Shown piece by piece: positions 1 through 64,000 of a DNA stretch of 64,000 nucleotides. Every line of letters begins with the position of its first letter. Positions within the stretch are counted from its first letter, which is position 1. The stretch is from Ruegeria atlantica (GTDB taxonomy: Bacteria > Pseudomonadota > Alphaproteobacteria > Rhodobacterales > Rhodobacteraceae): NCBI RefSeq assembly GCF_013032005.1, contig NZ_WQBE01000001.1, positions 1,054,001 to 1,118,000 on the forward strand, written 5' to 3'. Made by a program: the position numbers and the translations under genes. The notes beneath the pieces were generated by a model. The model was not told the origin of the DNA and ran no database searches. It saw only the letters and a list, made by a program, of their open reading frames with translations.

Positions 1-19
1 ACCGACGAGGAGAGCCGAT

Positions 20-1978
20 ATGGCCCTGGATGCAAAATCCGTCTCACTCACCTTTCCCGATGGCAATGCACGTTCTTATGACGCAGGCGTAACGCCCGCG
101 CAGGTGGCTGCCGATATCTCGACCTCGCTGGCGAAAAAGGCCATCTCGGCCACGGTGAATGGCCAGCACTGGGACCTGCAATGGCCCATCGAATCCGATT
201 CCGATATCGCCATTCACACCATGAAGGATGAGGTTCAGGCTAATGAACTGATCCGCCACGACCTGGCGCACATCATGGCCCGCGCGGTGCAGGAGATCTG
301 GCCCGATACCAAGGTCACCATCGGCCCCGTCATCGAAAATGGCTGGTATTATGACTTTGATCGGGCGGAACCTTTCACGCCCGAAGACCTTGGCCTGATC
401 GAAAAAAAGATGAAGGAAATCATCAACAAGCGCGACCCCGTAACCACCGAAGTCTGGGACCGTCAGCGCGCGATTGATTTCTACACGCAGAATAATGAGC
501 CCTATAAGGTCGAGTTGATCGAGGCCATCCCCGGCGACGAGCCGCTGCGCATGTATTGGCATGGCGACTGGCAGGACCTGTGCCGCGGCCCGCATCTGCA
601 GCATACCGGTCAGGTTCCAGGCGATGCGTTCAAGCTGATGTCCATCGCCGGAGCCTATTGGCGCGGTGACAGCGACCGCGCGATGCTGCAGCGTATCTAT
701 GGCGTGGCCTTCACCGGTAAGGAAAAGCTGAAAGCTCACCTGCATATGCTGGAAGAGGCCGCCAAGCGCGACCACCGCAAGCTGGGCCGCGAGATGAACC
801 TGTTCCACATGCAGGAAGAGGCACCCGGCCAAATCTTCTGGCATCCGAACGGCTGGAAAATCTACACCACCCTGCAGGACTATATGCGCCGGATGCAGGA
901 GCGCGATGGATATGTCGAGGTGAACACGCCTCAGGTTGTCGACCGCAAACTGTGGGAGGCCTCGGGCCACTGGGACAAGTATCAGGAAAATATGTTCATT
1001 GTCGAAGTCGACGAGGAACATGCCCGCGAAAAGGCAATCAACGCGCTGAAACCGATGAACTGCCCCTGTCACGTGCAGGTGTTCAATCAGGGCCTGAAAT
1101 CCTATCGTGATCTGCCGTTGCGGATGGCTGAATTCGGGTCTTGTGCCCGTTATGAGCCTTCGGGCGCGCTGCACGGAATCATGCGCGTGCGTGGATTCAC
1201 ACAGGATGATGGTCACATCTTCTGTGCCGAGGATCAGATCGAATCCGAGACCGCCAAGTTCATTGCCTTTCTGTCTAAGGTCTATGCCGATCTGGGCTTC
1301 CATGACTGGACGATCAAACTGTCTACTCGTCCGGAAAAACGGATCGGGTCGGATGAAAGCTGGGATCTGGTCGAAAAGGCGCTGGGCGATGCCTGTAAGG
1401 CCGCCGGATATGAGTATGAGCTGCTAGAAGGCGAAGGCGCGTTTTATGGGCCCAAGCTGGAGTTCACTCTGACCGACGCGATCGGCAGGACATGGCAATG
1501 CGGGACCCTGCAGGTGGACCCCAACCTGCCCGAGCGGCTGGATGCCAGCTTTATCGGTGCCGACGGCGCCAAGCACCGCCCGTTCATGCTGCACAGGGCA
1601 ACGCTGGGTTCGTTCGAACGCTTCATCGGCATTCTTATCGAAGAACACGCAGGCAAGCTGCCTTTCTGGCTGGCCCCGCGTCAGGTCGTCGTCGCCTCGA
1701 TCACGTCAGAAGCCGATGATTATGTGGCCGAAGTGGTTGAGACGCTCAAGGCCGCCGGTGTCCGCGCCGAGGCAGACATCCGCAACGAAAAGATCAACTA
1801 CAAGGTTCGCGAACATTCGGTCGGCAAGGTTCCGGTCATTCTGGCCGTCGGTCATCGCGAAGTTGACGAACGCACCGTCAGCGTTCGCCGGCTGGGCGAA
1901 AAACAAACGCAGGTTCAATCGCTTGAAGCTGTAACAAATGAGCTTTCACAGGCCGCGACACCGCCGGATCTGTTGTAA
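20..1978 (+). CDS. thrS: Threonyl-tRNA synthetase
   Basis: Class II aminoacyl-tRNA synthetase that charges tRNA-Thr in the cytoplasm. The 652 residues match the usual length. In order there is an N-terminal TGS-like domain (about 5-70), the editing/second domain beginning with H80-x3-H84 (RHDLAHIMA) and the RGPH segment near residue 190, the catalytic core with MNCPCH (zinc-binding Cys) near residue 345 and the [18 protein letters not shown] motifs, a YGPKLEF segment, and a C-terminal anticodon-binding domain from about 550. The start has a GAGGAGAG ribosome site 6-12 bases upstream. It stands alone and is followed by a strong hairpin. Confidence 0.98.
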
Positions 1979-2000
1979 CATTCGGCATGGAATTGCCCTG

Positions 2001-2028
2001 AATTCGGCCCCGCTTTTGGGGCCGAATT
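2001..2028 (+). terminator. Hairpin terminator after thrS
   Basis: Perfect 11-bp inverted repeat (AATTCGGCCCC / GGGGCCGAATT) with a six-base loop, 22 bases after the thrS stop, followed by an A/T-rich stretch rather than a clean T run. It probably ends thrS transcription and separates it from the bufferin operon. Confidence 0.7.
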
Positions 2029-2200
2029 GAAATATTTCCTCTTTTCTTATTCAAAAACAGTATATTAACTTACAAGGGGGCATTGTGCGCCCTGACGGGC
2101 TTGTGAGACACGGGCTCGTGAATTCAACTCTGGGCCGCAAGCCACTACCTTTGTCATTGTCACAAGCAGACATACGCAGTCATCAAAAGGGATTACCGAG
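2029..2200 (+). promoter_or_regulatory. Leader and promoter region of the bufferin operon
   Basis: About 170 bases without a gene between the thrS terminator and the first bufferin gene. An A/T-rich stretch around 2035-2075 (with a TATATT at 2061-2066) is the best place for a promoter, but no convincing -35/-10 pair stands out and I see no obvious sigma-F type element. Confidence 0.3.
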
Positions 2201-2503
2201 ATGTCGAACACCGCAAAATCACTGGTTATCGCAACCGCAGTCGCAGCCGCCGTTTCGGGCGCAGCCACAACTGCCACCGCACAAGCCAAAGAGAAATGCT
2301 ATGGCATTTCGCTGGCCGGTCAGAACGACTGCGCCGCGGGCCCCGGCACAACCTGCGCGGGCACCTCGACCGTAGACTATCAGGGCAACGCCTGGACTCT
2401 GGTCGATGCAGGTACCTGCGCCGATATCGAACTGCCGGCCGAGGCTGACGGCACACCGCGCAAAGGCTCGCTGGAAGCTCAGGACCGCGATCTGCCGGCA
2501 TAA
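2201..2503 (+). CDS. bufA: Bufferin-type RiPP precursor (DUF2282), secreted
   Basis: Small 100-residue protein of the DUF2282 family. It has a signal peptide of about 29 residues ending ATAQA, then a mature part with four cysteines (C33, C44, C52, C73) in the pattern [22 protein letters not shown] that is typical of the copper-related bufferins. In that family, known from work on Caulobacter, a DUF692 (MNIO) enzyme converts core cysteines to thiooxazole-type rings before or during export, and the peptide buffers metal in the periplasm. The gene is followed by enzyme, partner and DoxX genes in the expected order, which supports the call. An AGGGATTACCGAG ribosome site lies upstream. Metal specificity is inferred. 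Confidence 0.85.
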
Positions 2504-2523
2504 GTCTGGCCTAAGCTATTCAG

Positions 2524-2547
2524 GGGGCGGGCGACTTCGCCCGCCCC
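2524..2547 (+). terminator. Hairpin between bufA and bufB, possible attenuator
   Basis: Perfect 10-bp GC stem (GGGGCGGGCG / CGCCCGCCCC) with a four-base ACTT loop, 20 bases after the bufA stop, followed by TTACTT. It lies inside the operon, so it is more likely a partial terminator or an RNA-stabilising end that lets the precursor be made in excess over its enzyme than a full stop. Confidence 0.6.
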
Positions 2548-2573
2548 TTACTTCTAGAACAAGGAGCTGCCAA

Positions 2574-3431
2574 ATGTTGGATGACACACTCCGTTCGAAC
2601 CGCCTGCCTCTGGCACCGGGCGTCGGGTACAAGCCGCAGCATTTCGCACAGATCCTTGAACACGCACAGCCAGTTGCCTGGCTGGAAATTCACGCCGAGA
2701 ACTACATGGGTGACGGTGGTCGTCCGCTGGCGCAATTGCGCCATCTCTCGGAAAAGTTTCCGATCTCGGTCCATGGGGTTGGCCTGTCCATCGGCAGCGA
2801 AGGCCCATTGGATGCCGACCATCTGGCACGATTGAAACACCTGGTTGGCTGGCTGAAACCGGCCAGTTTCTCGGAACATCTGGCATGGTCGACCCATGAC
2901 AGCCATTTTCTGAACGACTTACTGCCTCTGCCCTATACTAATGCCTCGCTTGCACGCATTTGCGAGCATATCGATCAGGTACAGGAAACCGTAGGTCGCC
3001 AAATGTTGTTGGAGAATCCGTCCAGCTATCTGGCGTTCGAAGAAAGCACCTGGTCCGAGCCCGATTTTCTGCGCGAAGTTGCACGTCGCACTGGGTGCGG
3101 CCTGCTGCTGGATGTGAACAACGTCTTTGTCTCAGCCACCAATCTGGAATTCTCACCGCAGGGCTATATCGATGCCTACCCTATTGAGAAGGTGGGGGAA
3201 ATCCATCTAGGCGGGCATGATGAGGATGAGGACGACCATGGTCGCCCCCTGCTGATTGACAGCCATGGGCGCGAAGTCGTTGATCCGGTTTGGGCGCTGC
3301 TGGACTACGTTCTAGAGCGATCTGGCCCCAAACCCGTGTTGGTCGAGTGGGACACGGACGTTCCAGAATGGCCCGTGCTGCGGGCCGAAGCAGACCGTGC
3401 GCAAGCGGCCCTGGACCGCGTCCCGGCATGA
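2574..3431 (+). CDS. bufB: DUF692 / MNIO family RiPP-modifying enzyme
   Basis: A 285-residue TIM-barrel protein of the DUF692 family, the multinuclear non-heme iron oxidative enzymes that modify cysteines of RiPP precursors. Putative metal ligands are visible in order: H67 (SVHGVG), E101/H102 (FSEHLAWS), E147 (LLENPSS), D180-N182-N183 (LLLDVNN), H211 and H215 (EIHLGGH) and E258 (VEWD). I start at 2574 because AAGGAGCTGCCAA precedes it; the reading frame is open further upstream but would run through the bufA coding end. It lies between bufA and bufC and should act in the cytoplasm on the bufA product. Confidence in the family is high; the exact modification is inferred. Confidence 0.92.
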
Positions 3432-4189
3432 GCGTTTCGCAAGAAAGTTTTCACGCCGCGCTGATGAACCCGTCAGCCGCCATCCCTAAAGGACTGCTGG
3501 ACGCGGTCGCACAACCTGCCGGGCGGCGGTTCAGTGTGTATCGCAACAACGTGGCGGTGTCGCTGACCGAAGCGATGCATCAGGCATTTCCGGTCATCAC
3601 CAAATTGCTGGGGGCTCAGAACATGGATGGGCTGTCGGGTATTTTCCTGCGCAAACATCCCCCCTCATCGCCGTTGATGATGTTTTATGGTGAAGAATTC
3701 CCCGAATTTCTTGCCGGAATGGAGCAGCTCTCGCATATTGGATACCTGCCTGACGTGGCGCAATTGGAGCTTGCCTTGCGCCGTTCCTACCACGCCGCTG
3801 ACAGCGAACCAGCCCCAGCGGACGCACTGGCTGTTCCGCCCGAAGACATCATGCGGGCGCGGCTGGGATTTGCCCCGTCGATGCGGGTTCTGCGCTCGGA
3901 CTGGCCGATTTATTCGATCTGGCGTTTCAACACCGAAGACAACGCCCCCAAACCCGATCTCGCCGCCCAAGACGTTCTGATCACCCGGGCCGAGTATGAC
4001 CCGGTTCCACATCTGCTGCCCGAAGGCGGCGCGCACTGGATTGCGGGCCTTCAGGCCGGGCAAACCATTGGTGGCGCGTTTGAAGATACTGCAAACCATT
4101 TCCCCGAATTTGACCTTGGGGCCACTCTGGCGCTGCTTTTACAAGGCGGCGCAATAACCTCTGTGACTATCGAAAGGCTGGCAACATGA
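3428..4189 (+). CDS. bufC: DUF2063 bufferin partner protein
   Basis: A 253-residue protein whose first about 90 residues match the DUF2063 / HvfC-BufC N-terminal domain ([10 protein letters not shown].. and [15 protein letters not shown]). In bufferin clusters this protein is thought to recognise the precursor and present it to the MNIO enzyme; the C-terminal half is less conserved. Its ATG overlaps the bufB stop (ATGA), so the two are probably translationally coupled. No signal peptide or membrane segment is seen, in keeping with a cytoplasmic partner. Confidence 0.88.
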
Positions 4190-4713
4190 CTGCCCTGATC
4201 TCATTGCACAACAACACCCTGGGACGGTTAGAGATGACCTCTGGCTGGTTGACACCGACCTTGGCCAGGCTGGTTTTTGCGGCAACATTGCTGGTGTATT
4301 ATTGGAATTCGGCGACCACCAAACTGGGCAGCGGATTCTTTGGGTTCCTGTTCCCGTCCGACGGTGCCTATGTGCAGATTTTCCCCAAAGCCATGGAAGC
4401 TGTCAGCTATGACAGCTCGCAATTGGGGATCATGCATTGGGCCATTGCTGTTGCGGGGACCTGGGCTGAGTTTCTTCTACCTACGCTGATCGTGATCGGC
4501 CTTCTGTCGCGGTTCGCGGCATTGGGTATGCTGGCATTTGTCTGGGTTCAGACGATCGTAGATGTCACGGGCCACGGTACGGAATTGGGCAGCTACTTCA
4601 CCAACGCCGTAAGCCTGCTGGATGATCGGACACTCTGGTCCTTCCTGCTGGCAGTGATCGTGATCAACGGCGCAGGGCCGCTGTCCGTTGATCGCATCCT
4701 GCACATCAAGTGA
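4186..4713 (+). CDS. DoxX family membrane protein of the bufferin operon
   Basis: A 175-residue inner-membrane protein with about four hydrophobic segments (roughly 24-44, 80-105, 108-130 and 145-165), of the DoxX family. It overlaps bufC by four bases and closes the operon. DoxX-like genes are frequent fourth members of bufferin clusters, where their role (redox, export or membrane anchoring) is not settled. An internal start at M17 (MTSGWLT) would also give a plausible DoxX protein, but the four-base overlap favours the longer form. Confidence 0.82.
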   Translation: MTALISLHNNTLGRLEMTSGWLTPTLARLVFAATLLVYYWNSATTKLGSGFFGFLFPSDGAYVQIFPKAMEAVSYDSSQLGIMHWAIAVAGTWAEFLLPTLIVIGLLSRFAALGMLAFVWVQTIVDVTGHGTELGSYFTNAVSLLDDRTLWSFLLAVIVINGAGPLSVDRILHIK

Positions 4714-4714
4714 T

Positions 4715-5083
4715 CTAGAAATGCGCCTTGGGCTCGTCCGGTTTACCCGCGGCCAGTCCAAGGAGGCCCGCAACACCCGCAAATGCCACCGGGAACATAG
4801 TGAACACGTTAAAGCCAAAGGCGTAATACATCCCGGCCGCTGAGATCAGCAACAAGACCCCTCCGATCAGGGCCCGTGCATGGGCCATTGCACCGCCAGC
4901 AATCGCTAATAGCGGCGCAATGATCGACGCGAACTGTATGAGTTGCGCGTTGTCCACCTGCTCGGCCAGCCCGTCGATCTCACCAAACCGATCAATCAGT
5001 TCGACATAGCCATAGCCGAAAAAGCCAACAATCATCCCGATCAAACCGGCGATGACACCCAAAATCATAGCAGCGTTACGCAT
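4715..5083 (-). CDS. Small four-segment membrane protein, unknown
   Basis: A 122-residue hydrophobic protein with a likely membrane helix at 5-25 and three more between about 50 and 112, and a short charged tail (GKPDEPKAHF). I do not recognise the family beyond a general likeness to small DUF4064-type membrane proteins. A GAGGA ribosome site sits seven bases before the ATG. It ends two bases from the end of the DoxX gene, so the two converge with no room for a separate terminator. Confidence 0.6.
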   Translation of the reverse strand: MRNAAMILGVIAGLIGMIVGFFGYGYVELIDRFGEIDGLAEQVDNAQLIQFASIIAPLLAIAGGAMAHARALIGGVLLLISAAGMYYAFGFNVFTMFPVAFAGVAGLLGLAAGKPDEPKAHF

Positions 5084-5124
5084 TCAAAATCCTCTAACTT
5101 GCGTCAATTCAGATAGTCATCAGG

Positions 5125-5442
5125 TCACGCAACGCCAAGCCCTGCCTTCGTTTCCGCCGTCCATCCCAGATACAGGGTACCGTCTTGCTCGATCAGGGGG
5201 CGCTTCATCAGGGTCGGGTGATCTGCCAGCAGTTCCAGCGGAGGCCGCGCGCGTTGTGCATCGTCTAATCCACGCCAGGTTGTCGAACGGGTATTGAGCA
5301 AAGCCTCGCCGAAGCGATCCAGCGCCTGCGTCAGCATCGCTTTGGGTACGCCATCGGTCCGAACGTCGACAAACTCAGTATCTGGAAGTGATTTCAAAGC
5401 CTTGCGGCACGTGTCACAGTTCTTCAGACCATAAAGGCGCAT
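5125..5442 (-). CDS. ArsC/Spx-like thioredoxin-fold protein
   Basis: A 105-residue protein of the ArsC family, closest in style to YffB-type proteins: N-terminal MRLYGLKNCDTCRKA with a C-x2-C pair, and a KRPL segment followed by a GW motif (LGWTAE) near the C terminus. True arsenate reductases have a single catalytic Cys plus arginines; the CxxC form and size point to an uncharacterised reductase-like member. I start at 5442, where AGGAGACACC precedes the ATG, rather than nine codons upstream. It may be co-transcribed with the downstream membrane gene, 41 bases away. Confidence 0.82.
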   Translation of the reverse strand: MRLYGLKNCDTCRKALKSLPDTEFVDVRTDGVPKAMLTQALDRFGEALLNTRSTTWRGLDDAQRARPPLELLADHPTLMKRPLIEQDGTLYLGWTAETKAGLGVA

Positions 5443-5560
5443 TTCGGGTGTCTCCTGTATCTGGTTCAATTTTCAGCAAATTTGCCTGCACGTTTCAGAA
5501 ATTCTTGATTTTTTACTTCACCATGCAATGTTGAAAAAGACGAAACTCACAATTCGCGCT

Positions 5561-5578
5561 GTATCGTTACGGCGATAC
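5561..5578 (+). promoter_or_regulatory. Hairpin in the cold-shock gene leader
   Basis: Short inverted repeat GTATCG / CGATAC with a six-base loop, 80 bases upstream of the cold shock start. Cold-shock genes often have structured leaders that respond to temperature. Here only a weak local hairpin can be seen, so this is a suggestion. Confidence 0.25.
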
Positions 5579-5657
5579 GGTAATCAATTGCGGCGACGTC
5601 AATCACTGCCCCCACCAATTATGTGGGACAACGCGTAAGTAGAAGGAGACACGGGAA

Positions 5658-5864
5658 ATGCCAACTGGCACCGTGAAATGGTTTAATACCACGAAAGGCT
5701 ACGGGTTTATTGCCCCTGATGAGGGCGGCAAGGACGTATTTGTTCATATCTCGGCCGTTGAACGGTCCGGTCTGACCGGGCTCGCTGACAATCAGAAAGT
5801 CTCGTATGAGTTGGAAGACGGGCGCGACGGCCGACAAATGGCATCTGATTTAAAGCCACTGTAA
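5658..5864 (+). CDS. cspA: CspA-family cold shock protein
   Basis: A 68-residue single-domain cold shock protein that binds single-stranded RNA and DNA as a chaperone. The RNP1 motif (KGYGFI, residues about 13-18) and RNP2 motif (VFVHIS, about 29-34) are both present. The ribosome site AAGGAGACACGGGAA is strong. It stands alone, with an untranslated leader that must lie within the 215 bases shared with the divergent ArsC-like gene. Confidence 0.95.
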   Translation: MPTGTVKWFNTTKGYGFIAPDEGGKDVFVHISAVERSGLTGLADNQKVSYELEDGRDGRQMASDLKPL

Positions 5865-5870
5865 AACAGT

Positions 5871-5885
5871 CCCGCATGCTGCGGG
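5871..5885 (+). terminator. Short hairpin after the cold shock gene
   Basis: CCCGCA / TGCGGG with a three-base loop, six bases after the stop. There is no T run, so termination may rely on one of the two stronger hairpins further on. Confidence 0.4.
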
Positions 5886-5899
5886 TGATCAAAACAGGC

Positions 5900-5978
5900 C
5901 AACGGCCAATTTCCGGCCGTTGACCAATATTCAAAGGTTAGAAACCTTACCCTCGCGCCGGGTCGGCTTAGGCGCGAG
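5900..5978. terminator. Two inverted repeats between convergent cspA and thyX
   Basis: CAACGGCC (5900-5907) pairs with GGCCGTTG (5915-5922), and CTCGCGCC (5952-5959) pairs with GGCGCGAG (5971-5978). The second is followed on the + strand by an A/T stretch ending in TTTTT, so it looks like a rho-independent terminator for cspA and could also serve thyX. Confidence 0.55.
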
Positions 5979-6020
5979 AGTATTAGCTTTTTCCGTCACA
6001 ATAATGCGCAATACGCGAGA

Positions 6021-6932
6021 TCAGCTTTTGCGAATGACCGCTTCGAACTCGCGCCATTCCCGAGCGGTCATGCCCGAGTTTTCCTGCGTGACATTTTCCC
6101 CGGCCAGCATCCGGCGCAGGCTGTCGACCATCTGAGCCGAAAGGTTCACCGCACCCAGCCGATAATCCTCGAACGCTTTGTAGGCGAAGGGTACCCAGTC
6201 GGCGACGATCTTGCACATGGTATCCGCATAGACCCGAATCTCGTACTGCGCATGCGGGTCGGCACGCAGGCGCAAGAAGTGGAACAGGTTGTGCAGATCA
6301 ACCTTCCAATACCACTGCGTATAGATATTCGCGGGCAGGTTCATCCGCGCCAGTTCACGCGCCAGACCCTGTTGGCCGTCTTGGTTGATCATCGATTCAT
6401 AATTGTCATAGCACCGGGCGCTATCAGCCTTGAGGATATCCAGAACTCGCGCGGCCTCTTCCCCTTGCAGCGCATCACCCCGGCCTTGGTTGTTTACCTC
6501 GGACTGCGCGGCAACGTGATCGGGTGCGGGGATATAGAACTCGCGGTCCAGAATCGAATAGCGCGCGGAATACTCGTTCACATTTGCCGTGCGGTGACGA
6601 ATCCACTGCCGGGCGACAAAGACAGGTAGCTTGACGTGTAGCTTGATCTCGCACATCTCGAACGGGGTCGAATGCCAGTGACGCATCAGATAGCGGATCA
6701 GACCCTCATCGTTCTGCACCGATTTTGTGCCTTTGCCATACGACACCCGCGCCGCCTGACAGATCGCCGCGTCGTCACCCATATAGTCGATCACGCGCAC
6801 AAAGCCGTGGTCCAGCACCTGATGAGCGGTATAAAGGTGATCTTCCATACCCGCAGCCACAACGCGGCGTGTTGGATGCGATTGCGCCCGTTGCGCTTCG
6901 ATCTCGGCCAGTTGGTCAGAGGACAGCGGCAT
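6021..6932 (-). CDS. thyX: Flavin-dependent thymidylate synthase ThyX
   Basis: A 303-residue ThyX that makes dTMP from dUMP with FAD, NADPH and methylene-tetrahydrofolate. The signature R-H-R-x7-S is present ([11 protein letters not shown]), preceded by VARQWI, and the C-terminal RMNLP(A)NIYTQWYWK and NLFHFLRLR segments bind substrate and flavin. It is slightly longer than many ThyX proteins because of an N-terminal extension of about 45 residues common in alphaproteobacteria. It is divergent from gloA and ends opposite cspA. GGAAAGGAAC precedes the start. Confidence 0.97.
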
Positions 6933-7107
6933 AAAAGTTCCTTTCCAGCAATGAGTCGCCCACCACTATATATCGGCAATTCCCCGACCGGAACCGCGAC
7001 ATGTGCACCCAGCGGCGCATTTTCAAAATTGTGTCCGCCCTGCCCCTCGACACGCATTTTCCGCGCGCTAAGCTGCAGCCCATCACCTGAACGGAAAGGA
7101 AGCCACA
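6933..7107. promoter_or_regulatory. Divergent intergenic region thyX / gloA
   Basis: 175 bases between two outward-facing starts, so both promoters must lie here. A TATATAT stretch at about 6967-6974 is the only A/T-rich patch and could be a -10 region. No operator repeat is clear. Confidence 0.3.
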
Positions 7108-7536
7108 ATGGGGCTGAGATATCTTCACACCATGATCCGCGTGAAGGATCTGGAAAAGTCGATGGCGTTTTTTGAGTTGCTGGGCCTGAAGGAAACCCGC
7201 CGCTATGACAGCGAGGCGGGGCGGTTTTCGCTGATCTTCATGGCGCCCCCGGGGCAAGAGGATCGCCCAATTGAGCTGACCCACAATTGGGATGGTGACG
7301 ATGCGCTGCCCAGCGACAGTCGGCATTTCGGGCATTTGGCCTATGGCGTCGACAATATTTACGAGGTCTGCCAGCACTTGCAGGACAATGGTGTGGTGAT
7401 CAACCGCCCGCCCCGCGACGGCCGTATGGCGTTTGTACGGTCGCCCGACAATATCTCGGTCGAGTTGCTACAGAACGGTGACGCGCTGGAAGCCGCCGAA
7501 CCCTGGGTCAGCATGGAAAGCACCGGACACTGGTGA
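7108..7536 (+). CDS. gloA: Lactoylglutathione lyase (glyoxalase I)
   Basis: A 142-residue VOC-fold enzyme that converts the methylglyoxal-glutathione hemithioacetal to S-lactoylglutathione. Metal ligands H7, E56, H76 and E119 can be placed in the expected spots (YLHTMIRV, IELTHN, FGHLAYGV, SVELLQ). The start follows GAAAGGAAGCCACA. The downstream DUF1194 gene starts in its stop codon region (GTGA), so the three genes to 8944 likely form one transcript. Confidence 0.94.
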   Translation: MGLRYLHTMIRVKDLEKSMAFFELLGLKETRRYDSEAGRFSLIFMAPPGQEDRPIELTHNWDGDDALPSDSRHFGHLAYGVDNIYEVCQHLQDNGVVINRPPRDGRMAFVRSPDNISVELLQNGDALEAAEPWVSMESTGHW

Positions 7537-8237
7537 TCCGATGGCTGACAGCACTGGGACTGGCCGGACTGGCCAGCCCGCTTCGGGCCGAAACCTGTCG
7601 CCTGGCCTTGGCGTTGGCTATGGATATCTCAAGCTCGGTGGATGCAACCGAGGATACCCTGCAGCGGCAGGGCCTGGCCGCTGCCCTGATCGCCCCTGAG
7701 GTGACCGAGGCGTTCTTTTCCTCTCCTTTGCCCGTGGCATTGGCTGTGTATGAGTGGGGCAGCCGCTCGACCCAGCGCATGATCCTGAACTGGACGATGA
7801 TCAACACGCAAGCTGATTTGCTAACGGCGGCAGAGACCATACAGCGTTCAGTCCGATCTGACGGTGACTCGGCCACTGCCATGGGGCAAGCTTTGGCTTT
7901 TGGTGCGACCCTGATGCAGCAAGCACCACCATGTTTGTTTCAGACCATCGACCTGTCTGGGGACGGCGCAAATAACGATGGTTTCCAACCTGCATCCGCT
8001 TATCGCCACTTTCCGTTCGAGGGCATTGTGGTCAACGGGCTGGTTATCAATGCTGCCGATTTCGAGGGCGAAGTTCATCTGATTCCCTACTTCGAAAACA
8101 ATGTTCTGTACGGGCCTGGCGCATTTCTAGAAGTCGCACAGGGGTTCGAGGATTTCGAACGCGCCATGCGGCGGAAGCTGGAACGTGAACTGACAAGCTT
8201 GCAAATCGGCGTGCTGCAGGACTTCGCGCCCAGATGA
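7533..8237 (+). CDS. Secreted DUF1194 von Willebrand-like protein, copy 1
   Basis: A 234-residue protein with a signal peptide (about 1-19, ending LRAE) and a DUF1194 / VWA-type domain. A MIDAS-like D31-x-S33-x-S35 motif follows the first strand (AMDISSSVD), and DLSGDGANN near residue 145 is the second conserved block. VWA domains bind metal and partner proteins; no function is known for DUF1194. It starts with GTG overlapping the gloA stop. The next gene is a paralogue, and the two are clearly related across their whole length. Confidence 0.85.
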   Translation: MIRWLTALGLAGLASPLRAETCRLALALAMDISSSVDATEDTLQRQGLAAALIAPEVTEAFFSSPLPVALAVYEWGSRSTQRMILNWTMINTQADLLTAAETIQRSVRSDGDSATAMGQALAFGATLMQQAPPCLFQTIDLSGDGANNDGFQPASAYRHFPFEGIVVNGLVINAADFEGEVHLIPYFENNVLYGPGAFLEVAQGFEDFERAMRRKLERELTSLQIGVLQDFAPR

Positions 8238-8944
8238 CGCGACTATTGGCATTTGTCATTAGTTTGTTCGCTGGTTCGGCCACGGCAGAGTGCCGACAAG
8301 CTCTGGCGCTGGGGCTGGATGTTTCTGGTTCGGTGGACAGTCACGAATACCGGCTGCAACTTGACGGTGTGGCAGCTGCTTTGCAGCGTCCTGAAGTGGT
8401 CCAGCTATTGCTGTCAAACCCTGCTGCCCCTGTGCGGCTGGCGATTTTCGAGTGGAGCGAGCCGGGCCATCAACGTCTGTTGCAAGACTGGATCGCCATA
8501 CGTTCTGTTAACGATCTTGAACAGATCGCCTTTCTACTGAACCGAACCAAGCGCAGTGCCGCCCCGCAAGGTACGGCTGTTGGCTCAGCGATGCTGTTCG
8601 GGGCCGACCTGCTGTCCGACCAAACAAGTTGCTGGAAACGAACACTCGATCTGTCCGGCGACGGCAAACACAATCTGGGCACTCACCCGCGCGAAGCCAA
8701 AAGCACGCTTGAAGCTTCGGGCATCACCATCAACGGCCTGGTCATCGGCGCGGATGATCCCAGCCACGGCGACAAACGCTATGTGCAGGTTGGAGAGCTG
8801 TCTGCCTATTACACCGCCTGGGTCATCCTGGGGCCAGATGCCTTTGTCGAGGTTGCCCTGGGGTTTGACGCTTATGAGGACGCCATGACCCGAAAGCTGA
8901 TCCGAGAGCTTGAAGGGCTGATCCTGTCCGATGCGCGCCCCTGA
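8234..8944 (+). CDS. Secreted DUF1194 von Willebrand-like protein, copy 2
   Basis: A 236-residue paralogue of the preceding gene: signal peptide about 1-18 (SATAE), MIDAS-like D29-x-S31-x-S33 (LDVSGSVD), the block DLSGDGKHN, GITINGLVIGADD, and the ending GFDAYEDAMTRKL that mirrors GFEDFERAMRRKL in copy 1. The ATG overlaps the previous stop by four bases. The pair arose by tandem duplication and has diverged considerably. Periplasmic or surface location is inferred from the signal peptide. Confidence 0.85.
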   Translation: MTRLLAFVISLFAGSATAECRQALALGLDVSGSVDSHEYRLQLDGVAAALQRPEVVQLLLSNPAAPVRLAIFEWSEPGHQRLLQDWIAIRSVNDLEQIAFLLNRTKRSAAPQGTAVGSAMLFGADLLSDQTSCWKRTLDLSGDGKHNLGTHPREAKSTLEASGITINGLVIGADDPSHGDKRYVQVGELSAYYTAWVILGPDAFVEVALGFDAYEDAMTRKLIRELEGLILSDARP

Positions 8945-9442
8945 TCAGTAGATATATCGGATCTGGTCCGTCCAATACCGTTCCACCCGGCGCAGAGAGG
9001 TTGTGATGTCGTCGATCCCCGCCAACCCAAGCACACCACGGGTTTGCAGCCCCTCGGCATGGCGCGAGAACAGCTCGGTCACGATATCCCGAATTTCCCG
9101 CCCGCGCGGCGTCAGCCGAACCCGAACCGAGCGCCTGTCAATCTCACACCTTTGGTGGTGCATATAGCCCATTTCGACCAACTTCTTGAGGTTGTAGCTG
9201 ACGTTGCTGCCCTGATAATAGCCACGGCTTTTCAACTCACCCGCCGTCACCTCATGATCGCCGATATTGAACAGAAGCAGGGCCTGAACGGCGTTGATTT
9301 CCAACACGCCCACCCGCTCGAACTCATCCTTGATAACGTCCAGCAGCAGACGGTGCAGCCGCTCGACCAAAGCGAGCGCTTCAAGATAGCTGGTCATGAA
9401 ACCCTTGGTTTCCGGCGCGGAGACCTGCATTTCCATACTCAT
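8945..9442 (-). CDS. MarR-type winged-helix regulator (LdtR-like)
   Basis: A 165-residue winged-helix regulator. The recognition region YYQGSNVSYNLKKLVEMGY and the wing RCEIDRRSVRVRLT resemble the LdtR group of MarR proteins known from Rhizobiales, which control LD-transpeptidase and stress genes; that target is not shown here. An ideal GGAGG site lies five bases before the ATG. It meets the DUF1194 gene end to end (stops adjacent), so no terminator separates them. Confidence 0.8.
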   Translation of the reverse strand: MSMEMQVSAPETKGFMTSYLEALALVERLHRLLLDVIKDEFERVGVLEINAVQALLLFNIGDHEVTAGELKSRGYYQGSNVSYNLKKLVEMGYMHHQRCEIDRRSVRVRLTPRGREIRDIVTELFSRHAEGLQTRGVLGLAGIDDITTSLRRVERYWTDQIRYIY

Positions 9443-9519
9443 CCGATCCTCCGATTCAGTCGCGCTGTTTCAGGCAGCATGAATCGAAATCCCCAAGAAT
9501 CGGTTAAGCTGGATTTTCT

Positions 9520-9773
9520 TTATTTTTGAAAGGTCTGCGCGATATCCGAAACCAGATGGACAAACCCCTCGGGCGGCTGGGCCTGCCCGGTGACCCACTG
9601 ATACAGATCCTGATCATTTTCGTGTAGCAGCGCGTCGAACTGATCCAGACCCGCTGTATCCATCGCGTCGAGATTACGTTCGGCATAGGCCGAAAGGATC
9701 AAATCCATCTCTTTGATCCCGCGTCGCATGGACCGCATTTTCATGCGTTTGATCCTGACTTCCCGTGTTTCGG

Positions 9774-9777
<4 letters not shown>
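9520..9777 (-). CDS. sdhE: Succinate dehydrogenase assembly factor SdhE
   Basis: An 85-residue protein of the Sdh5/SdhE (DUF339) family, which helps attach FAD covalently to the succinate dehydrogenase flavoprotein. The key RGxxE motif is R19-G20-I-K-E23 (RRGIKEMDLIL), followed by the typical five-helix body. Its start overlaps the XRE gene stop by four bases, so both come from one message. Confidence 0.93.
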
Positions 9778-11459
<1,682 letters not shown>

Positions 11460-11473
11460 TCCGGAGGCCCCTG

Positions 11474-11875
11474 ATGACCGCAGAACTGCCTGAATACTAC
11501 TTTCGTGTCCGCGAGAATGGCGCGGCGGTTTTTCGGATCGATACCGAAAACCGTCAACGGCGGATCGAGATGGATCAGATCGCGGTCATCAACATCCGCA
11601 ATGGCGAGGTCAAGCCACAGGGCCAGCGCACCCTGACAGCGGCGGATCAGGCGGAAATCGCACGATGGATGGACGCGCGCAAAGCCCTGCTGGCGCAACG
11701 GGATATCGACGACATACACCGCGCGGTCGACTATCTGAATCTGACCACGCAATGGGCACAATCCAAGGCGTCGGACGAACAGCTTGAGGATGTCACCGAC
11801 CGGTTGTTGCTGGCGATGCACGACTTACGCTCCGTACTGGTGCGCAAAAAGGCAGATCGCCTAAGCAAAGGCTGA
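11474..11875 (+). CDS. Conserved hypothetical protein
   Basis: A 133-residue soluble acidic/basic protein that I do not recognise by name. The N-terminal half (YYFRVRENGAAVFRID..RRIEMDQIAVINIRNGEVKPQG) looks like a small beta domain and the C-terminal half (DIDDIHRAVDYLNLTTQWAQ...) is helical. It follows the aminotransferase after a CCGGAGG site and converges on the MATE gene with eight bases between ends. Its position suggests co-transcription with the aminotransferase. Confidence 0.7.
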   Translation: MTAELPEYYFRVRENGAAVFRIDTENRQRRIEMDQIAVINIRNGEVKPQGQRTLTAADQAEIARWMDARKALLAQRDIDDIHRAVDYLNLTTQWAQSKASDEQLEDVTDRLLLAMHDLRSVLVRKKADRLSKG

Positions 11876-11883
11876 AGCCGCGG

Positions 11884-13248
11884 CTATTCCGCAGGCACCC
11901 CTACGGTCTGAACAGAGCGCATCCAGAAACGGGCCATCAGCAAGACGGCCGCGCAGGCAAGCCCAAGTACAAGACCCAGCCAGATGCCGATCCCGTCCAT
12001 CCCCTGCACAAAGCCAAAGTAATAGGACGCCGGTATCCCAACCACCCAATAGCTGAGCCCGGCCATAACCATCGGCACCTTGGCATCTTGCAATCCGCGC
12101 AACAGGCCCAGTGCAATCACCTGTGCCCCGTCGACCAACTGGAACAAAGCGGCCATGGCCAGCAGGCCCGTTCCGATGGCCAGGATTTGCGGGCGCTGCG
12201 GATCGTCGGGTTCGACAAATACAGAAATCAGCGGCTCGGCGCAGGTCACAAACAAGATAATCGTCAGAACAGACACCAGCAAAGACATCACGGTCACCGC
12301 CTTTGCACCTTTTTCCAGATGTGGTCGATCCTTGCGCCCAAGGGCGTTTCCCGCGCGGATCGTGGCCGCGTTAGACAACCCCAGATGCACCATGAACGTG
12401 GCCGAGGCCAGATTCAGCGCAATCCCATGCGCTGCCAGCGGCACCGACCCGATCCATCCCATCATAAAGGCCGACATGGCGAACAGCGACACCTCGGCAA
12501 GCAATGTAAATCCAATGGGAATGCCAAGACGCAGCACGCTGTACAGCATCTCCCAATCCGGGCGCCAGAACCGTTGGAACAGGTTATGTTCGGGCAATAC
12601 GCGCACGGCGTAGACCACGACCGCAACCAGCGACACCATCTGCGTCACCACCGAGGCAATTGCTGCCCCCATAACGCCCAGTTCGGGCGCACCCCAATTG
12701 CCGAAGATCAGCGCATAGTTGGTCAGTGCGTTGACGACAGCGGCCGTCACAGTGATCCACAAAACGATCTGCGTGCGCTCCAAAGCAGCCAGATAAGACT
12801 TCAGCACCATGACCACCAGCGCTGGGAACAGCCCCCATCCCGCAACACGCAGATATTGCGATGCGGTTTCAGCCACCTGCGGATCTTGCCCTGCAGCAAT
12901 CAAAATCGGGTGGGACCACCACAGCAAAGGCATAACCAGCACCGCGTATAACAAGGACAGCCACACCCCCATGCGGGTCGAGCGGCGAATGCTGGTCTCA
13001 TCCTCTTCGGCGGCCGCAGTCGCCACCATGGGCATCACCGCCAGTCCGAAACCGCCGCCAAACAGGAACAGCACGAAATAAAAGCTACTGGCCAGCGTCA
13101 CTGCGGCCAATGCCTCGACCCCGTACCAGCCCAGCATGATCGTGTCGGTCAAACCAATGGCAAACTGCGCCAGATGCCCGCCGACCAGCGGCAGGCCCAG
13201 AACTGCAATGGCCCGGAAGTGGGCGCGATATGTCATTACCTTATTCAT
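11884..13248 (-). CDS. MATE family multidrug/cation efflux transporter
   Basis: A 454-residue inner-membrane antiporter of the NorM branch of the MATE family with about twelve helices in two similar halves (VLGLPLVGGHLAQFAIGLTD.. and VLRLGIPIGFTLLAEVSLFA..). It probably exports cationic compounds in exchange for Na+ or H+. I start at 13248 because AAGGCTGGTGAA precedes that ATG; twelve more codons upstream are open but lack support. It is transcribed away from the PPK2 region, with no clear partner. Confidence 0.9.
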   Translation of the reverse strand: MNKVMTYRAHFRAIAVLGLPLVGGHLAQFAIGLTDTIMLGWYGVEALAAVTLASSFYFVLFLFGGGFGLAVMPMVATAAAEEDETSIRRSTRMGVWLSLLYAVLVMPLLWWSHPILIAAGQDPQVAETASQYLRVAGWGLFPALVVMVLKSYLAALERTQIVLWITVTAAVVNALTNYALIFGNWGAPELGVMGAAIASVVTQMVSLVAVVVYAVRVLPEHNLFQRFWRPDWEMLYSVLRLGIPIGFTLLAEVSLFAMSAFMMGWIGSVPLAAHGIALNLASATFMVHLGLSNAATIRAGNALGRKDRPHLEKGAKAVTVMSLLVSVLTIILFVTCAEPLISVFVEPDDPQRPQILAIGTGLLAMAALFQLVDGAQVIALGLLRGLQDAKVPMVMAGLSYWVVGIPASYYFGFVQGMDGIGIWLGLVLGLACAAVLLMARFWMRSVQTVGVPAE

Positions 13249-13342
13249 TTCACCAGCCTTATGCCCGGCCAGAGGCCGGGACAAGAGGTGATCAGTGAAA
13301 TTTCAAGGTGAGACTAGTGCTGCCGGCAATTGGCCGCTTGGT

Positions 13343-14266
13343 TCATCGCGCGTCAGGATGCAGGGAAGTGCCCAGAATATGCTCGGACTGATGAATGACG
13401 TGATGCGCCTGCCCTACGATCATGGGATCGGGCTGGCCCACGATATTGTGGTCCTTGTCCGGGTAATCCAGCGTCGACAAAAAGTGGCGCATACAGTTCA
13501 GACGCGCACGTTTCTTGTCGTTCGACTTGACGATGGTCCAAGGCGCGTCGGCGGTGTCGGTATAGAAGAACATCGCCTCTTTCGCTTCGGTATAGTCGTC
13601 CCATTTATCCAAGCTCGCCTTGTCGATGGGCGACAGCTTCCATTGCTTCAACGGGTCGGTTTCCCGGCTTTTGAAGCGGCGCTGCTGTTCCGGCTGCGTG
13701 ACCGAGAACCAATATTTGTAGAGCTGAATACCTGAGCGGACTAACATCCGCTCCAACTCGGGCGTCTGTCGCATGAACTCAAGGTACTCGTTAGGCGAAC
13801 AAAAGCCCATGACCCTCTCAACGCCCGCACGGTTGTACCAAGAGCGGTCGTAGAACACCATTTCACCGACCGTAGGCAGTTCCTGAATATAGCGCTGATA
13901 ATACCACTGGCCTTTCTCTTCCCAGGTCGGCTTGTTCAAGGCCACGACGCGGGCTTGCCTTGGGTTCAGGTGTTCCATAAACCGCTTGATCGTACCGCCT
14001 TTGCCTGCTGCATCACGCCCTTCGAACAGCAGAACAAAGCGTTGCCCCGTCTCTTGCGCCCAAAGCTGCACCTTAAGCAATTCGGCCTGCAATTGCGCCT
14101 TTTGCGCCTCGTACTTGCCCCGCGCCATCTTGCGATCGTAGGGATACTTGCCGCTTTCGAACGCCTGCCGAATTCGCTCGGGGCTGGGTTGCGATGGCTC
14201 AGGATTGGGTGTTGGGACAATTTTGACAGAGGGTTGTTTTTGTTCAATTTGCGCCGCTGCTTCCAT
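13343..14266 (-). CDS. ppk2: Polyphosphate kinase 2 (PPK2)
   Basis: A 307-residue PPK2 enzyme that uses polyphosphate to phosphorylate ADP or GDP (or the reverse). Walker A is G83-RDAAGKG (about 83-90), the second motif with D140-R141 (VFYDRSWYNRAG) is the lid/Walker B region, and the KYWFSVTQPEQ..RF and YPDKD segments complete the PPK2 core. The first 40 residues are a proline/glutamine-rich extension. Class I versus other PPK2 classes cannot be settled by eye. It stands alone. Confidence 0.93.
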   Translation of the reverse strand: MEAAAQIEQKQPSVKIVPTPNPEPSQPSPERIRQAFESGKYPYDRKMARGKYEAQKAQLQAELLKVQLWAQETGQRFVLLFEGRDAAGKGGTIKRFMEHLNPRQARVVALNKPTWEEKGQWYYQRYIQELPTVGEMVFYDRSWYNRAGVERVMGFCSPNEYLEFMRQTPELERMLVRSGIQLYKYWFSVTQPEQQRRFKSRETDPLKQWKLSPIDKASLDKWDDYTEAKEAMFFYTDTADAPWTIVKSNDKKRARLNCMRHFLSTLDYPDKDHNIVGQPDPMIVGQAHHVIHQSEHILGTSLHPDAR

Positions 14267-14401
14267 TCAATTTTTCCTTTTTCACTATCCGCAGGAACGT
14301 CTAGCAAAAGGCGCAGATTTTCGCTTTGACACGGGTCAAATTTTTGAGCCGTAGCGTAGGAAATTTTCCACTAATGAAGTTCAACACGCTGCGGTAGATT
14401 T

Positions 14402-15010
14402 CTAGCTATGCCCCCAATCCGCCGGATCATCCGAGTTGTTGGGTGAAAGACCCAGAACGTCGCCTGTGGTAGAACATCCAAGCCCAAGAACCGTTCTGTT
14501 CGCGTATGAGAAATACGCGCAGACCTGATTGATCTCGAGGATCTCGCCATCGTCCCACCCGGCGTCCCGCAGGGCGCGAACATCAGCCTGAACCATCTGC
14601 GCAGGTGCTTCGGTTAGCTTGCGCGCATAGCTCATAGCAGCGATCTGGGCGTTGTCCAGCGGTGCGGAATCCGGCGTTCCGGCCTCAATCGCGGCGCGGA
14701 TGGCATCGCCCCGCTCCGCGTCTGCCAACAACCGCTGAAACCCGCTAAAGTGATGCTCGACGCAATAGCTGCACTGGTTCAGGGAACTAACCCAAACCCC
14801 CAGCACCTCAAGAAACCACTTCGGGACTTTATTGGCCGAGTGATGCAGGACGTTCTTGTACAGCGCCATGTGACCTTCCATCGAATGCGGCCGCAAAGAA
14901 TGCACCATCATTATGTTGTCCACGTTTTTGTCAGGCCCGGTGACCCGCTCGTAAAGCTTTCTCAGCTTGCCGGTGGCTTCGTCAAATGGAACAGTCTTAA
15001 TCCAGCTCAT
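14402..15010 (-). CDS. AhpD-like peroxidase-related protein
   Basis: A 202-residue member of the carboxymuconolactone decarboxylase / AhpD group. The redox motif E68-x11-C80-x2-C83-x3-H87 (EVLGVWVSSLNQCSYCVEHH) is complete, as in alkylhydroperoxidases and the uncharacterised peroxidase-related subfamily. I start at MSWIKTVPF (15010); an in-frame ATG 23 codons upstream adds a poor, charged stretch. It is divergent from the methyltransferase gene. The physiological substrate is unknown. Confidence 0.85.
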   Translation of the reverse strand: MSWIKTVPFDEATGKLRKLYERVTGPDKNVDNIMMVHSLRPHSMEGHMALYKNVLHHSANKVPKWFLEVLGVWVSSLNQCSYCVEHHFSGFQRLLADAERGDAIRAAIEAGTPDSAPLDNAQIAAMSYARKLTEAPAQMVQADVRALRDAGWDDGEILEINQVCAYFSYANRTVLGLGCSTTGDVLGLSPNNSDDPADWGHS

Positions 15011-15138
15011 ATGGTCCTCGCCCTGTTGTCGTGTCGCGTCTTCGCCTCCCAGTTTCGCACTCGTATCCTTCTGAGACAAAACTGGATCGCCCCACCATGT
15101 CAGGCTAAGCTGACGAAACGCAAGTAAGGGAGTATCTC

Positions 15139-15975
15139 ATGGAAATGGCGGAGAAAACTGTCACTGAGTTCTATGCCAACCACCCAATTTCCGCGCCGCA
15201 TATCCTGACCAAGCTGACAAGCCTTCGCGGATCGCTTGAGGATGTGACCCCGCAAGAGCTCTACCCTTATGATCAGGATCACTATGACGGCCTGAATGCC
15301 AACGCCCGACTGGCGGACAAGGTCCGGATGAAATCTGGTGATCGCGTTTTGGATGTTTGTGCCGGGCTTTGTGGACCTGCGCGATGGTACGCCTCTGAGC
15401 ATGACGTTGACGTCACTGGCCTCGATATCAGCCCCAACCGCGTCGACGGTGCCAAGGAACTGAACGCGCTTGTCGGACTACAGGATCAGGTGCATCCAAT
15501 TCTGGGCAGTGCGATGGATATACCCTTTGACGATGCGCATTTCGATGCGGCGGTCAGTCAGGAATCCTTCTTGCATATCCCCGACAAGCTCAAAGCCCTA
15601 TCCGAAGTGTTCCGCGTTCTGCGCACTGGCGGACGGTTCGCCTTTACCGATTGGGTGATGCATGAGCCCCTGCCCGATGATGAGATGGAATTGTACCACC
15701 AACGTTTTGCCTGCCAGTCCCTGCTGAGCATTCCCGAGTACGAAACTGTGTTGAAAAAAACTGGATTTTCGGTTGCCTCGGCCAACGATGTAACGGCGTC
15801 CTGGGGCGAAATTCTGGCGCGTCGGCTTAGCATGTATCAAACCTTGGATGCCGAGGCCGAACGCGCTGGCAACCCGTCCAAGGGGGATACTTTCCTGAAA
15901 ATGTACGCGCAATTTGTCAGCGACGTGAAACAAAGAAGGATCGGCGGGGTACGATTGACGGCGGAAAAACCTTAA
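15139..15975 (+). CDS. Class I SAM-dependent methyltransferase
   Basis: A 278-residue methyltransferase. Motif I is VLDVCAGLCGPARW (about 70-83), the acidic end of strand 2 is GLDIS, motif II is FDAAVSQESFLHI, and a post-motif segment reads VLRTGGRFAFTDWV. The fold and the DVTxxELYPYDQDH start resemble sarcosine/dimethylglycine- or phosphoethanolamine-type N-methyltransferases, but no substrate can be assigned. A GGGAG site precedes the ATG; a second ATG two codons later is possible. Confidence 0.85.
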   Translation: MEMAEKTVTEFYANHPISAPHILTKLTSLRGSLEDVTPQELYPYDQDHYDGLNANARLADKVRMKSGDRVLDVCAGLCGPARWYASEHDVDVTGLDISPNRVDGAKELNALVGLQDQVHPILGSAMDIPFDDAHFDAAVSQESFLHIPDKLKALSEVFRVLRTGGRFAFTDWVMHEPLPDDEMELYHQRFACQSLLSIPEYETVLKKTGFSVASANDVTASWGEILARRLSMYQTLDAEAERAGNPSKGDTFLKMYAQFVSDVKQRRIGGVRLTAEKP

Positions 15976-16107
15976 TAACTTCGGCTTCGTGCAGGGGTGT
16001 CACTCATCAAGATCACAGCCAATCGCCCACAACACCTCGCGCCCCTCTTCCCCCGGACCACATCACCTGCCATAATGGGTCTCAACCTAAAAACAAGAGC
16101 AGCCCCG

Positions 16108-18066
16108 ATGCCCGACGATCTGTTGACGCCAAGCGCGACCACCACTTACGACGCCTCTTCGATTGAGGTACTGGAAGGTCTTGAGCCGGTCCGAAAACGC
16201 CCCGGTATGTATATCGGCGGCACTGATGAGCGCGCTTTGCACCATATGGTGGCCGAAATCCTCGACAACTCGATGGACGAAGCCGTCGCGGGCCATGCCA
16301 ACCGGATCGAAGTTGAACTGCACGCCGACTACGCCCTGACCGTACGCGACAACGGACGTGGCATTCCGATCGACCCGCATCCGAAATTTCCCGACAAATC
16401 AGCGTTGGAGGTAATCCTGTGTACCCTCCACGCGGGTGGCAAATTCTCGGGCAAGGCGTACCAGACCTCGGGCGGTCTGCATGGCGTGGGCGCATCTGTG
16501 GTAAACGCATTGTCGGATTCGATGGTCGTGCAGGTGGCGCGAGATAAAACGCTGTTCGAACAACGGTTCTCACGCGGTATTCCTTTAGGCCCGGTGGAAA
16601 AGGTCGGCGCGGCCCCGAACCGACGCGGCACCACAGTCACTTTCCACGCTGATGCCGAGATCTTCGGCCATCACAAATTCAAACCGGCGCGGCTGTTCAA
16701 ATCCATCCGATCCAAGGCCTATCTGTTCTCGGGCGTCGAAATCCGTTGGAAGTCCGCCATCGACGATGGCGAGACCCCGACCGAAGCGACCTTCCACTTC
16801 CCCGGTGGCCTGTCGGATTACCTGAAAGAGACGATGAACGGCTCCTCCACCTATGCCGAGCAACCCTTTGCCGGCACCGTGGACTTTAACGAGAAATTCG
16901 GCACCCCCGGCAAGGTCGAATGGGCGATCAACTGGACGCCTTCACGCGACGGGTTCATCCAGTCCTACTGTAACACCGTCCCCACCCCCGAAGGTGGCAC
17001 CCATGTGGCAGGCTTCTGGGCTGCGGTCCTTAAGGGGATTAAAGCCTATGGCGAGCTGATCAACAACAAAAAGGCAGGTCAGATCACACGTGATGACCTG
17101 ATCACCGGCGGCTGTGCGCTGGTGTCGTGTTTCATCAGTGAACCGGAATTCGTCGGCCAGACCAAGGACCGCCTTGCCACGGTCGAGGCACAGCGGCTGG
17201 TCGAAAACTCGGTCCGCGACCATTTCGACAACTGGCTGGCTGCCGACACGAAATCCGCCGGCGCTATCTTGGACTTCCTCATCCTGCGGGCTGAGGAACG
17301 CCTGCGCCGACGGGCCGAGAAGGAAACACAACGCAAATCCGCCACTAAGAAACTTCGTCTTCCCGGCAAGCTGGTGGACTGCTCTAGTTCAACACGCGAC
17401 GGCACGGAATTATTCATCGTCGAGGGCGACTCGGCCGGTGGGTCCGCCAAGATGGGCCGTGACCGCAAGACACAGGCCCTGCTGCCCCTGCGCGGCAAAA
17501 TCCTGAACGTGTTGGGCGCGGCCAGTTCAAAGCTGGGCACCAATGCCGAGATCAACGATCTGACGCAGGCTTTGGGAGTGGGGCTTGGCACCAAATTCAA
17601 CGTCGACGACCTGCGCTATGACAAGATCATCATCATGACCGACGCAGATGTGGACGGAGCGCATATCGCCTCGCTGCTGATGACGTTCTTCTTTACCCAG
17701 ATGCGGCCGATGATCGACGCGGGACACCTGTATCTGGCCTGCCCGCCCCTCTACCGTCTGACCCAAGGCGCAAAACGCGTCTATTGCCTGGACGAGGCCG
17801 AGCGCGACGAATGGCTTGAGAAAGGTCTGGGCGGCAAGGGCAAGATCGACGTGTCACGCTTCAAGGGTCTGGGCGAAATGGACGCCAAGGACCTGAAAGA
17901 AACTACGATGGACCCGGCCTCGCGCAAGCTAATCCGCGTCACCATCGACGAGGACGAACCCGGCGAGACCGGCGATCTGGTCGAGCGCCTGATGGGCAAA
18001 AAACCCGAACTGCGGTTCCAGTACATTCAGGAAAACGCGCGGTTTGTGGAGGAGTTGGACGTCTAA
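16108..18066 (+). CDS. parE: DNA topoisomerase IV subunit B
   Basis: A 652-residue type II topoisomerase ATPase subunit that unlinks daughter chromosomes together with ParC. The GHKL ATPase part has ILDNSMDEAV, DNGRGIPID and GLHGVGASVVNAL; the TOPRIM domain has VEGDSAGG near residue 465 and DADVDGAHI near 515; the C terminus ends NARFVEELDV. I start at MPDDLLT (16108). The frame is open 37 codons further, with no ribosome site seen there. The last 78 bases recur in a degenerate copy 1.2 kb downstream. Confidence 0.95.
   Translation: MPDDLLTPSATTTYDASSIEVLEGLEPVRKRPGMYIGGTDERALHHMVAEILDNSMDEAVAGHANRIEVELHADYALTVRDNGRGIPIDPHPKFPDKSALEVILCTLHAGGKFSGKAYQTSGGLHGVGASVVNALSDSMVVQVARDKTLFEQRFSRGIPLGPVEKVGAAPNRRGTTVTFHADAEIFGHHKFKPARLFKSIRSKAYLFSGVEIRWKSAIDDGETPTEATFHFPGGLSDYLKETMNGSSTYAEQPFAGTVDFNEKFGTPGKVEWAINWTPSRDGFIQSYCNTVPTPEGGTHVAGFWAAVLKGIKAYGELINNKKAGQITRDDLITGGCALVSCFISEPEFVGQTKDRLATVEAQRLVENSVRDHFDNWLAADTKSAGAILDFLILRAEERLRRRAEKETQRKSATKKLRLPGKLVDCSSSTRDGTELFIVEGDSAGGSAKMGRDRKTQALLPLRGKILNVLGAASSKLGTNAEINDLTQALGVGLGTKFNVDDLRYDKIIIMTDADVDGAHIASLLMTFFFTQMRPMIDAGHLYLACPPLYRLTQGAKRVYCLDEAERDEWLEKGLGGKGKIDVSRFKGLGEMDAKDLKETTMDPASRKLIRVTIDEDEPGETGDLVERLMGKKPELRFQYIQENARFVEELDV
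17989..18066 (+). repeat. parE 3' end, copy 1 of a direct repeat
   Basis: Functional copy of a 78-base repeat that includes the parE stop codon. It matches 19196-19272 with 12 mismatches and one single-base gap by hand alignment, including an exact run of 22 bases in the NARFVEE codons. Confidence 0.85.
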
Positions 18067-18107
18067 GACGATCGAACGCGAAAGACATCAATCAGTGCAG
18101 AGGCCAA

Positions 18108-19163
18108 ATGTTCAAATCACGTAAGGCAAGACTGTGCTGGTCAACTGGTATTCTTGTTCTCGCTGGTGTGATTGTGATGTTCGCGGGTCGCTACCGCGAA
18201 CCGGCCACTGTCGAAGACATCGTCGAGTCCTTTCTTCAGACACATAATATTCCGGGGGCTGTGCTGGCCTATGGCCCCTCGGATGCAGAACCCAAAATCG
18301 TAGCCTTCGGCGTGTCCGACCCGATTGAGAACACGCCCATGTCGACCGACCAGCCATTTCGCCTGGCCTCGGTCACAAAACCCATCGCGGCCAGAGCACT
18401 GATCAAAGCCGAGGAACGTGGCCAAATCGACCTGGATCGTCCCATAGCTGAGCTTGCCGACCTGCCCCCGCCGCATGACCCGCGGGCTGCGCAGATAACG
18501 GCGCGGCAGCTTTTGGCGCATACGGGAGGGTTCGATAGAAATATCAGTTTTGATCCGATCTTCGCGCCCGATCGGCTTGGCCTCGACTGGTCGGCCAGTT
18601 GCGCCAAAGTGGCCCGGACCGTGTGGCAAACCATGCCGTTGGATCACACGCCGGGCAGCAAGACGGCGTACTCGAATGTTGGCTTCTGCCTTCTGACCGA
18701 TCTGCTGGGGGCGGAAGTTGAAGACGCCCTGCAGCAGGTTGCCGATATCCATCTGGAGGGGCCCGCCGGGGCCAATTGGGAACTTCGCAGCGACGGTTGG
18801 ACCCGTGTGCTGAGTTCTAAGGACGATCAAGGCTGGCTTTCAGGCTTGGGTATCGCTGGTGGGGCAATCGGCACGGCCGAGGCGGTCTGGTCCATGGCCT
18901 CGACGCCCCAACCGTTTTTCGAGGCGACGGCATCACAGGACGACAAAAGTGATTTCTACGCGTCGGGCTGGCATGTCTGGCCGGAAGAGAACGGCCAGCA
19001 CCTGACCCATTGGGGCGGGGTCCGAGGCATCTTCACAACCGTCTTTCGATTTTCGGGCGGAGAGACCGTTGTCGTGTTGTTCAACGCCTCACCAGTTAAG
19101 CCCAATAGTGCATTTGTGTCGCTGCATAACGCGTTGTATGAATTTAATAAATTTAATAGATGA
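18108..19163 (+). CDS. Serine hydrolase of the class C beta-lactamase family
   Basis: A 351-residue protein with an N-terminal membrane anchor or signal (about 9-27) and a beta-lactamase/DD-peptidase fold. The catalytic S88-V-T-K91 and the Y188-S-N190 motif are intact; the third motif reads H-W-G (LTHWGGV) in place of the usual H/K-T-G. Such proteins are often esterases or peptidases of unknown substrate rather than true beta-lactamases. It lies between two copies of the parE 3' end, so it may have arrived with the islet. A CAGAGGCCAA site precedes the ATG. Confidence 0.85.
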   Translation: MFKSRKARLCWSTGILVLAGVIVMFAGRYREPATVEDIVESFLQTHNIPGAVLAYGPSDAEPKIVAFGVSDPIENTPMSTDQPFRLASVTKPIAARALIKAEERGQIDLDRPIAELADLPPPHDPRAAQITARQLLAHTGGFDRNISFDPIFAPDRLGLDWSASCAKVARTVWQTMPLDHTPGSKTAYSNVGFCLLTDLLGAEVEDALQQVADIHLEGPAGANWELRSDGWTRVLSSKDDQGWLSGLGIAGGAIGTAEAVWSMASTPQPFFEATASQDDKSDFYASGWHVWPEENGQHLTHWGGVRGIFTTVFRFSGGETVVVLFNASPVKPNSAFVSLHNALYEFNKFNR

Positions 19164-19195
19164 GGTCGGAGTTGGCTGCATTTAAGATCATGCAA

Positions 19196-19272
19196 CTGAT
19201 GGAAAAAAAACCAAACTGCGGTTCCAGTGAAGTCAAGAGAACGCGCGGTTTGTGGAGGAGTGGGATGTTTGA
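19196..19272 (+). repeat. Degenerate second copy of the parE 3' end
   Basis: 77 bases matching parE codons for its last residues. Read in frame from AACGCG it gives NARFVEEWDV then TGA, where the intact gene gives NARFVEELDV then TAA, with synonymous changes in the Asp and Val codons. A one-base loss near 19212 and an in-frame TGA make it non-coding. The pattern suggests a parE tail from a related genome rather than a simple recent duplication. It ends ten bases before the HNH gene. Confidence 0.85.
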
Positions 19273-19281
19273 GTAATCTAA

Positions 19282-20253
19282 ATGCTTCATGAGTATTTGT
19301 CGCGACTTGCGCGTGATTACGTCTTTGAACGAGCAAAAAATTTCTCAGGAAGTGAATTCGGAAACTTCGTTCGACACGACATAGCAATAGAAGCCAAAAA
19401 GCGCCTTTTGTTTCTGCCATACGAACTCGAGGTAAAAGCTAGTGTCGGCCAATCTCGTTGGGCTTCGGTACCTTGGCTGGCATTCTTCGATCCACTCATC
19501 ACGGACACTGCAACACGTGGGTTCTATGTCGTTTACTTGATTAATGCACAAACCGAAGAGATCGTGCTTTCGCTCAATCAGGGCACAACAGAGGTTTACC
19601 GAGAGTTCGGAGAAAACGACAAAGGGCGGAAAATTCTGGCTCGTCGAGCCGTCGACTTGACGGAGCGGGTCTCTGAGTTTTCCAAAAATTTTATTTCTGA
19701 TCCTATTGATCTCGGCTCGAGTGAAAAGCTTCCAACAGGGTATGTTGCGGGGCATGCGTTCGGAAGAGTTTATCAGGCAGATACACTTGAACCCCAGCAA
19801 TTCTATGAAGATCTTGAAATGATGTTAGCGGCGTACAAAGCTCTTGTAGACCGAGGAGGTAGAACGCCTGTAGACACCATGATGGAGGAAGCCGGGACTA
19901 CAGATATCCTCGAAACTAGGAAATATATTCTCTCAAGGCGTATTGAGCGCGCCAAAAACGTACGATCGCGCGTTTTGGAGCGTCGCGGGCTAAAATGCGA
20001 AGGCTGTGGTCTCGAGCCAATTGAGCATTACCGCTACGAAGGCCCAATCAATAACATTCCGCTGGATGTGCACCATACAAAGCCCATCAGAGAGCTGTCA
20101 GAAGGTGAGACGCGCAGATATCAAATTCCAGACGATTTCCTAGTGCTTTGTCCAACTTGCCATCGAATGATTCACAAACAAAATGATGAAGCTGATATTG
20201 ATTTACTCAAGCGCAGCGTCAGCTTTATCCATGCCAAGAAAATCTCTTGGTAG
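19282..20253 (+). CDS. McrB-N-domain plus HNH nuclease, likely modification-dependent
   Basis: A 323-residue protein with two parts. Residues about 20-165 resemble the DUF3578/MrcB N-terminal domain, which recognises modified DNA (RWASVPWLAFFDP..TDTATRG, VLSLNQGTTE). Residues about 230-300 are an HNH nuclease with a zinc knuckle: C239-x2-C242, H264-H265, then C290-x2-C293-H294 and H298. Fusions of a modified-base reader to HNH act as type IV restriction enzymes in other bacteria; that role is inferred here. Base and codon use are AT-richer than the neighbours, a sign of transfer. An in-frame stop lies 12 bases upstream, so the start is fixed near 19282; its ribosome site is weak. Confidence 0.85.
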   Translation: MLHEYLSRLARDYVFERAKNFSGSEFGNFVRHDIAIEAKKRLLFLPYELEVKASVGQSRWASVPWLAFFDPLITDTATRGFYVVYLINAQTEEIVLSLNQGTTEVYREFGENDKGRKILARRAVDLTERVSEFSKNFISDPIDLGSSEKLPTGYVAGHAFGRVYQADTLEPQQFYEDLEMMLAAYKALVDRGGRTPVDTMMEEAGTTDILETRKYILSRRIERAKNVRSRVLERRGLKCEGCGLEPIEHYRYEGPINNIPLDVHHTKPIRELSEGETRRYQIPDDFLVLCPTCHRMIHKQNDEADIDLLKRSVSFIHAKKISW

Positions 20254-20438
20254 CTCTGACGGGCCACAAGAGAAGCGCGTCGGGTACAAACCAATAAAAC
20301 TCGCCAAACACCCCCCTTGCCTAACCCGTTGATCTCGTTCACACTTACTCTCAAACCGTCATTCAAGAACGACAATTGAGGTTCCGAGCGTCCAAGACGC
20401 AATGAAACCAACAACAGATTTTCGAACGGGAGGACGAC
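20254..20438 (+). promoter_or_regulatory. Intergenic region between HNH gene and small secreted protein
   Basis: 185 bases with no gene. It must carry the promoter of the small secreted protein. I see no terminator for the nuclease gene and no repeat that would mark the right end of the islet. Confidence 0.25.
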
Positions 20439-20720
20439 ATGAAAACACTAACCCTTGGGCTGGCCGTTGCGCTGCTGGCCAGTCAAGCGAATGCGCAGCA
20501 GACATTGACCACCGCATCCCCCATTCCGGACGGGGCCGAGACCAAGTTCTGCTACTACAACGGCATGGCCTATTCGCAGGACGCGTTTGTTCTGCTGGTC
20601 GGCGACAACACCGTTACCCAGACGGTCAGCACGATCCAGGAACGCCTGCTGCGTTGTCACCGTGAGGACGACGGCACGATGAAGTGGAAACCGCAGAGCA
20701 CGTTCTCGACCAACAACTAG
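20439..20720 (+). CDS. Small secreted protein with two cysteines (DUF1496-like)
   Basis: A 93-residue protein with a clear signal peptide (1-19, ending ANA). The mature part has C38 in KFCYYNGMAYSQDAFV and C73 in LLRCHRED, which could form a disulfide. The CYYNGxxYSxxA block resembles DUF1496, a family without known function. A GGGAGGACGAC ribosome site supports the start. It ends at a hairpin that it shares with the convergent hydrolase gene. Confidence 0.75.
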   Translation: MKTLTLGLAVALLASQANAQQTLTTASPIPDGAETKFCYYNGMAYSQDAFVLLVGDNTVTQTVSTIQERLLRCHREDDGTMKWKPQSTFSTNN

Positions 20721-20726
20721 ACGCTT

Positions 20727-20750
20727 AAGGTGGGCGGGCTAGCCCACCTT
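20727..20750. terminator. Hairpin between convergent genes
   Basis: AAGGTGGGC pairs with GCCCACCTT around a six-base loop; the stop codon of the minus-strand hydrolase lies in the loop. The T-rich tail is short on both sides, so it may act on either transcript. Confidence 0.5.
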
Positions 20751-21509
20751 CTTCTCCAGCCAGTCCGCGATCTGCGCGGCGGGCTTTTCCCAGCCGGGCT
20801 CCATAAACAAGAAATGCGCGTGGTTCTCGACTGGCATGAAAGTCGCTCGGTCACCATACAAATCGGCCAGGGCGCGGCAGGTGTTGGGGTTCACCGCCCT
20901 GTCTTCAGTCCCTGATACGACCAGCACCGGGCAGTCGACCTTGTCGATATCGACCTTCATCGCGTGGTGATCGTCGAACATCCAAAAAAACATCTCGAAC
21001 ATCACCCGCCCGCTTTCGGCGCCCAAACGGTCGAACACCGCGTGCTGTTGCGCCTCGGGCATTTTGTTCAGCGCGAAGGGGGCCATCAGGTCGAACTCGA
21101 CCCGCATGGGTTGTTTCCAGAACGCCCCGCCCTCCATCAAAGCACGCGGGATGGCGCGTTCGTCGTCGGTTTCGGGCAAAGTGCCCCAGGGCGCGTTCGG
21201 ATTGATCAAGACAATCGCACTGGCCAACCCACGTGAGGCCACCTGCTGCGCCACAACTCCGGCGATGGCGTGGCCCAACAGAACTGGTTTGCTGTCCAAC
21301 CCCTGCACGAACTCTGCTATGTCGTTGGCATAGTCCATCACGCTGGTATCGGTCAGGCGCGGGTCGGGTTCGGCCTTTGAGTCCCCACCGTGATAGCGCA
21401 GCGCGGGGGTGTGTACCGTCCAGCCCCTGTCGCGGAAAAACCCGGCATAATCCTGCATACACCATGGCCCTGCAAAGGCACCGTGGATCAGAACAATCTC
21501 TTTGGTCAT
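20739..21509 (-). CDS. Alpha/beta-hydrolase fold protein lacking the nucleophile Ser
   Basis: A 256-residue alpha/beta-hydrolase. The nucleophile elbow reads G79-H80-A81-I-A-G where G-H-S-x-G-G is expected, so the catalytic serine is Ala in the sequence as given. The acid D203 (SGTEDRAVNP) and base H230 or H232 (VENHAHFLF) remain. Lid residues 115-190 are helical. It may have lost hydrolase activity or use another mechanism. I start at 21509 behind AAAGGGAGCG; an upstream in-frame ATG adds 18 poorly supported codons. Confidence 0.82.
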   Translation of the reverse strand: MTKEIVLIHGAFAGPWCMQDYAGFFRDRGWTVHTPALRYHGGDSKAEPDPRLTDTSVMDYANDIAEFVQGLDSKPVLLGHAIAGVVAQQVASRGLASAIVLINPNAPWGTLPETDDERAIPRALMEGGAFWKQPMRVEFDLMAPFALNKMPEAQQHAVFDRLGAESGRVMFEMFFWMFDDHHAMKVDIDKVDCPVLVVSGTEDRAVNPNTCRALADLYGDRATFMPVENHAHFLFMEPGWEKPAAQIADWLEKKVG

Positions 21510-21581
21510 GAAAACGCTCCCTTTTCTCTCGCTACTATGAGAGATCGGGGGCGACTTCAGCAAGGCTGTGTCGCAGGCCTA

Positions 21582-22421
21582 TCAGACGGACAGGCCTATC
21601 AGCGCTACTCCGACAGCCATAAGAACCGCTGCACCAAGCCGCCGCATCCAGTTCCCCTCTTTCAGGAAAACAAACCCGATCAGCGCCGCGAAAATAACCG
21701 AGGTTTCCCGTAGCGCCGAAACTGCACCAAGCGGTGCGAAGTTCTTGGCATAAAGCACCAGACCATAGGCTGTCATCGAAACAAGCCCGCCCAGAATGCC
21801 GATCATCCAGACTTTGGCAGGCAATTCAGCCAGGGTCTTCCGTCGACGGATACCAACAAACCCCGCGATAAACAGATGCAGAAACGCACCCCAGGCCCAG
21901 TAGCTAAGCGTATTGCCGGACAAGCGCACGCCAATACCGTCCACGACCGAATATATCGAGATGCAAAAGCCCGTACCCAGCGCAAATCCAAGGGCCCAAC
22001 GGCCCACACCAGAGCGCAATGCCTTCCAACTGCTGAGCTGGATACCAACAGCGATCAGCGCGATCCCACCCCACGCTTGCAGCGGCAGCACCTCGCCCAC
22101 CAACAGCATCGCCCACAGCGATACAAGCGCCGGAACGATACCGCGGGCAATTGGGTATACGACGCTTAGGTCTCCGTGCTGATAGGCTTTGCCGAGCATG
22201 AAATAATAGCCGAAATGCACCACGGTTGAGATCAGGATGTATGGAAAGCTTTCGGCACTGGGCAGTGGCAGCAAGAGGATCATTACCGTTGCTGGAATGA
22301 CATGCCCCAACGCCACCAGACCCAGAGTGGTGGTCCGATCAGCCGCGGTTTTGACAATCGCATTCCAAACCGCGTGCAACACCGCCGCCGTCAAAATGAT
22401 GGCAATGACAAACAGGGTCAC
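21582..22421 (-). CDS. EamA/DMT family transporter
   Basis: A 279-residue inner-membrane protein with about ten helices in two EamA repeats (1-135 and 145-279), of the drug/metabolite transporter superfamily. The second half has the typical GALSALRETSVIFAALIGF-like block near 240-258. Many relatives export amino acids or small metabolites; the substrate cannot be told. It is not obviously linked to the hydrolase downstream, 72 bases away on the same strand. Confidence 0.86.
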   Translation of the reverse strand: MTLFVIAIILTAAVLHAVWNAIVKTAADRTTTLGLVALGHVIPATVMILLLPLPSAESFPYILISTVVHFGYYFMLGKAYQHGDLSVVYPIARGIVPALVSLWAMLLVGEVLPLQAWGGIALIAVGIQLSSWKALRSGVGRWALGFALGTGFCISIYSVVDGIGVRLSGNTLSYWAWGAFLHLFIAGFVGIRRRKTLAELPAKVWMIGILGGLVSMTAYGLVLYAKNFAPLGAVSALRETSVIFAALIGFVFLKEGNWMRRLGAAVLMAVGVALIGLSV

Positions 22422-22496
22422 ATCCGAACCTTTCGTAAAGGAAGAAACTGTCCTGCAAATCGGACCGGCTAAGTTATTTGCACAGGTTGAGGCCGA

Positions 22497-22682
22497 TCAC
22501 AACGCAGCTTCGATCAGTGTTTTGAGAATGTTTTCGGTGAGTCTGTTTGGGTTTCCACCGCAGGAGGAAGCGGTGATTGTGCCGTTGACCAGCGCAAGAT
22601 AGCTGCCCTGCAGGCCAAGCCCTATTGATGCGAAATCTCTACAACTGAACGTGAGGAGTGTTGCCAGCGCGCTGGCGCGCGG
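22497..22682 (-). pseudogene. Possible C-terminal remnant of a TetR-type regulator
   Basis: An open stretch of 61 codons on the minus strand with no start, bounded upstream by a stop. It ends ...LTENILKTLIEAAL, and the segment GLGLQGSYLALVNGTI looks like the ligand-domain end of TetR regulators. It lies upstream of the EamA gene, where a regulator would be expected. The assignment rests on a short likeness only. Confidence 0.3.
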
Positions 22683-22695
22683 TCACTTTGGTGTC

Positions 22696-23583
22696 ATGAC
22701 ATTTGTGACCGAAAATCAACTGCCCCTGCTGATATTGTTCTTTATTATTGGCTCGGTTGGCACCGCGTTTCTATTTCGCAAACCGGCCGGGCACCGGGCA
22801 TGGAAGCTGGCCGACCTTGTCTGGGTCGTTCTGGGCGGGATCGGCGCACTGGTGGCGGTTCTGGCCGGGCTCTACACCTCGGACAGTTCGCGGTTGGACC
22901 GGCAAATCGATGTGGCTTATGCCGCGACGCTTGCTTTTGACCGCGACGCCGCGCGGTTCCGTCTGCGGTTCTGCGATCCGGCCTACGACCCGGACACCGC
23001 CGTTTTGTGCGATAAGGTTGAATTCCTTTCGGCCTCAACCGCCAGCAATGCTGACCTGCCCTTGTTCATCGCCGTGACCAATGAGGTCGCGCCCTTGCAA
23101 GGATTGCATTTCCTGTTAGGCGGACAAGCAAGAGACGAGCAGGAGGAAATTCGCGCTATGGCCGCCAAGGCCGATGCGTTCAGCATCGATCAGTTCCTTG
23201 TTTTCACCACGCTGGACGATGCAACACAGGTTGCGATCGACAACATGCGCCGGAAAGTTCCCGCCATTGCCGGGGATTATCTGATCCTTGCCCAAAGCTA
23301 TGATGACCTGGTTGAACAGGTCGGAAAGCTAAAAGACGAATGGGAATACCTGCAGGAAAACGCGCATATACTGGTGTTGCAAATCGTCGCCCTGTGTCTG
23401 GTCAGCTTTGCCGCGCCCTTCCGATTGGGCAAATCCATTGTCGAACTGCGCACAACGCTCAGCGTCGGTACGCCTGCGCCAAGCGTTCCGGATCAGCCCC
23501 AAGAAAATATCGTGTCAGGGTCCACAAATTCTGTGCCCCCCGACGCACCCACCCCGCCCGTGCATAGCGGTCCGCGCTCGTAA
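22696..23583 (+). CDS. Membrane protein of unknown function
   Basis: A 295-residue protein with membrane helices at about 8-27, 38-60 and 222-246, a central soluble domain of about 160 residues with several acidic stretches and two cysteines, and a Pro/Ser-rich tail. I do not recognise the family. The frame is open to a GTG 15 codons upstream; neither start has a good ribosome site. The last 125 bases overlap the end of the glycosyltransferase gene on the other strand. Confidence 0.6.
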   Translation: MTFVTENQLPLLILFFIIGSVGTAFLFRKPAGHRAWKLADLVWVVLGGIGALVAVLAGLYTSDSSRLDRQIDVAYAATLAFDRDAARFRLRFCDPAYDPDTAVLCDKVEFLSASTASNADLPLFIAVTNEVAPLQGLHFLLGGQARDEQEEIRAMAAKADAFSIDQFLVFTTLDDATQVAIDNMRRKVPAIAGDYLILAQSYDDLVEQVGKLKDEWEYLQENAHILVLQIVALCLVSFAAPFRLGKSIVELRTTLSVGTPAPSVPDQPQENIVSGSTNSVPPDAPTPPVHSGPRS

Positions 23584-24133
23584 CCGCGCGGGTGTTCAAC
23601 AGGGTGATGCGGGGCAAGGCGCGCACCAGCGCCACGTCCTCCATCAACGGCTGGTCCGGGTAGCCTGCGGCTTTGTCATAGGCGCGACGTGACACCAGAA
23701 GCCCCTGATCACCATAAGGTAAGCTAAACACCCGGCTGCGCATATTGGCCCAGCCCGCAACCCAGGCTGGCCAGAACCCGCTGGCCTGAAAGGTCAGACG
23801 AAAAGCCGCGGGGTTGCCCGTGGGCAGATGCTCTCCGACGTCCTTGCTCCACCCTTCTTGCAGGACGGTATCGGCGTGCAAAACCAAAAGCCATTCACCT
23901 TTGGCTACCGCGCAGCCCCGCAGCAACTGCCCCCCGCGTGAGGGCGGCCCGGTCACAATCTCAGCCCCTGCCTCTTCTGCAATTTCAAGGGTCTGGTCGG
24001 TTGAACCGCCATCGGTAACGATCAGCTCTCGGACCAACCCCGTGTGCAAACCCTCCATCAAAACCGGCAAGGAGTCCAACAAGGCCTCAGCCGCGTTCAG
24101 GGTCGGAATGACGATGCTGATTGGTGCTGGCAA
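23459..24133 (-). CDS. Family 2 glycosyltransferase (TIGR04283-like)
   Basis: A 224-residue GT2 glycosyltransferase without a signal or membrane helix. The nucleotide-sugar site shows SIVIPTLNAAE, VTDGGSTDQT and the metal-binding HAD of LVLHADTVL (in place of DxD). The pattern, including YGDQGLLVSRRAYD and GYPDQPLMEDV, fits the TIGR04283 group linked in some genomes to arsenosugar synthesis; no other such gene is nearby. It is divergent from the ygfZ gene over a 73-base gap and convergent with, and overlapping, the unknown membrane protein. Confidence 0.85.
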   Translation of the reverse strand: MPAPISIVIPTLNAAEALLDSLPVLMEGLHTGLVRELIVTDGGSTDQTLEIAEEAGAEIVTGPPSRGGQLLRGCAVAKGEWLLVLHADTVLQEGWSKDVGEHLPTGNPAAFRLTFQASGFWPAWVAGWANMRSRVFSLPYGDQGLLVSRRAYDKAAGYPDQPLMEDVALVRALPRITLLNTRAVTSADRYARAGWVRRGAQNLWTLTRYFLGADPERLAQAYRR

Positions 24134-24206
24134 GGCGGATATCCTCTGGTCATGGCGACGCGATCTCCTATATCACGAGGCCAAGGGAAAAGACGAGGAC
24201 CACCCC

Positions 24207-24944
24207 ATGCCCAATCGCCGTATTCTGCGCCTTAGCGGGTCGGACACTGACAGCTTTCTTCAAGGGCTGGTCACCAATGATATTTCCGGGCTGGATCAGG
24301 GACTGGTTTATGCCGCACTGCTGACCCCGCAGGGCAAGTATCTGGCGGATTTCTTTCTGAAACGCGACGGCGATACGGTGCTACTGGATGTCGCCGAGGA
24401 TATCGCCGACGGGTTCGTCAAGCGTCTGGGCATGTACAAGCTGCGCGCCGATGTTTCGATCGAAGATAGCGGGCTGAATCTGCAACGCGGCACCGGCCCG
24501 GCACCCGCAGGCGCCCTGCCCGACCCGCGCCATCCAGATATGGGGTGGCGGGCGTATTCGGTCGAGGCCGACGGCGACGATGGTACGGATTGGGACGCCA
24601 TCCGCGTGCGACACTGCATTCCGGAAACCGGTATCGAGCTGACCCCCGACAGCTATATCCTTGAATCTGGATTCGAGGGTCTGAACGGCGTCGATTTTAA
24701 AAAAGGGTGCTATGTCGGGCAGGAAGTCACCGCCCGGATGAAGCATAAGACCGAGTTGCGTAAAGGGCTGTGTAGCGTTCGGGTTAATGGCACGGCGCCC
24801 GTTGGGACCGAGATCACATCGGGTGGCAAACCGGCCGGCACCTTGTTCACCCAATCGAACGGTCAGGGGATCGCCTATCTGAGGTTTGACCGCGCCAACG
24901 ACGATATGCAGGCCGCCGAGGCCACCGTCACGCTTGACGCCTAA
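24207..24944 (+). CDS. ygfZ: YgfZ-type folate-binding protein (GcvT-like)
   Basis: A 245-residue tetrahydrofolate-binding protein of the YgfZ/GcvT-like family that supports iron-sulfur cluster enzymes. The signature K-G-C-Y-x-G-Q-E is intact (KKGCYVGQE) near residue 170, preceded by ESGFEGLNGVDF. N-terminal RILRLSGSDTDSFLQGLVTND is the usual opening. I start at 24207, because the open frame upstream runs antisense through the glycosyltransferase. Confidence 0.92.
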   Translation: MPNRRILRLSGSDTDSFLQGLVTNDISGLDQGLVYAALLTPQGKYLADFFLKRDGDTVLLDVAEDIADGFVKRLGMYKLRADVSIEDSGLNLQRGTGPAPAGALPDPRHPDMGWRAYSVEADGDDGTDWDAIRVRHCIPETGIELTPDSYILESGFEGLNGVDFKKGCYVGQEVTARMKHKTELRKGLCSVRVNGTAPVGTEITSGGKPAGTLFTQSNGQGIAYLRFDRANDDMQAAEATVTLDA

Positions 24945-25048
24945 CATGTTGCTATTCCGGCACGGCTGAACCGTTGCGCGGCCCGGTACCCTTTGAACCC
25001 ATTCGGGGCGCTGCCACACTGCGGTCAGTCCACTGAACGGATGCGCAT

Positions 25049-25993
25049 ATGCTTAAGTTATACGCTGCGATCTGGCGTGCCAGCGCCGGACGGCAAATCA
25101 TTCTTATTGTCCTATCCATCGCCATCGCAGGCCTTGCTGCGGTGCCATTAGAGTTTCAGCGCGATATCGTTAACCATCTGACCTCGAACGATATCAGCAC
25201 CGAGCGATTGCTATATCTGGGTGCAGGCATGATGTCGGTCATCCTGCTGAGCCTCGCCTTAAAGTGGCTGCTGGGCTATCGCGCCGGGACGCTCGGCGAG
25301 GATCTGATCCGCATGATCCGCCAGCGGCTTTTGGTGCGCTCATCGGACCTGAGTGAAACCGGTGAGAAAATGCGCTCGGGAACCATGACCACGGCTATTT
25401 CCGCCGAGGCCGAGGAGCTGGGAAAGTTCGCCGGTGGTGCCTTTTCAGACCCGGTTGTGCAGATCGGCACGCTGATCAGCGTCATTGGCTACATCTCATC
25501 AACGCAACCCGGGCTGGGCATGATCGCCTTTTCAATGATCGTGCCGCAGATCGTGATTGTGCTGGTCTCGCAGCGAAAGGTGAACGTCTTCGTTGCCGAA
25601 AGGGTCCGCATATTGCGCAGCTCTACCGACAGGCTGACGACCGAGGACATTGACGCTGTTGCGCGCGATATCGAGGCTCAGTTCGACGATATCTACAACA
25701 CGCGCCGCCGCATGTTCCTGTGGAAGCTGTCCGCCAAATTTCTGCTGAGCGTGATTAACGGCGCAGGCACGGTCGGTGTTCTGATGCTGGGCGGGTACCT
25801 GGTTCTGAATGGCAAAACGGATGTGGGCACCGTGGTCGCCGCTACCAGCGGTCTTGGCCGCATTCAGGGCCCCACGGCCTTTTTGATCGCCTTTTACCGA
25901 CAAGTCAGTGCCAACCGCATTAAATACGAACTGATGCTGGAATTGTTCGGTCCGAACCCAGAACGATATCGTCGACCCAGAAAGCTAAACTAA
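25049..25993 (+). CDS. Stand-alone ABC exporter membrane domain
   Basis: A 314-residue protein resembling only the membrane half of ABC exporters: about five to six helices (near 16-36, 52-76, 132-152, 156-176, 228-256, 268-290), with the intracellular-loop style block RMIRQRLLVRSSDLSE and DRLTTEDIDAVARDIEAQFDD. No Walker A, signature or Walker B follows; the protein ends where the ATPase would begin, and neither neighbour is an ATPase. It may pair with an ATPase encoded elsewhere or work without one. It ends in a terminator hairpin that starts at its own stop codon. Confidence 0.75.
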   Translation: MLKLYAAIWRASAGRQIILIVLSIAIAGLAAVPLEFQRDIVNHLTSNDISTERLLYLGAGMMSVILLSLALKWLLGYRAGTLGEDLIRMIRQRLLVRSSDLSETGEKMRSGTMTTAISAEAEELGKFAGGAFSDPVVQIGTLISVIGYISSTQPGLGMIAFSMIVPQIVIVLVSQRKVNVFVAERVRILRSSTDRLTTEDIDAVARDIEAQFDDIYNTRRRMFLWKLSAKFLLSVINGAGTVGVLMLGGYLVLNGKTDVGTVVAATSGLGRIQGPTAFLIAFYRQVSANRIKYELMLELFGPNPERYRRPRKLN

Positions 25994-26028
25994 AAAAGAC
26001 CGCGCGGCCCCTGCCGTCGCGGTCTTTT
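25994..26028. terminator. Bidirectional terminator between ABC domain and efp
   Basis: Perfect 11-bp stem AAAAGACCGCG / CGCGGTCTTTT with a 13-base loop and T runs on both strands. It serves the two convergent genes. Confidence 0.9.
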
Positions 26029-26050
26029 CGTGTTTTGCCAAAGCACCGAT

Positions 26051-26614
26051 TTACGCGCGTTCGGAATATTCCATGCTTTCGGTGTTCACCACGATCATCT
26101 CATCCTGACCGATGAAGGGCGGCACCATGACCTTCACGCCGTTATCCAGAATGGCTGGCTTGAACGAGTTTGCAGCAGTTTGACCTTTGACCACCGGCTC
26201 GGTCTCGACGATCTTGCAGGTCACTTTTTGCGGCAATGTGGCGTTCAGTGCTTCGCTTTCATAGAATTCGACCACGATGGTCATGCCGTCCTGCAGAAAC
26301 GGGCGGCGTTCGCCCAGCAATTCGGCGGGCAGTTCGATCTGCTCATAGGTCTCGGAATCCATGAACACCAGCATGCCGTCAGATTCGTACAGGAACTGCT
26401 GATCTTTCTGTTCCAGGCGCACGCGCTCGACCTTATCCGCCGAACGGAAACGTTCGTTCAATTTCGAACCATTGCGCAGGTTGCGCAGTTCGACTTGCGC
26501 AAAAGCACCGCCTTTACCGGGCTTTACATGGTCGACCTTAACAGCAGCCCACAGCCCGTCATTATGCTCAAGCACGTTGCCGGGGCGAATTTCGTTCCCA
26601 TTTATCTTGGGCAT
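26051..26614 (-). CDS. efp: Translation elongation factor P
   Basis: A 187-residue EF-P that relieves ribosome stalling at proline runs. The modifiable lysine sits in the loop [10 protein letters not shown] near residue 34; the three beta-barrel domains cover about 1-64, 65-127 and 130-187. The start may be the GTG one codon earlier; I use the ATG behind GAAGGA. No EpmA/EpmB genes are in this window. It lies opposite the small gene at 26833 with a shared 218-base upstream region. Confidence 0.96.
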
Positions 26615-26832
26615 CACATAAATCCTTCACAAACGGTTGATGCGTCAGTTCCCGTCCCTATATCTGGCGTAACCACACCTGACAAGACAACGAGACCTAG
26701 TGCTGCACTTGCAGCAAGCTATGCAAATGACGCAACGCAACTATGCATTTTAGCTGTATCCGAATCACATCTAATAGGTCATAAGGACCGTCACGCCGAA
26801 AATGCAAGAGCAAGAACAACAAGGAAGACGAG
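26615..26832. promoter_or_regulatory. Divergent upstream region of efp and the small DUF6280-like gene
   Basis: 218 bases between outward-facing starts. A/T-rich patches near 26730-26790 could hold the rightward promoter. I see no palindromic operator. Confidence 0.3.
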
Positions 26833-27153
26833 ATGAGAGATTTCGTTGACGGCACTGCCTTTAACAATGAGCAAGGCAATCGTGCACGCAAACTTTTCGC
26901 AGCCGTTGTGCTGGCTGCACTGGACGACGCTATTGCCGATGACAAGAAATACGGCAACGGCCCGGAACAGATCGCCCGTTGGGCCCGCTCGCGCGATGGC
27001 CGCGAGGTGCTGTCCTGCGCAGGTATCGACCCCAACGAGCGGGTTGTCGGCGGGTTGATGGAGTTCGTTGGTCGTGGCGTGCGTACCTCGGTCGCGCTGT
27101 CGCGTGAAGAAAGCGAGCGTCGTAATGCCGCTCAGCAGGCAGAAGCCGCTTAA
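26833..27153 (+). CDS. Small conserved protein (DUF6280-like)
   Basis: A 106-residue soluble protein that looks mostly helical (ARKLFAAVVLAALDDAIAD.., EFVGRGVRTSVALSREESERR). It resembles short conserved proteins of Rhodobacteraceae placed in DUF6280; no function is known. AGGAAGACGAG precedes the ATG, and a good terminator follows. It is monocistronic. Confidence 0.75.
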   Translation: MRDFVDGTAFNNEQGNRARKLFAAVVLAALDDAIADDKKYGNGPEQIARWARSRDGREVLSCAGIDPNERVVGGLMEFVGRGVRTSVALSREESERRNAAQQAEAA

Positions 27154-27179
27154 ACCAAGGCGACATCTGCAGGAAAAAG

Positions 27180-27205
27180 CGCGCCCACTTTCCGGGCGCG
27201 TTTTT
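27180..27205. terminator. Terminator hairpin
   Basis: CGCGCCC pairs with GGGCGCG, flanked by five A upstream and five T downstream, 27 bases after the small gene stop. It can also end the convergent membrane gene that stops at 27217. Confidence 0.88.
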
Positions 27206-27216
27206 CTATTTCCGGG

Positions 27217-27786
27217 TCAGAAAAACAGCAGCCATTGGCGGGCAACCCAAATCTCGGCCCCCAACAATGCGGTAAAGAATAGCTTGGCGGGCGCTGACAG
27301 CCCCCTATTCCATAGCACCACATAAGAACCAGCACATATAACGACAGAAACAGGCGCTACCAAAAGCGCGTGATACGCACTGTCCCAATAGCTGACCGGG
27401 CTGTGAAAGACCCAATCGCTCAGCGGCCAGAATTGCGGCCGACCGTCACCAGCATGCAGTAGGAAATCCATCGACAGATGCAGCAGCCCTGCGGATGCGG
27501 TGACCGTCAAAAACCGCCATCCCCGCCAGTGCCCAAGCATCAACGCCAACCCCCACAGGATGAATGAGTTGTCGATGGCAAACACCGTCTGCCAGGCTGG
27601 TGAGAAGTATAGTTCGTCAAAGACGACCTGTGGCGGGATGCTCAAGACGTGCAAGGACACTCCAGCCATGACGTACAGCGACAGATCGGGCAGAACCGAG
27701 CCCAGCACCGCAGCCCACAGAATGGCCCCCCGCGCAGGCCGCGCAAAAGCAGCGGCGCCGATCAAAAGATGCGCGGGCGTGTTCAT
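27217..27786 (-). CDS. YdjM/DUF457-like membrane protein
   Basis: A 189-residue inner-membrane protein with about five helices. The opening MNTPAHLLIGAAAFARP and histidines H6, H98 and H105 (HLSMDFLLHA) fit the family of membrane-bound putative metal-dependent hydrolases (YdjM/DUF457). The function is unknown. I start at 27786, as homologues of this type begin MNTxxH. It is divergent from cobQ with 61 bases between. Confidence 0.7.
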   Translation of the reverse strand: MNTPAHLLIGAAAFARPARGAILWAAVLGSVLPDLSLYVMAGVSLHVLSIPPQVVFDELYFSPAWQTVFAIDNSFILWGLALMLGHWRGWRFLTVTASAGLLHLSMDFLLHAGDGRPQFWPLSDWVFHSPVSYWDSAYHALLVAPVSVVICAGSYVVLWNRGLSAPAKLFFTALLGAEIWVARQWLLFF

Positions 27787-27847
27787 CCGGGGCTTTCCCT
27801 TTGGTGTCAAATCAGGTCATCTGCGCCCTAACGTATAGGAGACGACC

Positions 27848-29305
27848 ATGGTTCGCGCCATCATGATTCAGGGCACCGGCAGCAACGTCGGGAAATCAGT
27901 TTTGGTGGCCGGGCTTGCGCGCGCTTATACGCGGCGCGGGCTGAAAGTAGCGCCGTTCAAGCCGCAGAACATGTCCAACAACGCCGCCGTGACCGAGAAT
28001 GGTGGCGAGATTGGCCGCGCCCAGGCCCTGCAGGCACGTGCTGCCAAGCGTCCGACCCATACGGATATGAACCCGATTCTGTTGAAACCGGAAACGGACA
28101 CCGGCGCTCAGATCATTGTTCAGGGTCAGCGTGCAGGCACGATGAAGGCGGGCGACTATCGCAAGGACAAGTCCAAGCTGTTGGATGCCGCGCTTGAAAG
28201 TTTTGACCGACTGTGCAGCGATGCCGATCTGGTGCTGATCGAAGGTGCCGGCAGCCCGGCTGAAACCAACCTGCGCAAGGGCGACATTGCTAATATGGGT
28301 TTTGCCTGTGCCGCTGACGTACCGGTCGTTCTGGTGGGCGATATTCACCGAGGCGGAGTCATTGCGCAAATCGTCGGCACGCAGGCGGTTTTGGATGCCG
28401 GTGATCTTGAGATGATCACAGGTTTCGCCGTCAACCGGTTCAAGGGCGACGTCTCTTTGTTTGACGAAGGGCGCGACGACATTGCCGCGCGCACAGGATG
28501 GCCATGCATGGGCGTAGTTCCGTGGTTTCATGACGCCTGGAAATTACCCGCTGAGGATATGATGGACATTCGCTCGCACAGTGGCGGGGCCTGCAAAGTG
28601 GTTGTCCCGCAATTGGAACGCATGGCGAATTTCGACGATCTTGATCCGCTGTCCGCCGAACCGGGGGTCAGCGTTGAAATCATCCCAGCCGGGCGTCCTT
28701 TGCCGGGTGATGCCGATCTGGTGCTGTTACCCGGCAGCAAATCCACCATCGGCGATCTGGCCTATTTCCGGGCGCAGGGCTGGGATATCGACCTATATGC
28801 CCATGTTCGCCGGGGTGGCCATGTGCTGGGCCTGTGCGGTGGCTATCAGATGCTGGGCAAAACCATCGCCGATCCCGATGGCGTCGATGGCCGACCCGGC
28901 ACTGTTGACGGGCTGGGCTTGTTGGACGTGACCACCCTCATGGCAGGCCAAAAGCAGGTCACCCTGCGCACGGCACGCACCATTCCTGGAAATGAGCCAG
29001 TCACCGGGTATGAAATTCACATGGGCCGAACCGAAGGTCCCGATTGCGATCGCGCCTGGCTTGAGATCGAAGAGCGGCCGGAAGGTGCTGCTGACAGCAC
29101 AGGCCGCATCCGCGGGAGCTACCTGCACGGCATCTTTTCTTCTGACGCTTTCCGCGCCCGCTACCTGCAGCAGTTGGGCGCAGAATCGGACCTGTTATAT
29201 GAGGATGGGGTCGAGGATACGCTGGACGCGCTGGCGGACCATCTGGAACAGCATATGGACCTGGATCGCCTGCTGGGTATGGCCCGGCCGCCGAAGCGGC
29301 CCTAA
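27848..29305 (+). CDS. cobQ: Cobyric acid synthase
   Basis: A 485-residue glutamine- and ATP-dependent amidase that adds four amides to adenosylcobyrinic acid a,c-diamide. The N-terminal half is a P-loop dethiobiotin-synthetase-like domain ([11 protein letters not shown] at about 10-20); the C-terminal half is a triad-type glutaminase with the nucleophile in [10 protein letters not shown] near 333 and the His in [10 protein letters not shown] near 395. It stands alone, 7 kb before the main cobalamin operon, with no riboswitch in the 61-base gap upstream. An AGGAGACGACC site sets the start. Confidence 0.96.
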
Positions 29306-29308
29306 GGG

Positions 29309-30187
29309 TTAATCGACCTCGCGCTCGGCCAGTGCGCGGTAAATCTCACGCCGCACCATCTTGCGGACGTTGCGAGTGATACGCTGGCCTAGAACGCCCT
29401 GCAGCTCTTCCCGAACGACCTGTGCGATCAGACCGCGCATTGCGTCTTCGTCCAAAGTCAGCGCGCTTTGTCCGGTAGCCAGAGGAGCTGTGTTCATCAC
29501 TGGCAAGTCTTTGCCTGCAGTCTGCGCATTTTTGCCAGTTGGCCGCACGTGCAGTTCTTTTGCTTCTGATTTGACCGCCTGCGCAGACGCCACGACCGCA
29601 GGGTCCCGGACGAAGGTTGCCTTTGTGGCTGTGTCAACGTCTTCGTGTATCGTTTCAGCTTGGCTGATCTTTGCCGAGTAGGTGATGTTGAACTCATCTT
29701 CTGCGGCCCACTCCAGCGGTTTTGCCGGTGTCTCGACCTCCGCCGCCCACTCCAGCGGCTTTGTCGGCGTGCCGGAATAAGCATCTTCGCTGTCGCCGTC
29801 CGGCTCCCACTGATCTTCGGTTCGGGCAATTGCGGTTTCCAGCGCTTCGATCTTGGCGCTCAGACTGCCGGTCAGGCCGTCCTCTGGCTCAGTCGTGGTT
29901 TGCTGTTCGACCGCGGGTTCGGCATGTTTCACGATATCACAAGCCCGCAGAAGCATCGGTTTGACAGAATCTTCGGCCTTGTAAATCGGTTCCGCTTTTT
30001 CTGGCTGAGGCTTCTCTTTCACGGCCACTTCACCGACTCGCAATGCGTCGGTCAGAACCAGCCTGCCAGGCTTTCGCGTGTTGGATGACGCCATAACACC
30101 CGGAATTTTACGATCTTCTTCGGTGACCAGACGCTTAATCGAGGACAAGACGTCCTCGATTCCCGCTTTTACGACTTTATCCGTCAT
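29309..30187 (-). CDS. Acidic disordered protein with PopZ-like layout
   Basis: A 292-residue protein with a short N-terminal helix (GIEDVLSSIKRLVTEEDR, about 9-26), a long acidic, low-complexity middle (about 50-235) and a conserved-looking C-terminal helical segment (DEDAMRGLIAQVVREELQ.. then RNVRKMVRREIYRAL, about 245-288). This N-helix/acidic linker/C-helix plan is that of PopZ/DUF2497 polar scaffold proteins. The likeness is in layout more than in sequence. The middle contains a small tandem repeat, KPLEWAAE twice, 14 residues apart. It is convergent with cobQ and lies just downstream of tolC. Confidence 0.65.
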   Translation of the reverse strand: MTDKVVKAGIEDVLSSIKRLVTEEDRKIPGVMASSNTRKPGRLVLTDALRVGEVAVKEKPQPEKAEPIYKAEDSVKPMLLRACDIVKHAEPAVEQQTTTEPEDGLTGSLSAKIEALETAIARTEDQWEPDGDSEDAYSGTPTKPLEWAAEVETPAKPLEWAAEDEFNITYSAKISQAETIHEDVDTATKATFVRDPAVVASAQAVKSEAKELHVRPTGKNAQTAGKDLPVMNTAPLATGQSALTLDEDAMRGLIAQVVREELQGVLGQRITRNVRKMVRREIYRALAEREVD

Positions 30188-30261
30188 TGTTCTCTACCGC
30201 TCTATCCTCGGGATCGAGTGTAGCTAAACAAACCGGTCCTAACAACAGGTAGTATTGGCCC

Positions 30262-31680
30262 TTAGTCGCGACGCAACGCTTTGAGGACGCGATCCAGGTC
30301 CCGGCTTTGTCTGCTGATCTGCGCCGGAGCCTTTTTAACCAAGTTGTAATACAGGGTTGGATCATAAATCTGGACAGCCAGACCCAGACGTTCAGCCGTC
30401 AGCAAACCCTGCGCATCCAGCAGTTGATAAGCGGCACGCGACCGTTCGGTGCGCGATGCAACCTCGGCCAGTTGCGCGTCCAATAGATCCTGCTGCGCGT
30501 TCAGCACGTCCAGCGTGGTCCGCGCACCCAAGGTTGCTTCTTCGCGGATACCGTCAAACGCCACTTGCGAGGCCCGGACCCGTTCCGTAGACGCCCTTAG
30601 GCTGGCACTGGCGGCCTGGTAAGCGGCATAGGCGTCCGCGACCCCCTGGGTGATATCCTTTTGCACGTTCAGCAAATTGGCGCGCGATGCGTCGCGAGTT
30701 GCCATTGCCCGACGGACCGTGGCGGCCAGACGGCCACCGGCATAGATCGGCTGTTCAAAGCGCAACGCGACAGTCGCATCTTCGAGGCTGTCATCGTTGT
30801 CATAGCTTTCGCGCAGGCCCGCGTCAGCATTCAGCCTGACATTCGGACCAAGGTTGGCACGCTGCTGTTGAACGAACAAATCCAGCGCCCGCACCTGATG
30901 TTGCGCTGACTGAATAGCCGGATGGTTGCGCTGTGCAAGACTAACGGCTTCACCTTCGGATCGCGGCAGGTTCGGCAGGCTTGGTTGACCGGCAGTACGG
31001 CCTGGCGCCTTGCCCACGGCGTTCACATATTCCGCCTGCGCAATGCTCAGGTTACCGCGCGCAACCGCTAGATCCGCTTGCGAGCTGGCCAGCTGTGCTT
31101 CGGACAGCGCGACGTCCGTCCGGGTCACCTCACCCACATCAAAGCGGTCCTGAGAGGCGCGCAATTCTTCGGCAGACACATCCACGTTGTTCAGGCGAAT
31201 CTGAACGGTTTCTTCTTGCAGCAGAACACCCAAATACGCGTTCAGGCCGCGAAACAGGACGTCCTGTTCGACGTCCAGCAAGGTTTGCCGTGTGGCCAGC
31301 ACCGTTTCCTGCGCCGATTGCTTGCCCAGAACCGAGAAGCCGCCATCATAGATCAGCTGGCTCAGGGTGAGGCCGGTGAAAAAGTTGGCTGGCTCATCCC
31401 GCACAACACCAGCGCTCGTGCTGTTGCGATTGTAATTCTGACTGACCTCGACCGCCCAGTTGATGATCGGGCGCAGCGCTGACAGCGCGATTGCGACGTC
31501 TTCATCAGCCGCGCGCAACAAGGCGCGGTTCTGTTCCAGCAGCCCACTTGTATTGTAAGCCCCGATAAACGCGTCGGTCAGGTTATCAGCCCATACCGCA
31601 CGCCCTGGTACAACACTGAGCGCGAGCCCCGCAGTCAGCGCCATCGCCTTTGTTAGCTTTCCCCCTGTCCTTGAACGCAT
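30262..31680 (-). CDS. tolC: TolC-type outer membrane channel protein
   Basis: A 472-residue outer-membrane efflux protein with a signal peptide of about 32 residues (GRAVWADN) and two repeats of the OEP domain (about 35-225 and 240-440). Typical features are ARSLxx-like helices, AEYVNAVGKAPG and the RPIYAGG-type FEQPIYAGGRLAATVR segment. It forms a trimeric channel for type I secretion or RND efflux. No inner-membrane partner is nearby; the Pcm-like gene upstream is a common neighbour of tolC in alphaproteobacteria. Confidence 0.92.
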   Translation of the reverse strand: MRSRTGGKLTKAMALTAGLALSVVPGRAVWADNLTDAFIGAYNTSGLLEQNRALLRAADEDVAIALSALRPIINWAVEVSQNYNRNSTSAGVVRDEPANFFTGLTLSQLIYDGGFSVLGKQSAQETVLATRQTLLDVEQDVLFRGLNAYLGVLLQEETVQIRLNNVDVSAEELRASQDRFDVGEVTRTDVALSEAQLASSQADLAVARGNLSIAQAEYVNAVGKAPGRTAGQPSLPNLPRSEGEAVSLAQRNHPAIQSAQHQVRALDLFVQQQRANLGPNVRLNADAGLRESYDNDDSLEDATVALRFEQPIYAGGRLAATVRRAMATRDASRANLLNVQKDITQGVADAYAAYQAASASLRASTERVRASQVAFDGIREEATLGARTTLDVLNAQQDLLDAQLAEVASRTERSRAAYQLLDAQGLLTAERLGLAVQIYDPTLYYNLVKKAPAQISRQSRDLDRVLKALRRD

Positions 31681-31776
31681 ATCGAAATCCTTCTCAAATC
31701 AAAATTACGCTGCCCTGAGCGTAGTTTGCGCCGATGTTTTCAACTAATCAAGGTCGCAGAAAAATAAGCGATGAAA

Positions 31777-32430
31777 TTATAGCGAAAATGCACACTCGGC
31801 GGAAAATGCCTGCAAAACCGGGGCATTGGCGTTGAATGCATGACGCCACGTCACCCGACCGCCGGATTTATGCCCGATCCGAACGGTTCCAAGCTCTCCT
31901 TCGACGAACAGGCAGGCAATGCGTCCGTGATCCTTCAACTGGGCGATCAATGCCTCGGGAACCTGCTCAACCCCGCCTTGTATCATGATGACGTCATAGG
32001 GGCCGTGTTCGGTCGCGCCCTGCGCCAGCGGCCCAACATGTACAATCGCGTTGTCGGCGTCTGCTTCCATCAAGATCGTTTGCGCTTCGGCGGCCATATC
32101 TTCATCTTCTTCCACGGCAACCACCAACTGCGCCATACGCGCAGCAACCGCAGTGGAATAGCCCAGAGCCGGGGCGATATCCAAAACAGCCTCGTCATTC
32201 GAGATATTCAGCGCATCCAGCATTTTGGCCAATGTCCGCGGTTCGGGCAAGCAACGGTCGCCACCAAGGTCGATCACGCCTTCGGCGTAAGCCGCTTCAC
32301 GCTGAGCGTCAGGTACAAAATTCTCTCTCTGAACGGTCAGCATGGCGTCAATGATGGGGAATTTCGTTACATCCGAAGGTCGGATCTGCGTATCGACCAT
32401 CGTGCGGCGCCGGGTTGCGAAATCTGTCAT
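31777..32430 (-). CDS. Protein-L-isoaspartate methyltransferase-like protein
   Basis: A 217-residue PCMT-family protein with the opening MTDFATRRRTMVDTQIRP, a SAM-binding region (EAVLDIAPALGYSTAVAARM near 78-97) and VVAVEEDED as the acidic turn. Such short Pcm-like proteins sit next to tolC in many alphaproteobacteria; isoaspartate repair is not proven for them. An ATG four codons upstream, with AGGG in front, is an alternative start. The gene is 97 bases before tolC and likely in the same transcript. Confidence 0.82.
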   Translation of the reverse strand: MTDFATRRRTMVDTQIRPSDVTKFPIIDAMLTVQRENFVPDAQREAAYAEGVIDLGGDRCLPEPRTLAKMLDALNISNDEAVLDIAPALGYSTAVAARMAQLVVAVEEDEDMAAEAQTILMEADADNAIVHVGPLAQGATEHGPYDVIMIQGGVEQVPEALIAQLKDHGRIACLFVEGELGTVRIGHKSGGRVTWRHAFNANAPVLQAFSAECAFSL

Positions 32431-32658
32431 TGGATCGCCCATGTTTTTCCCTAGTGTTCCCGGCTTTTGCCACATCCAGAAGAAACCGGCAACGGCTGCA
32501 ACGTCGAAAGTTTCACCAGATCGCAGAGACTTGGTGTCGCGCCGCGCCATGCCGCAACACATGGAGGTGGATTTTTGCAATCAACCCACTGGACGCCCCT
32601 GACGAAAGGTGTTAAAACGCCTGCCACACCACAGCAAGTATTTGATTTTACTTGAAAA
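32431..32658 (+). promoter_or_regulatory. Region between pcm-like gene and tRNA-Cys
   Basis: 228 bases with no convincing gene; it must carry the promoters for the leftward pcm-like/tolC unit and the rightward tRNA. Short open frames here look like chance. Confidence 0.3.
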
Positions 32659-32732
32659 GGCGAGTTGGCGGAGTGGTGACGCAGCGGATTGCAAATCCGT
32701 GTACACCGGTTCGATTCCGGTACTCGCCTCCA
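32659..32732 (+). tRNA. tRNA-Cys (GCA)
   Basis: A 74-base cloverleaf with encoded CCA. The acceptor GGCGAGT pairs with ACTCGCC, the discriminator is U as usual for tRNA-Cys, the anticodon loop is TTGCAAA (anticodon GCA), and the T arm is CCGGTTCGATTCCGG. A run of six T follows as terminator. No duplicated tRNA end or integrase gene lies nearby. Confidence 0.97.
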
Positions 32733-32776
32733 CTTTTTTGATTATCTAACCGGTATTCAACTGCGCTCGGTGTGCG

Positions 32777-33733
32777 CTATTCGGCCTGACCTCTCTGTGG
32801 GATAACTTCATAACCCGGCTCTTCCGGTTCATCATCCTGCATCTCGTTCGGGAAACCGGGCGCCGTGATATCCAGCCCGGTCGCGTCCTCCAACCGTTTG
32901 ATAATATTCGGGGACAGTTCGCGTTCACCATAGCGGGCGATACCGTCGTCGAAGATGCGGATCATTACCGGGTTGATTTCCAAGGGCACTCCGGCGCGGT
33001 CGGCGACGTCTTGGAACAGTCCGATGTCCTTTTTGACAAGGTCCATGGTGAAAGAGATATCGCGGGACCCGTTCAGAATGACTTGGCTTTCCGTTTCATG
33101 CACGAACGAAGTACCCGACGAAATCTTTATCGCCTCATAAGTGGTGTTCAAATCCATCCCGGCCGCTTTGGCCGTTACCAGCGCTTCGGCACAGGTGATC
33201 AGGTTGGCGGTCGCCAGATAGTTGGTCAGAACTTTTAGGACCGAGGCTGAGCCCAACTCCCCCGTGTGCAGCACGCGCCGCCCCATCGTGGTTAAAAACG
33301 GCAGAATCCGCTCAAAGGTTTCGCGATCACATCCGGCGAAAATCGAGATATTGCCAGTGGCCGCCCGGTGGCACCCGCCCGAAACCGGGCAATCCACCGC
33401 CGCGCCTCCACGCTCGATCACCATGGCGCCCAGTCGTTTAACCTCGGCTTCGTCGGTGGTCGACATCTCCATCCAGATCTTGCCCGGCCCGACCTCGGGC
33501 AGCATATCTTGCATCACTGCGTCCGAGGCCGCCGGGGACGGCAGGCAGGTTATAACGGCATCGCAGTCCCGCATCATCTGCGCCGGGCTTTCCGCGGCTT
33601 CGGCCCCCTTGGCCACAAACTCGGCCACCAAATCGGGGTTAAGGTCGTGAACCGTCAGGTCAATCCCGTTGCGCAGAAGCGAGCCGGACAGTTTGCCGCC
33701 CACATTTCCTAAACCGATAAATCCGACTTTCAT
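32777..33733 (-). CDS. Beta-hydroxyacid dehydrogenase (HIBADH family)
   Basis: A 318-residue NAD(P)-dependent dehydrogenase of the 3-hydroxyisobutyrate/tartronate semialdehyde family. The Rossmann motif is VGFIGLGNVGGKL (Val in place of the usual Met), the substrate loop is DCPVSGGCHRA, and the catalytic Lys lies in LKVLTNYLATAN. The C-terminal tail after about 285 is acidic and longer than in most relatives. AGGAGGGAAAA precedes the start. It is divergent from a LysR gene that may control it. Confidence 0.88.
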   Translation of the reverse strand: MKVGFIGLGNVGGKLSGSLLRNGIDLTVHDLNPDLVAEFVAKGAEAAESPAQMMRDCDAVITCLPSPAASDAVMQDMLPEVGPGKIWMEMSTTDEAEVKRLGAMVIERGGAAVDCPVSGGCHRAATGNISIFAGCDRETFERILPFLTTMGRRVLHTGELGSASVLKVLTNYLATANLITCAEALVTAKAAGMDLNTTYEAIKISSGTSFVHETESQVILNGSRDISFTMDLVKKDIGLFQDVADRAGVPLEINPVMIRIFDDGIARYGERELSPNIIKRLEDATGLDITAPGFPNEMQDDEPEEPGYEVIPQRGQAE

Positions 33734-33835
33734 TTTTCCCTCCTGACGGTCGTATTCGGGCCGAGTATCAGTGTTGTCTGTTAGAAACGAAAATGATTAA
33801 TAATGCCAATTATGGTCAAAATAATTTGGTGATAT
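33734..33835. promoter_or_regulatory. Divergent operator/promoter region, dehydrogenase and LysR gene
   Basis: 102 bases, AT-rich near the LysR start (ATTAATAATGCCAATTATGG). LysR regulators usually bind T-N11-A sites in such gaps; a partial inverted repeat AATTATGGTCAAAATAATT at 33808-33826 is a candidate. Confidence 0.4.
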
Positions 33836-34720
33836 ATGGACCGCCTTCCAAACCCCACATGGTTGCGCAGCTTTGAAACCGCCGCGCGGCATCTGAATTT
33901 CACCACCACAGCAAAAGAGCTGGGCCTGACGCAGACGGCGGTCTCATTGCATATCCGGTCGCTTGAGGCCGAGCTTGGGCAAAAGCTGTTCACCCGGAAT
34001 GCCCGGCGGTTGGAACTGACTGAGCTGGGGCAGTCTTATTCGTTGACTGTGCGGCGTGCGCTTGGCGACATCGCCCTGTCCACCAACAGCCTGTTCGGCC
34101 CTGCCTCTCGCCAGACCCTGACGATCCGTGCGGCGATATCGACAGCCACCTATTGGGTCGCGGCGGAACTGCCCGACTTTACCGCTCGCCACCCCGAGAT
34201 CCCCGTACGCCTTGTCTCGCACATCTGGAATGACAGCGTGGCCCCCGGCGATGTGGATGTGGAAATCCGGTTGGGTTATGGCGATTGGCTCGGCGTTCAG
34301 TCCGAAAAGCTGACAGACGAAATGCTGGTACCGGTATGCCGGGCCGGGGACTCGCCCGCGACCCTGAACGTACTGCGGCAAGGCCCTCTGATTCATATCC
34401 TTGGATACGAAGACAACTGGGCGCGGTACTTTCAGGCCAACGGACTCGCGCTTCCGGACCAACCGCCCCGACATTCGGTGGACACCTCGGTCGCAGCACT
34501 GCAGCTTGTGATGGCCGGTGCGGGCTATGCAACGGTTCTGGAACGGTTCGCCCGGAATGCGATCCGGCAGGCTGCGCCGATTGCAATTGCGGGTCCTGCG
34601 ATTCCCTTTGCCCAATCGCATTACCTGATCCGTACACAAGGCGCTGCGCAACCGACCGCTGCGGCAGGGTTGTTTTGCGCCTGGCTGCGGGAACGGCTGG
34701 CCGTGCATGCCGCAGATTGA
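33836..34720 (+). CDS. LysR-family regulator (GcvA-like)
   Basis: A 294-residue LysR transcription factor: winged HTH at 1-62 (SFETAARHLNFTTTAKELGLTQTAVSLHIRSLE) and a substrate-binding domain from about 92. The layout resembles the GcvA branch. Its divergence from the dehydrogenase gene suggests that it controls that gene and itself, with a hydroxy acid or related metabolite as likely effector; this is inferred. Confidence 0.9.
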   Translation: MDRLPNPTWLRSFETAARHLNFTTTAKELGLTQTAVSLHIRSLEAELGQKLFTRNARRLELTELGQSYSLTVRRALGDIALSTNSLFGPASRQTLTIRAAISTATYWVAAELPDFTARHPEIPVRLVSHIWNDSVAPGDVDVEIRLGYGDWLGVQSEKLTDEMLVPVCRAGDSPATLNVLRQGPLIHILGYEDNWARYFQANGLALPDQPPRHSVDTSVAALQLVMAGAGYATVLERFARNAIRQAAPIAIAGPAIPFAQSHYLIRTQGAAQPTAAAGLFCAWLRERLAVHAAD

Positions 34721-34804
34721 CACAGGCTGGTCGCTTTTTCGGTTTGAACGATTTCACCATGCGCCTCGTGCTTGACAAGCCCCCTGCCCGTGCCGCATGT
34801 CGCA

Positions 34805-34995
34805 TGCGTTGGTGTCCATCTTCGGATGGATGAAAAGGGAATGCGTCAGCGGGCAACCGTCAAACGCAGCCGCCCCCGCGACCGTGACCGGAGAGGGTGC
34901 CCAATGCCACTGGCCCGCAAGGCCGGGAAGGCGGGACATCTGCCGGGGCAAACGCCCCGACATCCGCAAGCCGGGAGACCTGCCAGCACCCGAAG
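34805..34995 (+). ncRNA. Cobalamin riboswitch 1
   Basis: A full cobalamin-riboswitch pattern on the + strand: an AAAAGGGAA segment, GCAGCCGCCCCCGCGACCG, GCCACTG, CCGGGAAGGC, and the B12 box AGCCGGGAGACCTGCC at 34968-34985. It lies about 90 bases before DUF1636/cobW/cobN and should switch that operon off when cobalamin is plentiful. No terminator stem is evident, so control may act at translation. Confidence 0.93.
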
Positions 34996-35084
34996 TTGAA
35001 ACCGGACGGGGTGATCCGGTGTCGGGTCCATGTGCAGACGTGGCCCGCATGAAACCCCGTCCCCTGCAAAGAGGATTTGGGGGG

Positions 35085-35474
35085 ATGAGAGACGTGACCG
35101 AGACTGCACCAGTCGAGCTGCTGGTCTGCACGACCTGTCGGCGTGGCCTGCCGATTGAAGACGATGCGCAACGTCCAGGTGCCCTGCTGCACAAGGCACT
35201 GGAAGACGCAGATTTGCCCGAAGGTATCGTGCTGAAGCCGGTCGAGTGCCTGTCAAATTGCGATCAGGGTTGTTCCATAGTGCTGCGCGGCGGACCGACC
35301 CGCTGGACCTTTGTGTACGAAAACCTGAACGAAATCGACCATGTCGACACCATCGTCGAAGGCGTCACCAAGTATCTCGCCGCCGAAGACGGTTTGGTCA
35401 AATGGCGCGAACGTCCCGAACATTTCCGCAAAAACTGTGCGGCCCGCATTCCCCCGATTGGAGCCCTGAAATGA
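35085..35474 (+). CDS. DUF1636 Cys-rich protein, copy 1
   Basis: A 129-residue protein of the DUF1636 family, with C15-x2-C18 and C55-x3-C59-x3-C63 in a thioredoxin-like [2Fe-2S] ferredoxin style (LLVCTTCRRG; ECLSNCDQGC). It is the first gene after riboswitch 1 and is followed by cobW with a four-base overlap, so a role in metal supply or redox steps of cobalamin synthesis is likely but unproven. I start at MRDVTET behind GGGGGG; upstream in-frame ATGs exist (e.g. 35049). Confidence 0.8.
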   Translation: MRDVTETAPVELLVCTTCRRGLPIEDDAQRPGALLHKALEDADLPEGIVLKPVECLSNCDQGCSIVLRGGPTRWTFVYENLNEIDHVDTIVEGVTKYLAAEDGLVKWRERPEHFRKNCAARIPPIGALK

Positions 35475-36526
35475 GCAACCTCGAAAAACTCCCCGTCACT
35501 GTGATCACCGGCTTTCTGGGTTCGGGCAAAACCACGCTGGTCAAACATCTAATGCAGAACCCGCAGGGCAAGCGTCTGGCCGTTGTCGTCAATGAGTTCG
35601 GCGATGTTGGCGTCGATGGCGATATCCTGAAGTCCTGCGCCATTCCCGATTGCCCCGCAGAAAACATCATGGAATTGGCCAATGGTTGCATCTGTTGCAC
35701 CGTGGCCGATGATTTCATCCCGACCATCGAAGCCCTAATGGCGCTGGAACCGCGCCCCGATCACATCCTGATCGAAACCTCGGGCTTGGCCCTGCCCAAG
35801 CCGCTGCTGAAAGCCTTTGACTGGCCCGATATCCGTTCGAAAATCACCGTGGACGGCGTGATCGCTCTGGCCGATGCCGAGGCTGTCGCCGCCGGTCGCT
35901 TCGCCCCGAATGTCGAGGCTGTGGACGCCCAGCGCCTGGCCGATGACTCGATCGACCACGAAACACCCCTGTCCGAGGTTTTCGAGGATCAGATCTCCTG
36001 CGCCGACATCATCCTGCTGACCAAGCCCGATCTGGCTGGTCCGGAAGGCGTGGCAAAGGCCAAAGAAGTGATCGCAGCCGAGGCTCCGCGCCCCCTGCCC
36101 GTCGTCGAAGTTGCCGAAGGCGCTGTGGACGTGCGCGTCGTACTGGGGCTTGAGGCTGCCGCCGAGGATGACATGGATGCACGCCCGTCGCACCACGATG
36201 GCCACCACGATCATGAACATGACGATTTCGAAAGCATTATCGTCGAGTTGCCGGAACAGACCGATCCGGCAGCACTGGTTGCCAATATCGAACGCTTGGC
36301 AAATGAGCTGAACATCCTGCGGGTCAAAGGTTACGCCGCTGTCCAGGGCAAACCGATGCGCTTGTTGGTCCAGGCGGTTGGCGCACGCGTGCGACATCAG
36401 TACGACCGCCCATGGGAACCCGGCGAAGAGCGCCGCTCGCGTCTGGTGGTGATTGCCGAACATGACGACATCAAAGAGGCCGCGATCCGCGAGATCCTCG
36501 TGGGTGTGACCGAGGCCGCCGAGTAA
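35471..36526 (+). CDS. cobW: CobW GTPase, cobalt chaperone family
   Basis: A 351-residue G3E GTPase. P-loop GFLGSGKTT (about 13-21), the metal-binding C-x-C-C motif (GCICCTVADD near 73-82), a switch EXXG (IETSGLALP) and a C-terminal CobW domain. A His/Asp-rich loop near 236-250 (HHDGHHDHEHDD) could hold cobalt. It is thought to deliver cobalt to the CobNST chelatase; CobN is the next gene, three bases on. Confidence 0.95.
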   Translation: MSNLEKLPVTVITGFLGSGKTTLVKHLMQNPQGKRLAVVVNEFGDVGVDGDILKSCAIPDCPAENIMELANGCICCTVADDFIPTIEALMALEPRPDHILIETSGLALPKPLLKAFDWPDIRSKITVDGVIALADAEAVAAGRFAPNVEAVDAQRLADDSIDHETPLSEVFEDQISCADIILLTKPDLAGPEGVAKAKEVIAAEAPRPLPVVEVAEGAVDVRVVLGLEAAAEDDMDARPSHHDGHHDHEHDDFESIIVELPEQTDPAALVANIERLANELNILRVKGYAAVQGKPMRLLVQAVGARVRHQYDRPWEPGEERRSRLVVIAEHDDIKEAAIREILVGVTEAAE

Positions 36527-36529
36527 GCC

Positions 36530-39500
36530 ATGCACGTCGTCTTCCGCGAAAGCCACGGGCTCGAGGAAACCGAGACCCCGACCGATCTGGGCCAAAGCCC
36601 GGCGGATCTGGTGGTGCTGTCCTTTTCGGACAGCGACCTCGGAGCTTTCGCGGCAGGCTGGCATCGCGGTGGCGGAGCTGAGGGGCGGATGCCCACGATG
36701 CGGTTGGCCAATCTGACGGCGCTGAAACACCCTCTGTCCGTCGATACCTACGTCGAACAAACTCTGGAAGGTGCGAAAGGCATTCTGATCCGCCTGATCG
36801 GCGGCGTGCCTTATTGGTCCTATGGCCTGCAGCAGGTTCTGGCGCTGGCGCAAGACAAGGGCATCGCGCTGGCTGTCCTGCCAGCTGATGGGCGCGAAGA
36901 TACGCGGTTGGACGCCTTTTCCACCCTACCCGTTTCAACCCTGCGGCGGCTGGCGCATCTGTGCGATACCGGCGGCGAAGTCGCAGCCCAGGCCGCGCTG
37001 GCACAGATGGCGCTGGCGGCGGGGCTTTATGCAGGCCCTGTGATGGGCGCTAAAACCATCCCCGAATGCGGCGCCTGGTGCCCTGACCGTGGCGTGATTC
37101 CGGTGGAAAAGGCGTTCACGGGCGATGCAAAACGCATTCTCGTGAGTTTCTATCGCGCTTACCTGACCTCGGCGGACACCGCCCCGGTCGCGGCCCTGAT
37201 CCGTAACCTGCGCGCGCGCGGGTTCGAGGCTGTGGGCCTGTTCGCGCCGTCGTTGAAAACCCCAAATGCCGCCGAATGGTTGCGCGGAAATATCGTAGCA
37301 ATGCAGCCGTCAGCCATCATCAACGCCACTTCATTCTCGGGCAAGGGCGCGTCTGGCACATCTCCGCTGGACGCGGCCAATGTCCCTGTGTTTCAGGTCG
37401 CTTTGTCAACTGCACGCCGCAAGGCCTGGGCCGAGGCGGAACGTGGCCTCTCGCCCGCCGACCTTGCCATGCATGTGGTGTTGCCCGAGGTAGACGGGCG
37501 GATTTCGGCAGGCATCGCCTCATTCAAAGAACCCGGGAAACGTGACCCACATCTGGAATACTCGCGATTTGCCCACCGGGCCGAAGATGAACGGATCGAG
37601 GCCATCATCGACCGGGTGACCGGGTGGCTAGCTTTGCATGACAAGCCCAAGGTCGATCAAACCCCGGTGCTGGTGCTGTCCACTTACCCTGGTAAGGACT
37701 GGCAGATGGCCCATGCTGTGGGGTTGGACGCGCTGGCCTCAGTCGAGGCGATGTTGGCCGATCTGCAGGGCGAAGGGTACGACACCGCCCCCGCCCAACC
37801 CATTACCGAAACCCTTATGGATGCAAGGGTATCGTGGCCGCTTGCGGATTATCTGGCGGCGCTGGCCGATCTGCCGGATGAATTGCGCAGGGACCTCGAA
37901 ACCGTTTGGGGACGGCCCGAGGATGATCCAGCATTAGCAGACGGCGCTTTCAATTTCACCGCTTTGCGTCGTGGCAAGGCCCTGATCGCGCTGCAACCCG
38001 AACGCGGCACGCCCGAGTTGCGCGAGGATGATTACCACGACCTCTCACGCACCCCACGCCACGGCTATGTGGCCTTTTATCTGTGGCTGCGCAGAGGGTT
38101 GGGTGCGGATGCGCTGATCCATATCGGCGCGCATGGCACGCTGGAATGGCTGCCTGGCAAATCGGTCGCCCTGTCGGCGAATTGCTGGCCCGAGGCGCTG
38201 ATCCGCGATCTGCCGGTGATCTACCCCTTCATCGTCAATGACCCCGGCGAGGCCGCGCAGGCCAAGCGCCGGATCGGGGCGGTCACGCTGGGTCATATCC
38301 CACCCCCGATGAAGGAAAGCGGCACGCCCGACCGGATGGTGCGGCTGGAATCCCTGCTGGACGAGTTTTCGAACGCCGACGGGCTGGACCCCAAGCGCCG
38401 GGACCGCCTGCAAGAAGATATCCGGGATGAGGCGCAGGCCATCGGGTTGGAAAGCGATCTGGGTCTGGATCAGGCCACCTGCACCGCCGAGGCAATCACC
38501 CGCATCGACCGCTTTGTCTGTGATATCAAGGAAAGCCAGTTCGGTGACGGGTTGCACATCTTTGGTCGCACGCCTGAGGTCACCGGTAATTTTGACCCCG
38601 CCCCTTCCGCCCGTGCGGAACGCAGGGCTCTGCTTGACGTGCTGGCGGGAAAACGGATCGAGGCCGGACCGTCCGGCTCACCCTATCGTGGGCGGTCGGA
38701 TGTGCTGCCTACCGGTCGGAACCTCTATACCACCGATCCGCGTTCGGTTCCTACCCGCGCCGCCTATACCCAAGGCGTGAAGCTGGCCGAAGAGCTGGTG
38801 CGCCGGCATTTGCAAGAGGAAGGTGATTATCCCAAGGGCCTGATCGTCGACCTATGGGGCTCGGCCACCATGCGCACGGCAGGCGAAGAATTCGCCATGG
38901 CGCTGCACCTGTTGGGCGTCAAGCCAGTCTGGGACAAGGGGTCCGAGCGAGTGTCAGGCATCGAAGTGCTGCCGATCACCGATCTCAGCCGCCCCCGCCT
39001 TGATGTGACCCTGCGCGTATCGGGCCTGTTCCGCGACGTGTTCCCGACGCTTTCGGCACTGTTCGGTCAGGCCGTCCGTGCCTTGTCTGACCGTGATGAA
39101 GCCCCGGATTGGAACCCCTATGCCGGGCAAGCCCCTGCCGCGCGAGTCTTTGGTCCAGCGCCCGGCAGCTATGGCGTGAATATGACGCAACTGTCTGAAA
39201 TCTATACCGATGAAGCCCGCGCGCAGGCGGGTGAAGCATGGCTGCAGGCAAGCTCTTTTGCGTTGGAGGGCGACCATATCGCGCAGGATGTCACCGGCAT
39301 CACCGAACGCGTCGCCAATGCCGACAGCTTTGTCCACCTGCAGGACCTGACCGAGACCGACCTGCTGCTGGCCAACGACTATGCCACGCACGAGGCCGGG
39401 TTTGCCGCTGCCAAGACCGTCATCGGCGGCAGCGCGCAATTGTACCACCTCGACAATACCAACCCCGACACTCCCCGCGCTCGTACCCTGTCCGAAGAAA

Positions 39501-39823
39501 TCAGCCGCGTGGTTCATGCCCGCGCTGCCAATCCCGGCTGGATTGCAGGGATGCAACGGCACGGGTTCCGCGGGGCCGCAGAGATCGCGGCGACGCTGGA
39601 CCATATGGCGTCTTTTGCCCACCTGTCCGGCACAGTCGCTCCGCACCTGTTCGATCTGTACCACGATGCCACGCTGGGTGACGCCGAGGTTGACGCCTTC
39701 CTGCAAGAGGCCAATCCGGAAGCACATCAAGCCATGCAGGACCGGTTCCGCGCATTGCTTGACGCGGGGTTGTGGAACACACGCCGGAACTCGATCCGCG
39801 CGGATCTGGAGGGGTTGGGATGA
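36530..39823 (+). CDS. cobN: Cobaltochelatase subunit CobN
   Basis: A 1097-residue large subunit of the ATP-dependent chelatase that inserts cobalt into hydrogenobyrinic acid a,c-diamide. The strong signature HGTLEWLPGKSVALSANCWPE near 535 and VIDLWGSATMRTAGEEFA-type blocks near 770 identify it. It is shorter than the about 1270 residues of the classical Pseudomonas denitrificans protein, which is common among roseobacters. CobS and CobT are not in this window. It overlaps cobG by four bases. Confidence 0.96.
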   Translation: MHVVFRESHGLEETETPTDLGQSPADLVVLSFSDSDLGAFAAGWHRGGGAEGRMPTMRLANLTALKHPLSVDTYVEQTLEGAKGILIRLIGGVPYWSYGLQQVLALAQDKGIALAVLPADGREDTRLDAFSTLPVSTLRRLAHLCDTGGEVAAQAALAQMALAAGLYAGPVMGAKTIPECGAWCPDRGVIPVEKAFTGDAKRILVSFYRAYLTSADTAPVAALIRNLRARGFEAVGLFAPSLKTPNAAEWLRGNIVAMQPSAIINATSFSGKGASGTSPLDAANVPVFQVALSTARRKAWAEAERGLSPADLAMHVVLPEVDGRISAGIASFKEPGKRDPHLEYSRFAHRAEDERIEAIIDRVTGWLALHDKPKVDQTPVLVLSTYPGKDWQMAHAVGLDALASVEAMLADLQGEGYDTAPAQPITETLMDARVSWPLADYLAALADLPDELRRDLETVWGRPEDDPALADGAFNFTALRRGKALIALQPERGTPELREDDYHDLSRTPRHGYVAFYLWLRRGLGADALIHIGAHGTLEWLPGKSVALSANCWPEALIRDLPVIYPFIVNDPGEAAQAKRRIGAVTLGHIPPPMKESGTPDRMVRLESLLDEFSNADGLDPKRRDRLQEDIRDEAQAIGLESDLGLDQATCTAEAITRIDRFVCDIKESQFGDGLHIFGRTPEVTGNFDPAPSARAERRALLDVLAGKRIEAGPSGSPYRGRSDVLPTGRNLYTTDPRSVPTRAAYTQGVKLAEELVRRHLQEEGDYPKGLIVDLWGSATMRTAGEEFAMALHLLGVKPVWDKGSERVSGIEVLPITDLSRPRLDVTLRVSGLFRDVFPTLSALFGQAVRALSDRDEAPDWNPYAGQAPAARVFGPAPGSYGVNMTQLSEIYTDEARAQAGEAWLQASSFALEGDHIAQDVTGITERVANADSFVHLQDLTETDLLLANDYATHEAGFAAAKTVIGGSAQLYHLDNTNPDTPRARTLSEEISRVVHARAANPGWIAGMQRHGFRGAAEIAATLDHMASFAHLSGTVAPHLFDLYHDATLGDAEVDAFLQEANPEAHQAMQDRFRALLDAGLWNTRRNSIRADLEGLG

Positions 39824-40959
39824 GCGCCCCCACCTCAAAACCTGTTGTTCAAGGCTGGTGCCCCGGCGCCCATCGTCCGATGATGTCGGGTGACGGGCTG
39901 GTGGTGCGGGTGCGCCCCCGGTTGGCACGTCTGAATGCGACGCAGGCTTTGGGCTTGTGCGAGTTGGCCGAGCGGTTTGGCAATGGCACCATCGACCTGA
40001 CCAACCGAGCCAACCTGCAATTACGTGGTGTGAAAGAGGCCGATCACAAATCGTTGCTTTCTGAGCTTTCCGCGCTGGATCTTTTGGACGCCGAGCCGGG
40101 CATCGAAGTACGCCGCAACATTCTGGTTTCACCGCTTTACGAAACGGGCGATCTGACCGCGCGGCTGACGCAATCTTTGATCCATCGACTGGCAGACCTG
40201 CCAGCCTTGCCTGCGAAATTCGGTTTTGCCATCGACACTGGCCCGGCCCGTCTGATGGCCGCGGATTCTGCGGATATCCGGCTGGAGACCGGCGCGGAGG
40301 GCCTGATCCTTCGCGCCGATGGATGCGAGACGGGGCGCGCCGTCTCAGAGGTCGAAGCCATAGACCAGCTTATCGCGTTGGCTGAATGGTTTGCCGAAAA
40401 CCAAACCTCGGACAATCGCCGCATGGCCCGCGTGGTCGCAGCACAAGCTTTGCCTTTGGAATGGCAAGGCAGCCCAGCCAACGCTGTTGGCTCACCGCTA
40501 CAACCTGGCATTTGTGAACTGGGCACACTTTATGGTGCAGCATTCGGGCAACTGCCTGCGCGGCGTCTGTTCAGCTTGATCGAGGACACAGGCGCTTCCG
40601 CCCTGCGGGTGACCCCCTGGCGGCTGTTCCTGCTGGAAGGCGGGGCGGCGATCCCGGCCCCGGCCTTTGTCACAGATGGCACCGATCCGCTGATGACCAC
40701 CGACGCCTGCCCCGGTGCACCGTTCTGCCCGCAGGCGCAGGTAGAAACCCGTGCTGTCGCCCGAGCGCTGGCACCGCATGTGGAAGGCAGCCTGCATGTG
40801 TCGGGCTGCTCAAAAGGATGCGCCCGAATGGGAACAGCGGATGTCACTTTGGTCGGTCGCGATGGACGATTTGACCTTGTCAAACACGGCCGCGCAGGGG
40901 ATGAGCCCTGCCAACGCGGGCTGACCCCCGAAACACTTATGACCATGGACCTGACCTGA
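39820..40959 (+). CDS. cobG: Precorrin-3B synthase
   Basis: A 379-residue nitrite/sulfite-reductase-like protein with [4Fe-4S] and a cofactor site, which uses oxygen to make precorrin-3B. The cysteines lie in TDACPGAPFCPQAQ and VSGCSKGCARMG (near 320-355), and the N-terminal NRANLQLRGV is the usual reductase repeat. Its presence marks the aerobic cobalamin route. ATG overlaps the cobN stop. The cobH start shares its last base. Confidence 0.95.
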   Translation: MSAPTSKPVVQGWCPGAHRPMMSGDGLVVRVRPRLARLNATQALGLCELAERFGNGTIDLTNRANLQLRGVKEADHKSLLSELSALDLLDAEPGIEVRRNILVSPLYETGDLTARLTQSLIHRLADLPALPAKFGFAIDTGPARLMAADSADIRLETGAEGLILRADGCETGRAVSEVEAIDQLIALAEWFAENQTSDNRRMARVVAAQALPLEWQGSPANAVGSPLQPGICELGTLYGAAFGQLPARRLFSLIEDTGASALRVTPWRLFLLEGGAAIPAPAFVTDGTDPLMTTDACPGAPFCPQAQVETRAVARALAPHVEGSLHVSGCSKGCARMGTADVTLVGRDGRFDLVKHGRAGDEPCQRGLTPETLMTMDLT

Positions 40960-41588
40960 TGCCCTATGAATATGAAACCGATGGCGCAGCGATCTATAAG
41001 GAAAGCTTTGCCACCATTCGGTCCGAGGCCGATCTGGCCCGGTTCGACGCCGACGAAGAGCAGGTTGCCGTCCGCATGATCCATGCCGCCGGGATGGTTG
41101 GGCTGGAAGAGTTCGTGCATTTCTCACCCGGTTTTGTGACCGCTGCCCGCACGGCACTGGAAAACGGCGCGCCAATCCTGTGTGACGCGCGCATGGTCAG
41201 CGAGGGCGTGACCCGGTTCCGCCTCCCCGCCGACAATGAAGTGATCTGCACCCTGCATGACGAACGCGTACGTCCGCTGGCCGCCGAGATGAGCAACACC
41301 CGTTCGGCCGCTGCGCTGGAATTGTGGCGCCCGCATCTTGAAGGTGCTGTTGTGGCCATCGGCAATGCTCCGACAGCACTCTTTCACCTGTTGAACATGC
41401 TGGAAGATCCCGACTGCCCGCGTCCTGCAGCCATCATCGGTTGCCCGGTGGGCTTTGTCGGCGCGGTCGAATCCAAGGACGCTTTGTGGGCGGCGCAACC
41501 GGTGCCATCCTGTATCGTCAAAGGTCGTCTGGGCGGCAGCGCCATCACCGTCGCCGCCGTCAACGCCATCGCGAGCCGCGCGGAATGA
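40959..41588 (+). CDS. cobH: Precorrin-8X methylmutase
   Basis: A 209-residue enzyme that moves a methyl group from C-11 to C-12 to give hydrogenobyrinic acid. Conserved blocks are MIHAAGMVGLEE (catalytic His), PILCDARMVSEGVTR, NAPTALFHLL and PAAIIGCPVGFVGAVESK. Start and stop overlaps (1 base with cobG, 4 with cobI) show tight coupling. Confidence 0.96.
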   Translation: MPYEYETDGAAIYKESFATIRSEADLARFDADEEQVAVRMIHAAGMVGLEEFVHFSPGFVTAARTALENGAPILCDARMVSEGVTRFRLPADNEVICTLHDERVRPLAAEMSNTRSAAALELWRPHLEGAVVAIGNAPTALFHLLNMLEDPDCPRPAAIIGCPVGFVGAVESKDALWAAQPVPSCIVKGRLGGSAITVAAVNAIASRAE

Positions 41589-42313
41589 GCGCGGGCAAGA
41601 TATACGGCGTCGGCCTTGGCCCCGGCGACCCGGACCTGATGAGCGTTCGGGCCGACCGTCTGCTGCGCAATGCGCGCCACGTGGCGTTTTTCCGCAAACC
41701 TGGCCGCAGCGGTCAGGCACGCAAGATCGTCAATGGCATGATCCCCGGCGATGCTGTGGAATTTCCGATGGAATATCCCGTCACCACCGAAATCCCCCTA
41801 ACCGATCCGCGTTATAACGAGCTGCTGTCTGCCTTCTACAAAGACTGCGCCGCGCATTTGAAAACTCTGTCGGATGAAGGTGAGGATGTGGTGGTTTTGT
41901 GTGAAGGTGACCCATTTTTCTATGGGTCTTTCATGCATCTTTACAGCCGCTTGCGTGACGAAGCTGACGTCGAAGTCGTTCCCGCCATCACCGGTATGTC
42001 CGGCGCGTGGACAGCAACCGGTGACCCGATCACGTGGGGCGATGATGTCCTGACCGTTCTGGTCGGCACACTCCCCGAAGATACTCTGGCGGAACGCATG
42101 GCGCAGACCGATGCTTTGGTGGTGATGAAGATCGGGCGCAACATCGAAAAGGTGAAACGGGCCCTGAAAACGGCTGGCCTGTATGATCGAGCATGGATCG
42201 TCGAATACGCTCAGATGCCGAACCAGACCGTGACGAAACTGTCCGAGGCATGTGACAAGGTCACACCCTACTTCTCGATCATCATCGTGCATGGTCAGGG
42301 GCGGCGGCCATGA
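41585..42313 (+). CDS. cobI: Precorrin-2 C20-methyltransferase
   Basis: A 242-residue SAM-dependent tetrapyrrole methylase. The N-terminal GVGLGPGDPDLMS loop and VVLCEGDPFFYGSFMHLY are hallmarks; VVPAITGMSGAWTATGDP follows. It converts precorrin-2 to precorrin-3A. The four-base overlap with cobH sets the start. Confidence 0.96.
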   Translation: MSAGKIYGVGLGPGDPDLMSVRADRLLRNARHVAFFRKPGRSGQARKIVNGMIPGDAVEFPMEYPVTTEIPLTDPRYNELLSAFYKDCAAHLKTLSDEGEDVVVLCEGDPFFYGSFMHLYSRLRDEADVEVVPAITGMSGAWTATGDPITWGDDVLTVLVGTLPEDTLAERMAQTDALVVMKIGRNIEKVKRALKTAGLYDRAWIVEYAQMPNQTVTKLSEACDKVTPYFSIIIVHGQGRRP

Positions 42314-43062
42314 GCGGTTGGGTCAAGATCGCGGGTCTCGGCCCCGGAAACGAGGACCTTGTAACGCCCGAGGTTTCCGCCGCATTGGCCGAGGCCACGG
42401 ATATCGTCGGCTATATCCCTTACGTCGCGCGCGTGGCCGAACGCCCCGGCCTGACGCTGCACGCCAGCGACAACCGCGTCGAGATTGACAGGTCGCAGCA
42501 CGCGTTGCAGATGGCGGCCGAGGGGAAACGTGTGGTCGTTGTGTCCTCGGGCGATCCAGGCGTGTTTGCCATGGCGGCCGCCGTGTTTGAGGCGCTGGAA
42601 AATGGCCCTGTTGAATGGCGCGAAATTCCCATCGACGTGTTGCCGGGCATCACCGCGATGCTGGCCGCATCGGCGCGTGCGGGAGCACCTTTGGGGCATG
42701 ATTTCTGTGCCATCAACCTCAGCGACAATCTGAAACCCTGGTCGCTGATCGAGAAACGTCTCCGATTGGCGGCGCAGGGTGACTTCGCGATGGCGTTTTA
42801 CAACCCGCGCTCAAAATCCCGCCCCGAAGGCTTTGTTAAGACGCTGGAAATACTGCGCGAGGAATGTGAGCCCGAACGTCTGATCCTGTTCGCTCGCGCC
42901 GTATCCCGCGCGGATGAGGCGATCCGGGTTTCGACACTGGCCGAGGCAACGCCGGATATGGCGGACATGCAGACGGTGGTTATCGTGGGATCATCCCTGA
43001 CTCGTGTGATTGATCGCAACAGCGCCCCGATCGTCTACACCCCGAGGTTCACACCGGAATGA
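42310..43062 (+). CDS. cobJ: Precorrin-3B C17-methyltransferase
   Basis: A 250-residue tetrapyrrole methylase that contracts the ring to form precorrin-4. It shows GLGPGNEDLVTPE, VVVSSGDPGVFAMAAAVFE, DVLPGITAMLAASARAG, GHDFCAINLSDNL and FYNPRSKSRP. It overlaps cobI by four bases; its last 28 bases overlap the end of cobK on the other strand. Confidence 0.97.
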   Translation: MSGWVKIAGLGPGNEDLVTPEVSAALAEATDIVGYIPYVARVAERPGLTLHASDNRVEIDRSQHALQMAAEGKRVVVVSSGDPGVFAMAAAVFEALENGPVEWREIPIDVLPGITAMLAASARAGAPLGHDFCAINLSDNLKPWSLIEKRLRLAAQGDFAMAFYNPRSKSRPEGFVKTLEILREECEPERLILFARAVSRADEAIRVSTLAEATPDMADMQTVVIVGSSLTRVIDRNSAPIVYTPRFTPE

Positions 43063-43784
43063 GCCAGCCAGTCCAAAACCTGCGTAATGCTCGTCAGTTC
43101 GTGCCGTTGTGGCAGGATCGGACGGTCGATCATCAGCACCGGCACGCCCAACGCCCGCGCGGCGTCCAGCTTGGCGCGCGCGCCGCTGCCGCCTGCGTTC
43201 TTGGACACGACCAATTCGATGTCATGGCGTTGCATCAGCGCCCGGTCATCCGCTTCGGTAAACGGCCCGCGCGACACAACCACATCGCAATTCGGCAAGG
43301 GCAATTCACCGGGTTCATCCACCAGCCGCAGCAGGTAGTGGTGTTGGGGCTGGGCGGCGAAGTCCTCAAGGTGCATCCGCCCCACGGCCAGAAAGACACG
43401 TTGCGCCAGGCCGGACAGGGCAGCCACTGCGCAGTCGATATGAGGAACGTGCTGCCAGCGGTCCCCGTCTTGTGCCGTCCAGGCCGGACGGGTCAGCGCG
43501 CCCAGTGGCAGCCCGGTATCGCGGCAGGCTGTAATGGCGTTCCGACTCATTTGCGCGGCAAAGGGATGGGTGGCGTCGACCACGTGAGTTATCGCGTGAT
43601 CGCAAAGGTACTGCGCCAACCCCTGCGCGCCGCCAAAACCACCGACACGCACAGGCAAGGGTTGCGGGCGGGGGTTATCGACCCGTCCGGCATAGGAATA
43701 GGTTGCCGGAACGCCCTGCGCGGCCACGGCCTTAGCCAGCGCGTTGGCCTCGGTCGTACCGCCAAGGATCAGGAGGTGTGTCAT
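43035..43784 (-). CDS. cobK: Precorrin-6A reductase
   Basis: A 249-residue NADPH-dependent enzyme that reduces precorrin-6A to dihydro-precorrin-6X. Conserved blocks: LILGGTTEANALA, VRVGGFGGAQGLAQYL, VVDATHPFAAQMSRNA, and SKNAGGSGARAKLDAARALGVPV. It is the only cob gene of the cluster on the minus strand. Its ATG and that of cobL share the palindrome CATG (43782-43785), so the promoter must lie inside cobL; GGAGCTTTAAGC is its ribosome site. Confidence 0.96.
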   Translation of the reverse strand: MTHLLILGGTTEANALAKAVAAQGVPATYSYAGRVDNPRPQPLPVRVGGFGGAQGLAQYLCDHAITHVVDATHPFAAQMSRNAITACRDTGLPLGALTRPAWTAQDGDRWQHVPHIDCAVAALSGLAQRVFLAVGRMHLEDFAAQPQHHYLLRLVDEPGELPLPNCDVVVSRGPFTEADDRALMQRHDIELVVSKNAGGSGARAKLDAARALGVPVLMIDRPILPQRHELTSITQVLDWLAHSGVNLGV

Positions 43785-44982
43785 GCTTAAAGCTCCGTGG
43801 CTGACCGTTCTGGGCTTGGGCGAAGATGGACTGGATGGCCTGCCACCGGCAAGCCGTCAAGTGCTGGAACGCGCCGAAATCGTCATGGGCCCACCACGGC
43901 ACCTGTCGCTGATCCCCGAGGCCGGTGCGCAAAGGGTTGAGTGGCCTGTGCCTTTCTCCGATGGCCTTCCGATGCTGGCCGGCTTTAGGGGCCGTCCGAC
44001 TGTGGTTCTCGCCTCGGGCGATCCCTTCTGGTTTGGTGCAGGTTCAGTTATCGCGCGCAATTTCGAGGCTGGCGAATGGACTGCCCTGCCCGGCCAATCG
44101 ACCTTTTCGCTGGCCGCTGCGCGATTGGGCTGGCCGCTAGAGACCACGCTGACCTTCGGCCTGCACGCGGCCCCGCTGACCCGGTTGCGTCCTGATCTGG
44201 CACCGGGAGTACGTGCCATCCTGCTGTTACGGGACGGCAAGGCGGTGGCGGAACTGGCGACCTATTTGACCGAAACCGGTTTTGCCGACACCCGCCTGCA
44301 TGTGATGGAGGCTCTGGGCGGCCCTCGAGAACGGGCGCGAAGTGTATCGCTGACCGAAGCGCTGCTGGGCGGATTCGACCACCCGGTCTGCGTCGGGCTT
44401 GAGGTTGCAGGCGAAGGCCGCGCCTTTCCAAAGGCGTCGGGCAAGCCGGACGAGATATTTGAAACCGATGGCCAAATCACCAAGCGCCCCGTGCGGGCAT
44501 TAACTCTGTCGGCACTGGCGCCGCAGCGGGGCGAACACCTTTGGGATATCGGCGGCGGCACGGGTTCGATCAGCATCGAATGGCTGATGTGTGACCCGAC
44601 CCTGACGGCCACAACCATCGAACCCCGCGCAGATCGCGCCGAGCGCATTCGGCGCAACGCTGATACGCTGGGCCAGGACCGATTGAATGTTGTGCACGGC
44701 ACTGCTCCGGGCTCACTGGGTGGTCTGACCTTGCCGGACGTGGTTTTCATCGGCGGTGGTCTCAGCACCGAACTGATGGAATGGCTGCAAGCCGCCCTAC
44801 CCAAAGGCACAAGGCTGGTCGCCAACGCGGTGACGTTGGAAAGCGAAGCTTTGCTCGCGCAGTGGCAGGACAAGCTGGGCGGCGAGCTGTTGCGGATCGA
44901 ACTGGCGCAAGCCTCGGCACTTGGCCCCCGGCGCGGCTGGAAGTCCGCTTATCCGGTGGTGCAGTGGAGCGTCACCCTATGA
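43783..44982 (+). CDS. cobL: Precorrin-6Y C5,15-methyltransferase (decarboxylating)
   Basis: A 399-residue two-domain enzyme: a CbiE-like tetrapyrrole methylase (about 1-205; VLGLGEDGLDGLP, VVLASGDPFWFGAG) and a CbiT-like Rossmann methyltransferase (about 220-399; WDIGGGTGSISIEWL, VFIGGGLS). Together they methylate C-5 and C-15 and remove the acetate carboxyl to give precorrin-8X. An AGGAGG site lies inside cobK codons. Its end overlaps cobE by four bases. Confidence 0.96.
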   Translation: MLKAPWLTVLGLGEDGLDGLPPASRQVLERAEIVMGPPRHLSLIPEAGAQRVEWPVPFSDGLPMLAGFRGRPTVVLASGDPFWFGAGSVIARNFEAGEWTALPGQSTFSLAAARLGWPLETTLTFGLHAAPLTRLRPDLAPGVRAILLLRDGKAVAELATYLTETGFADTRLHVMEALGGPRERARSVSLTEALLGGFDHPVCVGLEVAGEGRAFPKASGKPDEIFETDGQITKRPVRALTLSALAPQRGEHLWDIGGGTGSISIEWLMCDPTLTATTIEPRADRAERIRRNADTLGQDRLNVVHGTAPGSLGGLTLPDVVFIGGGLSTELMEWLQAALPKGTRLVANAVTLESEALLAQWQDKLGGELLRIELAQASALGPRRGWKSAYPVVQWSVTL

Positions 44983-45347
44983 TCGTCGCGGGATTGGGAT
45001 TTTCATCTACGGCCACGTTGGACAGCCTGCGCGCGGCCTTTGACCGGGCCAGCGACGGGCAGCGCGTGGATGCGCTGGCCACGGTGGCGAACAAAGACGG
45101 ACATCCTGCGTTGATCGAATTCGCCTCGGCCATCGCACTGCCCTTGCATTTCGTCGCCCCTGCCGATCTGGCCGGGCAGCGCACGCTCACCTGCTCGAAC
45201 CGCAGCCGCGCCACGTATGGCACCGGCAGCGTGGCCGAAGCATCCGCCCTTGCCGCTGCCGGATCCGGCGCGCGGCTGACCTCACCCAGACAAATCTCAG
45301 ACGACCGGCTGGCCACCTGCGCCATAGCCATCGGAGGACAAACATGA
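44979..45347 (+). CDS. cobE: CobE / CbiG C-terminal-like protein
   Basis: A 122-residue protein matching the CbiG C-terminal domain family ([48 protein letters not shown]). CobE is needed for cobalamin synthesis, but its step is unclear in the aerobic route. Overlaps with cobL and cobM (four bases each) place it within the operon. Confidence 0.9.
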
Positions 45348-46138
45348 CTGTTCATTTCATTGGCGCCGGACCGGGCGCTGCCGACCTGCTGACCCTGCGC
45401 GGACGTGATATCATCGCGTCATGCCCTGTATGCCTTTACGCCGGGTCGCTGGTGCCCGAGGAAATCCTTGGTCACTGTCCCGAGGACGCAAAGATCATAA
45501 ACACCGCGTCGATGGATCTGGATCAGATCATGGCCGAGATCGAGACCGCACATCAGGCTGGTCAGGATGTGGCGCGCCTGCATTCCGGCGACCTGTCGGT
45601 CTGGTCAGCGATGGGTGAACAAATCAGACGGCTGAAAGAGATGGGCATCCCGGTCAGCGTGACGCCGGGCGTGCCGTCCTTTGCAGCTGCGGCGGCTTCA
45701 CTGGGAACCGAGCTGACCCTGCCTGGACTGGCACAATCCGTGGTGCTGACCCGGACGCCGGGCCGTGCATCCTCGATGCCCGAAGGTGAGACGCTGGAGA
45801 ATTTTGCCCGCACCGGTGCTACTTTGGCCATTCACCTGTCGATCGGCAATCTGGACAAGGTGATTGCCGATCTGACCCCCGCCTATGGTGCGGACTGCCC
45901 GGTGGCCGTGGTGTATCGCGCCAGTTGGCCGGATGAGAGGATCATCCGCGCCACGCTGGACACCTTGAAAGAGGCGCTGGATGAAAGCATCTCGCGCACC
46001 GCACTGATCATGGTGGGCCCGGCGCTGGCAGGCGAAGGGTTCGATGAAAGCTGCCTGTATTCAAAGGATTACGACCGCCGCTATCGTCCGCAAAGTGCCG
46101 ATAGCCCGTGGTCAAGCTGGAGCCACGGTGATGACTAA
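45344..46138 (+). CDS. cobM: Precorrin-4 C11-methyltransferase
   Basis: A 264-residue tetrapyrrole methylase with [50 protein letters not shown] and [12 protein letters not shown]. It forms precorrin-5. Overlap with cobE and with the next gene (eight bases) shows tight packing. Confidence 0.96.
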
Positions 46139-47447
46139 CCCCCCGGGTCTTCTGATTTCTGCCCCGTCCTCGGGAACAGGTAAGACAACGGTCATGCTGG
46201 GCCTATTGCGGGCATTGGCCGAGGATGGGCTGACCGTGCAACCATTCAAAAGCGGCCCGGACTATATCGACCCTGCCTTTCATAAGGCTGCTGCCGGGCG
46301 CTCCTCGTTCAATCTGGACAGTTGGGCTATGGGTGACCCGTTGCTGAGTGCGATTTCGGCGCAGGCTGAGGGTGCGGATATCGTGGTCGCCGAGGGATCG
46401 ATGGGGCTGTTTGACGGCGTCGCCAAGCCGGGCGAGCTGGGGCACGGGTCCAGCGCCGAAACCGCCCAGCGCATGGGCTGGCCTGTGGTGCTGGTGCTGG
46501 ATGTGGGCGGTCAGGCGCAATCAGCGGCGGCAACTGCACTGGGGTTTCGGATGTACAACTCCGACCTGCCGTTTGCCGGTGTAGTCCTGAACCGTTGCGC
46601 CAGCCCGCGGCACGAGCGTCTGACGCGTCTGGGTATGGAGCGCGCGGGTCTGCCAGTTCTGGGAGTTTTGCCCCGGCGCGGTGATCTGACCCTGCCGGAA
46701 CGCCATCTGGGCCTGATACAGGCGGTCGAGCATCCTGATCTGGAAAGCGCAATTGTCGGCTATGCCGCGTTTCTGCGCGAACATGTGGATCTTGAGGCGG
46801 TCAAGGCGGCGGCTTCCTCAGGCCCCAATGGGCCATCGTCAGCCGCACTGCCGCGCCCTCCGGCGCAACGGATTGCGCTGGCCCGCGATGCCGCATTTTC
46901 CTTTACCTACCCGCATTTGCTTGAGGGATGGCGCACAGCGGGTGCAGAAATTCTACCGTTTTCACCTCTGGCAGACGAGGCACCTGCTGCAGATGCCGAT
47001 CTGGTCTGGCTGCCTGGTGGCTATCCGGAACTGCATGCTGGCACGCTAGCCACCGCCAACACGTTCCAGACCGGACTGCGCAAACACGCTGAGTCCAAAC
47101 CCGTGCATGGGGAATGCGGTGGATACATGGCGCTGGGACAGGCCTTAATCGACAAAGACGGCGAGCGACATCAGATGGCAGGCCTGCTGGGGCTGGTGAC
47201 CTCGTATGAAAAGCGCAAGTTCAATCTGGGGTATCGGCGCGCAGAATTGCTGGCCCCGATGCCCGGTTTTGCAGCCGACACGGCTCTGCGGGGGCATGAA
47301 TTCCATTATTCGTCGATCGTAGAACAGCCGGACGCACCGCTGGCGCGGGTGTTTGATGCTGAAGGTGCTGAAGGGCCGCAAACAGGTTCGGTGCGAGGGA
47401 ACGTCACCGGTACGTTCTTTCACCTGATCGCCGAGGCCTCGGTATGA
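46131..47447 (+). CDS. cobB: Cobyrinic/hydrogenobyrinic acid a,c-diamide synthase
   Basis: A 438-residue glutamine-dependent amidase that amidates the a and c side chains. P-loop [17 protein letters not shown] (about 9-25), [13 protein letters not shown], then the glutaminase half with [12 protein letters not shown] (nucleophile Cys) and GHEFHYSS. I start at 46131, eight bases before the cobM stop; the open frame upstream lies within cobM. Confidence 0.95.
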
Positions 47448-48172
47448 GCGGTTTCGTATCCTTCATAGGTTCCGGCCCCGGCGATCCTGAGCTTTTGACC
47501 CTGAAGGCGGTCGACCGGATGCAAAAAGCAGATGCGGTGCTGTTTGATGACCTCAGCAGCGGCCCAATCCTAAGTCATGCGCATGACGATGCAGATCTGG
47601 TGGGCGTGGGCAAACGGGCCGGGCGACCCTCACCCAAGCAGGATCACGTAAGCCGTCTGTTGGTGGATTACGCCAAGACCGGTGCTCGCGTGGTGCGATT
47701 GAAATCTGGTGATGGCGGGTTGTTCGGCAGACTGGAGGAAGAACTGGTTGCCCTGCGTGCGGCCGGGATCGAATATGAAATCATCCCTGGCATCCCCTCG
47801 GCGGTTGCGGCGGCGGCAGCAGCAGGAATACCCCTGACACGACGCCTGACTGCGCGGCGGGTGCAATTTGTCACTGGCCACGATGTCAGCGGCAAACTGC
47901 CCGAAGATCTGAACCTGCCCGCGCTGGCCGATCCGGACGCAACGACCGTGGTGTTCATGGGCAAACGGACCTTTCCCCTGTTGGTAAATGCGCTGCATGA
48001 GCATGGCCTGCCGTTGGAGACACCTGCCCTAATGGCCGAATCCGTATCGACTCCCGACCAGAGCCTGCACCGTGCAACAATTGGCGCGCTGTCGCAAAAG
48101 CTGGAGGCCGAGATCGGCACAGCCCCGGCGCTGATCCTGTATGGCCCGTTGGCAGAGTTCGACGATGTTTGA
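47444..48172 (+). CDS. cobA: Uroporphyrinogen-III C-methyltransferase
   Basis: A 242-residue SUMT that methylates uroporphyrinogen III at C-2 and C-7 to precorrin-2, the branch point to cobalamin. Blocks FIGSGPGDPELLTLKA, VGVGKRAGRPSPKQ, RLKSGDGGLFGRLEEE, EIIPGIPSAVAAAAAAGIPLTRR and VVFMGKRT. It has no CysG-type dehydrogenase part. Its four-base overlap with cobB sets the start. Confidence 0.96.
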   Translation: MSGFVSFIGSGPGDPELLTLKAVDRMQKADAVLFDDLSSGPILSHAHDDADLVGVGKRAGRPSPKQDHVSRLLVDYAKTGARVVRLKSGDGGLFGRLEEELVALRAAGIEYEIIPGIPSAVAAAAAAGIPLTRRLTARRVQFVTGHDVSGKLPEDLNLPALADPDATTVVFMGKRTFPLLVNALHEHGLPLETPALMAESVSTPDQSLHRATIGALSQKLEAEIGTAPALILYGPLAEFDDV

Positions 48173-48908
48173 GTTGTCTCTAATCGGAATTGGCACTGGC
48201 AACCCGGATCACGTGACCTTGCAAGGGGCAAATGCCATCCGCGATGCAGACCTGATCCTGATCCCGCACAAGGGCGAGAACAAGGCTGATCTGGCCGGGT
48301 TGCGCGAAGAGATCATTGCAGCTGTGACTGACACTCCGCCGCAGATCGCCTATTTCGACATTCCCAAGCGCCGGGCTGATAATGGCTATCTGCGTGGGGT
48401 CGACGAATGGCATGATGCCATTGCCCTGCGCTGGCACGAGGCGATTGCGGCCCACCCGAATGCGCGACAAGTGGCACTGCTGATCTGGGGCGACCCGTCG
48501 CTTTATGACAGCTCGCTGCGAATCGCGTCGCGGCTGGACCCTCAGCCCACGACACGGGTGATCCCTGGCATCACCGCGCTGCAGGCATTGACGGCCGCCC
48601 ACGCCATCCCGATCAATGATCTGGGCGCGCCTTTTGTTGTGACCACCGGACGGCGGATCAGAGATGAAGGCTGGCCGGCAACTGCCTCGAAAGTAGCGGT
48701 AATGCTGGATGGCGAGTGTTCGTTTCAATCCCTGGACATGGCCGATTATGACATCTGGTGGGGTGCCTATGTCGGCATGAAAGAGGAAATCCTGATCAAA
48801 GGCGCTTTGACCGATGTGGCGCAGGAGATTCTGGACACCCGCGCCAAGGCACGTGCCGATCATGGCTGGATCATGGATATCTATTTGCTGAAAAAGCGCG
48901 TGATCTGA
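48165..48908 (+). CDS. cobF: Precorrin-6A synthase (deacetylating)
   Basis: A 247-residue tetrapyrrole methylase that methylates C-1 and removes the acetyl group. It has LIGIGTGNPDHVTLQG, LIPHKGENKADLAGLR, VALLIWGDPSLYDSSLRIA and VIPGITALQALTAAHAIP. It is specific to the aerobic route. An eight-base overlap with cobA sets the start. It ends the main operon, 60 bases before riboswitch 2 begins. Confidence 0.95.
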   Translation: MFELSLIGIGTGNPDHVTLQGANAIRDADLILIPHKGENKADLAGLREEIIAAVTDTPPQIAYFDIPKRRADNGYLRGVDEWHDAIALRWHEAIAAHPNARQVALLIWGDPSLYDSSLRIASRLDPQPTTRVIPGITALQALTAAHAIPINDLGAPFVVTTGRRIRDEGWPATASKVAVMLDGECSFQSLDMADYDIWWGAYVGMKEEILIKGALTDVAQEILDTRAKARADHGWIMDIYLLKKRVI

Positions 48909-48967
48909 CCTAAAAGGTCGCAAATGACGATTGCACCAGCGGCACCATAGAGGCTAAATGAACGCGT

Positions 48968-49165
48968 CTGGTCCTGCCGGAGACATCCGGATGCTAAGAG
49001 GGAATGTGGTGCGACTGCCATGGCAGCCAAATCCACAGCCGCCCCCGCGACTGTAAGCGGAGAGCCCCTGTTCAACCAGCCACTCCTGTTCTCAGGGGGA
49101 AGGCGAACAGAGGCATCGACCCGCAAGCCAGGAGACCTGCCAGGCGACAATTGAAACACCGGCCG
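48968..49165 (+). ncRNA. Cobalamin riboswitch 2
   Basis: Second full cobalamin-riboswitch pattern: AGAGGGAA, ACAGCCGCCCCCGCGACTGTAAGCGG, GCCACT, GGGGGAAGGC and the B12 box AGCCAGGAGACCTGCC at 49125-49141. It lies 30-55 bases before cbtB, with the ribosome site AAAGGAG close behind, consistent with translational control of cobalt uptake by cobalamin. Confidence 0.94.
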
Positions 49166-49194
49166 TCGGGTGCGGCGGCAAAGGAGAATAAAAG

Positions 49195-49365
49195 ATGGCA
49201 ACACAAACGCAAACAGCATCCGCCTCGCGCGCTGGTATCCTTCCGGTCATGTTCGCGGTGGTACTGGGTCTGGGTATCATCACCCTGACCGGTCACGTAC
49301 AGGCCGCAGCGCTGCATGACGCAGCACACGACGTGCGCCACGCGACCGGCTTCCCCTGCCACTAA
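49195..49365 (+). CDS. cbtB: CbtB small cobalt-transport subunit
   Basis: A 56-residue membrane protein: one helix (about 14-36) and a His-rich C terminus (HDAAHDVRHATGFPCH) thought to bind the metal. CbtB is predicted to work with CbtA as a cobalt transporter under B12 riboswitch control. AAAGGAGAATAAAAG precedes the ATG. It is separated from cbtA by four bases. Confidence 0.9.
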   Translation: MATQTQTASASRAGILPVMFAVVLGLGIITLTGHVQAAALHDAAHDVRHATGFPCH

Positions 49366-49369
49366 GACC

Positions 49370-50068
49370 ATGTTCAGTCGTATACTGACCAGCGCGTTGT
49401 TCGCTGGTGCTGCAGCGGGGCTGATAGCCGCCTTGCTGCAGTTGGTCTTTGTGCAACCTGTTTTGTTGCACGCAGAGCTGTACGAAACCGGTGAGTTGGT
49501 GCATTTCGGAGCCGAAGCCGTTTCGGCGCATCCCGAATTGCCGGGCATGTTCTCGGAACTGACCCGTGACGCGCTGAGCGTCATCTTTACCATGCTGACC
49601 TATACCGGTTACGCGCTGCTGATGGTTGCCCTGATGTCCGTGGCCGAAGGCCAGGGCCACACGATTGATGGCCGCACCGGCGTGCTTTGGGGTCTGGCTG
49701 GGTTCATCGCCTTTCATCTGGCGCCTGGCTTTACCCTGGCACCAGAGGTGCCTGGTGTAGCGGCGGCTGACGTCTATGCCCGACAGGTCTGGTGGTTTGC
49801 CACTGTTGGTGCTGCGCTTGTTGCGCTGTGGTTGATTGCGTTTGGCGGCAACCTGATCAGCTATGTGATCGCAGCGGCCCTGTTGCTGGCACCACACCTG
49901 ATCGGTGCGCCCGAACCGGATGTGTTCACCGGCCCCGTCCCGACCGAGATCGGCGCCTTGTTCGCCGCTCGCGCCTTTGGCATCGGTCTGGTGGCCTGGG
50001 TTCTGGTCGGTGCCTTTGCCGGGTATTTCTGGCAAAGCGAAGGCAAACGCGTCGAAGCAGCGGCCTGA
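49370..50068 (+). CDS. cbtA: CbtA cobalt transporter subunit
   Basis: A 232-residue inner-membrane protein with about five helices, of the CbtA family (predicted cobalt transport). The opening MFSRILTSALFAGAAAGLIAA and the conserved H in AELYETGELVHFG and FHLAPGF are typical. It follows cbtB and ends at a strong terminator, so the two form one riboswitch-controlled operon. Confidence 0.9.
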   Translation: MFSRILTSALFAGAAAGLIAALLQLVFVQPVLLHAELYETGELVHFGAEAVSAHPELPGMFSELTRDALSVIFTMLTYTGYALLMVALMSVAEGQGHTIDGRTGVLWGLAGFIAFHLAPGFTLAPEVPGVAAADVYARQVWWFATVGAALVALWLIAFGGNLISYVIAAALLLAPHLIGAPEPDVFTGPVPTEIGALFAARAFGIGLVAWVLVGAFAGYFWQSEGKRVEAAA

Positions 50069-50083
50069 TCCTCTCATATAATG

Positions 50084-50116
50084 ACGCGCCGGGTTCTGCC
50101 CGGCGCGTTTCTTTTT
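50084..50116 (+). terminator. Terminator after cbtA
   Basis: Ten-bp stem ACGCGCCGGG / CCCGGCGCGT with a five-base loop, followed by TTTCTTTTT. A classic rho-independent terminator 15 bases after the cbtA stop. Confidence 0.92.
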
Positions 50117-50135
50117 GCCCTAAAGGAAAGAAAAA

Positions 50136-50630
50136 ATGGCACGCTCACTTGCCCTTTTTGCAATCGGCCTTGTGTTCGGTGGTGGTGCTGGTTTTGTGCT
50201 GGCGGCAGCCAATGGCGTCACGTTTGACGGCCACGATCATGGCGATCCGTCCCATCACGGCGGCGCGCATGCTGAAGCGATGGCCCATGACCATTCGACC
50301 ACGGTAAACCTGCCCGCAGGGGCGGACGCCCCCAGCGTTGCAATCGCGCTGACCCAGGACCCGATGGCCGGGTGGAACCTGCACGTCATGCCGCAGAATT
50401 TCCGGTTTGCCCCGGAAAACGCGTCAACAGCCGATGTAGACGGCGAAGGCCACGCGCATGTTTACATCAATGGCGAGAAACTAGCCCGGCTCTACGGCAA
50501 CTGGATACACATCCCCGACCTTCCGAAGGGAGAGGTCGAGGTTTCGGTTTCGCTGAACGCAAACAGCCACAGTGCACTGACGGTCGACAACGTACCGGTC
50601 AGCGCTGCCGTGACCGTTCAGGTCGATTAA
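50136..50630 (+). CDS. His-rich periplasmic protein, unknown
   Basis: A 164-residue protein with a signal or anchor (about 5-24) and a His-rich stretch (H33, H35, H40, H41, H45, H51, H53), followed by a beta-rich domain with GEGHAHVYINGEKLARLYGNW and a C terminus like a small Ig-type fold. I do not recognise a named family. Right behind cbtBA and before a second DUF1636 gene, it could bind cobalt or another metal in the periplasm; this is inferred from the histidines and place. AAAGGAAAGAAAAA is the ribosome site. Confidence 0.7.
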   Translation: MARSLALFAIGLVFGGGAGFVLAAANGVTFDGHDHGDPSHHGGAHAEAMAHDHSTTVNLPAGADAPSVAIALTQDPMAGWNLHVMPQNFRFAPENASTADVDGEGHAHVYINGEKLARLYGNWIHIPDLPKGEVEVSVSLNANSHSALTVDNVPVSAAVTVQVD

Positions 50631-50971
50631 AGCGCCGGTATCCGCGCGCGCAAACACATCCGAAGTCGCCCGCAGGGTCGGGCGTCTTCGATCCAACCTG
50701 CGGGGCTGTCCAGATAGGCTTTGCAGGTTGCGGCGATGTCTTCGGCATCGGTAACGATATTTACCCCCGAAAACACGTAAGACGCCCGTCCTGCGGCCTG
50801 CAATGCCAATGCGGTCGGCTCAGCGCAGCCACTGAAACAGGCGTGATCCGAGATGACGACCCGACCATTCAGCCCTGCACGCACTAACGCGTCATCCACG
50901 GCCTGCCTCTCGGCCACTCGGTCACGCGTTCCCGCACAACTGCTGCAAATCAATAGGCGTATCGGGTTCAC
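50627..50971 (-). CDS. DUF1636 Cys-rich protein, copy 2
   Basis: A 114-residue DUF1636 protein with C9-x2-C12 (LLICSSCAGT) and a later C-x3-C (HACFSGCAEP), the same thioredoxin-like ferredoxin plan as the copy at 35085. I start at a GTG (50971) behind GAGGCCACAC; the frame is open to an ATG at 51082. Its stop overlaps the stop of the His-rich gene in a TTAA palindrome. Its place beside the cobalt genes suggests a metal or redox role. Confidence 0.72.
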   Translation of the reverse strand: MNPIRLLICSSCAGTRDRVAERQAVDDALVRAGLNGRVVISDHACFSGCAEPTALALQAAGRASYVFSGVNIVTDAEDIAATCKAYLDSPAGWIEDARPCGRLRMCLRARIPAL

Positions 50972-51112
50972 GTGTGGCCTCGTGTTTGATGGATTGCATG
51001 TTTCTGCGGCTTTCTGGACGTCGGCGCAATCCTGAATACGCACGGAAATGTGCGTGCGCGGAACTCGGATTTCTGGCATCACTCAGACAGTCACATTGAA
51101 CGAGGCACCGTC

Positions 51113-51571
51113 ATGCGCACGCTTTTGGGTTTGCTCTGTCTTCTCGCCCTACCTGTCCGGGCCGAGGAACCATTGTCGGGTTGGGCAGTGTATCCAACCG
51201 TCAAAAGCTATGAAGAACTGGTCGCGGATACGAAGGCTGCGGTGAAGGAAAACGGGTTGATCGTGGTCACGCAGGCTGGTCCGACCAAGGCGGCTGCGGC
51301 GCGTGGCATCACTATACCCGGCAATCTGGTGATCGGTGCCTTCAACAACGACTATGCCGTGCGCGTTCTGGAAACCTCTGTCAGTGCAATGATCGAAGCG
51401 CCGATTCGTTTTTACGTAACTGAGAACGACGACGGCACCGCCACCCTGTCCTACAAAACGCCCAGCTTTGTCTTTGCCCCCTATGTGTACGAGGGCGGAG
51501 AGCCTTTGCGCGATATTGCCCAAGAACTTGACACAAAGTTTCAGTCAGTGGCGGAAACCGCAGCCAAATAG
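51113..51571 (+). CDS. Secreted DUF302 protein
   Basis: A 152-residue protein with a signal peptide (1-17, PVRAEEP) and a DUF302 domain (SYEELVADTKAAVKENGLIVVTQAGPTKAA, LVIGAFNNDYAVRVLE). DUF302 has no settled function. It lies between the divergent DUF1636 gene and the ThDP enzyme gene. CGAGGCACCG precedes the start. Confidence 0.82.
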   Translation: MRTLLGLLCLLALPVRAEEPLSGWAVYPTVKSYEELVADTKAAVKENGLIVVTQAGPTKAAAARGITIPGNLVIGAFNNDYAVRVLETSVSAMIEAPIRFYVTENDDGTATLSYKTPSFVFAPYVYEGGEPLRDIAQELDTKFQSVAETAAK

Positions 51572-51650
51572 TCACACTGACGTGAACCTGCTTGCGTCTG
51601 GCTACGTCCTCCGCAATCTGCTGAGCAACGAAAACTTCGGAGCATAACGA

Positions 51651-53270
51651 ATGCAGGACCTCTCCCCCCGCGCGGCTGACCTTTTGGCCCAAAGACTATA
51701 CGAGGCCGGATGCCGCCACGCTTTTGGCATGCCAGGCGGAGAGGTTCTGACGCTGGTGGATGCTCTGGAACAGGTTGGGATCACCTTTCACCTGACCAAA
51801 CACGAAAACGCCGCCGGCTTCATGGCAGAGGCTGTCCACCACCGTGATGGCGCACCTGCCATTCTGGTGGCCACTCTGGGCCCCGGCGCGATGAATGGAA
51901 TCAACGTTGTTGCCAACGCGCTGCAAGACCGGGTGCCGATGATCGTTCTGACCGGCTGTGTCGATGCGGATGAGGCACTGACCTATACTCATCAGGTGAT
52001 GGATCACGCGCAGGTTTACCGCTCGATCACCAAGGGCACGTTCACGCTGACGGCCCAGGGCGCAGACGTGGTTGCTGACAGAGCGGTTTCGCTGGCCACA
52101 CAGCCCCGCCCCGGTCCGGTTCATATCGACGTGCCGATCTCGGTCGCGGACACGCGCGTATCCGGGAGTAAACGCCGCCGTCTGGTCAAACCCGCTGCGG
52201 TCGCGCCCGAAGGGAACTGTGTTGAGAAAGCCCGCCGCTGGGTGACCGAGGCCGAACGCCCCATCGCGATCGTGGGTCTGGACGTGCTTTATGACGACTC
52301 GCGCAATGTGGTGCAGGCGTTTCTTGAACATTTCAACATCCCCTTCGTGACCACGTACAAAGCTAAGGGCGTCGTGCCCGAGGATCATCCATTGTGCCTG
52401 GGCGGCGCAGGTTTGTCGCCCTTGGCCGACAAGCATCTGGTGCCGTTGGTCAAACAATCCGATCTGGTGTTGTGTCTGGGGTATGACCCGATCGAAATGC
52501 GCCCTGGCTGGCGCGAGATCTGGGACCCCGAGGAAAAGCGAGTCATCGATATCTCGGCCGTCGTCAACGATCATTACATGCATCAAGCCGGGTTGAATCT
52601 GGTCGCCCACACGGGCGCCACGCTAGAAGCCATCGCCAAGGGGAACCCCGCCCGCGCGACGTGGCCGGGTGGTGAACCCGCGCAGGTTAAAGCCGCACTG
52701 GCGCAGGCCTTCCCCGCGGATGATGACTGGGGCCCGGCGGCCGTGATCGCCGAATCCCGCGCCGCCCTGCCCGCTGATACGCTGGCCACCGCTGACAGCG
52801 GCGCGCATCGCATCCTGCTGAGCCAGATGTGGGAGTGCCACGAAGAACGCGGGCTGATCCAATCCTCGGCCCTGTGTACCATGGGCTGCGCCGTACCGAT
52901 GGCCATTGGTCTGAAACTGGCTGAGCCTGACCGCCCGGTCATCAGTTTCTCGGGCGATGCTGGTTTTCTGATGGTTGCCGGAGAGCTGTCGACCGCAGCC
53001 GAGATGGGCTGCAATCCGATTTTTCTGGTCTTTGTCGACGCCAGTCTTGCGCTGATCGAGTTGAAACAGCGCCAGCGTCAGATGGGCAATATGGGCGTGG
53101 ATTTCGACCGCCACGACTTTGCCGCCATGGGGCAAGCCTTTGGTGGCTATGGACATACCGTCCGCAACCGCGCAGAACTGCGGTCGGCGCTGGAGCAGGC
53201 GGTCAAAGCCGACCGCTTTACCGTCATCGCTGCAGAAATCGAGCGTGGAGGATATGATGGCCGGATCTGA
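51651..53270 (+). CDS. ThDP-dependent acetolactate synthase-like enzyme
   Basis: A 539-residue thiamine diphosphate enzyme with three domains: PYR (about 1-165, catalytic Glu in TKHENAAGFMA), central (about 190-320) and PP (about 355-530) with the cofactor motif from GDAGFLMVAGELSTAAEMG to VDASLALIE. The substrate is unknown. The next gene is a family III CoA-transferase overlapping by 14 bases, so both likely act in one pathway, perhaps in the manner of oxalyl-CoA decarboxylase with formyl-CoA transferase. No FAD-type regulatory small subunit is present, so a normal acetolactate synthase is less likely. Confidence 0.85.
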   Translation: MQDLSPRAADLLAQRLYEAGCRHAFGMPGGEVLTLVDALEQVGITFHLTKHENAAGFMAEAVHHRDGAPAILVATLGPGAMNGINVVANALQDRVPMIVLTGCVDADEALTYTHQVMDHAQVYRSITKGTFTLTAQGADVVADRAVSLATQPRPGPVHIDVPISVADTRVSGSKRRRLVKPAAVAPEGNCVEKARRWVTEAERPIAIVGLDVLYDDSRNVVQAFLEHFNIPFVTTYKAKGVVPEDHPLCLGGAGLSPLADKHLVPLVKQSDLVLCLGYDPIEMRPGWREIWDPEEKRVIDISAVVNDHYMHQAGLNLVAHTGATLEAIAKGNPARATWPGGEPAQVKAALAQAFPADDDWGPAAVIAESRAALPADTLATADSGAHRILLSQMWECHEERGLIQSSALCTMGCAVPMAIGLKLAEPDRPVISFSGDAGFLMVAGELSTAAEMGCNPIFLVFVDASLALIELKQRQRQMGNMGVDFDRHDFAAMGQAFGGYGHTVRNRAELRSALEQAVKADRFTVIAAEIERGGYDGRI

Positions 53271-54441
53271 GGGACCGCTGAAAGGCGTCAAGGTGCTGGA
53301 TCTCAGCCGCATTCTGGCTGGGCCAACCTGTACGCAGCTGCTGGGCGATTTGGGCGCCAACGTAATCAAGATCGAAAACCCGGCCAGTGGCGGCGATGAT
53401 ACCCGGCAATGGGGCCCTCCTTACGTTGAAGACGCTCAGGGCAGCCGCTCGGACCTGAGTGCGTATTTCATGTCGGCCAACCGCAACAAGAAATCCGTCG
53501 CCATCGACATCACTACGCCCGAAGGCCAGGCTGAAATCAAACGGCTGGCATCGCATGCCGATATCCTGATCGAGAATTTCAAACCCGGCGGGCTGGCGAA
53601 ATACGGGCTGGATTACGCCACGCTATCGCCGGAGTTCCCGAGCCTCGTCTATTGCTCGATCTCGGGCTATGGCCAGACCGGGCCGAATGCGTCCAAGCCC
53701 GGCTATGACCTGATGGCGCAAGGTTATGGCGGGATCATGTCGCTGACCGGCGACCCCGAAGGCGCACCGATGAAGGTGGGTGTTGGCATCGCTGATGTGA
53801 TGTGCGGAATGTATGCCTGCGTTGGCATTCTAGCCGCTCTGCGCCACCGGGATCAAACCGGCGAAGGCCAGCAGATCGACCTGGCATTGGTCGACTCACA
53901 AGTTGCCTGGTTGATCAATGAGGGCGTCAATTACCTGACCTCGGGCAATGTTCCGCAACGGCGGGGCAACGGGCATCCCAACATTGTGCCTTATGACGTT
54001 TACGAAACCTCGGATGGCCATGTGATTCTGGCCGTGGGCAATGACGGACAGTTCCGCCGTTTCTGCGACTTTATCGGGCGGCCCGAGCTGGCCGATGATC
54101 CGCGCTTTGCCACCAACCCGGCGCGCCTGGAAAGCCGCGACGCTTTGAACGCAGTTCTGCGCCCGGCGGTTCAAGCCTATGACACTGCCACCGTCATCGC
54201 CGAGCTGGAAGACCGCAAAGTACCCGTCGGCCCGGTGCGGACTTTGGATCAGGTTTTTGCCTCGGATCAGGTCGCGGCTCGGCAAATGCAGATCGCCATG
54301 CAGGCGGCACCGGGGTCGGTGCAGCTGATCGGGAATCCGCTGAAATTGTCACGCACTCCGGTCACCTATCGCGCTGCCCCGCCCGAATTCGGGGCGGACA
54401 CTCAGGCCGTTTTGAACGCCAAAAATCCATTCGAAGATTGA
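53257..54441 (+). CDS. Family III CoA-transferase (CaiB/BaiF)
   Basis: A 394-residue CoA-transferase. Opening VKVLDLSRILAGPTCTQLLGDLGANVIKIE, then FMSANRNKKSVAID, the catalytic Asp in KPGYDLMAQGYGGIMSLTG near 152, and GEGQQIDLALVDSQVAWL. It moves CoA between carboxylic acids; the substrate is unknown. I use the ATG at 53257, since GGAGGAT lies just before it. The preceding ThDP gene is coupled by overlap. Confidence 0.9.
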   Translation: MAGSEGPLKGVKVLDLSRILAGPTCTQLLGDLGANVIKIENPASGGDDTRQWGPPYVEDAQGSRSDLSAYFMSANRNKKSVAIDITTPEGQAEIKRLASHADILIENFKPGGLAKYGLDYATLSPEFPSLVYCSISGYGQTGPNASKPGYDLMAQGYGGIMSLTGDPEGAPMKVGVGIADVMCGMYACVGILAALRHRDQTGEGQQIDLALVDSQVAWLINEGVNYLTSGNVPQRRGNGHPNIVPYDVYETSDGHVILAVGNDGQFRRFCDFIGRPELADDPRFATNPARLESRDALNAVLRPAVQAYDTATVIAELEDRKVPVGPVRTLDQVFASDQVAARQMQIAMQAAPGSVQLIGNPLKLSRTPVTYRAAPPEFGADTQAVLNAKNPFED

Positions 54442-54460
54442 AACACTGTGTCCGTTTCGG

Positions 54461-54502
54461 CGGCATGTTGCTGAAACATGCCGTTGAATCGGCGGTTTTT
54501 TT
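54461..54502 (+). terminator. Hairpin after the CoA-transferase gene
   Basis: Perfect 9-bp stem CGGCATGTT / AACATGCCG with a five-base loop, 20 bases after the stop, followed after 11 bases by a run of seven or eight T. The distance to the T run is longer than ideal, so efficiency is uncertain. Confidence 0.55.
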
Positions 54503-54622
54503 CACGTTTTACACACACGGCTTTTCACCAATTCGAGAGCAGAGGCGATACTGATACGACGCCGTCAGAGTCTCTGCTACATCGAATAGTGTAGAAAATT
54601 AAAATTGGATCGGACCAATCGC
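54503..54622 (+). promoter_or_regulatory. Upstream region of the TTC38-like gene
   Basis: 120 bases, mildly AT-rich near 54505-54530 and 54585-54607. It should carry the promoter for the gene at 54623. No distinct motif was identified. Confidence 0.25.
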
Positions 54623-55993
54623 ATGAAACAGGATGTTTTCGGACAGATGAACACCCTCAGCCATTCGGCAAGCGTCGAGGCGTGGAACGGTGTTCTGCTT
54701 GGGTTCATGGCGCATGCGGCCATTACTCCGCAACATCTGGGCAAGGTGCTGGAGCTTGAGCCCGACTTTGCCCTGGGTCACGCCATCAAGGGGCTGTTCA
54801 TGGTTCTGCTGGGCCGGCGTGAGATGACGGCGGTCGCGGTCGAGGCCCTGTCAGAGGCCAAAGCCGCGATGGAACGGCAACCGATCTCTGAACGTGAGCG
54901 CATGTATGTCGAGGCGCTTGGCCTGTATCTGGAAGATCTGCCCTCGCAGGCGATTCAAAAATTTGAGCAGATTCTGCGCTCCCATCCGCAGGATACTCTG
55001 GCGATGAAACTCAGCCACGCAACCCGGTTCGTTCTAGGTGACCCGACCGGTATGCGCCGGTCAATCGAGCGGGTCTTGGCCGCTTATGAACCGGATCACC
55101 CAGGACGTGGCTATCTTCTGGGCTGTCACGCTTTCGCGTTGGAGGAAACGGGCGAATACCAAAAGGCCGAGATTGCCGGACGCCAAGCCCTTTGGATGGT
55201 TTCGGATGATGCCTGGGGTCTGCATGCGGTGGCCCACGTGCACGAGATGCAGGGCAATGCGCAATTGGGTCTGGACTGGTTGGCCGGACGCGAGGACGCT
55301 TGGACCCATTGCAACAACTTCCGCTATCACGTCTGGTGGCACAAGGCACTGATGCATCTGGACCTGGGTCAGGTAGACCAGGTGATGGAGCTGTACGATA
55401 CCCACGTTCGCCAGGACAAAACGGACGATTACCGCGATATCTCGAACGCGACCTCACTGCTGTCGCGCCTAGAGCTGGAAGGCGTCGACGTAGGCAATCG
55501 CTGGGAAGAGCTGGCCGATCTCAGCGCGGCCCGGACCGAGGATGGCTGCGTGGTCTTCGCCGACCTTCACTATCTGCTGGCATTGACTGGTGATAACCGC
55601 AACGAAGCGACCAGCAAGATGTTGCAGCGCATCCAGAAAGACGCGCAACGCAATCAAGGCGATACTCCGGTCCGCATGTCCGACCCGGGTATTGCAGCCT
55701 CCAAAGGGCTTGAGGCTTTTGGTGAGGGGCAGTACGCCGCCGCATTCGACTTTTTGTCGAGCGCGCGCAATGGCATGCAACTGGTAGGTGGCAGCCACGC
55801 CCAACGTGATGTATTCGAGCGCATCACCATTGATTCGGGCCTGCGCGCGGGCCGTCTGGATGCTGTCGAGCGCATCTTGGACGATCGCCGCGCCAAACGG
55901 GCCGGAGGCGAGGACAATTACGCACTTGCGCGCCGCGCATTGATCGACGCGGCCCGCGACAACGGAGACGCACAAAGCGTCCCGGCTGAATAA
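54623..55993 (+). CDS. TTC38-like tetratricopeptide repeat protein
   Basis: A 456-residue helical repeat protein. The whole length resembles the TTC38 family (LELEPDFALGHAIKGLFMVLLGRRE, FEQILRSHPQDTLAMKLSHA, WGLHAVAHVHEMQGNAQLGLDWL). TPR proteins bind partner proteins; no function is assigned to this family in bacteria. No signal peptide is seen. A TTG six codons upstream is an alternative start. It precedes opgC by 32 bases and may share its transcript. Confidence 0.8.
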   Translation: MKQDVFGQMNTLSHSASVEAWNGVLLGFMAHAAITPQHLGKVLELEPDFALGHAIKGLFMVLLGRREMTAVAVEALSEAKAAMERQPISERERMYVEALGLYLEDLPSQAIQKFEQILRSHPQDTLAMKLSHATRFVLGDPTGMRRSIERVLAAYEPDHPGRGYLLGCHAFALEETGEYQKAEIAGRQALWMVSDDAWGLHAVAHVHEMQGNAQLGLDWLAGREDAWTHCNNFRYHVWWHKALMHLDLGQVDQVMELYDTHVRQDKTDDYRDISNATSLLSRLELEGVDVGNRWEELADLSAARTEDGCVVFADLHYLLALTGDNRNEATSKMLQRIQKDAQRNQGDTPVRMSDPGIAASKGLEAFGEGQYAAAFDFLSSARNGMQLVGGSHAQRDVFERITIDSGLRAGRLDAVERILDDRRAKRAGGEDNYALARRALIDAARDNGDAQSVPAE

Positions 55994-56025
55994 CAAAAAC
56001 AAAGACCAAGAAGGACAGAACACGT

Positions 56026-57243
56026 ATGGCGACTGCATCGCCCGCTTCTGATTTTGCGCCTGTGGCCGCCTCGGCGGCCGCCCCTGCCCGTGTGCGTGAT
56101 CCGCGCCTGGATTTTTACCGCGGCATCGCGATGTTCATCATCCTGATCGCACATATCCCCAATGACCCCTGGGCAAAATGGATCCCCGCGCGGTTCGGCT
56201 TTTCCGACGCGACCGAAATTTTCGTGTTCTGTTCCGGCATGGCTTCGGCCATCGCCTTCGGCGGGGCGTTCCTGCGCAAGGGCTGGTGGTTGGGCACCGC
56301 CCGCGTGGCGTTCCGCATCTGGCAGGTCTACTGGGCACATATCGCATTGTTCTTCTTTGTCGCCATGTCCATGGCCGCGCTGAATGAAAGCGGATTGTTC
56401 GAGAAAAACTATATCTCTTCGCTGAATCTGCAGCATTTCTTTAACGATCCTGCACCGCAGATCGTCGGGCTGTTCACCCTGACCTACGTACCCAATTACT
56501 TCGATATCCTGCCGATGTATCTGGTGGTTCTGGCGATGATGCCGCTGGTCATGGGCCTGTCACGGATTGGGTTCTGGGCGGTTGCCTTGGCCTCAGTCAC
56601 GCTGTGGCTCGTGGCGCAGACCGACGTTCTGGACTTGCCGGCCGAGCCGTGGTCGGATCGACAGTGGTTCTTCAACCCCTTTGGCTGGCAGCTGCTGTTC
56701 TTCACCGGCTTTGCTTTCATGCGCGGCTGGATTCCCGCCCCCCCGGTCTCGAAAACGCTGATCTGGGCAGCGGCGCTGTTCCTGATCTTCTCGATGCCGT
56801 TTGGCTCATGGAAAGTGTTCACCTGGATCAACGCAGCAGCCCCCGATCTGGCCGACGAAATCCGAAAAGTTTGGCCCGTTACGAAAGAGTTCCGCGACAA
56901 GACCGATTTTGGCCTGTTCCGGTATCTGCACTTCCTGTCGCTGGCCTATCTGGGCTGGGTCGTTGCGGGAGAACACGGCCATCGCCTGATCGCCACCGGT
57001 CACGGCGCGGCGGCCAAAATTTGGCAATTCCTGCTGACCGTGATCACCAAAGTCGGGCAGCAATCGCTGGCGGTTTTCGTTTTTTCCATGGCAGCAGCAC
57101 GGCTTATCGGCGTCGGACTGGACCTGAGTGGGCGGGATGTTGCCAGTGTGTTCATCGCTAACATGATTGGCTTTGCGATGATCATCGGGGTGGCATACAT
57201 GGCCGCTTGGTTCAAATCACAACCTTGGAAGTCAAAGAAATGA
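56026..57243 (+). CDS. opgC: OpgC-type glucan succinyltransferase
   Basis: A 405-residue inner-membrane protein with about ten helices, of the OpgC family that adds succinyl groups to osmoregulated periplasmic glucans. The opening RDPRLDFYRGIAMFIILIAHIPN holds the conserved Arg-Gly-x-Ala and His of such acyltransferases. It overlaps opgG by four bases. Its first about 20 residues are Ala/Pro-rich. It lies first in the order C-G-H. Confidence 0.92.
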   Translation: MATASPASDFAPVAASAAAPARVRDPRLDFYRGIAMFIILIAHIPNDPWAKWIPARFGFSDATEIFVFCSGMASAIAFGGAFLRKGWWLGTARVAFRIWQVYWAHIALFFFVAMSMAALNESGLFEKNYISSLNLQHFFNDPAPQIVGLFTLTYVPNYFDILPMYLVVLAMMPLVMGLSRIGFWAVALASVTLWLVAQTDVLDLPAEPWSDRQWFFNPFGWQLLFFTGFAFMRGWIPAPPVSKTLIWAAALFLIFSMPFGSWKVFTWINAAAPDLADEIRKVWPVTKEFRDKTDFGLFRYLHFLSLAYLGWVVAGEHGHRLIATGHGAAAKIWQFLLTVITKVGQQSLAVFVFSMAAARLIGVGLDLSGRDVASVFIANMIGFAMIIGVAYMAAWFKSQPWKSKK

Positions 57244-58739
57244 ATTTTACACGTCGTGCATTTCTGGCCTCGACTTCGGCGCTTGCCTTTGCGCCTGCCA
57301 CATTTGCCACCGGCGGGGAAACCCCCTTTGACCGCAATGACGTCATCGCGATGGCCCGGGATCTTGCCAGCCGCCCCTATGCGGAACGCGAAATGGTGCC
57401 CCAGGAATGGCAGGACCTGACCTATCAGCAATACCGCTCGATCCGGTTCCGTCTGGACCGGGCGCTGTGGTTTGGAACCGAGACGCCCTTTAACGTCGAT
57501 TTCTTCACACCCGGCTTATACTTCCCGCGCACCGTCAAGGTGTCGACGGTCGAGGATGGTTTCGCAACGCCGGTCGCGTTTGATCTGAGCATGTTCGACA
57601 AATCCGAGGATGTGCCTGAACTTCCGATCGACGACACGCTGGGCTTTTCCGGTTTGCGCCTACGCACCGAGATGCACCGCCCCGGCAAAACCGACGAGTT
57701 CTGCGTCTGGCAGGGTGCCAGCTATTTCCGCGCCATCGGCCTGCACGAGGTTTACGGCCTCTCCGCCCGTGGTCTGGCGCTGAAAACCGGCGATCCGGAT
57801 GGTGAGGAATTCCCTGAATTCATCCGCTTCTGGCTGGAGCGCCCAAAACCCGGCCAGCGTGACATGGTGGTTCACGCGCTGATGGACAGCCCCAGCGTGA
57901 CAGGTGCCTATCGGTTCAACGTCACCGCAGGCGCGGATTGCGTCATGGATATCGAGGCCACCCTGTTCCCGCGCGAAGAGCTAACACATGTCGGAATCGC
58001 GCCGGGCACTTCGATGTTCTTGTTCGACCAGACCAATCACAGCCGGTTCGACGATTTCCGCCCCGCCGTCCACGACAGCGACGGTCTGCTGATCCGCAAC
58101 GGTGCCGGAGAAGTTTTGTGGCGACCGTTGGCGAACCCGACGCGTCTGCAGATTTCGTCCTTCGTTGACATGAACCCACGCGGGTTCGGCCTGATGCAGC
58201 GGAAACGCGAGTTCTCGGACTACGCGGATCTTGAGGCGAATTACCACAAACGCCCCGGTCTTTGGGTCGAACCGAAGGGCGACTGGGGCAAAGGTACTGT
58301 AACGCTGGTTGAGATTCCGGCAGATCAGGAAATCTATGACAACATCGTCGCCTATTGGCGCCCGATGGAGCCTTATGCAGCGGGCAGCCAGGTCGACCTG
58401 TCCTACCGTCTGATCTGGGGGGACGAGCCGCAGCGCACGCCGATGCCGCGCGTGATCAACACCGCCATGGGTGAAAACACCTTTGGAGAAGGGCGCCTGG
58501 CCGTCATCGACTTTGAACCGTCTGAGTTGTTCGAAGACCCCGAGGCGATGACGATCTTCGTCAACTCACCCCACGCCGAAACGTCCGAGGGTGTGCTGCA
58601 ACGCAACCCCGATACCGGCGGGCTGCGTCTGGCCTTTTCCTTCCAGCCGGGCGACCGGAACCACGTGGAACTGCGCGCGCAGTTGCTGAAAGACAAACAG
58701 CCTGCCTCTGAGGTCTGGCTCTACCGTTGGACCGTATGA
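57240..58739 (+). CDS. opgG: Periplasmic glucan biosynthesis protein OpgG
   Basis: A 499-residue periplasmic protein of the MdoG family that shapes osmoregulated glucans. A Tat signal is visible (NFTRRAFLASTSALAFAP); domain 1 is about 40-380 and an Ig-like C-terminal domain follows. Blocks such as YRSIRFR, FSGLRLRTEM, QGASYFRAIGLHEVYGLSARGLAL and SYADLEANYHKRPGLWVEP are typical. The four-base overlap with both neighbours indicates one operon. Confidence 0.95.
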   Translation: MNFTRRAFLASTSALAFAPATFATGGETPFDRNDVIAMARDLASRPYAEREMVPQEWQDLTYQQYRSIRFRLDRALWFGTETPFNVDFFTPGLYFPRTVKVSTVEDGFATPVAFDLSMFDKSEDVPELPIDDTLGFSGLRLRTEMHRPGKTDEFCVWQGASYFRAIGLHEVYGLSARGLALKTGDPDGEEFPEFIRFWLERPKPGQRDMVVHALMDSPSVTGAYRFNVTAGADCVMDIEATLFPREELTHVGIAPGTSMFLFDQTNHSRFDDFRPAVHDSDGLLIRNGAGEVLWRPLANPTRLQISSFVDMNPRGFGLMQRKREFSDYADLEANYHKRPGLWVEPKGDWGKGTVTLVEIPADQEIYDNIVAYWRPMEPYAAGSQVDLSYRLIWGDEPQRTPMPRVINTAMGENTFGEGRLAVIDFEPSELFEDPEAMTIFVNSPHAETSEGVLQRNPDTGGLRLAFSFQPGDRNHVELRAQLLKDKQPASEVWLYRWTV

Positions 58740-60604
58740 CCGAAGACTTGCATATCATGCCGCCCGAGGCACCGCTGGCCATGCCCGCGCAAGATTTCAG
58801 CGCGGGCTTCCGTGACGCGCAAGTGCCCGAGGGTCAGCGCCCCTCGGCCGGTTTTTGGCGCGCCTTGGCGTTTTCGCCTGCGATGGCCGCGACTTTAGGC
58901 CTGCTGTGGGTAATGAGCGACTGGTTTGGGGCCGAAGGGATCAACCTGATCGAAGCCATCCTGCTGGCGCTGATCTCGTTCAACTTCTTCTGGATTTCCT
59001 TCACGGTCTGCACCGTGCTGCTAGGCATGGTTTCCCTGTCGCGGCAGGAACAGCCCAAACGCGAGGGCCGTCCACAGCCCTTGCGCGTGGCGCTGTTGAT
59101 GCCGGTTTATAACGAGGTGCCGTGGAACGTGCTGGGCAATGCCCGCACGATGCTCGAGGATTTGCAGGCGCGGGGTGGTCAACACCACTATGCCATGTTT
59201 ATCCTGTCCGACACCCGCGACCCCGAGATCGCAGCACAGGAACAGGCCAGTATCGAGGCACTGCGAACGACGCTGGCCCCGGGTCTGGAACTGTATTACC
59301 GCCGTCGCGAAGAAAACACGGACCGCAAGGTCGGTAACATCGCCGACTGGGTCAGCCGTTGGGGCGCGGATTGGGATGCGATGTTGGTGCTGGATGCCGA
59401 CAGTCTGATGACGGGCCGTGCCATCCTACGCCTGACGGATTCACTGGCGCGCGATTCTGGCGCGGGCCTGATCCAAAGTTATCCGCAACTGATCGGCGCG
59501 CAATCGGTCTTTGCCCGGATGCAGCAGTTTGCCAACGGCGTGTATGGCATTGCATTCGCCGAAGGTCTGGCGCGCTGGTGTGGGCAAGAGGGCAACTATT
59601 GGGGTCACAACGCGATTATCCGCACCAATGCCTTCGCCAATTGCGCTGGTCTACCAAAACTGCTCAGCCTGAATGGTCAGGAAAAGCTGATCATGAGCCA
59701 CGATTTCGTCGAGGCCGGTCTGATGCGTCGCGCCGGTTGGGGCGTGCGGTTCCTGCCGCGCATCCGCGGCTCGTACGAGGAAACACCGCCCACACTGATC
59801 GACCATGCGCTACGCGACCGTCGCTGGTGCCAGGGCAACCTGCAGCACCTGAAGCTGCTGGGGTCTGCCGGGTTCCGGGCAGTGTCGCGGTTCCACATGT
59901 TCCACGGGGCGGTGGGCTATCTAATGTCGCCGCTGTGGTTCGCCTTGCTGGTGATGTGGGCGCTGATCGGTCAGGGCGAGGATGCCTCGGTCCTGCATTA
60001 TTTCAGCCCCGACAACCCGCTGTTCCCGCAATGGCCCGAGATGTCGGAAACCCGCCATGTGCTGATCATTCTGGTGATGTATGCGATGTTGCTGGCCCCC
60101 AAGGTGCTGGGCGTAGTGGCGCTGCCCCTCAGCGGAGTGCGCTATGCGGATTTCGGCGGCGGTTCCAAATTCCTGACGTCGTTTCTGGCCGAGGTCATCC
60201 TGTCGATCCTTTACGCTCCGATCCTGATGGTGCAACAGATGATCGCAGTATTCCGGACGGCGCTTGGTCTGCAAAAAGGTTGGTCTCCGCAGGCGCGGGA
60301 TGGTGGCAGCTATAGCCTGCAAACGCTGATCTTGTGCCACATGCTGGAAACCATCAGTGGCATCGCACTGAGTGTGGGCATCCTGTCCGGTCTGGTGTCG
60401 ATCTGGCTGGCCCCGATTGCCATCAGCCTTGCGCTGGCGATCCCTCTCTCCGCACTCAGCGGTGTGTCAGCTGGTACCGCGCGGCGCATGGTCGGGATGA
60501 AAGAGGATTTTCACGAGCCCGCCATCACGCGATCCGCCCGACGTCATCGGAACGAACTGAAGCGCCTGATCGAGGGTAAGACGGTCATGACCCCTGCCGA
60601 GTGA
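58736..60604 (+). CDS. opgH: Glucan glucosyltransferase OpgH
   Basis: A 622-residue inner-membrane glycosyltransferase (GT2) that polymerises beta-linked glucans from UDP-glucose. Two helices near 40-100 precede the cytoplasmic catalytic domain: LLMPVYNEVPWNVLGN, VLDADSLM (DxD), NYWGHNAIIRTNAF and the R-x2-R-W-type RDRRWCQGNLQH; several helices follow. It is much shorter than the E. coli protein (about 847), lacking long N- and C-terminal extensions. It overlaps opgG by four bases. Confidence 0.94.
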   Translation: MTEDLHIMPPEAPLAMPAQDFSAGFRDAQVPEGQRPSAGFWRALAFSPAMAATLGLLWVMSDWFGAEGINLIEAILLALISFNFFWISFTVCTVLLGMVSLSRQEQPKREGRPQPLRVALLMPVYNEVPWNVLGNARTMLEDLQARGGQHHYAMFILSDTRDPEIAAQEQASIEALRTTLAPGLELYYRRREENTDRKVGNIADWVSRWGADWDAMLVLDADSLMTGRAILRLTDSLARDSGAGLIQSYPQLIGAQSVFARMQQFANGVYGIAFAEGLARWCGQEGNYWGHNAIIRTNAFANCAGLPKLLSLNGQEKLIMSHDFVEAGLMRRAGWGVRFLPRIRGSYEETPPTLIDHALRDRRWCQGNLQHLKLLGSAGFRAVSRFHMFHGAVGYLMSPLWFALLVMWALIGQGEDASVLHYFSPDNPLFPQWPEMSETRHVLIILVMYAMLLAPKVLGVVALPLSGVRYADFGGGSKFLTSFLAEVILSILYAPILMVQQMIAVFRTALGLQKGWSPQARDGGSYSLQTLILCHMLETISGIALSVGILSGLVSIWLAPIAISLALAIPLSALSGVSAGTARRMVGMKEDFHEPAITRSARRHRNELKRLIEGKTVMTPAE

Positions 60605-61420
60605 TTAGCCGCCCGGCAGGCCTTCGTACCAGTCCACCATCATGTCCGCCCAACCCTTGGGCACTGAGTGGCCACCGGGAAACAGCGCGAATTCCAGCAT
60701 GCCGCCTTCGGCACACCCGCTCCATCTGCGTCGCATGAACTGACCGGTGGTTGAAAAACCGCTGGGCTTGGTATCGACGCATTCATTGGCAACCCGCCAG
60801 ATTTCCAGCCCGGCAAAGATATCGCCTTGATGGAACCGGCCACCGCCCAGAATGCGTCCTTCTAACGGCACCACATTGTCGGTCCAGCCGTGGGTGTGGA
60901 ACATCCGTACCGGACCTTCGCAGCTTTCGGGATGCGGTCGCCAGAAACCGCCAGATACCGGTACATAGGCCGAAAACGTATCGGGTGCCGCGCAGGCCAG
61001 GTAATACACCATGAACGCCCCGGCCGAGAAACCGCCCAGAACCACGCGATCTGCATCCACATCGAAACGGTCCGAGGCATCCTGTACCGCTTCGGTCAGA
61101 AAGGCGGTTTCGTCCCGTCCTTCCCAACCGGGAAAGAAGTTCCAGCTTTGGCGGCCATTTCGTTCTGACCCTTCGGGGGCCATGACTGCATAACCGCGCG
61201 CCAGCAAAGGCTCGACCATGCTGCGGTTTTTCAAAGTACCGGTTGCCGAACCCCCATAGCCATGCAGAAAGACAACCAACGGTGGGTTATCCGCCTCGGG
61301 CAATTCGATGTGGTACCCACCCGAGGCCGTCTCACACACGCCTTCCTGATCGGCACAGGCCGCCAACCCCGCCTGCCCGGCGAATGTCAAACCCGCTGCC
61401 AAGGTGAATGCCCGGATCAT
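60605..61420 (-). CDS. Secreted esterase of the LpqC/PHB-depolymerase type
   Basis: A 271-residue secreted alpha/beta-hydrolase with a signal peptide (1-20, GLAACAD; a lipobox-like LAAC is possible). Nucleophile Ser in GGFSAGAFMVYYLA near 133, acid Asp near WTDNVVP and base His in PGGHSVP. The family acts on polyhydroxyalkanoates or feruloyl esters. The LFLHGYGGSATG-like N-terminal block supports it. Its ATG overlaps the rhodanese stop by four bases; its stop directly abuts opgH. Confidence 0.85.
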   Translation of the reverse strand: MIRAFTLAAGLTFAGQAGLAACADQEGVCETASGGYHIELPEADNPPLVVFLHGYGGSATGTLKNRSMVEPLLARGYAVMAPEGSERNGRQSWNFFPGWEGRDETAFLTEAVQDASDRFDVDADRVVLGGFSAGAFMVYYLACAAPDTFSAYVPVSGGFWRPHPESCEGPVRMFHTHGWTDNVVPLEGRILGGGRFHQGDIFAGLEIWRVANECVDTKPSGFSTTGQFMRRRWSGCAEGGMLEFALFPGGHSVPKGWADMMVDWYEGLPGG

Positions 61421-61890
61421 CCTGTCTCTCCTGTATTGTGTTCAACCGGCAAACCGGTCCGTACCCATCCCGGCCCTGCGGCAGACCCCAGCATACCCTC
61501 TGGTACGTCAATGATGTTTGTGAACCCTGCCTCGGTCAATCTGTTGCTCAGCCGAGCCGACCTGACCCCACGCGCGCAAATCAATGCAACAGGCGCGTTC
61601 CGATCACCGCCGGTCAGCTGTGCCAGCGCCTGTTCGAAATCATCGCGGCGCATATCCAACGGATGCGCTCCCTGGCCAACGCCCGTGGTCTGCCATTCCC
61701 GCGGCGTGCGAATGTCGACCAACAACACATCCCCAGACACCGCTTGCTGATACGCGTCCTGAACACTCAGCCTGTCACCCGCGTAATCTTGCGGGATCAA
61801 GCGATATTCCCGAACAGCAAAGCCAGCAACGATGGCGGCGCCACCGCCCAACAGAACCCATCGGCGTGTTCGGTTTGCTTTGTCTGCCAC
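61417..61890 (-). CDS. Rhodanese-like protein, membrane-anchored
   Basis: A 157-residue protein with an N-terminal anchor or signal (about 10-26, VLLGGGAAIVAGFAV) and a rhodanese domain (about 38-150). The active loop is C-A-R-G-V-R-S (LICARGVRSARL), so the catalytic Cys is present; VLLVDIRTPREW marks the N-terminal motif. The GTG start follows GGAGGGAGCTGC. It is upstream of, and coupled to, the esterase gene. Confidence 0.86.
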   Translation of the reverse strand: MADKANRTRRWVLLGGGAAIVAGFAVREYRLIPQDYAGDRLSVQDAYQQAVSGDVLLVDIRTPREWQTTGVGQGAHPLDMRRDDFEQALAQLTGGDRNAPVALICARGVRSARLSNRLTEAGFTNIIDVPEGMLGSAAGPGWVRTGLPVEHNTGETG

Positions 61891-62102
61891 GCAGCTCCCT
61901 CCTGATCCGATGGGATGTGCTTATCACAGCCCGAATTTCGAATCCGCGTTGAATTTCAACCGGCAGATCAAGATCGCGTCATTGTTTCGCACCACAATCG
62001 ATGGCGCTAGGACTGCGGGTAAAACTTGCAATAGCTGGACAGTTAGAAAATTATCCTTAAAAACCAGTACTACATTTGACCGCCCAGATCGGAGTATCGC
62101 AC
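61891..62102. promoter_or_regulatory. Divergent region, rhodanese and antiporter genes
   Basis: 212 bases between outward-facing starts. The A/T-rich stretch at about 62030-62075 (TTGCAATAGC... GAAAATTATCC) is a candidate promoter for the antiporter gene. No operator was identified. Confidence 0.3.
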
Positions 62103-64000
62103 TTGTCCCTATTCCTCATCGCGGCCCTTCCCTTCCTCGGAGCTGTATTCCCAGCCCTTCTGATCCGGGCAGGACGAAACGCAGCAGCATCAGCCGCCGG
62201 GCTGACCACCTTTCTGGCGCTTATGGGGCTGTTGATTCACATCCCGTCGGTCATGCGCGGAGAGGTTGTCACGGCGCGGTTCGACTGGATACCGGCACTG
62301 GGACTGAACGCGAATTTCATGCTGGACGGTCTTGGGTTTCTGTTTGCCCTGCTGATCCTGGGGATCGGATTGCTGATCATCCTGTATGCGCGGTTTTACC
62401 TGTCACGCGAAGATCCGATGGGGCAGTTCTATACCTATCTGCTGCTGTTTCAGGGCGCGATGGTCGGGATCGTTCTGTCAGACAATATCCTTCTTTTGCT
62501 TATTTTCTGGGAGCTTACTTCGCTAAGCTCATTCTTGCTGATCGGGTATTGGAAACATCTGCCCGAGGGACGTCAGGGCGCGCGCATGGCGCTGGCCGTA
62601 ACCGGCGGTGGCGGGTTGGCGATGATCGCGGGGATGCTGATTCTGGGCAATATCGTGGGCTCATATGACCTAAGCCTCATCCTACAGAACAAAGAGCTGA
62701 TCCAAGCCTCACCGTATTACATGCCCGCGCTGGTCCTGATCCTGTTGGGCTGTTTTACCAAGTCGGCGCAGTTTCCGTTCCATTTCTGGCTGCCACATGC
62801 GATGGCCGCACCGACGCCGGTTTCTGCCTATCTGCACTCAGCCACAATGGTGAAGGCCGGACTGTTCCTGATGGCCCGGATGTGGCCGGTTCTGGCGGGG
62901 ACGGATGCGTGGTTCTACATCGTAGCAACCACAGGTCTGGTGACCATGTTGATCGGGGCCTGCATTGCCTTGTTCAAAGACGATCTTAAGGCACTGCTGG
63001 CGTTTTCGACCGTGTCGCATCTGGGTTTGGTGACGATGCTGCTGGGCTTTGGCACCAAGATTGCAGTTGTGGCGGCGATATTCCACATTATCAATCACGC
63101 CACCTTCAAATGTGCTCTGTTCATGACCGCCGGGATCGTGGACCACGAAACCGGAACCCGAGACATCAAACGTCTGGGCGGGTTGCGTCAGTTGATGCCG
63201 ATCACATTTACCATCGGAACGATTGCCGCGCTGTCTATGGCCGGTCTGCCTCCGCTGAATGGCTTCCTGTCCAAAGAAATGATGCTTGAGGAGACAGTCC
63301 ACACCACCTGGCTGCACTCGCACTATCTGGTACCGGGTCTGGCGTTGCTGGCGGCACTGTTCTCGGCTGCCTATTCCTTCCGCTTTGTCGGGCATGTCTT
63401 CCTTGGCCCGCAGCGCAACGATTATCCGCACCACCCGCATGATCCGCCTATCGGTATGTGGCTGGCTCCAGCCTTCCTGGTGGTGCTGGTTGTGCTGATC
63501 GGGCTGTATTCGGCCGCGCTCGTTGGGCCTCTGGTCACGGTTGTATCCAGCGCCGTAATCGGTGGAGAGAAGCTGCCCTACTACTCACTGAAGCTCTGGC
63601 ATGGCTTTACGCCCGCGCTTTACATGTCGGCCGTAGCCACACTAGGCGGTCTGTTCCTGCTGGCGCTACACCGTCGTGGCGAACAGCTGTGGAACGCCCT
63701 GCCCCGCCCCGAAGCGAAGGTCATCTTCGAGGCTGTCATCGGCGCGTTTACCGCACTCAGCCGCTGGATCACCGACACATTACATAATGGTGTGATCAGC
63801 CGGTACGCCATCATCCTTGTCGCGTTCACCGTCGGGCTTGGCTACTACGCCTATTCAACCGGCACGATAGGCCCCGAAACGCGCGAGCCCCTGCCCATTC
63901 AGATCATTCCGTTCATCGGCTGGACTTGCCTGGTGGGCGCGACGCTGGCGATCATGTGGTTCCACCGCAATCGTCTGCTGTCGCTGGTGCTGATCGGCGT
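62103..64000 (+). CDS. mrpA: Mrp-type Na+/H+ antiporter subunit A, 5' part
   Basis: Truncated by the window edge: 632 codons are visible. The gene uses a TTG start behind CGGAGTATCGCAC. The protein is all helices and resembles NuoL/MnhA: MLDGLGFLFALLILGIG, IFWELTSLSSFLLIGYW (the key acidic Glu), TKSAQFPFHFWLPHAMAAPTPVSAYLHSATMVKAG and HIINHATFKCALFM. It should be the large A subunit of a multi-gene Mrp antiporter; genes B-G would follow beyond the edge. Confidence 0.92.
   Translation, partial: MSLFLIAALPFLGAVFPALLIRAGRNAAASAAGLTTFLALMGLLIHIPSVMRGEVVTARFDWIPALGLNANFMLDGLGFLFALLILGIGLLIILYARFYLSREDPMGQFYTYLLLFQGAMVGIVLSDNILLLLIFWELTSLSSFLLIGYWKHLPEGRQGARMALAVTGGGGLAMIAGMLILGNIVGSYDLSLILQNKELIQASPYYMPALVLILLGCFTKSAQFPFHFWLPHAMAAPTPVSAYLHSATMVKAGLFLMARMWPVLAGTDAWFYIVATTGLVTMLIGACIALFKDDLKALLAFSTVSHLGLVTMLLGFGTKIAVVAAIFHIINHATFKCALFMTAGIVDHETGTRDIKRLGGLRQLMPITFTIGTIAALSMAGLPPLNGFLSKEMMLEETVHTTWLHSHYLVPGLALLAALFSAAYSFRFVGHVFLGPQRNDYPHHPHDPPIGMWLAPAFLVVLVVLIGLYSAALVGPLVTVVSSAVIGGEKLPYYSLKLWHGFTPALYMSAVATLGGLFLLALHRRGEQLWNALPRPEAKVIFEAVIGAFTALSRWITDTLHNGVISRYAIILVAFTVGLGYYAYSTGTIGPETREPLPIQIIPFIGWTCLVGATLAIMWFHRNRLLSLVLIG

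Follow-up and report, generated by a model that had tools for sequence, protein, structure and literature searches.

The four genes at positions 2201-4713 of the window (the whole stretch of 64,000 nucleotides of Ruegeria atlantica DNA analyzed here) raise two questions, namely which system they encode and how it is switched on. All four are on the forward strand. The first gene, bufA (2201-2503), encodes a DUF2282 (Buf1) precursor peptide of 100 residues (PF10048, E value 6.3e-25; 87.4 bits against a cut-off of 22.4). It is followed by bufB (2574-3431, 285 residues), for an MNIO (DUF692) bufferin maturase (PF05114, MbnB_TglH_ChrH, 2.6e-105), bufC (3428-4189, 253 residues), for a DUF2063 partner protein (PF09836, 1.7e-23), and doxX (4186-4713), for a helical-bundle, membrane-type protein that is just above the Pfam cut-off (PF07681, 2.8e-05; 25.1 bits against 23.6) and belongs to a 175-residue allele. 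ATGA overlaps connect bufB with bufC and bufC with doxX. The start of bufC is taken as the ATG at 3428, overlapping the stop codon of bufB, and the start given by the program that listed the open reading frames is further upstream. The gene for threonyl-tRNA synthetase, thrS (20-1978, forward strand, identified by its Pfam domains), is the fixed 5′ neighbor and is outside the buf system.

A sequence-only reading of this DNA had proposed a bufferin-type operon bufA-bufB-bufC-doxX, and the four genes are indeed present on one strand at 2201-4713. BufB scores above the cut-off of the NCBIfam equivalog model for the bufferin maturase MNIO_BufB (NF050167; 380.9 against 310 bits) and below that for HvfB (231.7 against 360). 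BufC is below the cut-off for HvfC (49.7 against 142), and no NCBIfam model matches BufA or DoxX. The bufferin assignment agrees with the maturase model and with the published core of bufferin clusters, which is reported to comprise precursor, MNIO, DUF2063 and DoxX genes (PMC12452194). The segment is a Buf1-type bufferin (gigPABT) operon, a known kind.

An operon of this kind is widespread and was to be expected, and it is already described as gigPABT (PMC10304878), GIG (PMC5413113) and CC3254-CC3257 (PMC3511200). The Caulobacter operon CC3254-CC3257 has the DUF2282, DUF692, DUF2063 and DoxX genes in the identical order (PMC3511200). The same gene set is found in gigPABT of Cupriavidus metallidurans, reported to be an operon by RT-PCR (PMC10304878), and in GIG of Legionella, reported to be co-transcribed (PMC5413113). 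There is also a likeness to HvfABC and the captophorins (oxazolin, fontiphorin, gonophorin), in which an MNIO enzyme and a DUF2063 protein are reported to make 5-thiooxazoles on precursor cysteines (PMC13097082). The HvfABC precursor has EGKCG repeats, however, whereas the precursor in the window is a DUF2282 peptide with four cysteines.

The operon is core in the genus Ruegeria. The MNIO enzyme is found in 53 of 54 genus genomes, the host genome included; in the 54th (G029) the enzyme is covered by a run of N, around which thrS, the first part of bufA, the last part of bufC, doxX and the flanking genes are all present. The order thrS-bufA-bufB-bufC-doxX-orf122 is maintained in each of the other 52 genus loci whose genes can be read, with the first five genes on the same strand. 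Gene order in relatives had been proposed as a check on the operon, and its retention, together with that of the strand, argues that the arrangement is not due to chance. The host genome contains a single MNIO match and a single DUF2282 match in a profile search. Across the family Rhodobacteraceae, DUF2282 is found in 211 of 295 genomes, and 62 of 90 loci are linked to thrS (in L138 the link rests solely on a weak hit of 26%). Of the 109 loci from genus and family in which bufB, bufC and doxX are all complete, 67 have both ATGA overlaps, for start codons picked by script. The order bufA-bufB-bufC-doxX is also found in all of 80 named loci, which were chosen by DoxX similarity, and 73 of these have thrS in front.

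The N-terminal segment of BufA, up to about residue 29, has the appearance of a Sec-type signal peptide (by eye only). The four cysteines, Cys33, Cys44, Cys52 and Cys73, are conserved in all 143 aligned BufA sequences. In Buf1 precursors, the central cysteines are reported to be modified and the outer ones disulfide-bonded (PMC12452194), and by this rule Cys44 and Cys52 are the expected targets. Beyond the Pfam domain, residues 87-100 (2459-2500) form a conserved C-terminal tail, GSLExxxRDLPA, whose RD[LIVM][PA] motif is found in 53 of 53 genus proteins and 73 of 90 family proteins. This tail could serve in recognition or anchoring.

BufB can be aligned to a solved MNIO structure (PDB entry 3bww, 1.9e-43). 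The enzyme had been credited with all putative metal ligands, and two sets of residues bear on this. His67, His102, Glu147, His211, His215 and Glu258, which are candidate metal ligands, are conserved at 0.99-1.00 among 140 aligned BufB sequences. For a second set the comparison is with residues of HvfB, Asn175, Asp242 and His244, whose replacement is reported to have abolished activity (PMC13419390); their counterparts in BufB, Asn182 or Asn183, Asp229 and His231, are retained, with a conservation of 0.99 in the same alignment. BufC has no match among PDB sequences at 0.001. Its length and domain match those of the PME-type 1 partner proteins, which are reported to have a length peak at 250-260 residues (PMC12452194).

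By analogy with the characterized systems, BufA would be made with a Sec signal peptide, and a complex of BufB and BufC would oxidize Cys44 and Cys52 to thiooxazoles in the cytoplasm. Cys33 and Cys73 would form a disulfide, and the modified peptide would be exported and would sequester excess copper in the periplasm of the Ruegeria strain. Buf1 bufferins are reported as copper chelators that improve growth under copper stress (PMC12452194), and the NCBIfam model names the enzyme for bufferin. Both points weigh against the possibility that the cluster, while a genuine Buf1 cluster, has its main task in this genus in another stress (gold, chromium/cadmium or oxidants), with copper being secondary. 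This possibility is raised by the naming of the gig genes for gold induction (PMC10304878, PMC5413113), by the reported response of CC3254-CC3257 to chromium and cadmium via sigma-F (PMC3511200), by the suggestion that DoxX points to other stresses (PMC12452194), and by the seemingly different regulator in Ruegeria (see below). The gig operon of C. metallidurans is reported to be induced by copper as well as gold and to make a small contribution to copper resistance (PMC10304878), and GIG of Legionella is linked to a gold/copper response (PMC5413113). As the role of Gig in copper resistance is only slight in C. metallidurans, the phenotype in Ruegeria may be weak or concern another stress. Nonetheless, we regard a main task other than copper as unlikely, and copper sequestration is the preferred function of the peptide.

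DoxX had been singled out as the least explored member of the operon, which is a fair description. The AlphaFold2 model (mean pLDDT 88.7) is a bundle of long helices. A search against PDB sequences finds only one meaningless match (E value 0.74), and a Foldseek search with the model finds none at an E value of 0.001 or better. In a second structural comparison, all Z scores are below 8 (7.9 for NACHO/TMEM35A, about 5 for VKOR), which is no evidence of kinship for a helical bundle. The residues conserved in at least 97% of 111 aligned sequences include Arg28, Lys46, Gln64, Glu95, Asp126, His130, Asp146, Arg148 and Trp151.

VKOR chains are among the structural matches, and one relative (L118) resembles MauE weakly (E value 0.29). 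This could suggest that DoxX introduces the BufA disulfide as a thiol oxidoreductase of the VKOR/MauE/DsbB kind. A Z score of 5 is, however, within the range of unrelated helical bundles. Moreover, DoxX in the window has no cysteine, catalytic or other, among its 175 residues, and cysteine is found in just 11 of 110 relatives. Both facts speak against thiol chemistry. We consider an oxidoreductase of this kind extremely improbable. DoxX would instead act as an accessory protein in the membrane, with a chemistry that needs no cysteine.

The doxX gene exists in two main types in the genus. Among the 53 genus loci, the protein has 175 residues in 21, 172 residues in 31 and 187 residues in one. 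For pairs of DoxX proteins of the same main type the median identity is 85% in one type and 84% in the other, and for mixed pairs it is 65%. The other two proteins show no comparable split: sorted by doxX type, BufB gives 89% and 90% for pairs of one type and 89% for mixed pairs, and BufC gives 79% and 75% for pairs of one type and 76% for mixed pairs. In quick trees, with the 187-residue protein grouped with the 172-residue type, at least seven changes of doxX type are needed on the BufB+BufC tree, compared to two on the DoxX tree. This difference fits repeated replacement of doxX alone.

The gap between thrS and bufA contains a putative operator at 2093-2121 (29 bp, forward strand), composed of two tandem 14-bp palindromes of the form TCACR-N4-YGTGA. 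The two copies are located at 2093-2106 and 2108-2121, with a spacing of 15 bp, and the same doubling is seen in the family logo. When the gap is aligned across the genus (53 loci, that of the window among them), the block from TGAC to AAC has 36 columns, of which 23 are invariant. Much of the gap outside this block is more variable, but the stretch immediately 5′ of bufA is also well conserved.

The 22-mer core of the site is found once in the host genome with up to three mismatches, and its reversed control has no match there. The family logo also gives a 31-mer pattern, TNACRNNNNYGTGANNCACRNNNNYGTGANT, which is matched perfectly once, and only once, in every one of the 54 genus genomes. Another 14 matches have one or two mismatches, and one of these overlaps a perfect site in reverse orientation (by eye). 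These extra matches look like chance, being about as frequent as those of the reversed control, which occur in 16 genus genomes (counted by eye). A wider regulon was considered and rejected, with one core copy in the host genome and surplus genus matches at the level of the reversed control.

Many other Rhodobacteraceae genera also have the site 5′ of bufA. A strict form ending in TGG is found, with up to one mismatch, in 76 of the 295 family genomes (compared to 211 with DUF2282), once in each, and the reversed control has one match overall. The DUF2282 gene was located in 53 of these 76 genomes, and in 52 of the 53 the strict-form site is positioned 186-231 nt upstream of it on the same strand. 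In G115 (locus L163) it is found between bufA and bufB; a degenerate-looking second copy is visible before bufA in this locus (by eye). A search through the class finds the strict form in two of 289 genomes, both of the same family as the host, and in none of the 285 genomes of other families, taken whether or not they carry a buf operon; this search covered the strict form only, as that pattern does not match the form of the site in the genus. The loose 22-mer is found in 68 of 295 family genomes and its reversed control in about 20 (by eye), so that many of its matches with three mismatches are due to chance.

With a weight matrix (threshold 6; maximum of 4.0 among 1800 shuffled segments), the site is found upstream of bufA in 57 of the 62 thrS-linked family loci and six of the 28 others. 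The total of 63 of 90 is inflated, as 20 of these loci were fetched for carrying the motif. The same matrix finds the site in 75 of the 80 named loci, and in 44 of the 49 that are outside the set from which it was built. A clear site is thus lacking in five of 62 thrS-linked loci and five of 80 named loci. Among the papers retrieved on buf/gig genes, or on how these are regulated in Rhodobacter, Roseobacter and Caulobacter, none has a title or abstract opening that describes this site.

The position of the site relative to the candidate promoter elements suggests its role. A putative −10 box, TACCTT, is located at 2146-2151, and a weak putative −35 box, TTCAAC, at 2123-2128, 17 bp before it (both on the forward strand). 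Among the 53 genus loci (window included), 50 have TTCAAC, TTCACC or TTTAAC as the −35 hexamer, and all 53 have TANNNT at one fixed distance from the site. No single −35 hexamer is shared across the family, and 37 of 57 family sites are followed by TANNNT at an offset of 18-21, where shuffled sequences give a mean of 2.5 and a maximum of 8. From this anatomy, transcription would most likely start near 2158, about 40 nt 5′ of bufA.

The GTG/CAC and ACR/YGT elements of the site are complementary, and the sequence in the window tolerates G-U pairs. The 29 bp might therefore act as RNA, forming a hairpin within an extended 5′ leader (an attenuator or riboswitch-like element), and not as a protein operator. 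Among 14 pairs tested over 57 family sites, however, only the pair at index 7/23 is clearly above shuffles. Seven other variable pairs are not, and the remaining six hardly vary and are uninformative either way. In addition, the conserved TANNNT 19-20 nt downstream of the site suggests that the site is located upstream of transcription. The hairpin, which we consider very unlikely, was set aside.

The site ends just 5′ of a poor −35 box, the usual position for an activator, and from this arrangement we infer that a putative activator with few targets binds at 2093-2121 and switches on transcription from the weak promoter. Repression is frequent in stress operons, and a repressor could also bind a site that abuts the −35 box. 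The site ends 1 nt before this box, however, and does not cover the −35/−10 core or the expected start, and a poor −35 (TTCAAC) is usual for activated promoters. A repressor is therefore an unlikely occupant of the site, and an activator is preferred. As a whole, we judge it likely that this is a Buf1-type bufferin operon with a cysteine-modified, copper-sequestering peptide, a DoxX accessory protein and a weak promoter driven by an activator.

The control of this operon would differ from that in Caulobacter, where an ECF sigma-F and a negative regulator encoded beside the operon are reported to control CC3254-CC3257 (PMC3511200). The host genome of Ruegeria has no match to NrsF (PF06532), which is detected in the Caulobacter positive control, and the promoter-proximal site is different. 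Similarly, gigPABT is reported to be divergent from the ECF sigma gene rpoQ (PMC10304878), whereas thrS is upstream in the window and no adjacent sigma gene is seen. With the sigma and NrsF proteins beside bufA in L118 as queries, a sigma relative is found in at least 14 of the 90 family loci, a minimum since the flanks are short (about 1.5 kb) for 30 loci. Sixty-three loci have the site, none has both and 13 have neither. As none of the 14 sigma loci carries the site, the family seems to regulate buf in two or more ways, with the window in the second group. The tail of BufA is lacking in 10 of the 14 sigma-linked proteins. As a marker of the site loci it is only partly true, being present in 57 of 63 site loci, four of 14 sigma loci and 12 of 13 loci with neither.

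The 10 kb upstream of the operon, inspected by eye, contain no evident regulator except one open reading frame, which resembles a polyhydroxyalkanoate regulator. About 4 kb downstream of the operon there is a MarR-type gene (8945-9442), with nothing linking it to the operon. These two were the only candidates seen for a regulator gene nearby, and neither was retained.

In much of the Rhodobacteraceae, the bufferin operon may have left ECF sigma-F/NrsF for a dedicated, undescribed activator that binds the tandem palindromes next to a weak promoter, and of which the operon would be practically the sole target. In addition, doxX may have been exchanged between its two allele types while the rest of the operon stayed unchanged, which would mark it as a part under selection of its own. 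We regard this proposal as evenly poised between right and wrong. The conserved putative operator and the doxX dimorphism are the additions to the sequence-only reading. The putative operator offers a precise, short DNA bait for the sensor behind a copper-buffering peptide in marine bacteria like Ruegeria, and it lets bufferin promoters be recognized in genomes that do not have the sigma-F system. A DoxX protein that is free of cysteine and has two alleles narrows the possible roles of the unexplained fourth gene.

Several features of the neighborhood are also of note. On the 3′ side of thrS, a strong inverted repeat, AATTCGGCCCC...GGGGCCGAATT, is visible by eye at 2001-2028; it is probably the thrS terminator, separating transcription of thrS from that of bufA. 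The identity of thrS to that in the window is 72-98% across the genus loci and seemingly bimodal (32 loci at 72-90% and 20 at 93-98%), for many loci from the C-terminal part only, and this could reflect allele replacement of thrS. Convergent with the operon on the reverse strand are the 122-residue membrane-type open reading frame (4715-5083), which has no Pfam match and is present in all 52 other genus loci, and a gene for an ArsC/Spx-like protein (5125-5469), found in 23 of these 52 loci (longer stretches). Both are recurrent in many family loci. Further downstream, two DUF1194 genes (7533-8237 and 8234-8944) are arranged in tandem with an ATGA overlap.
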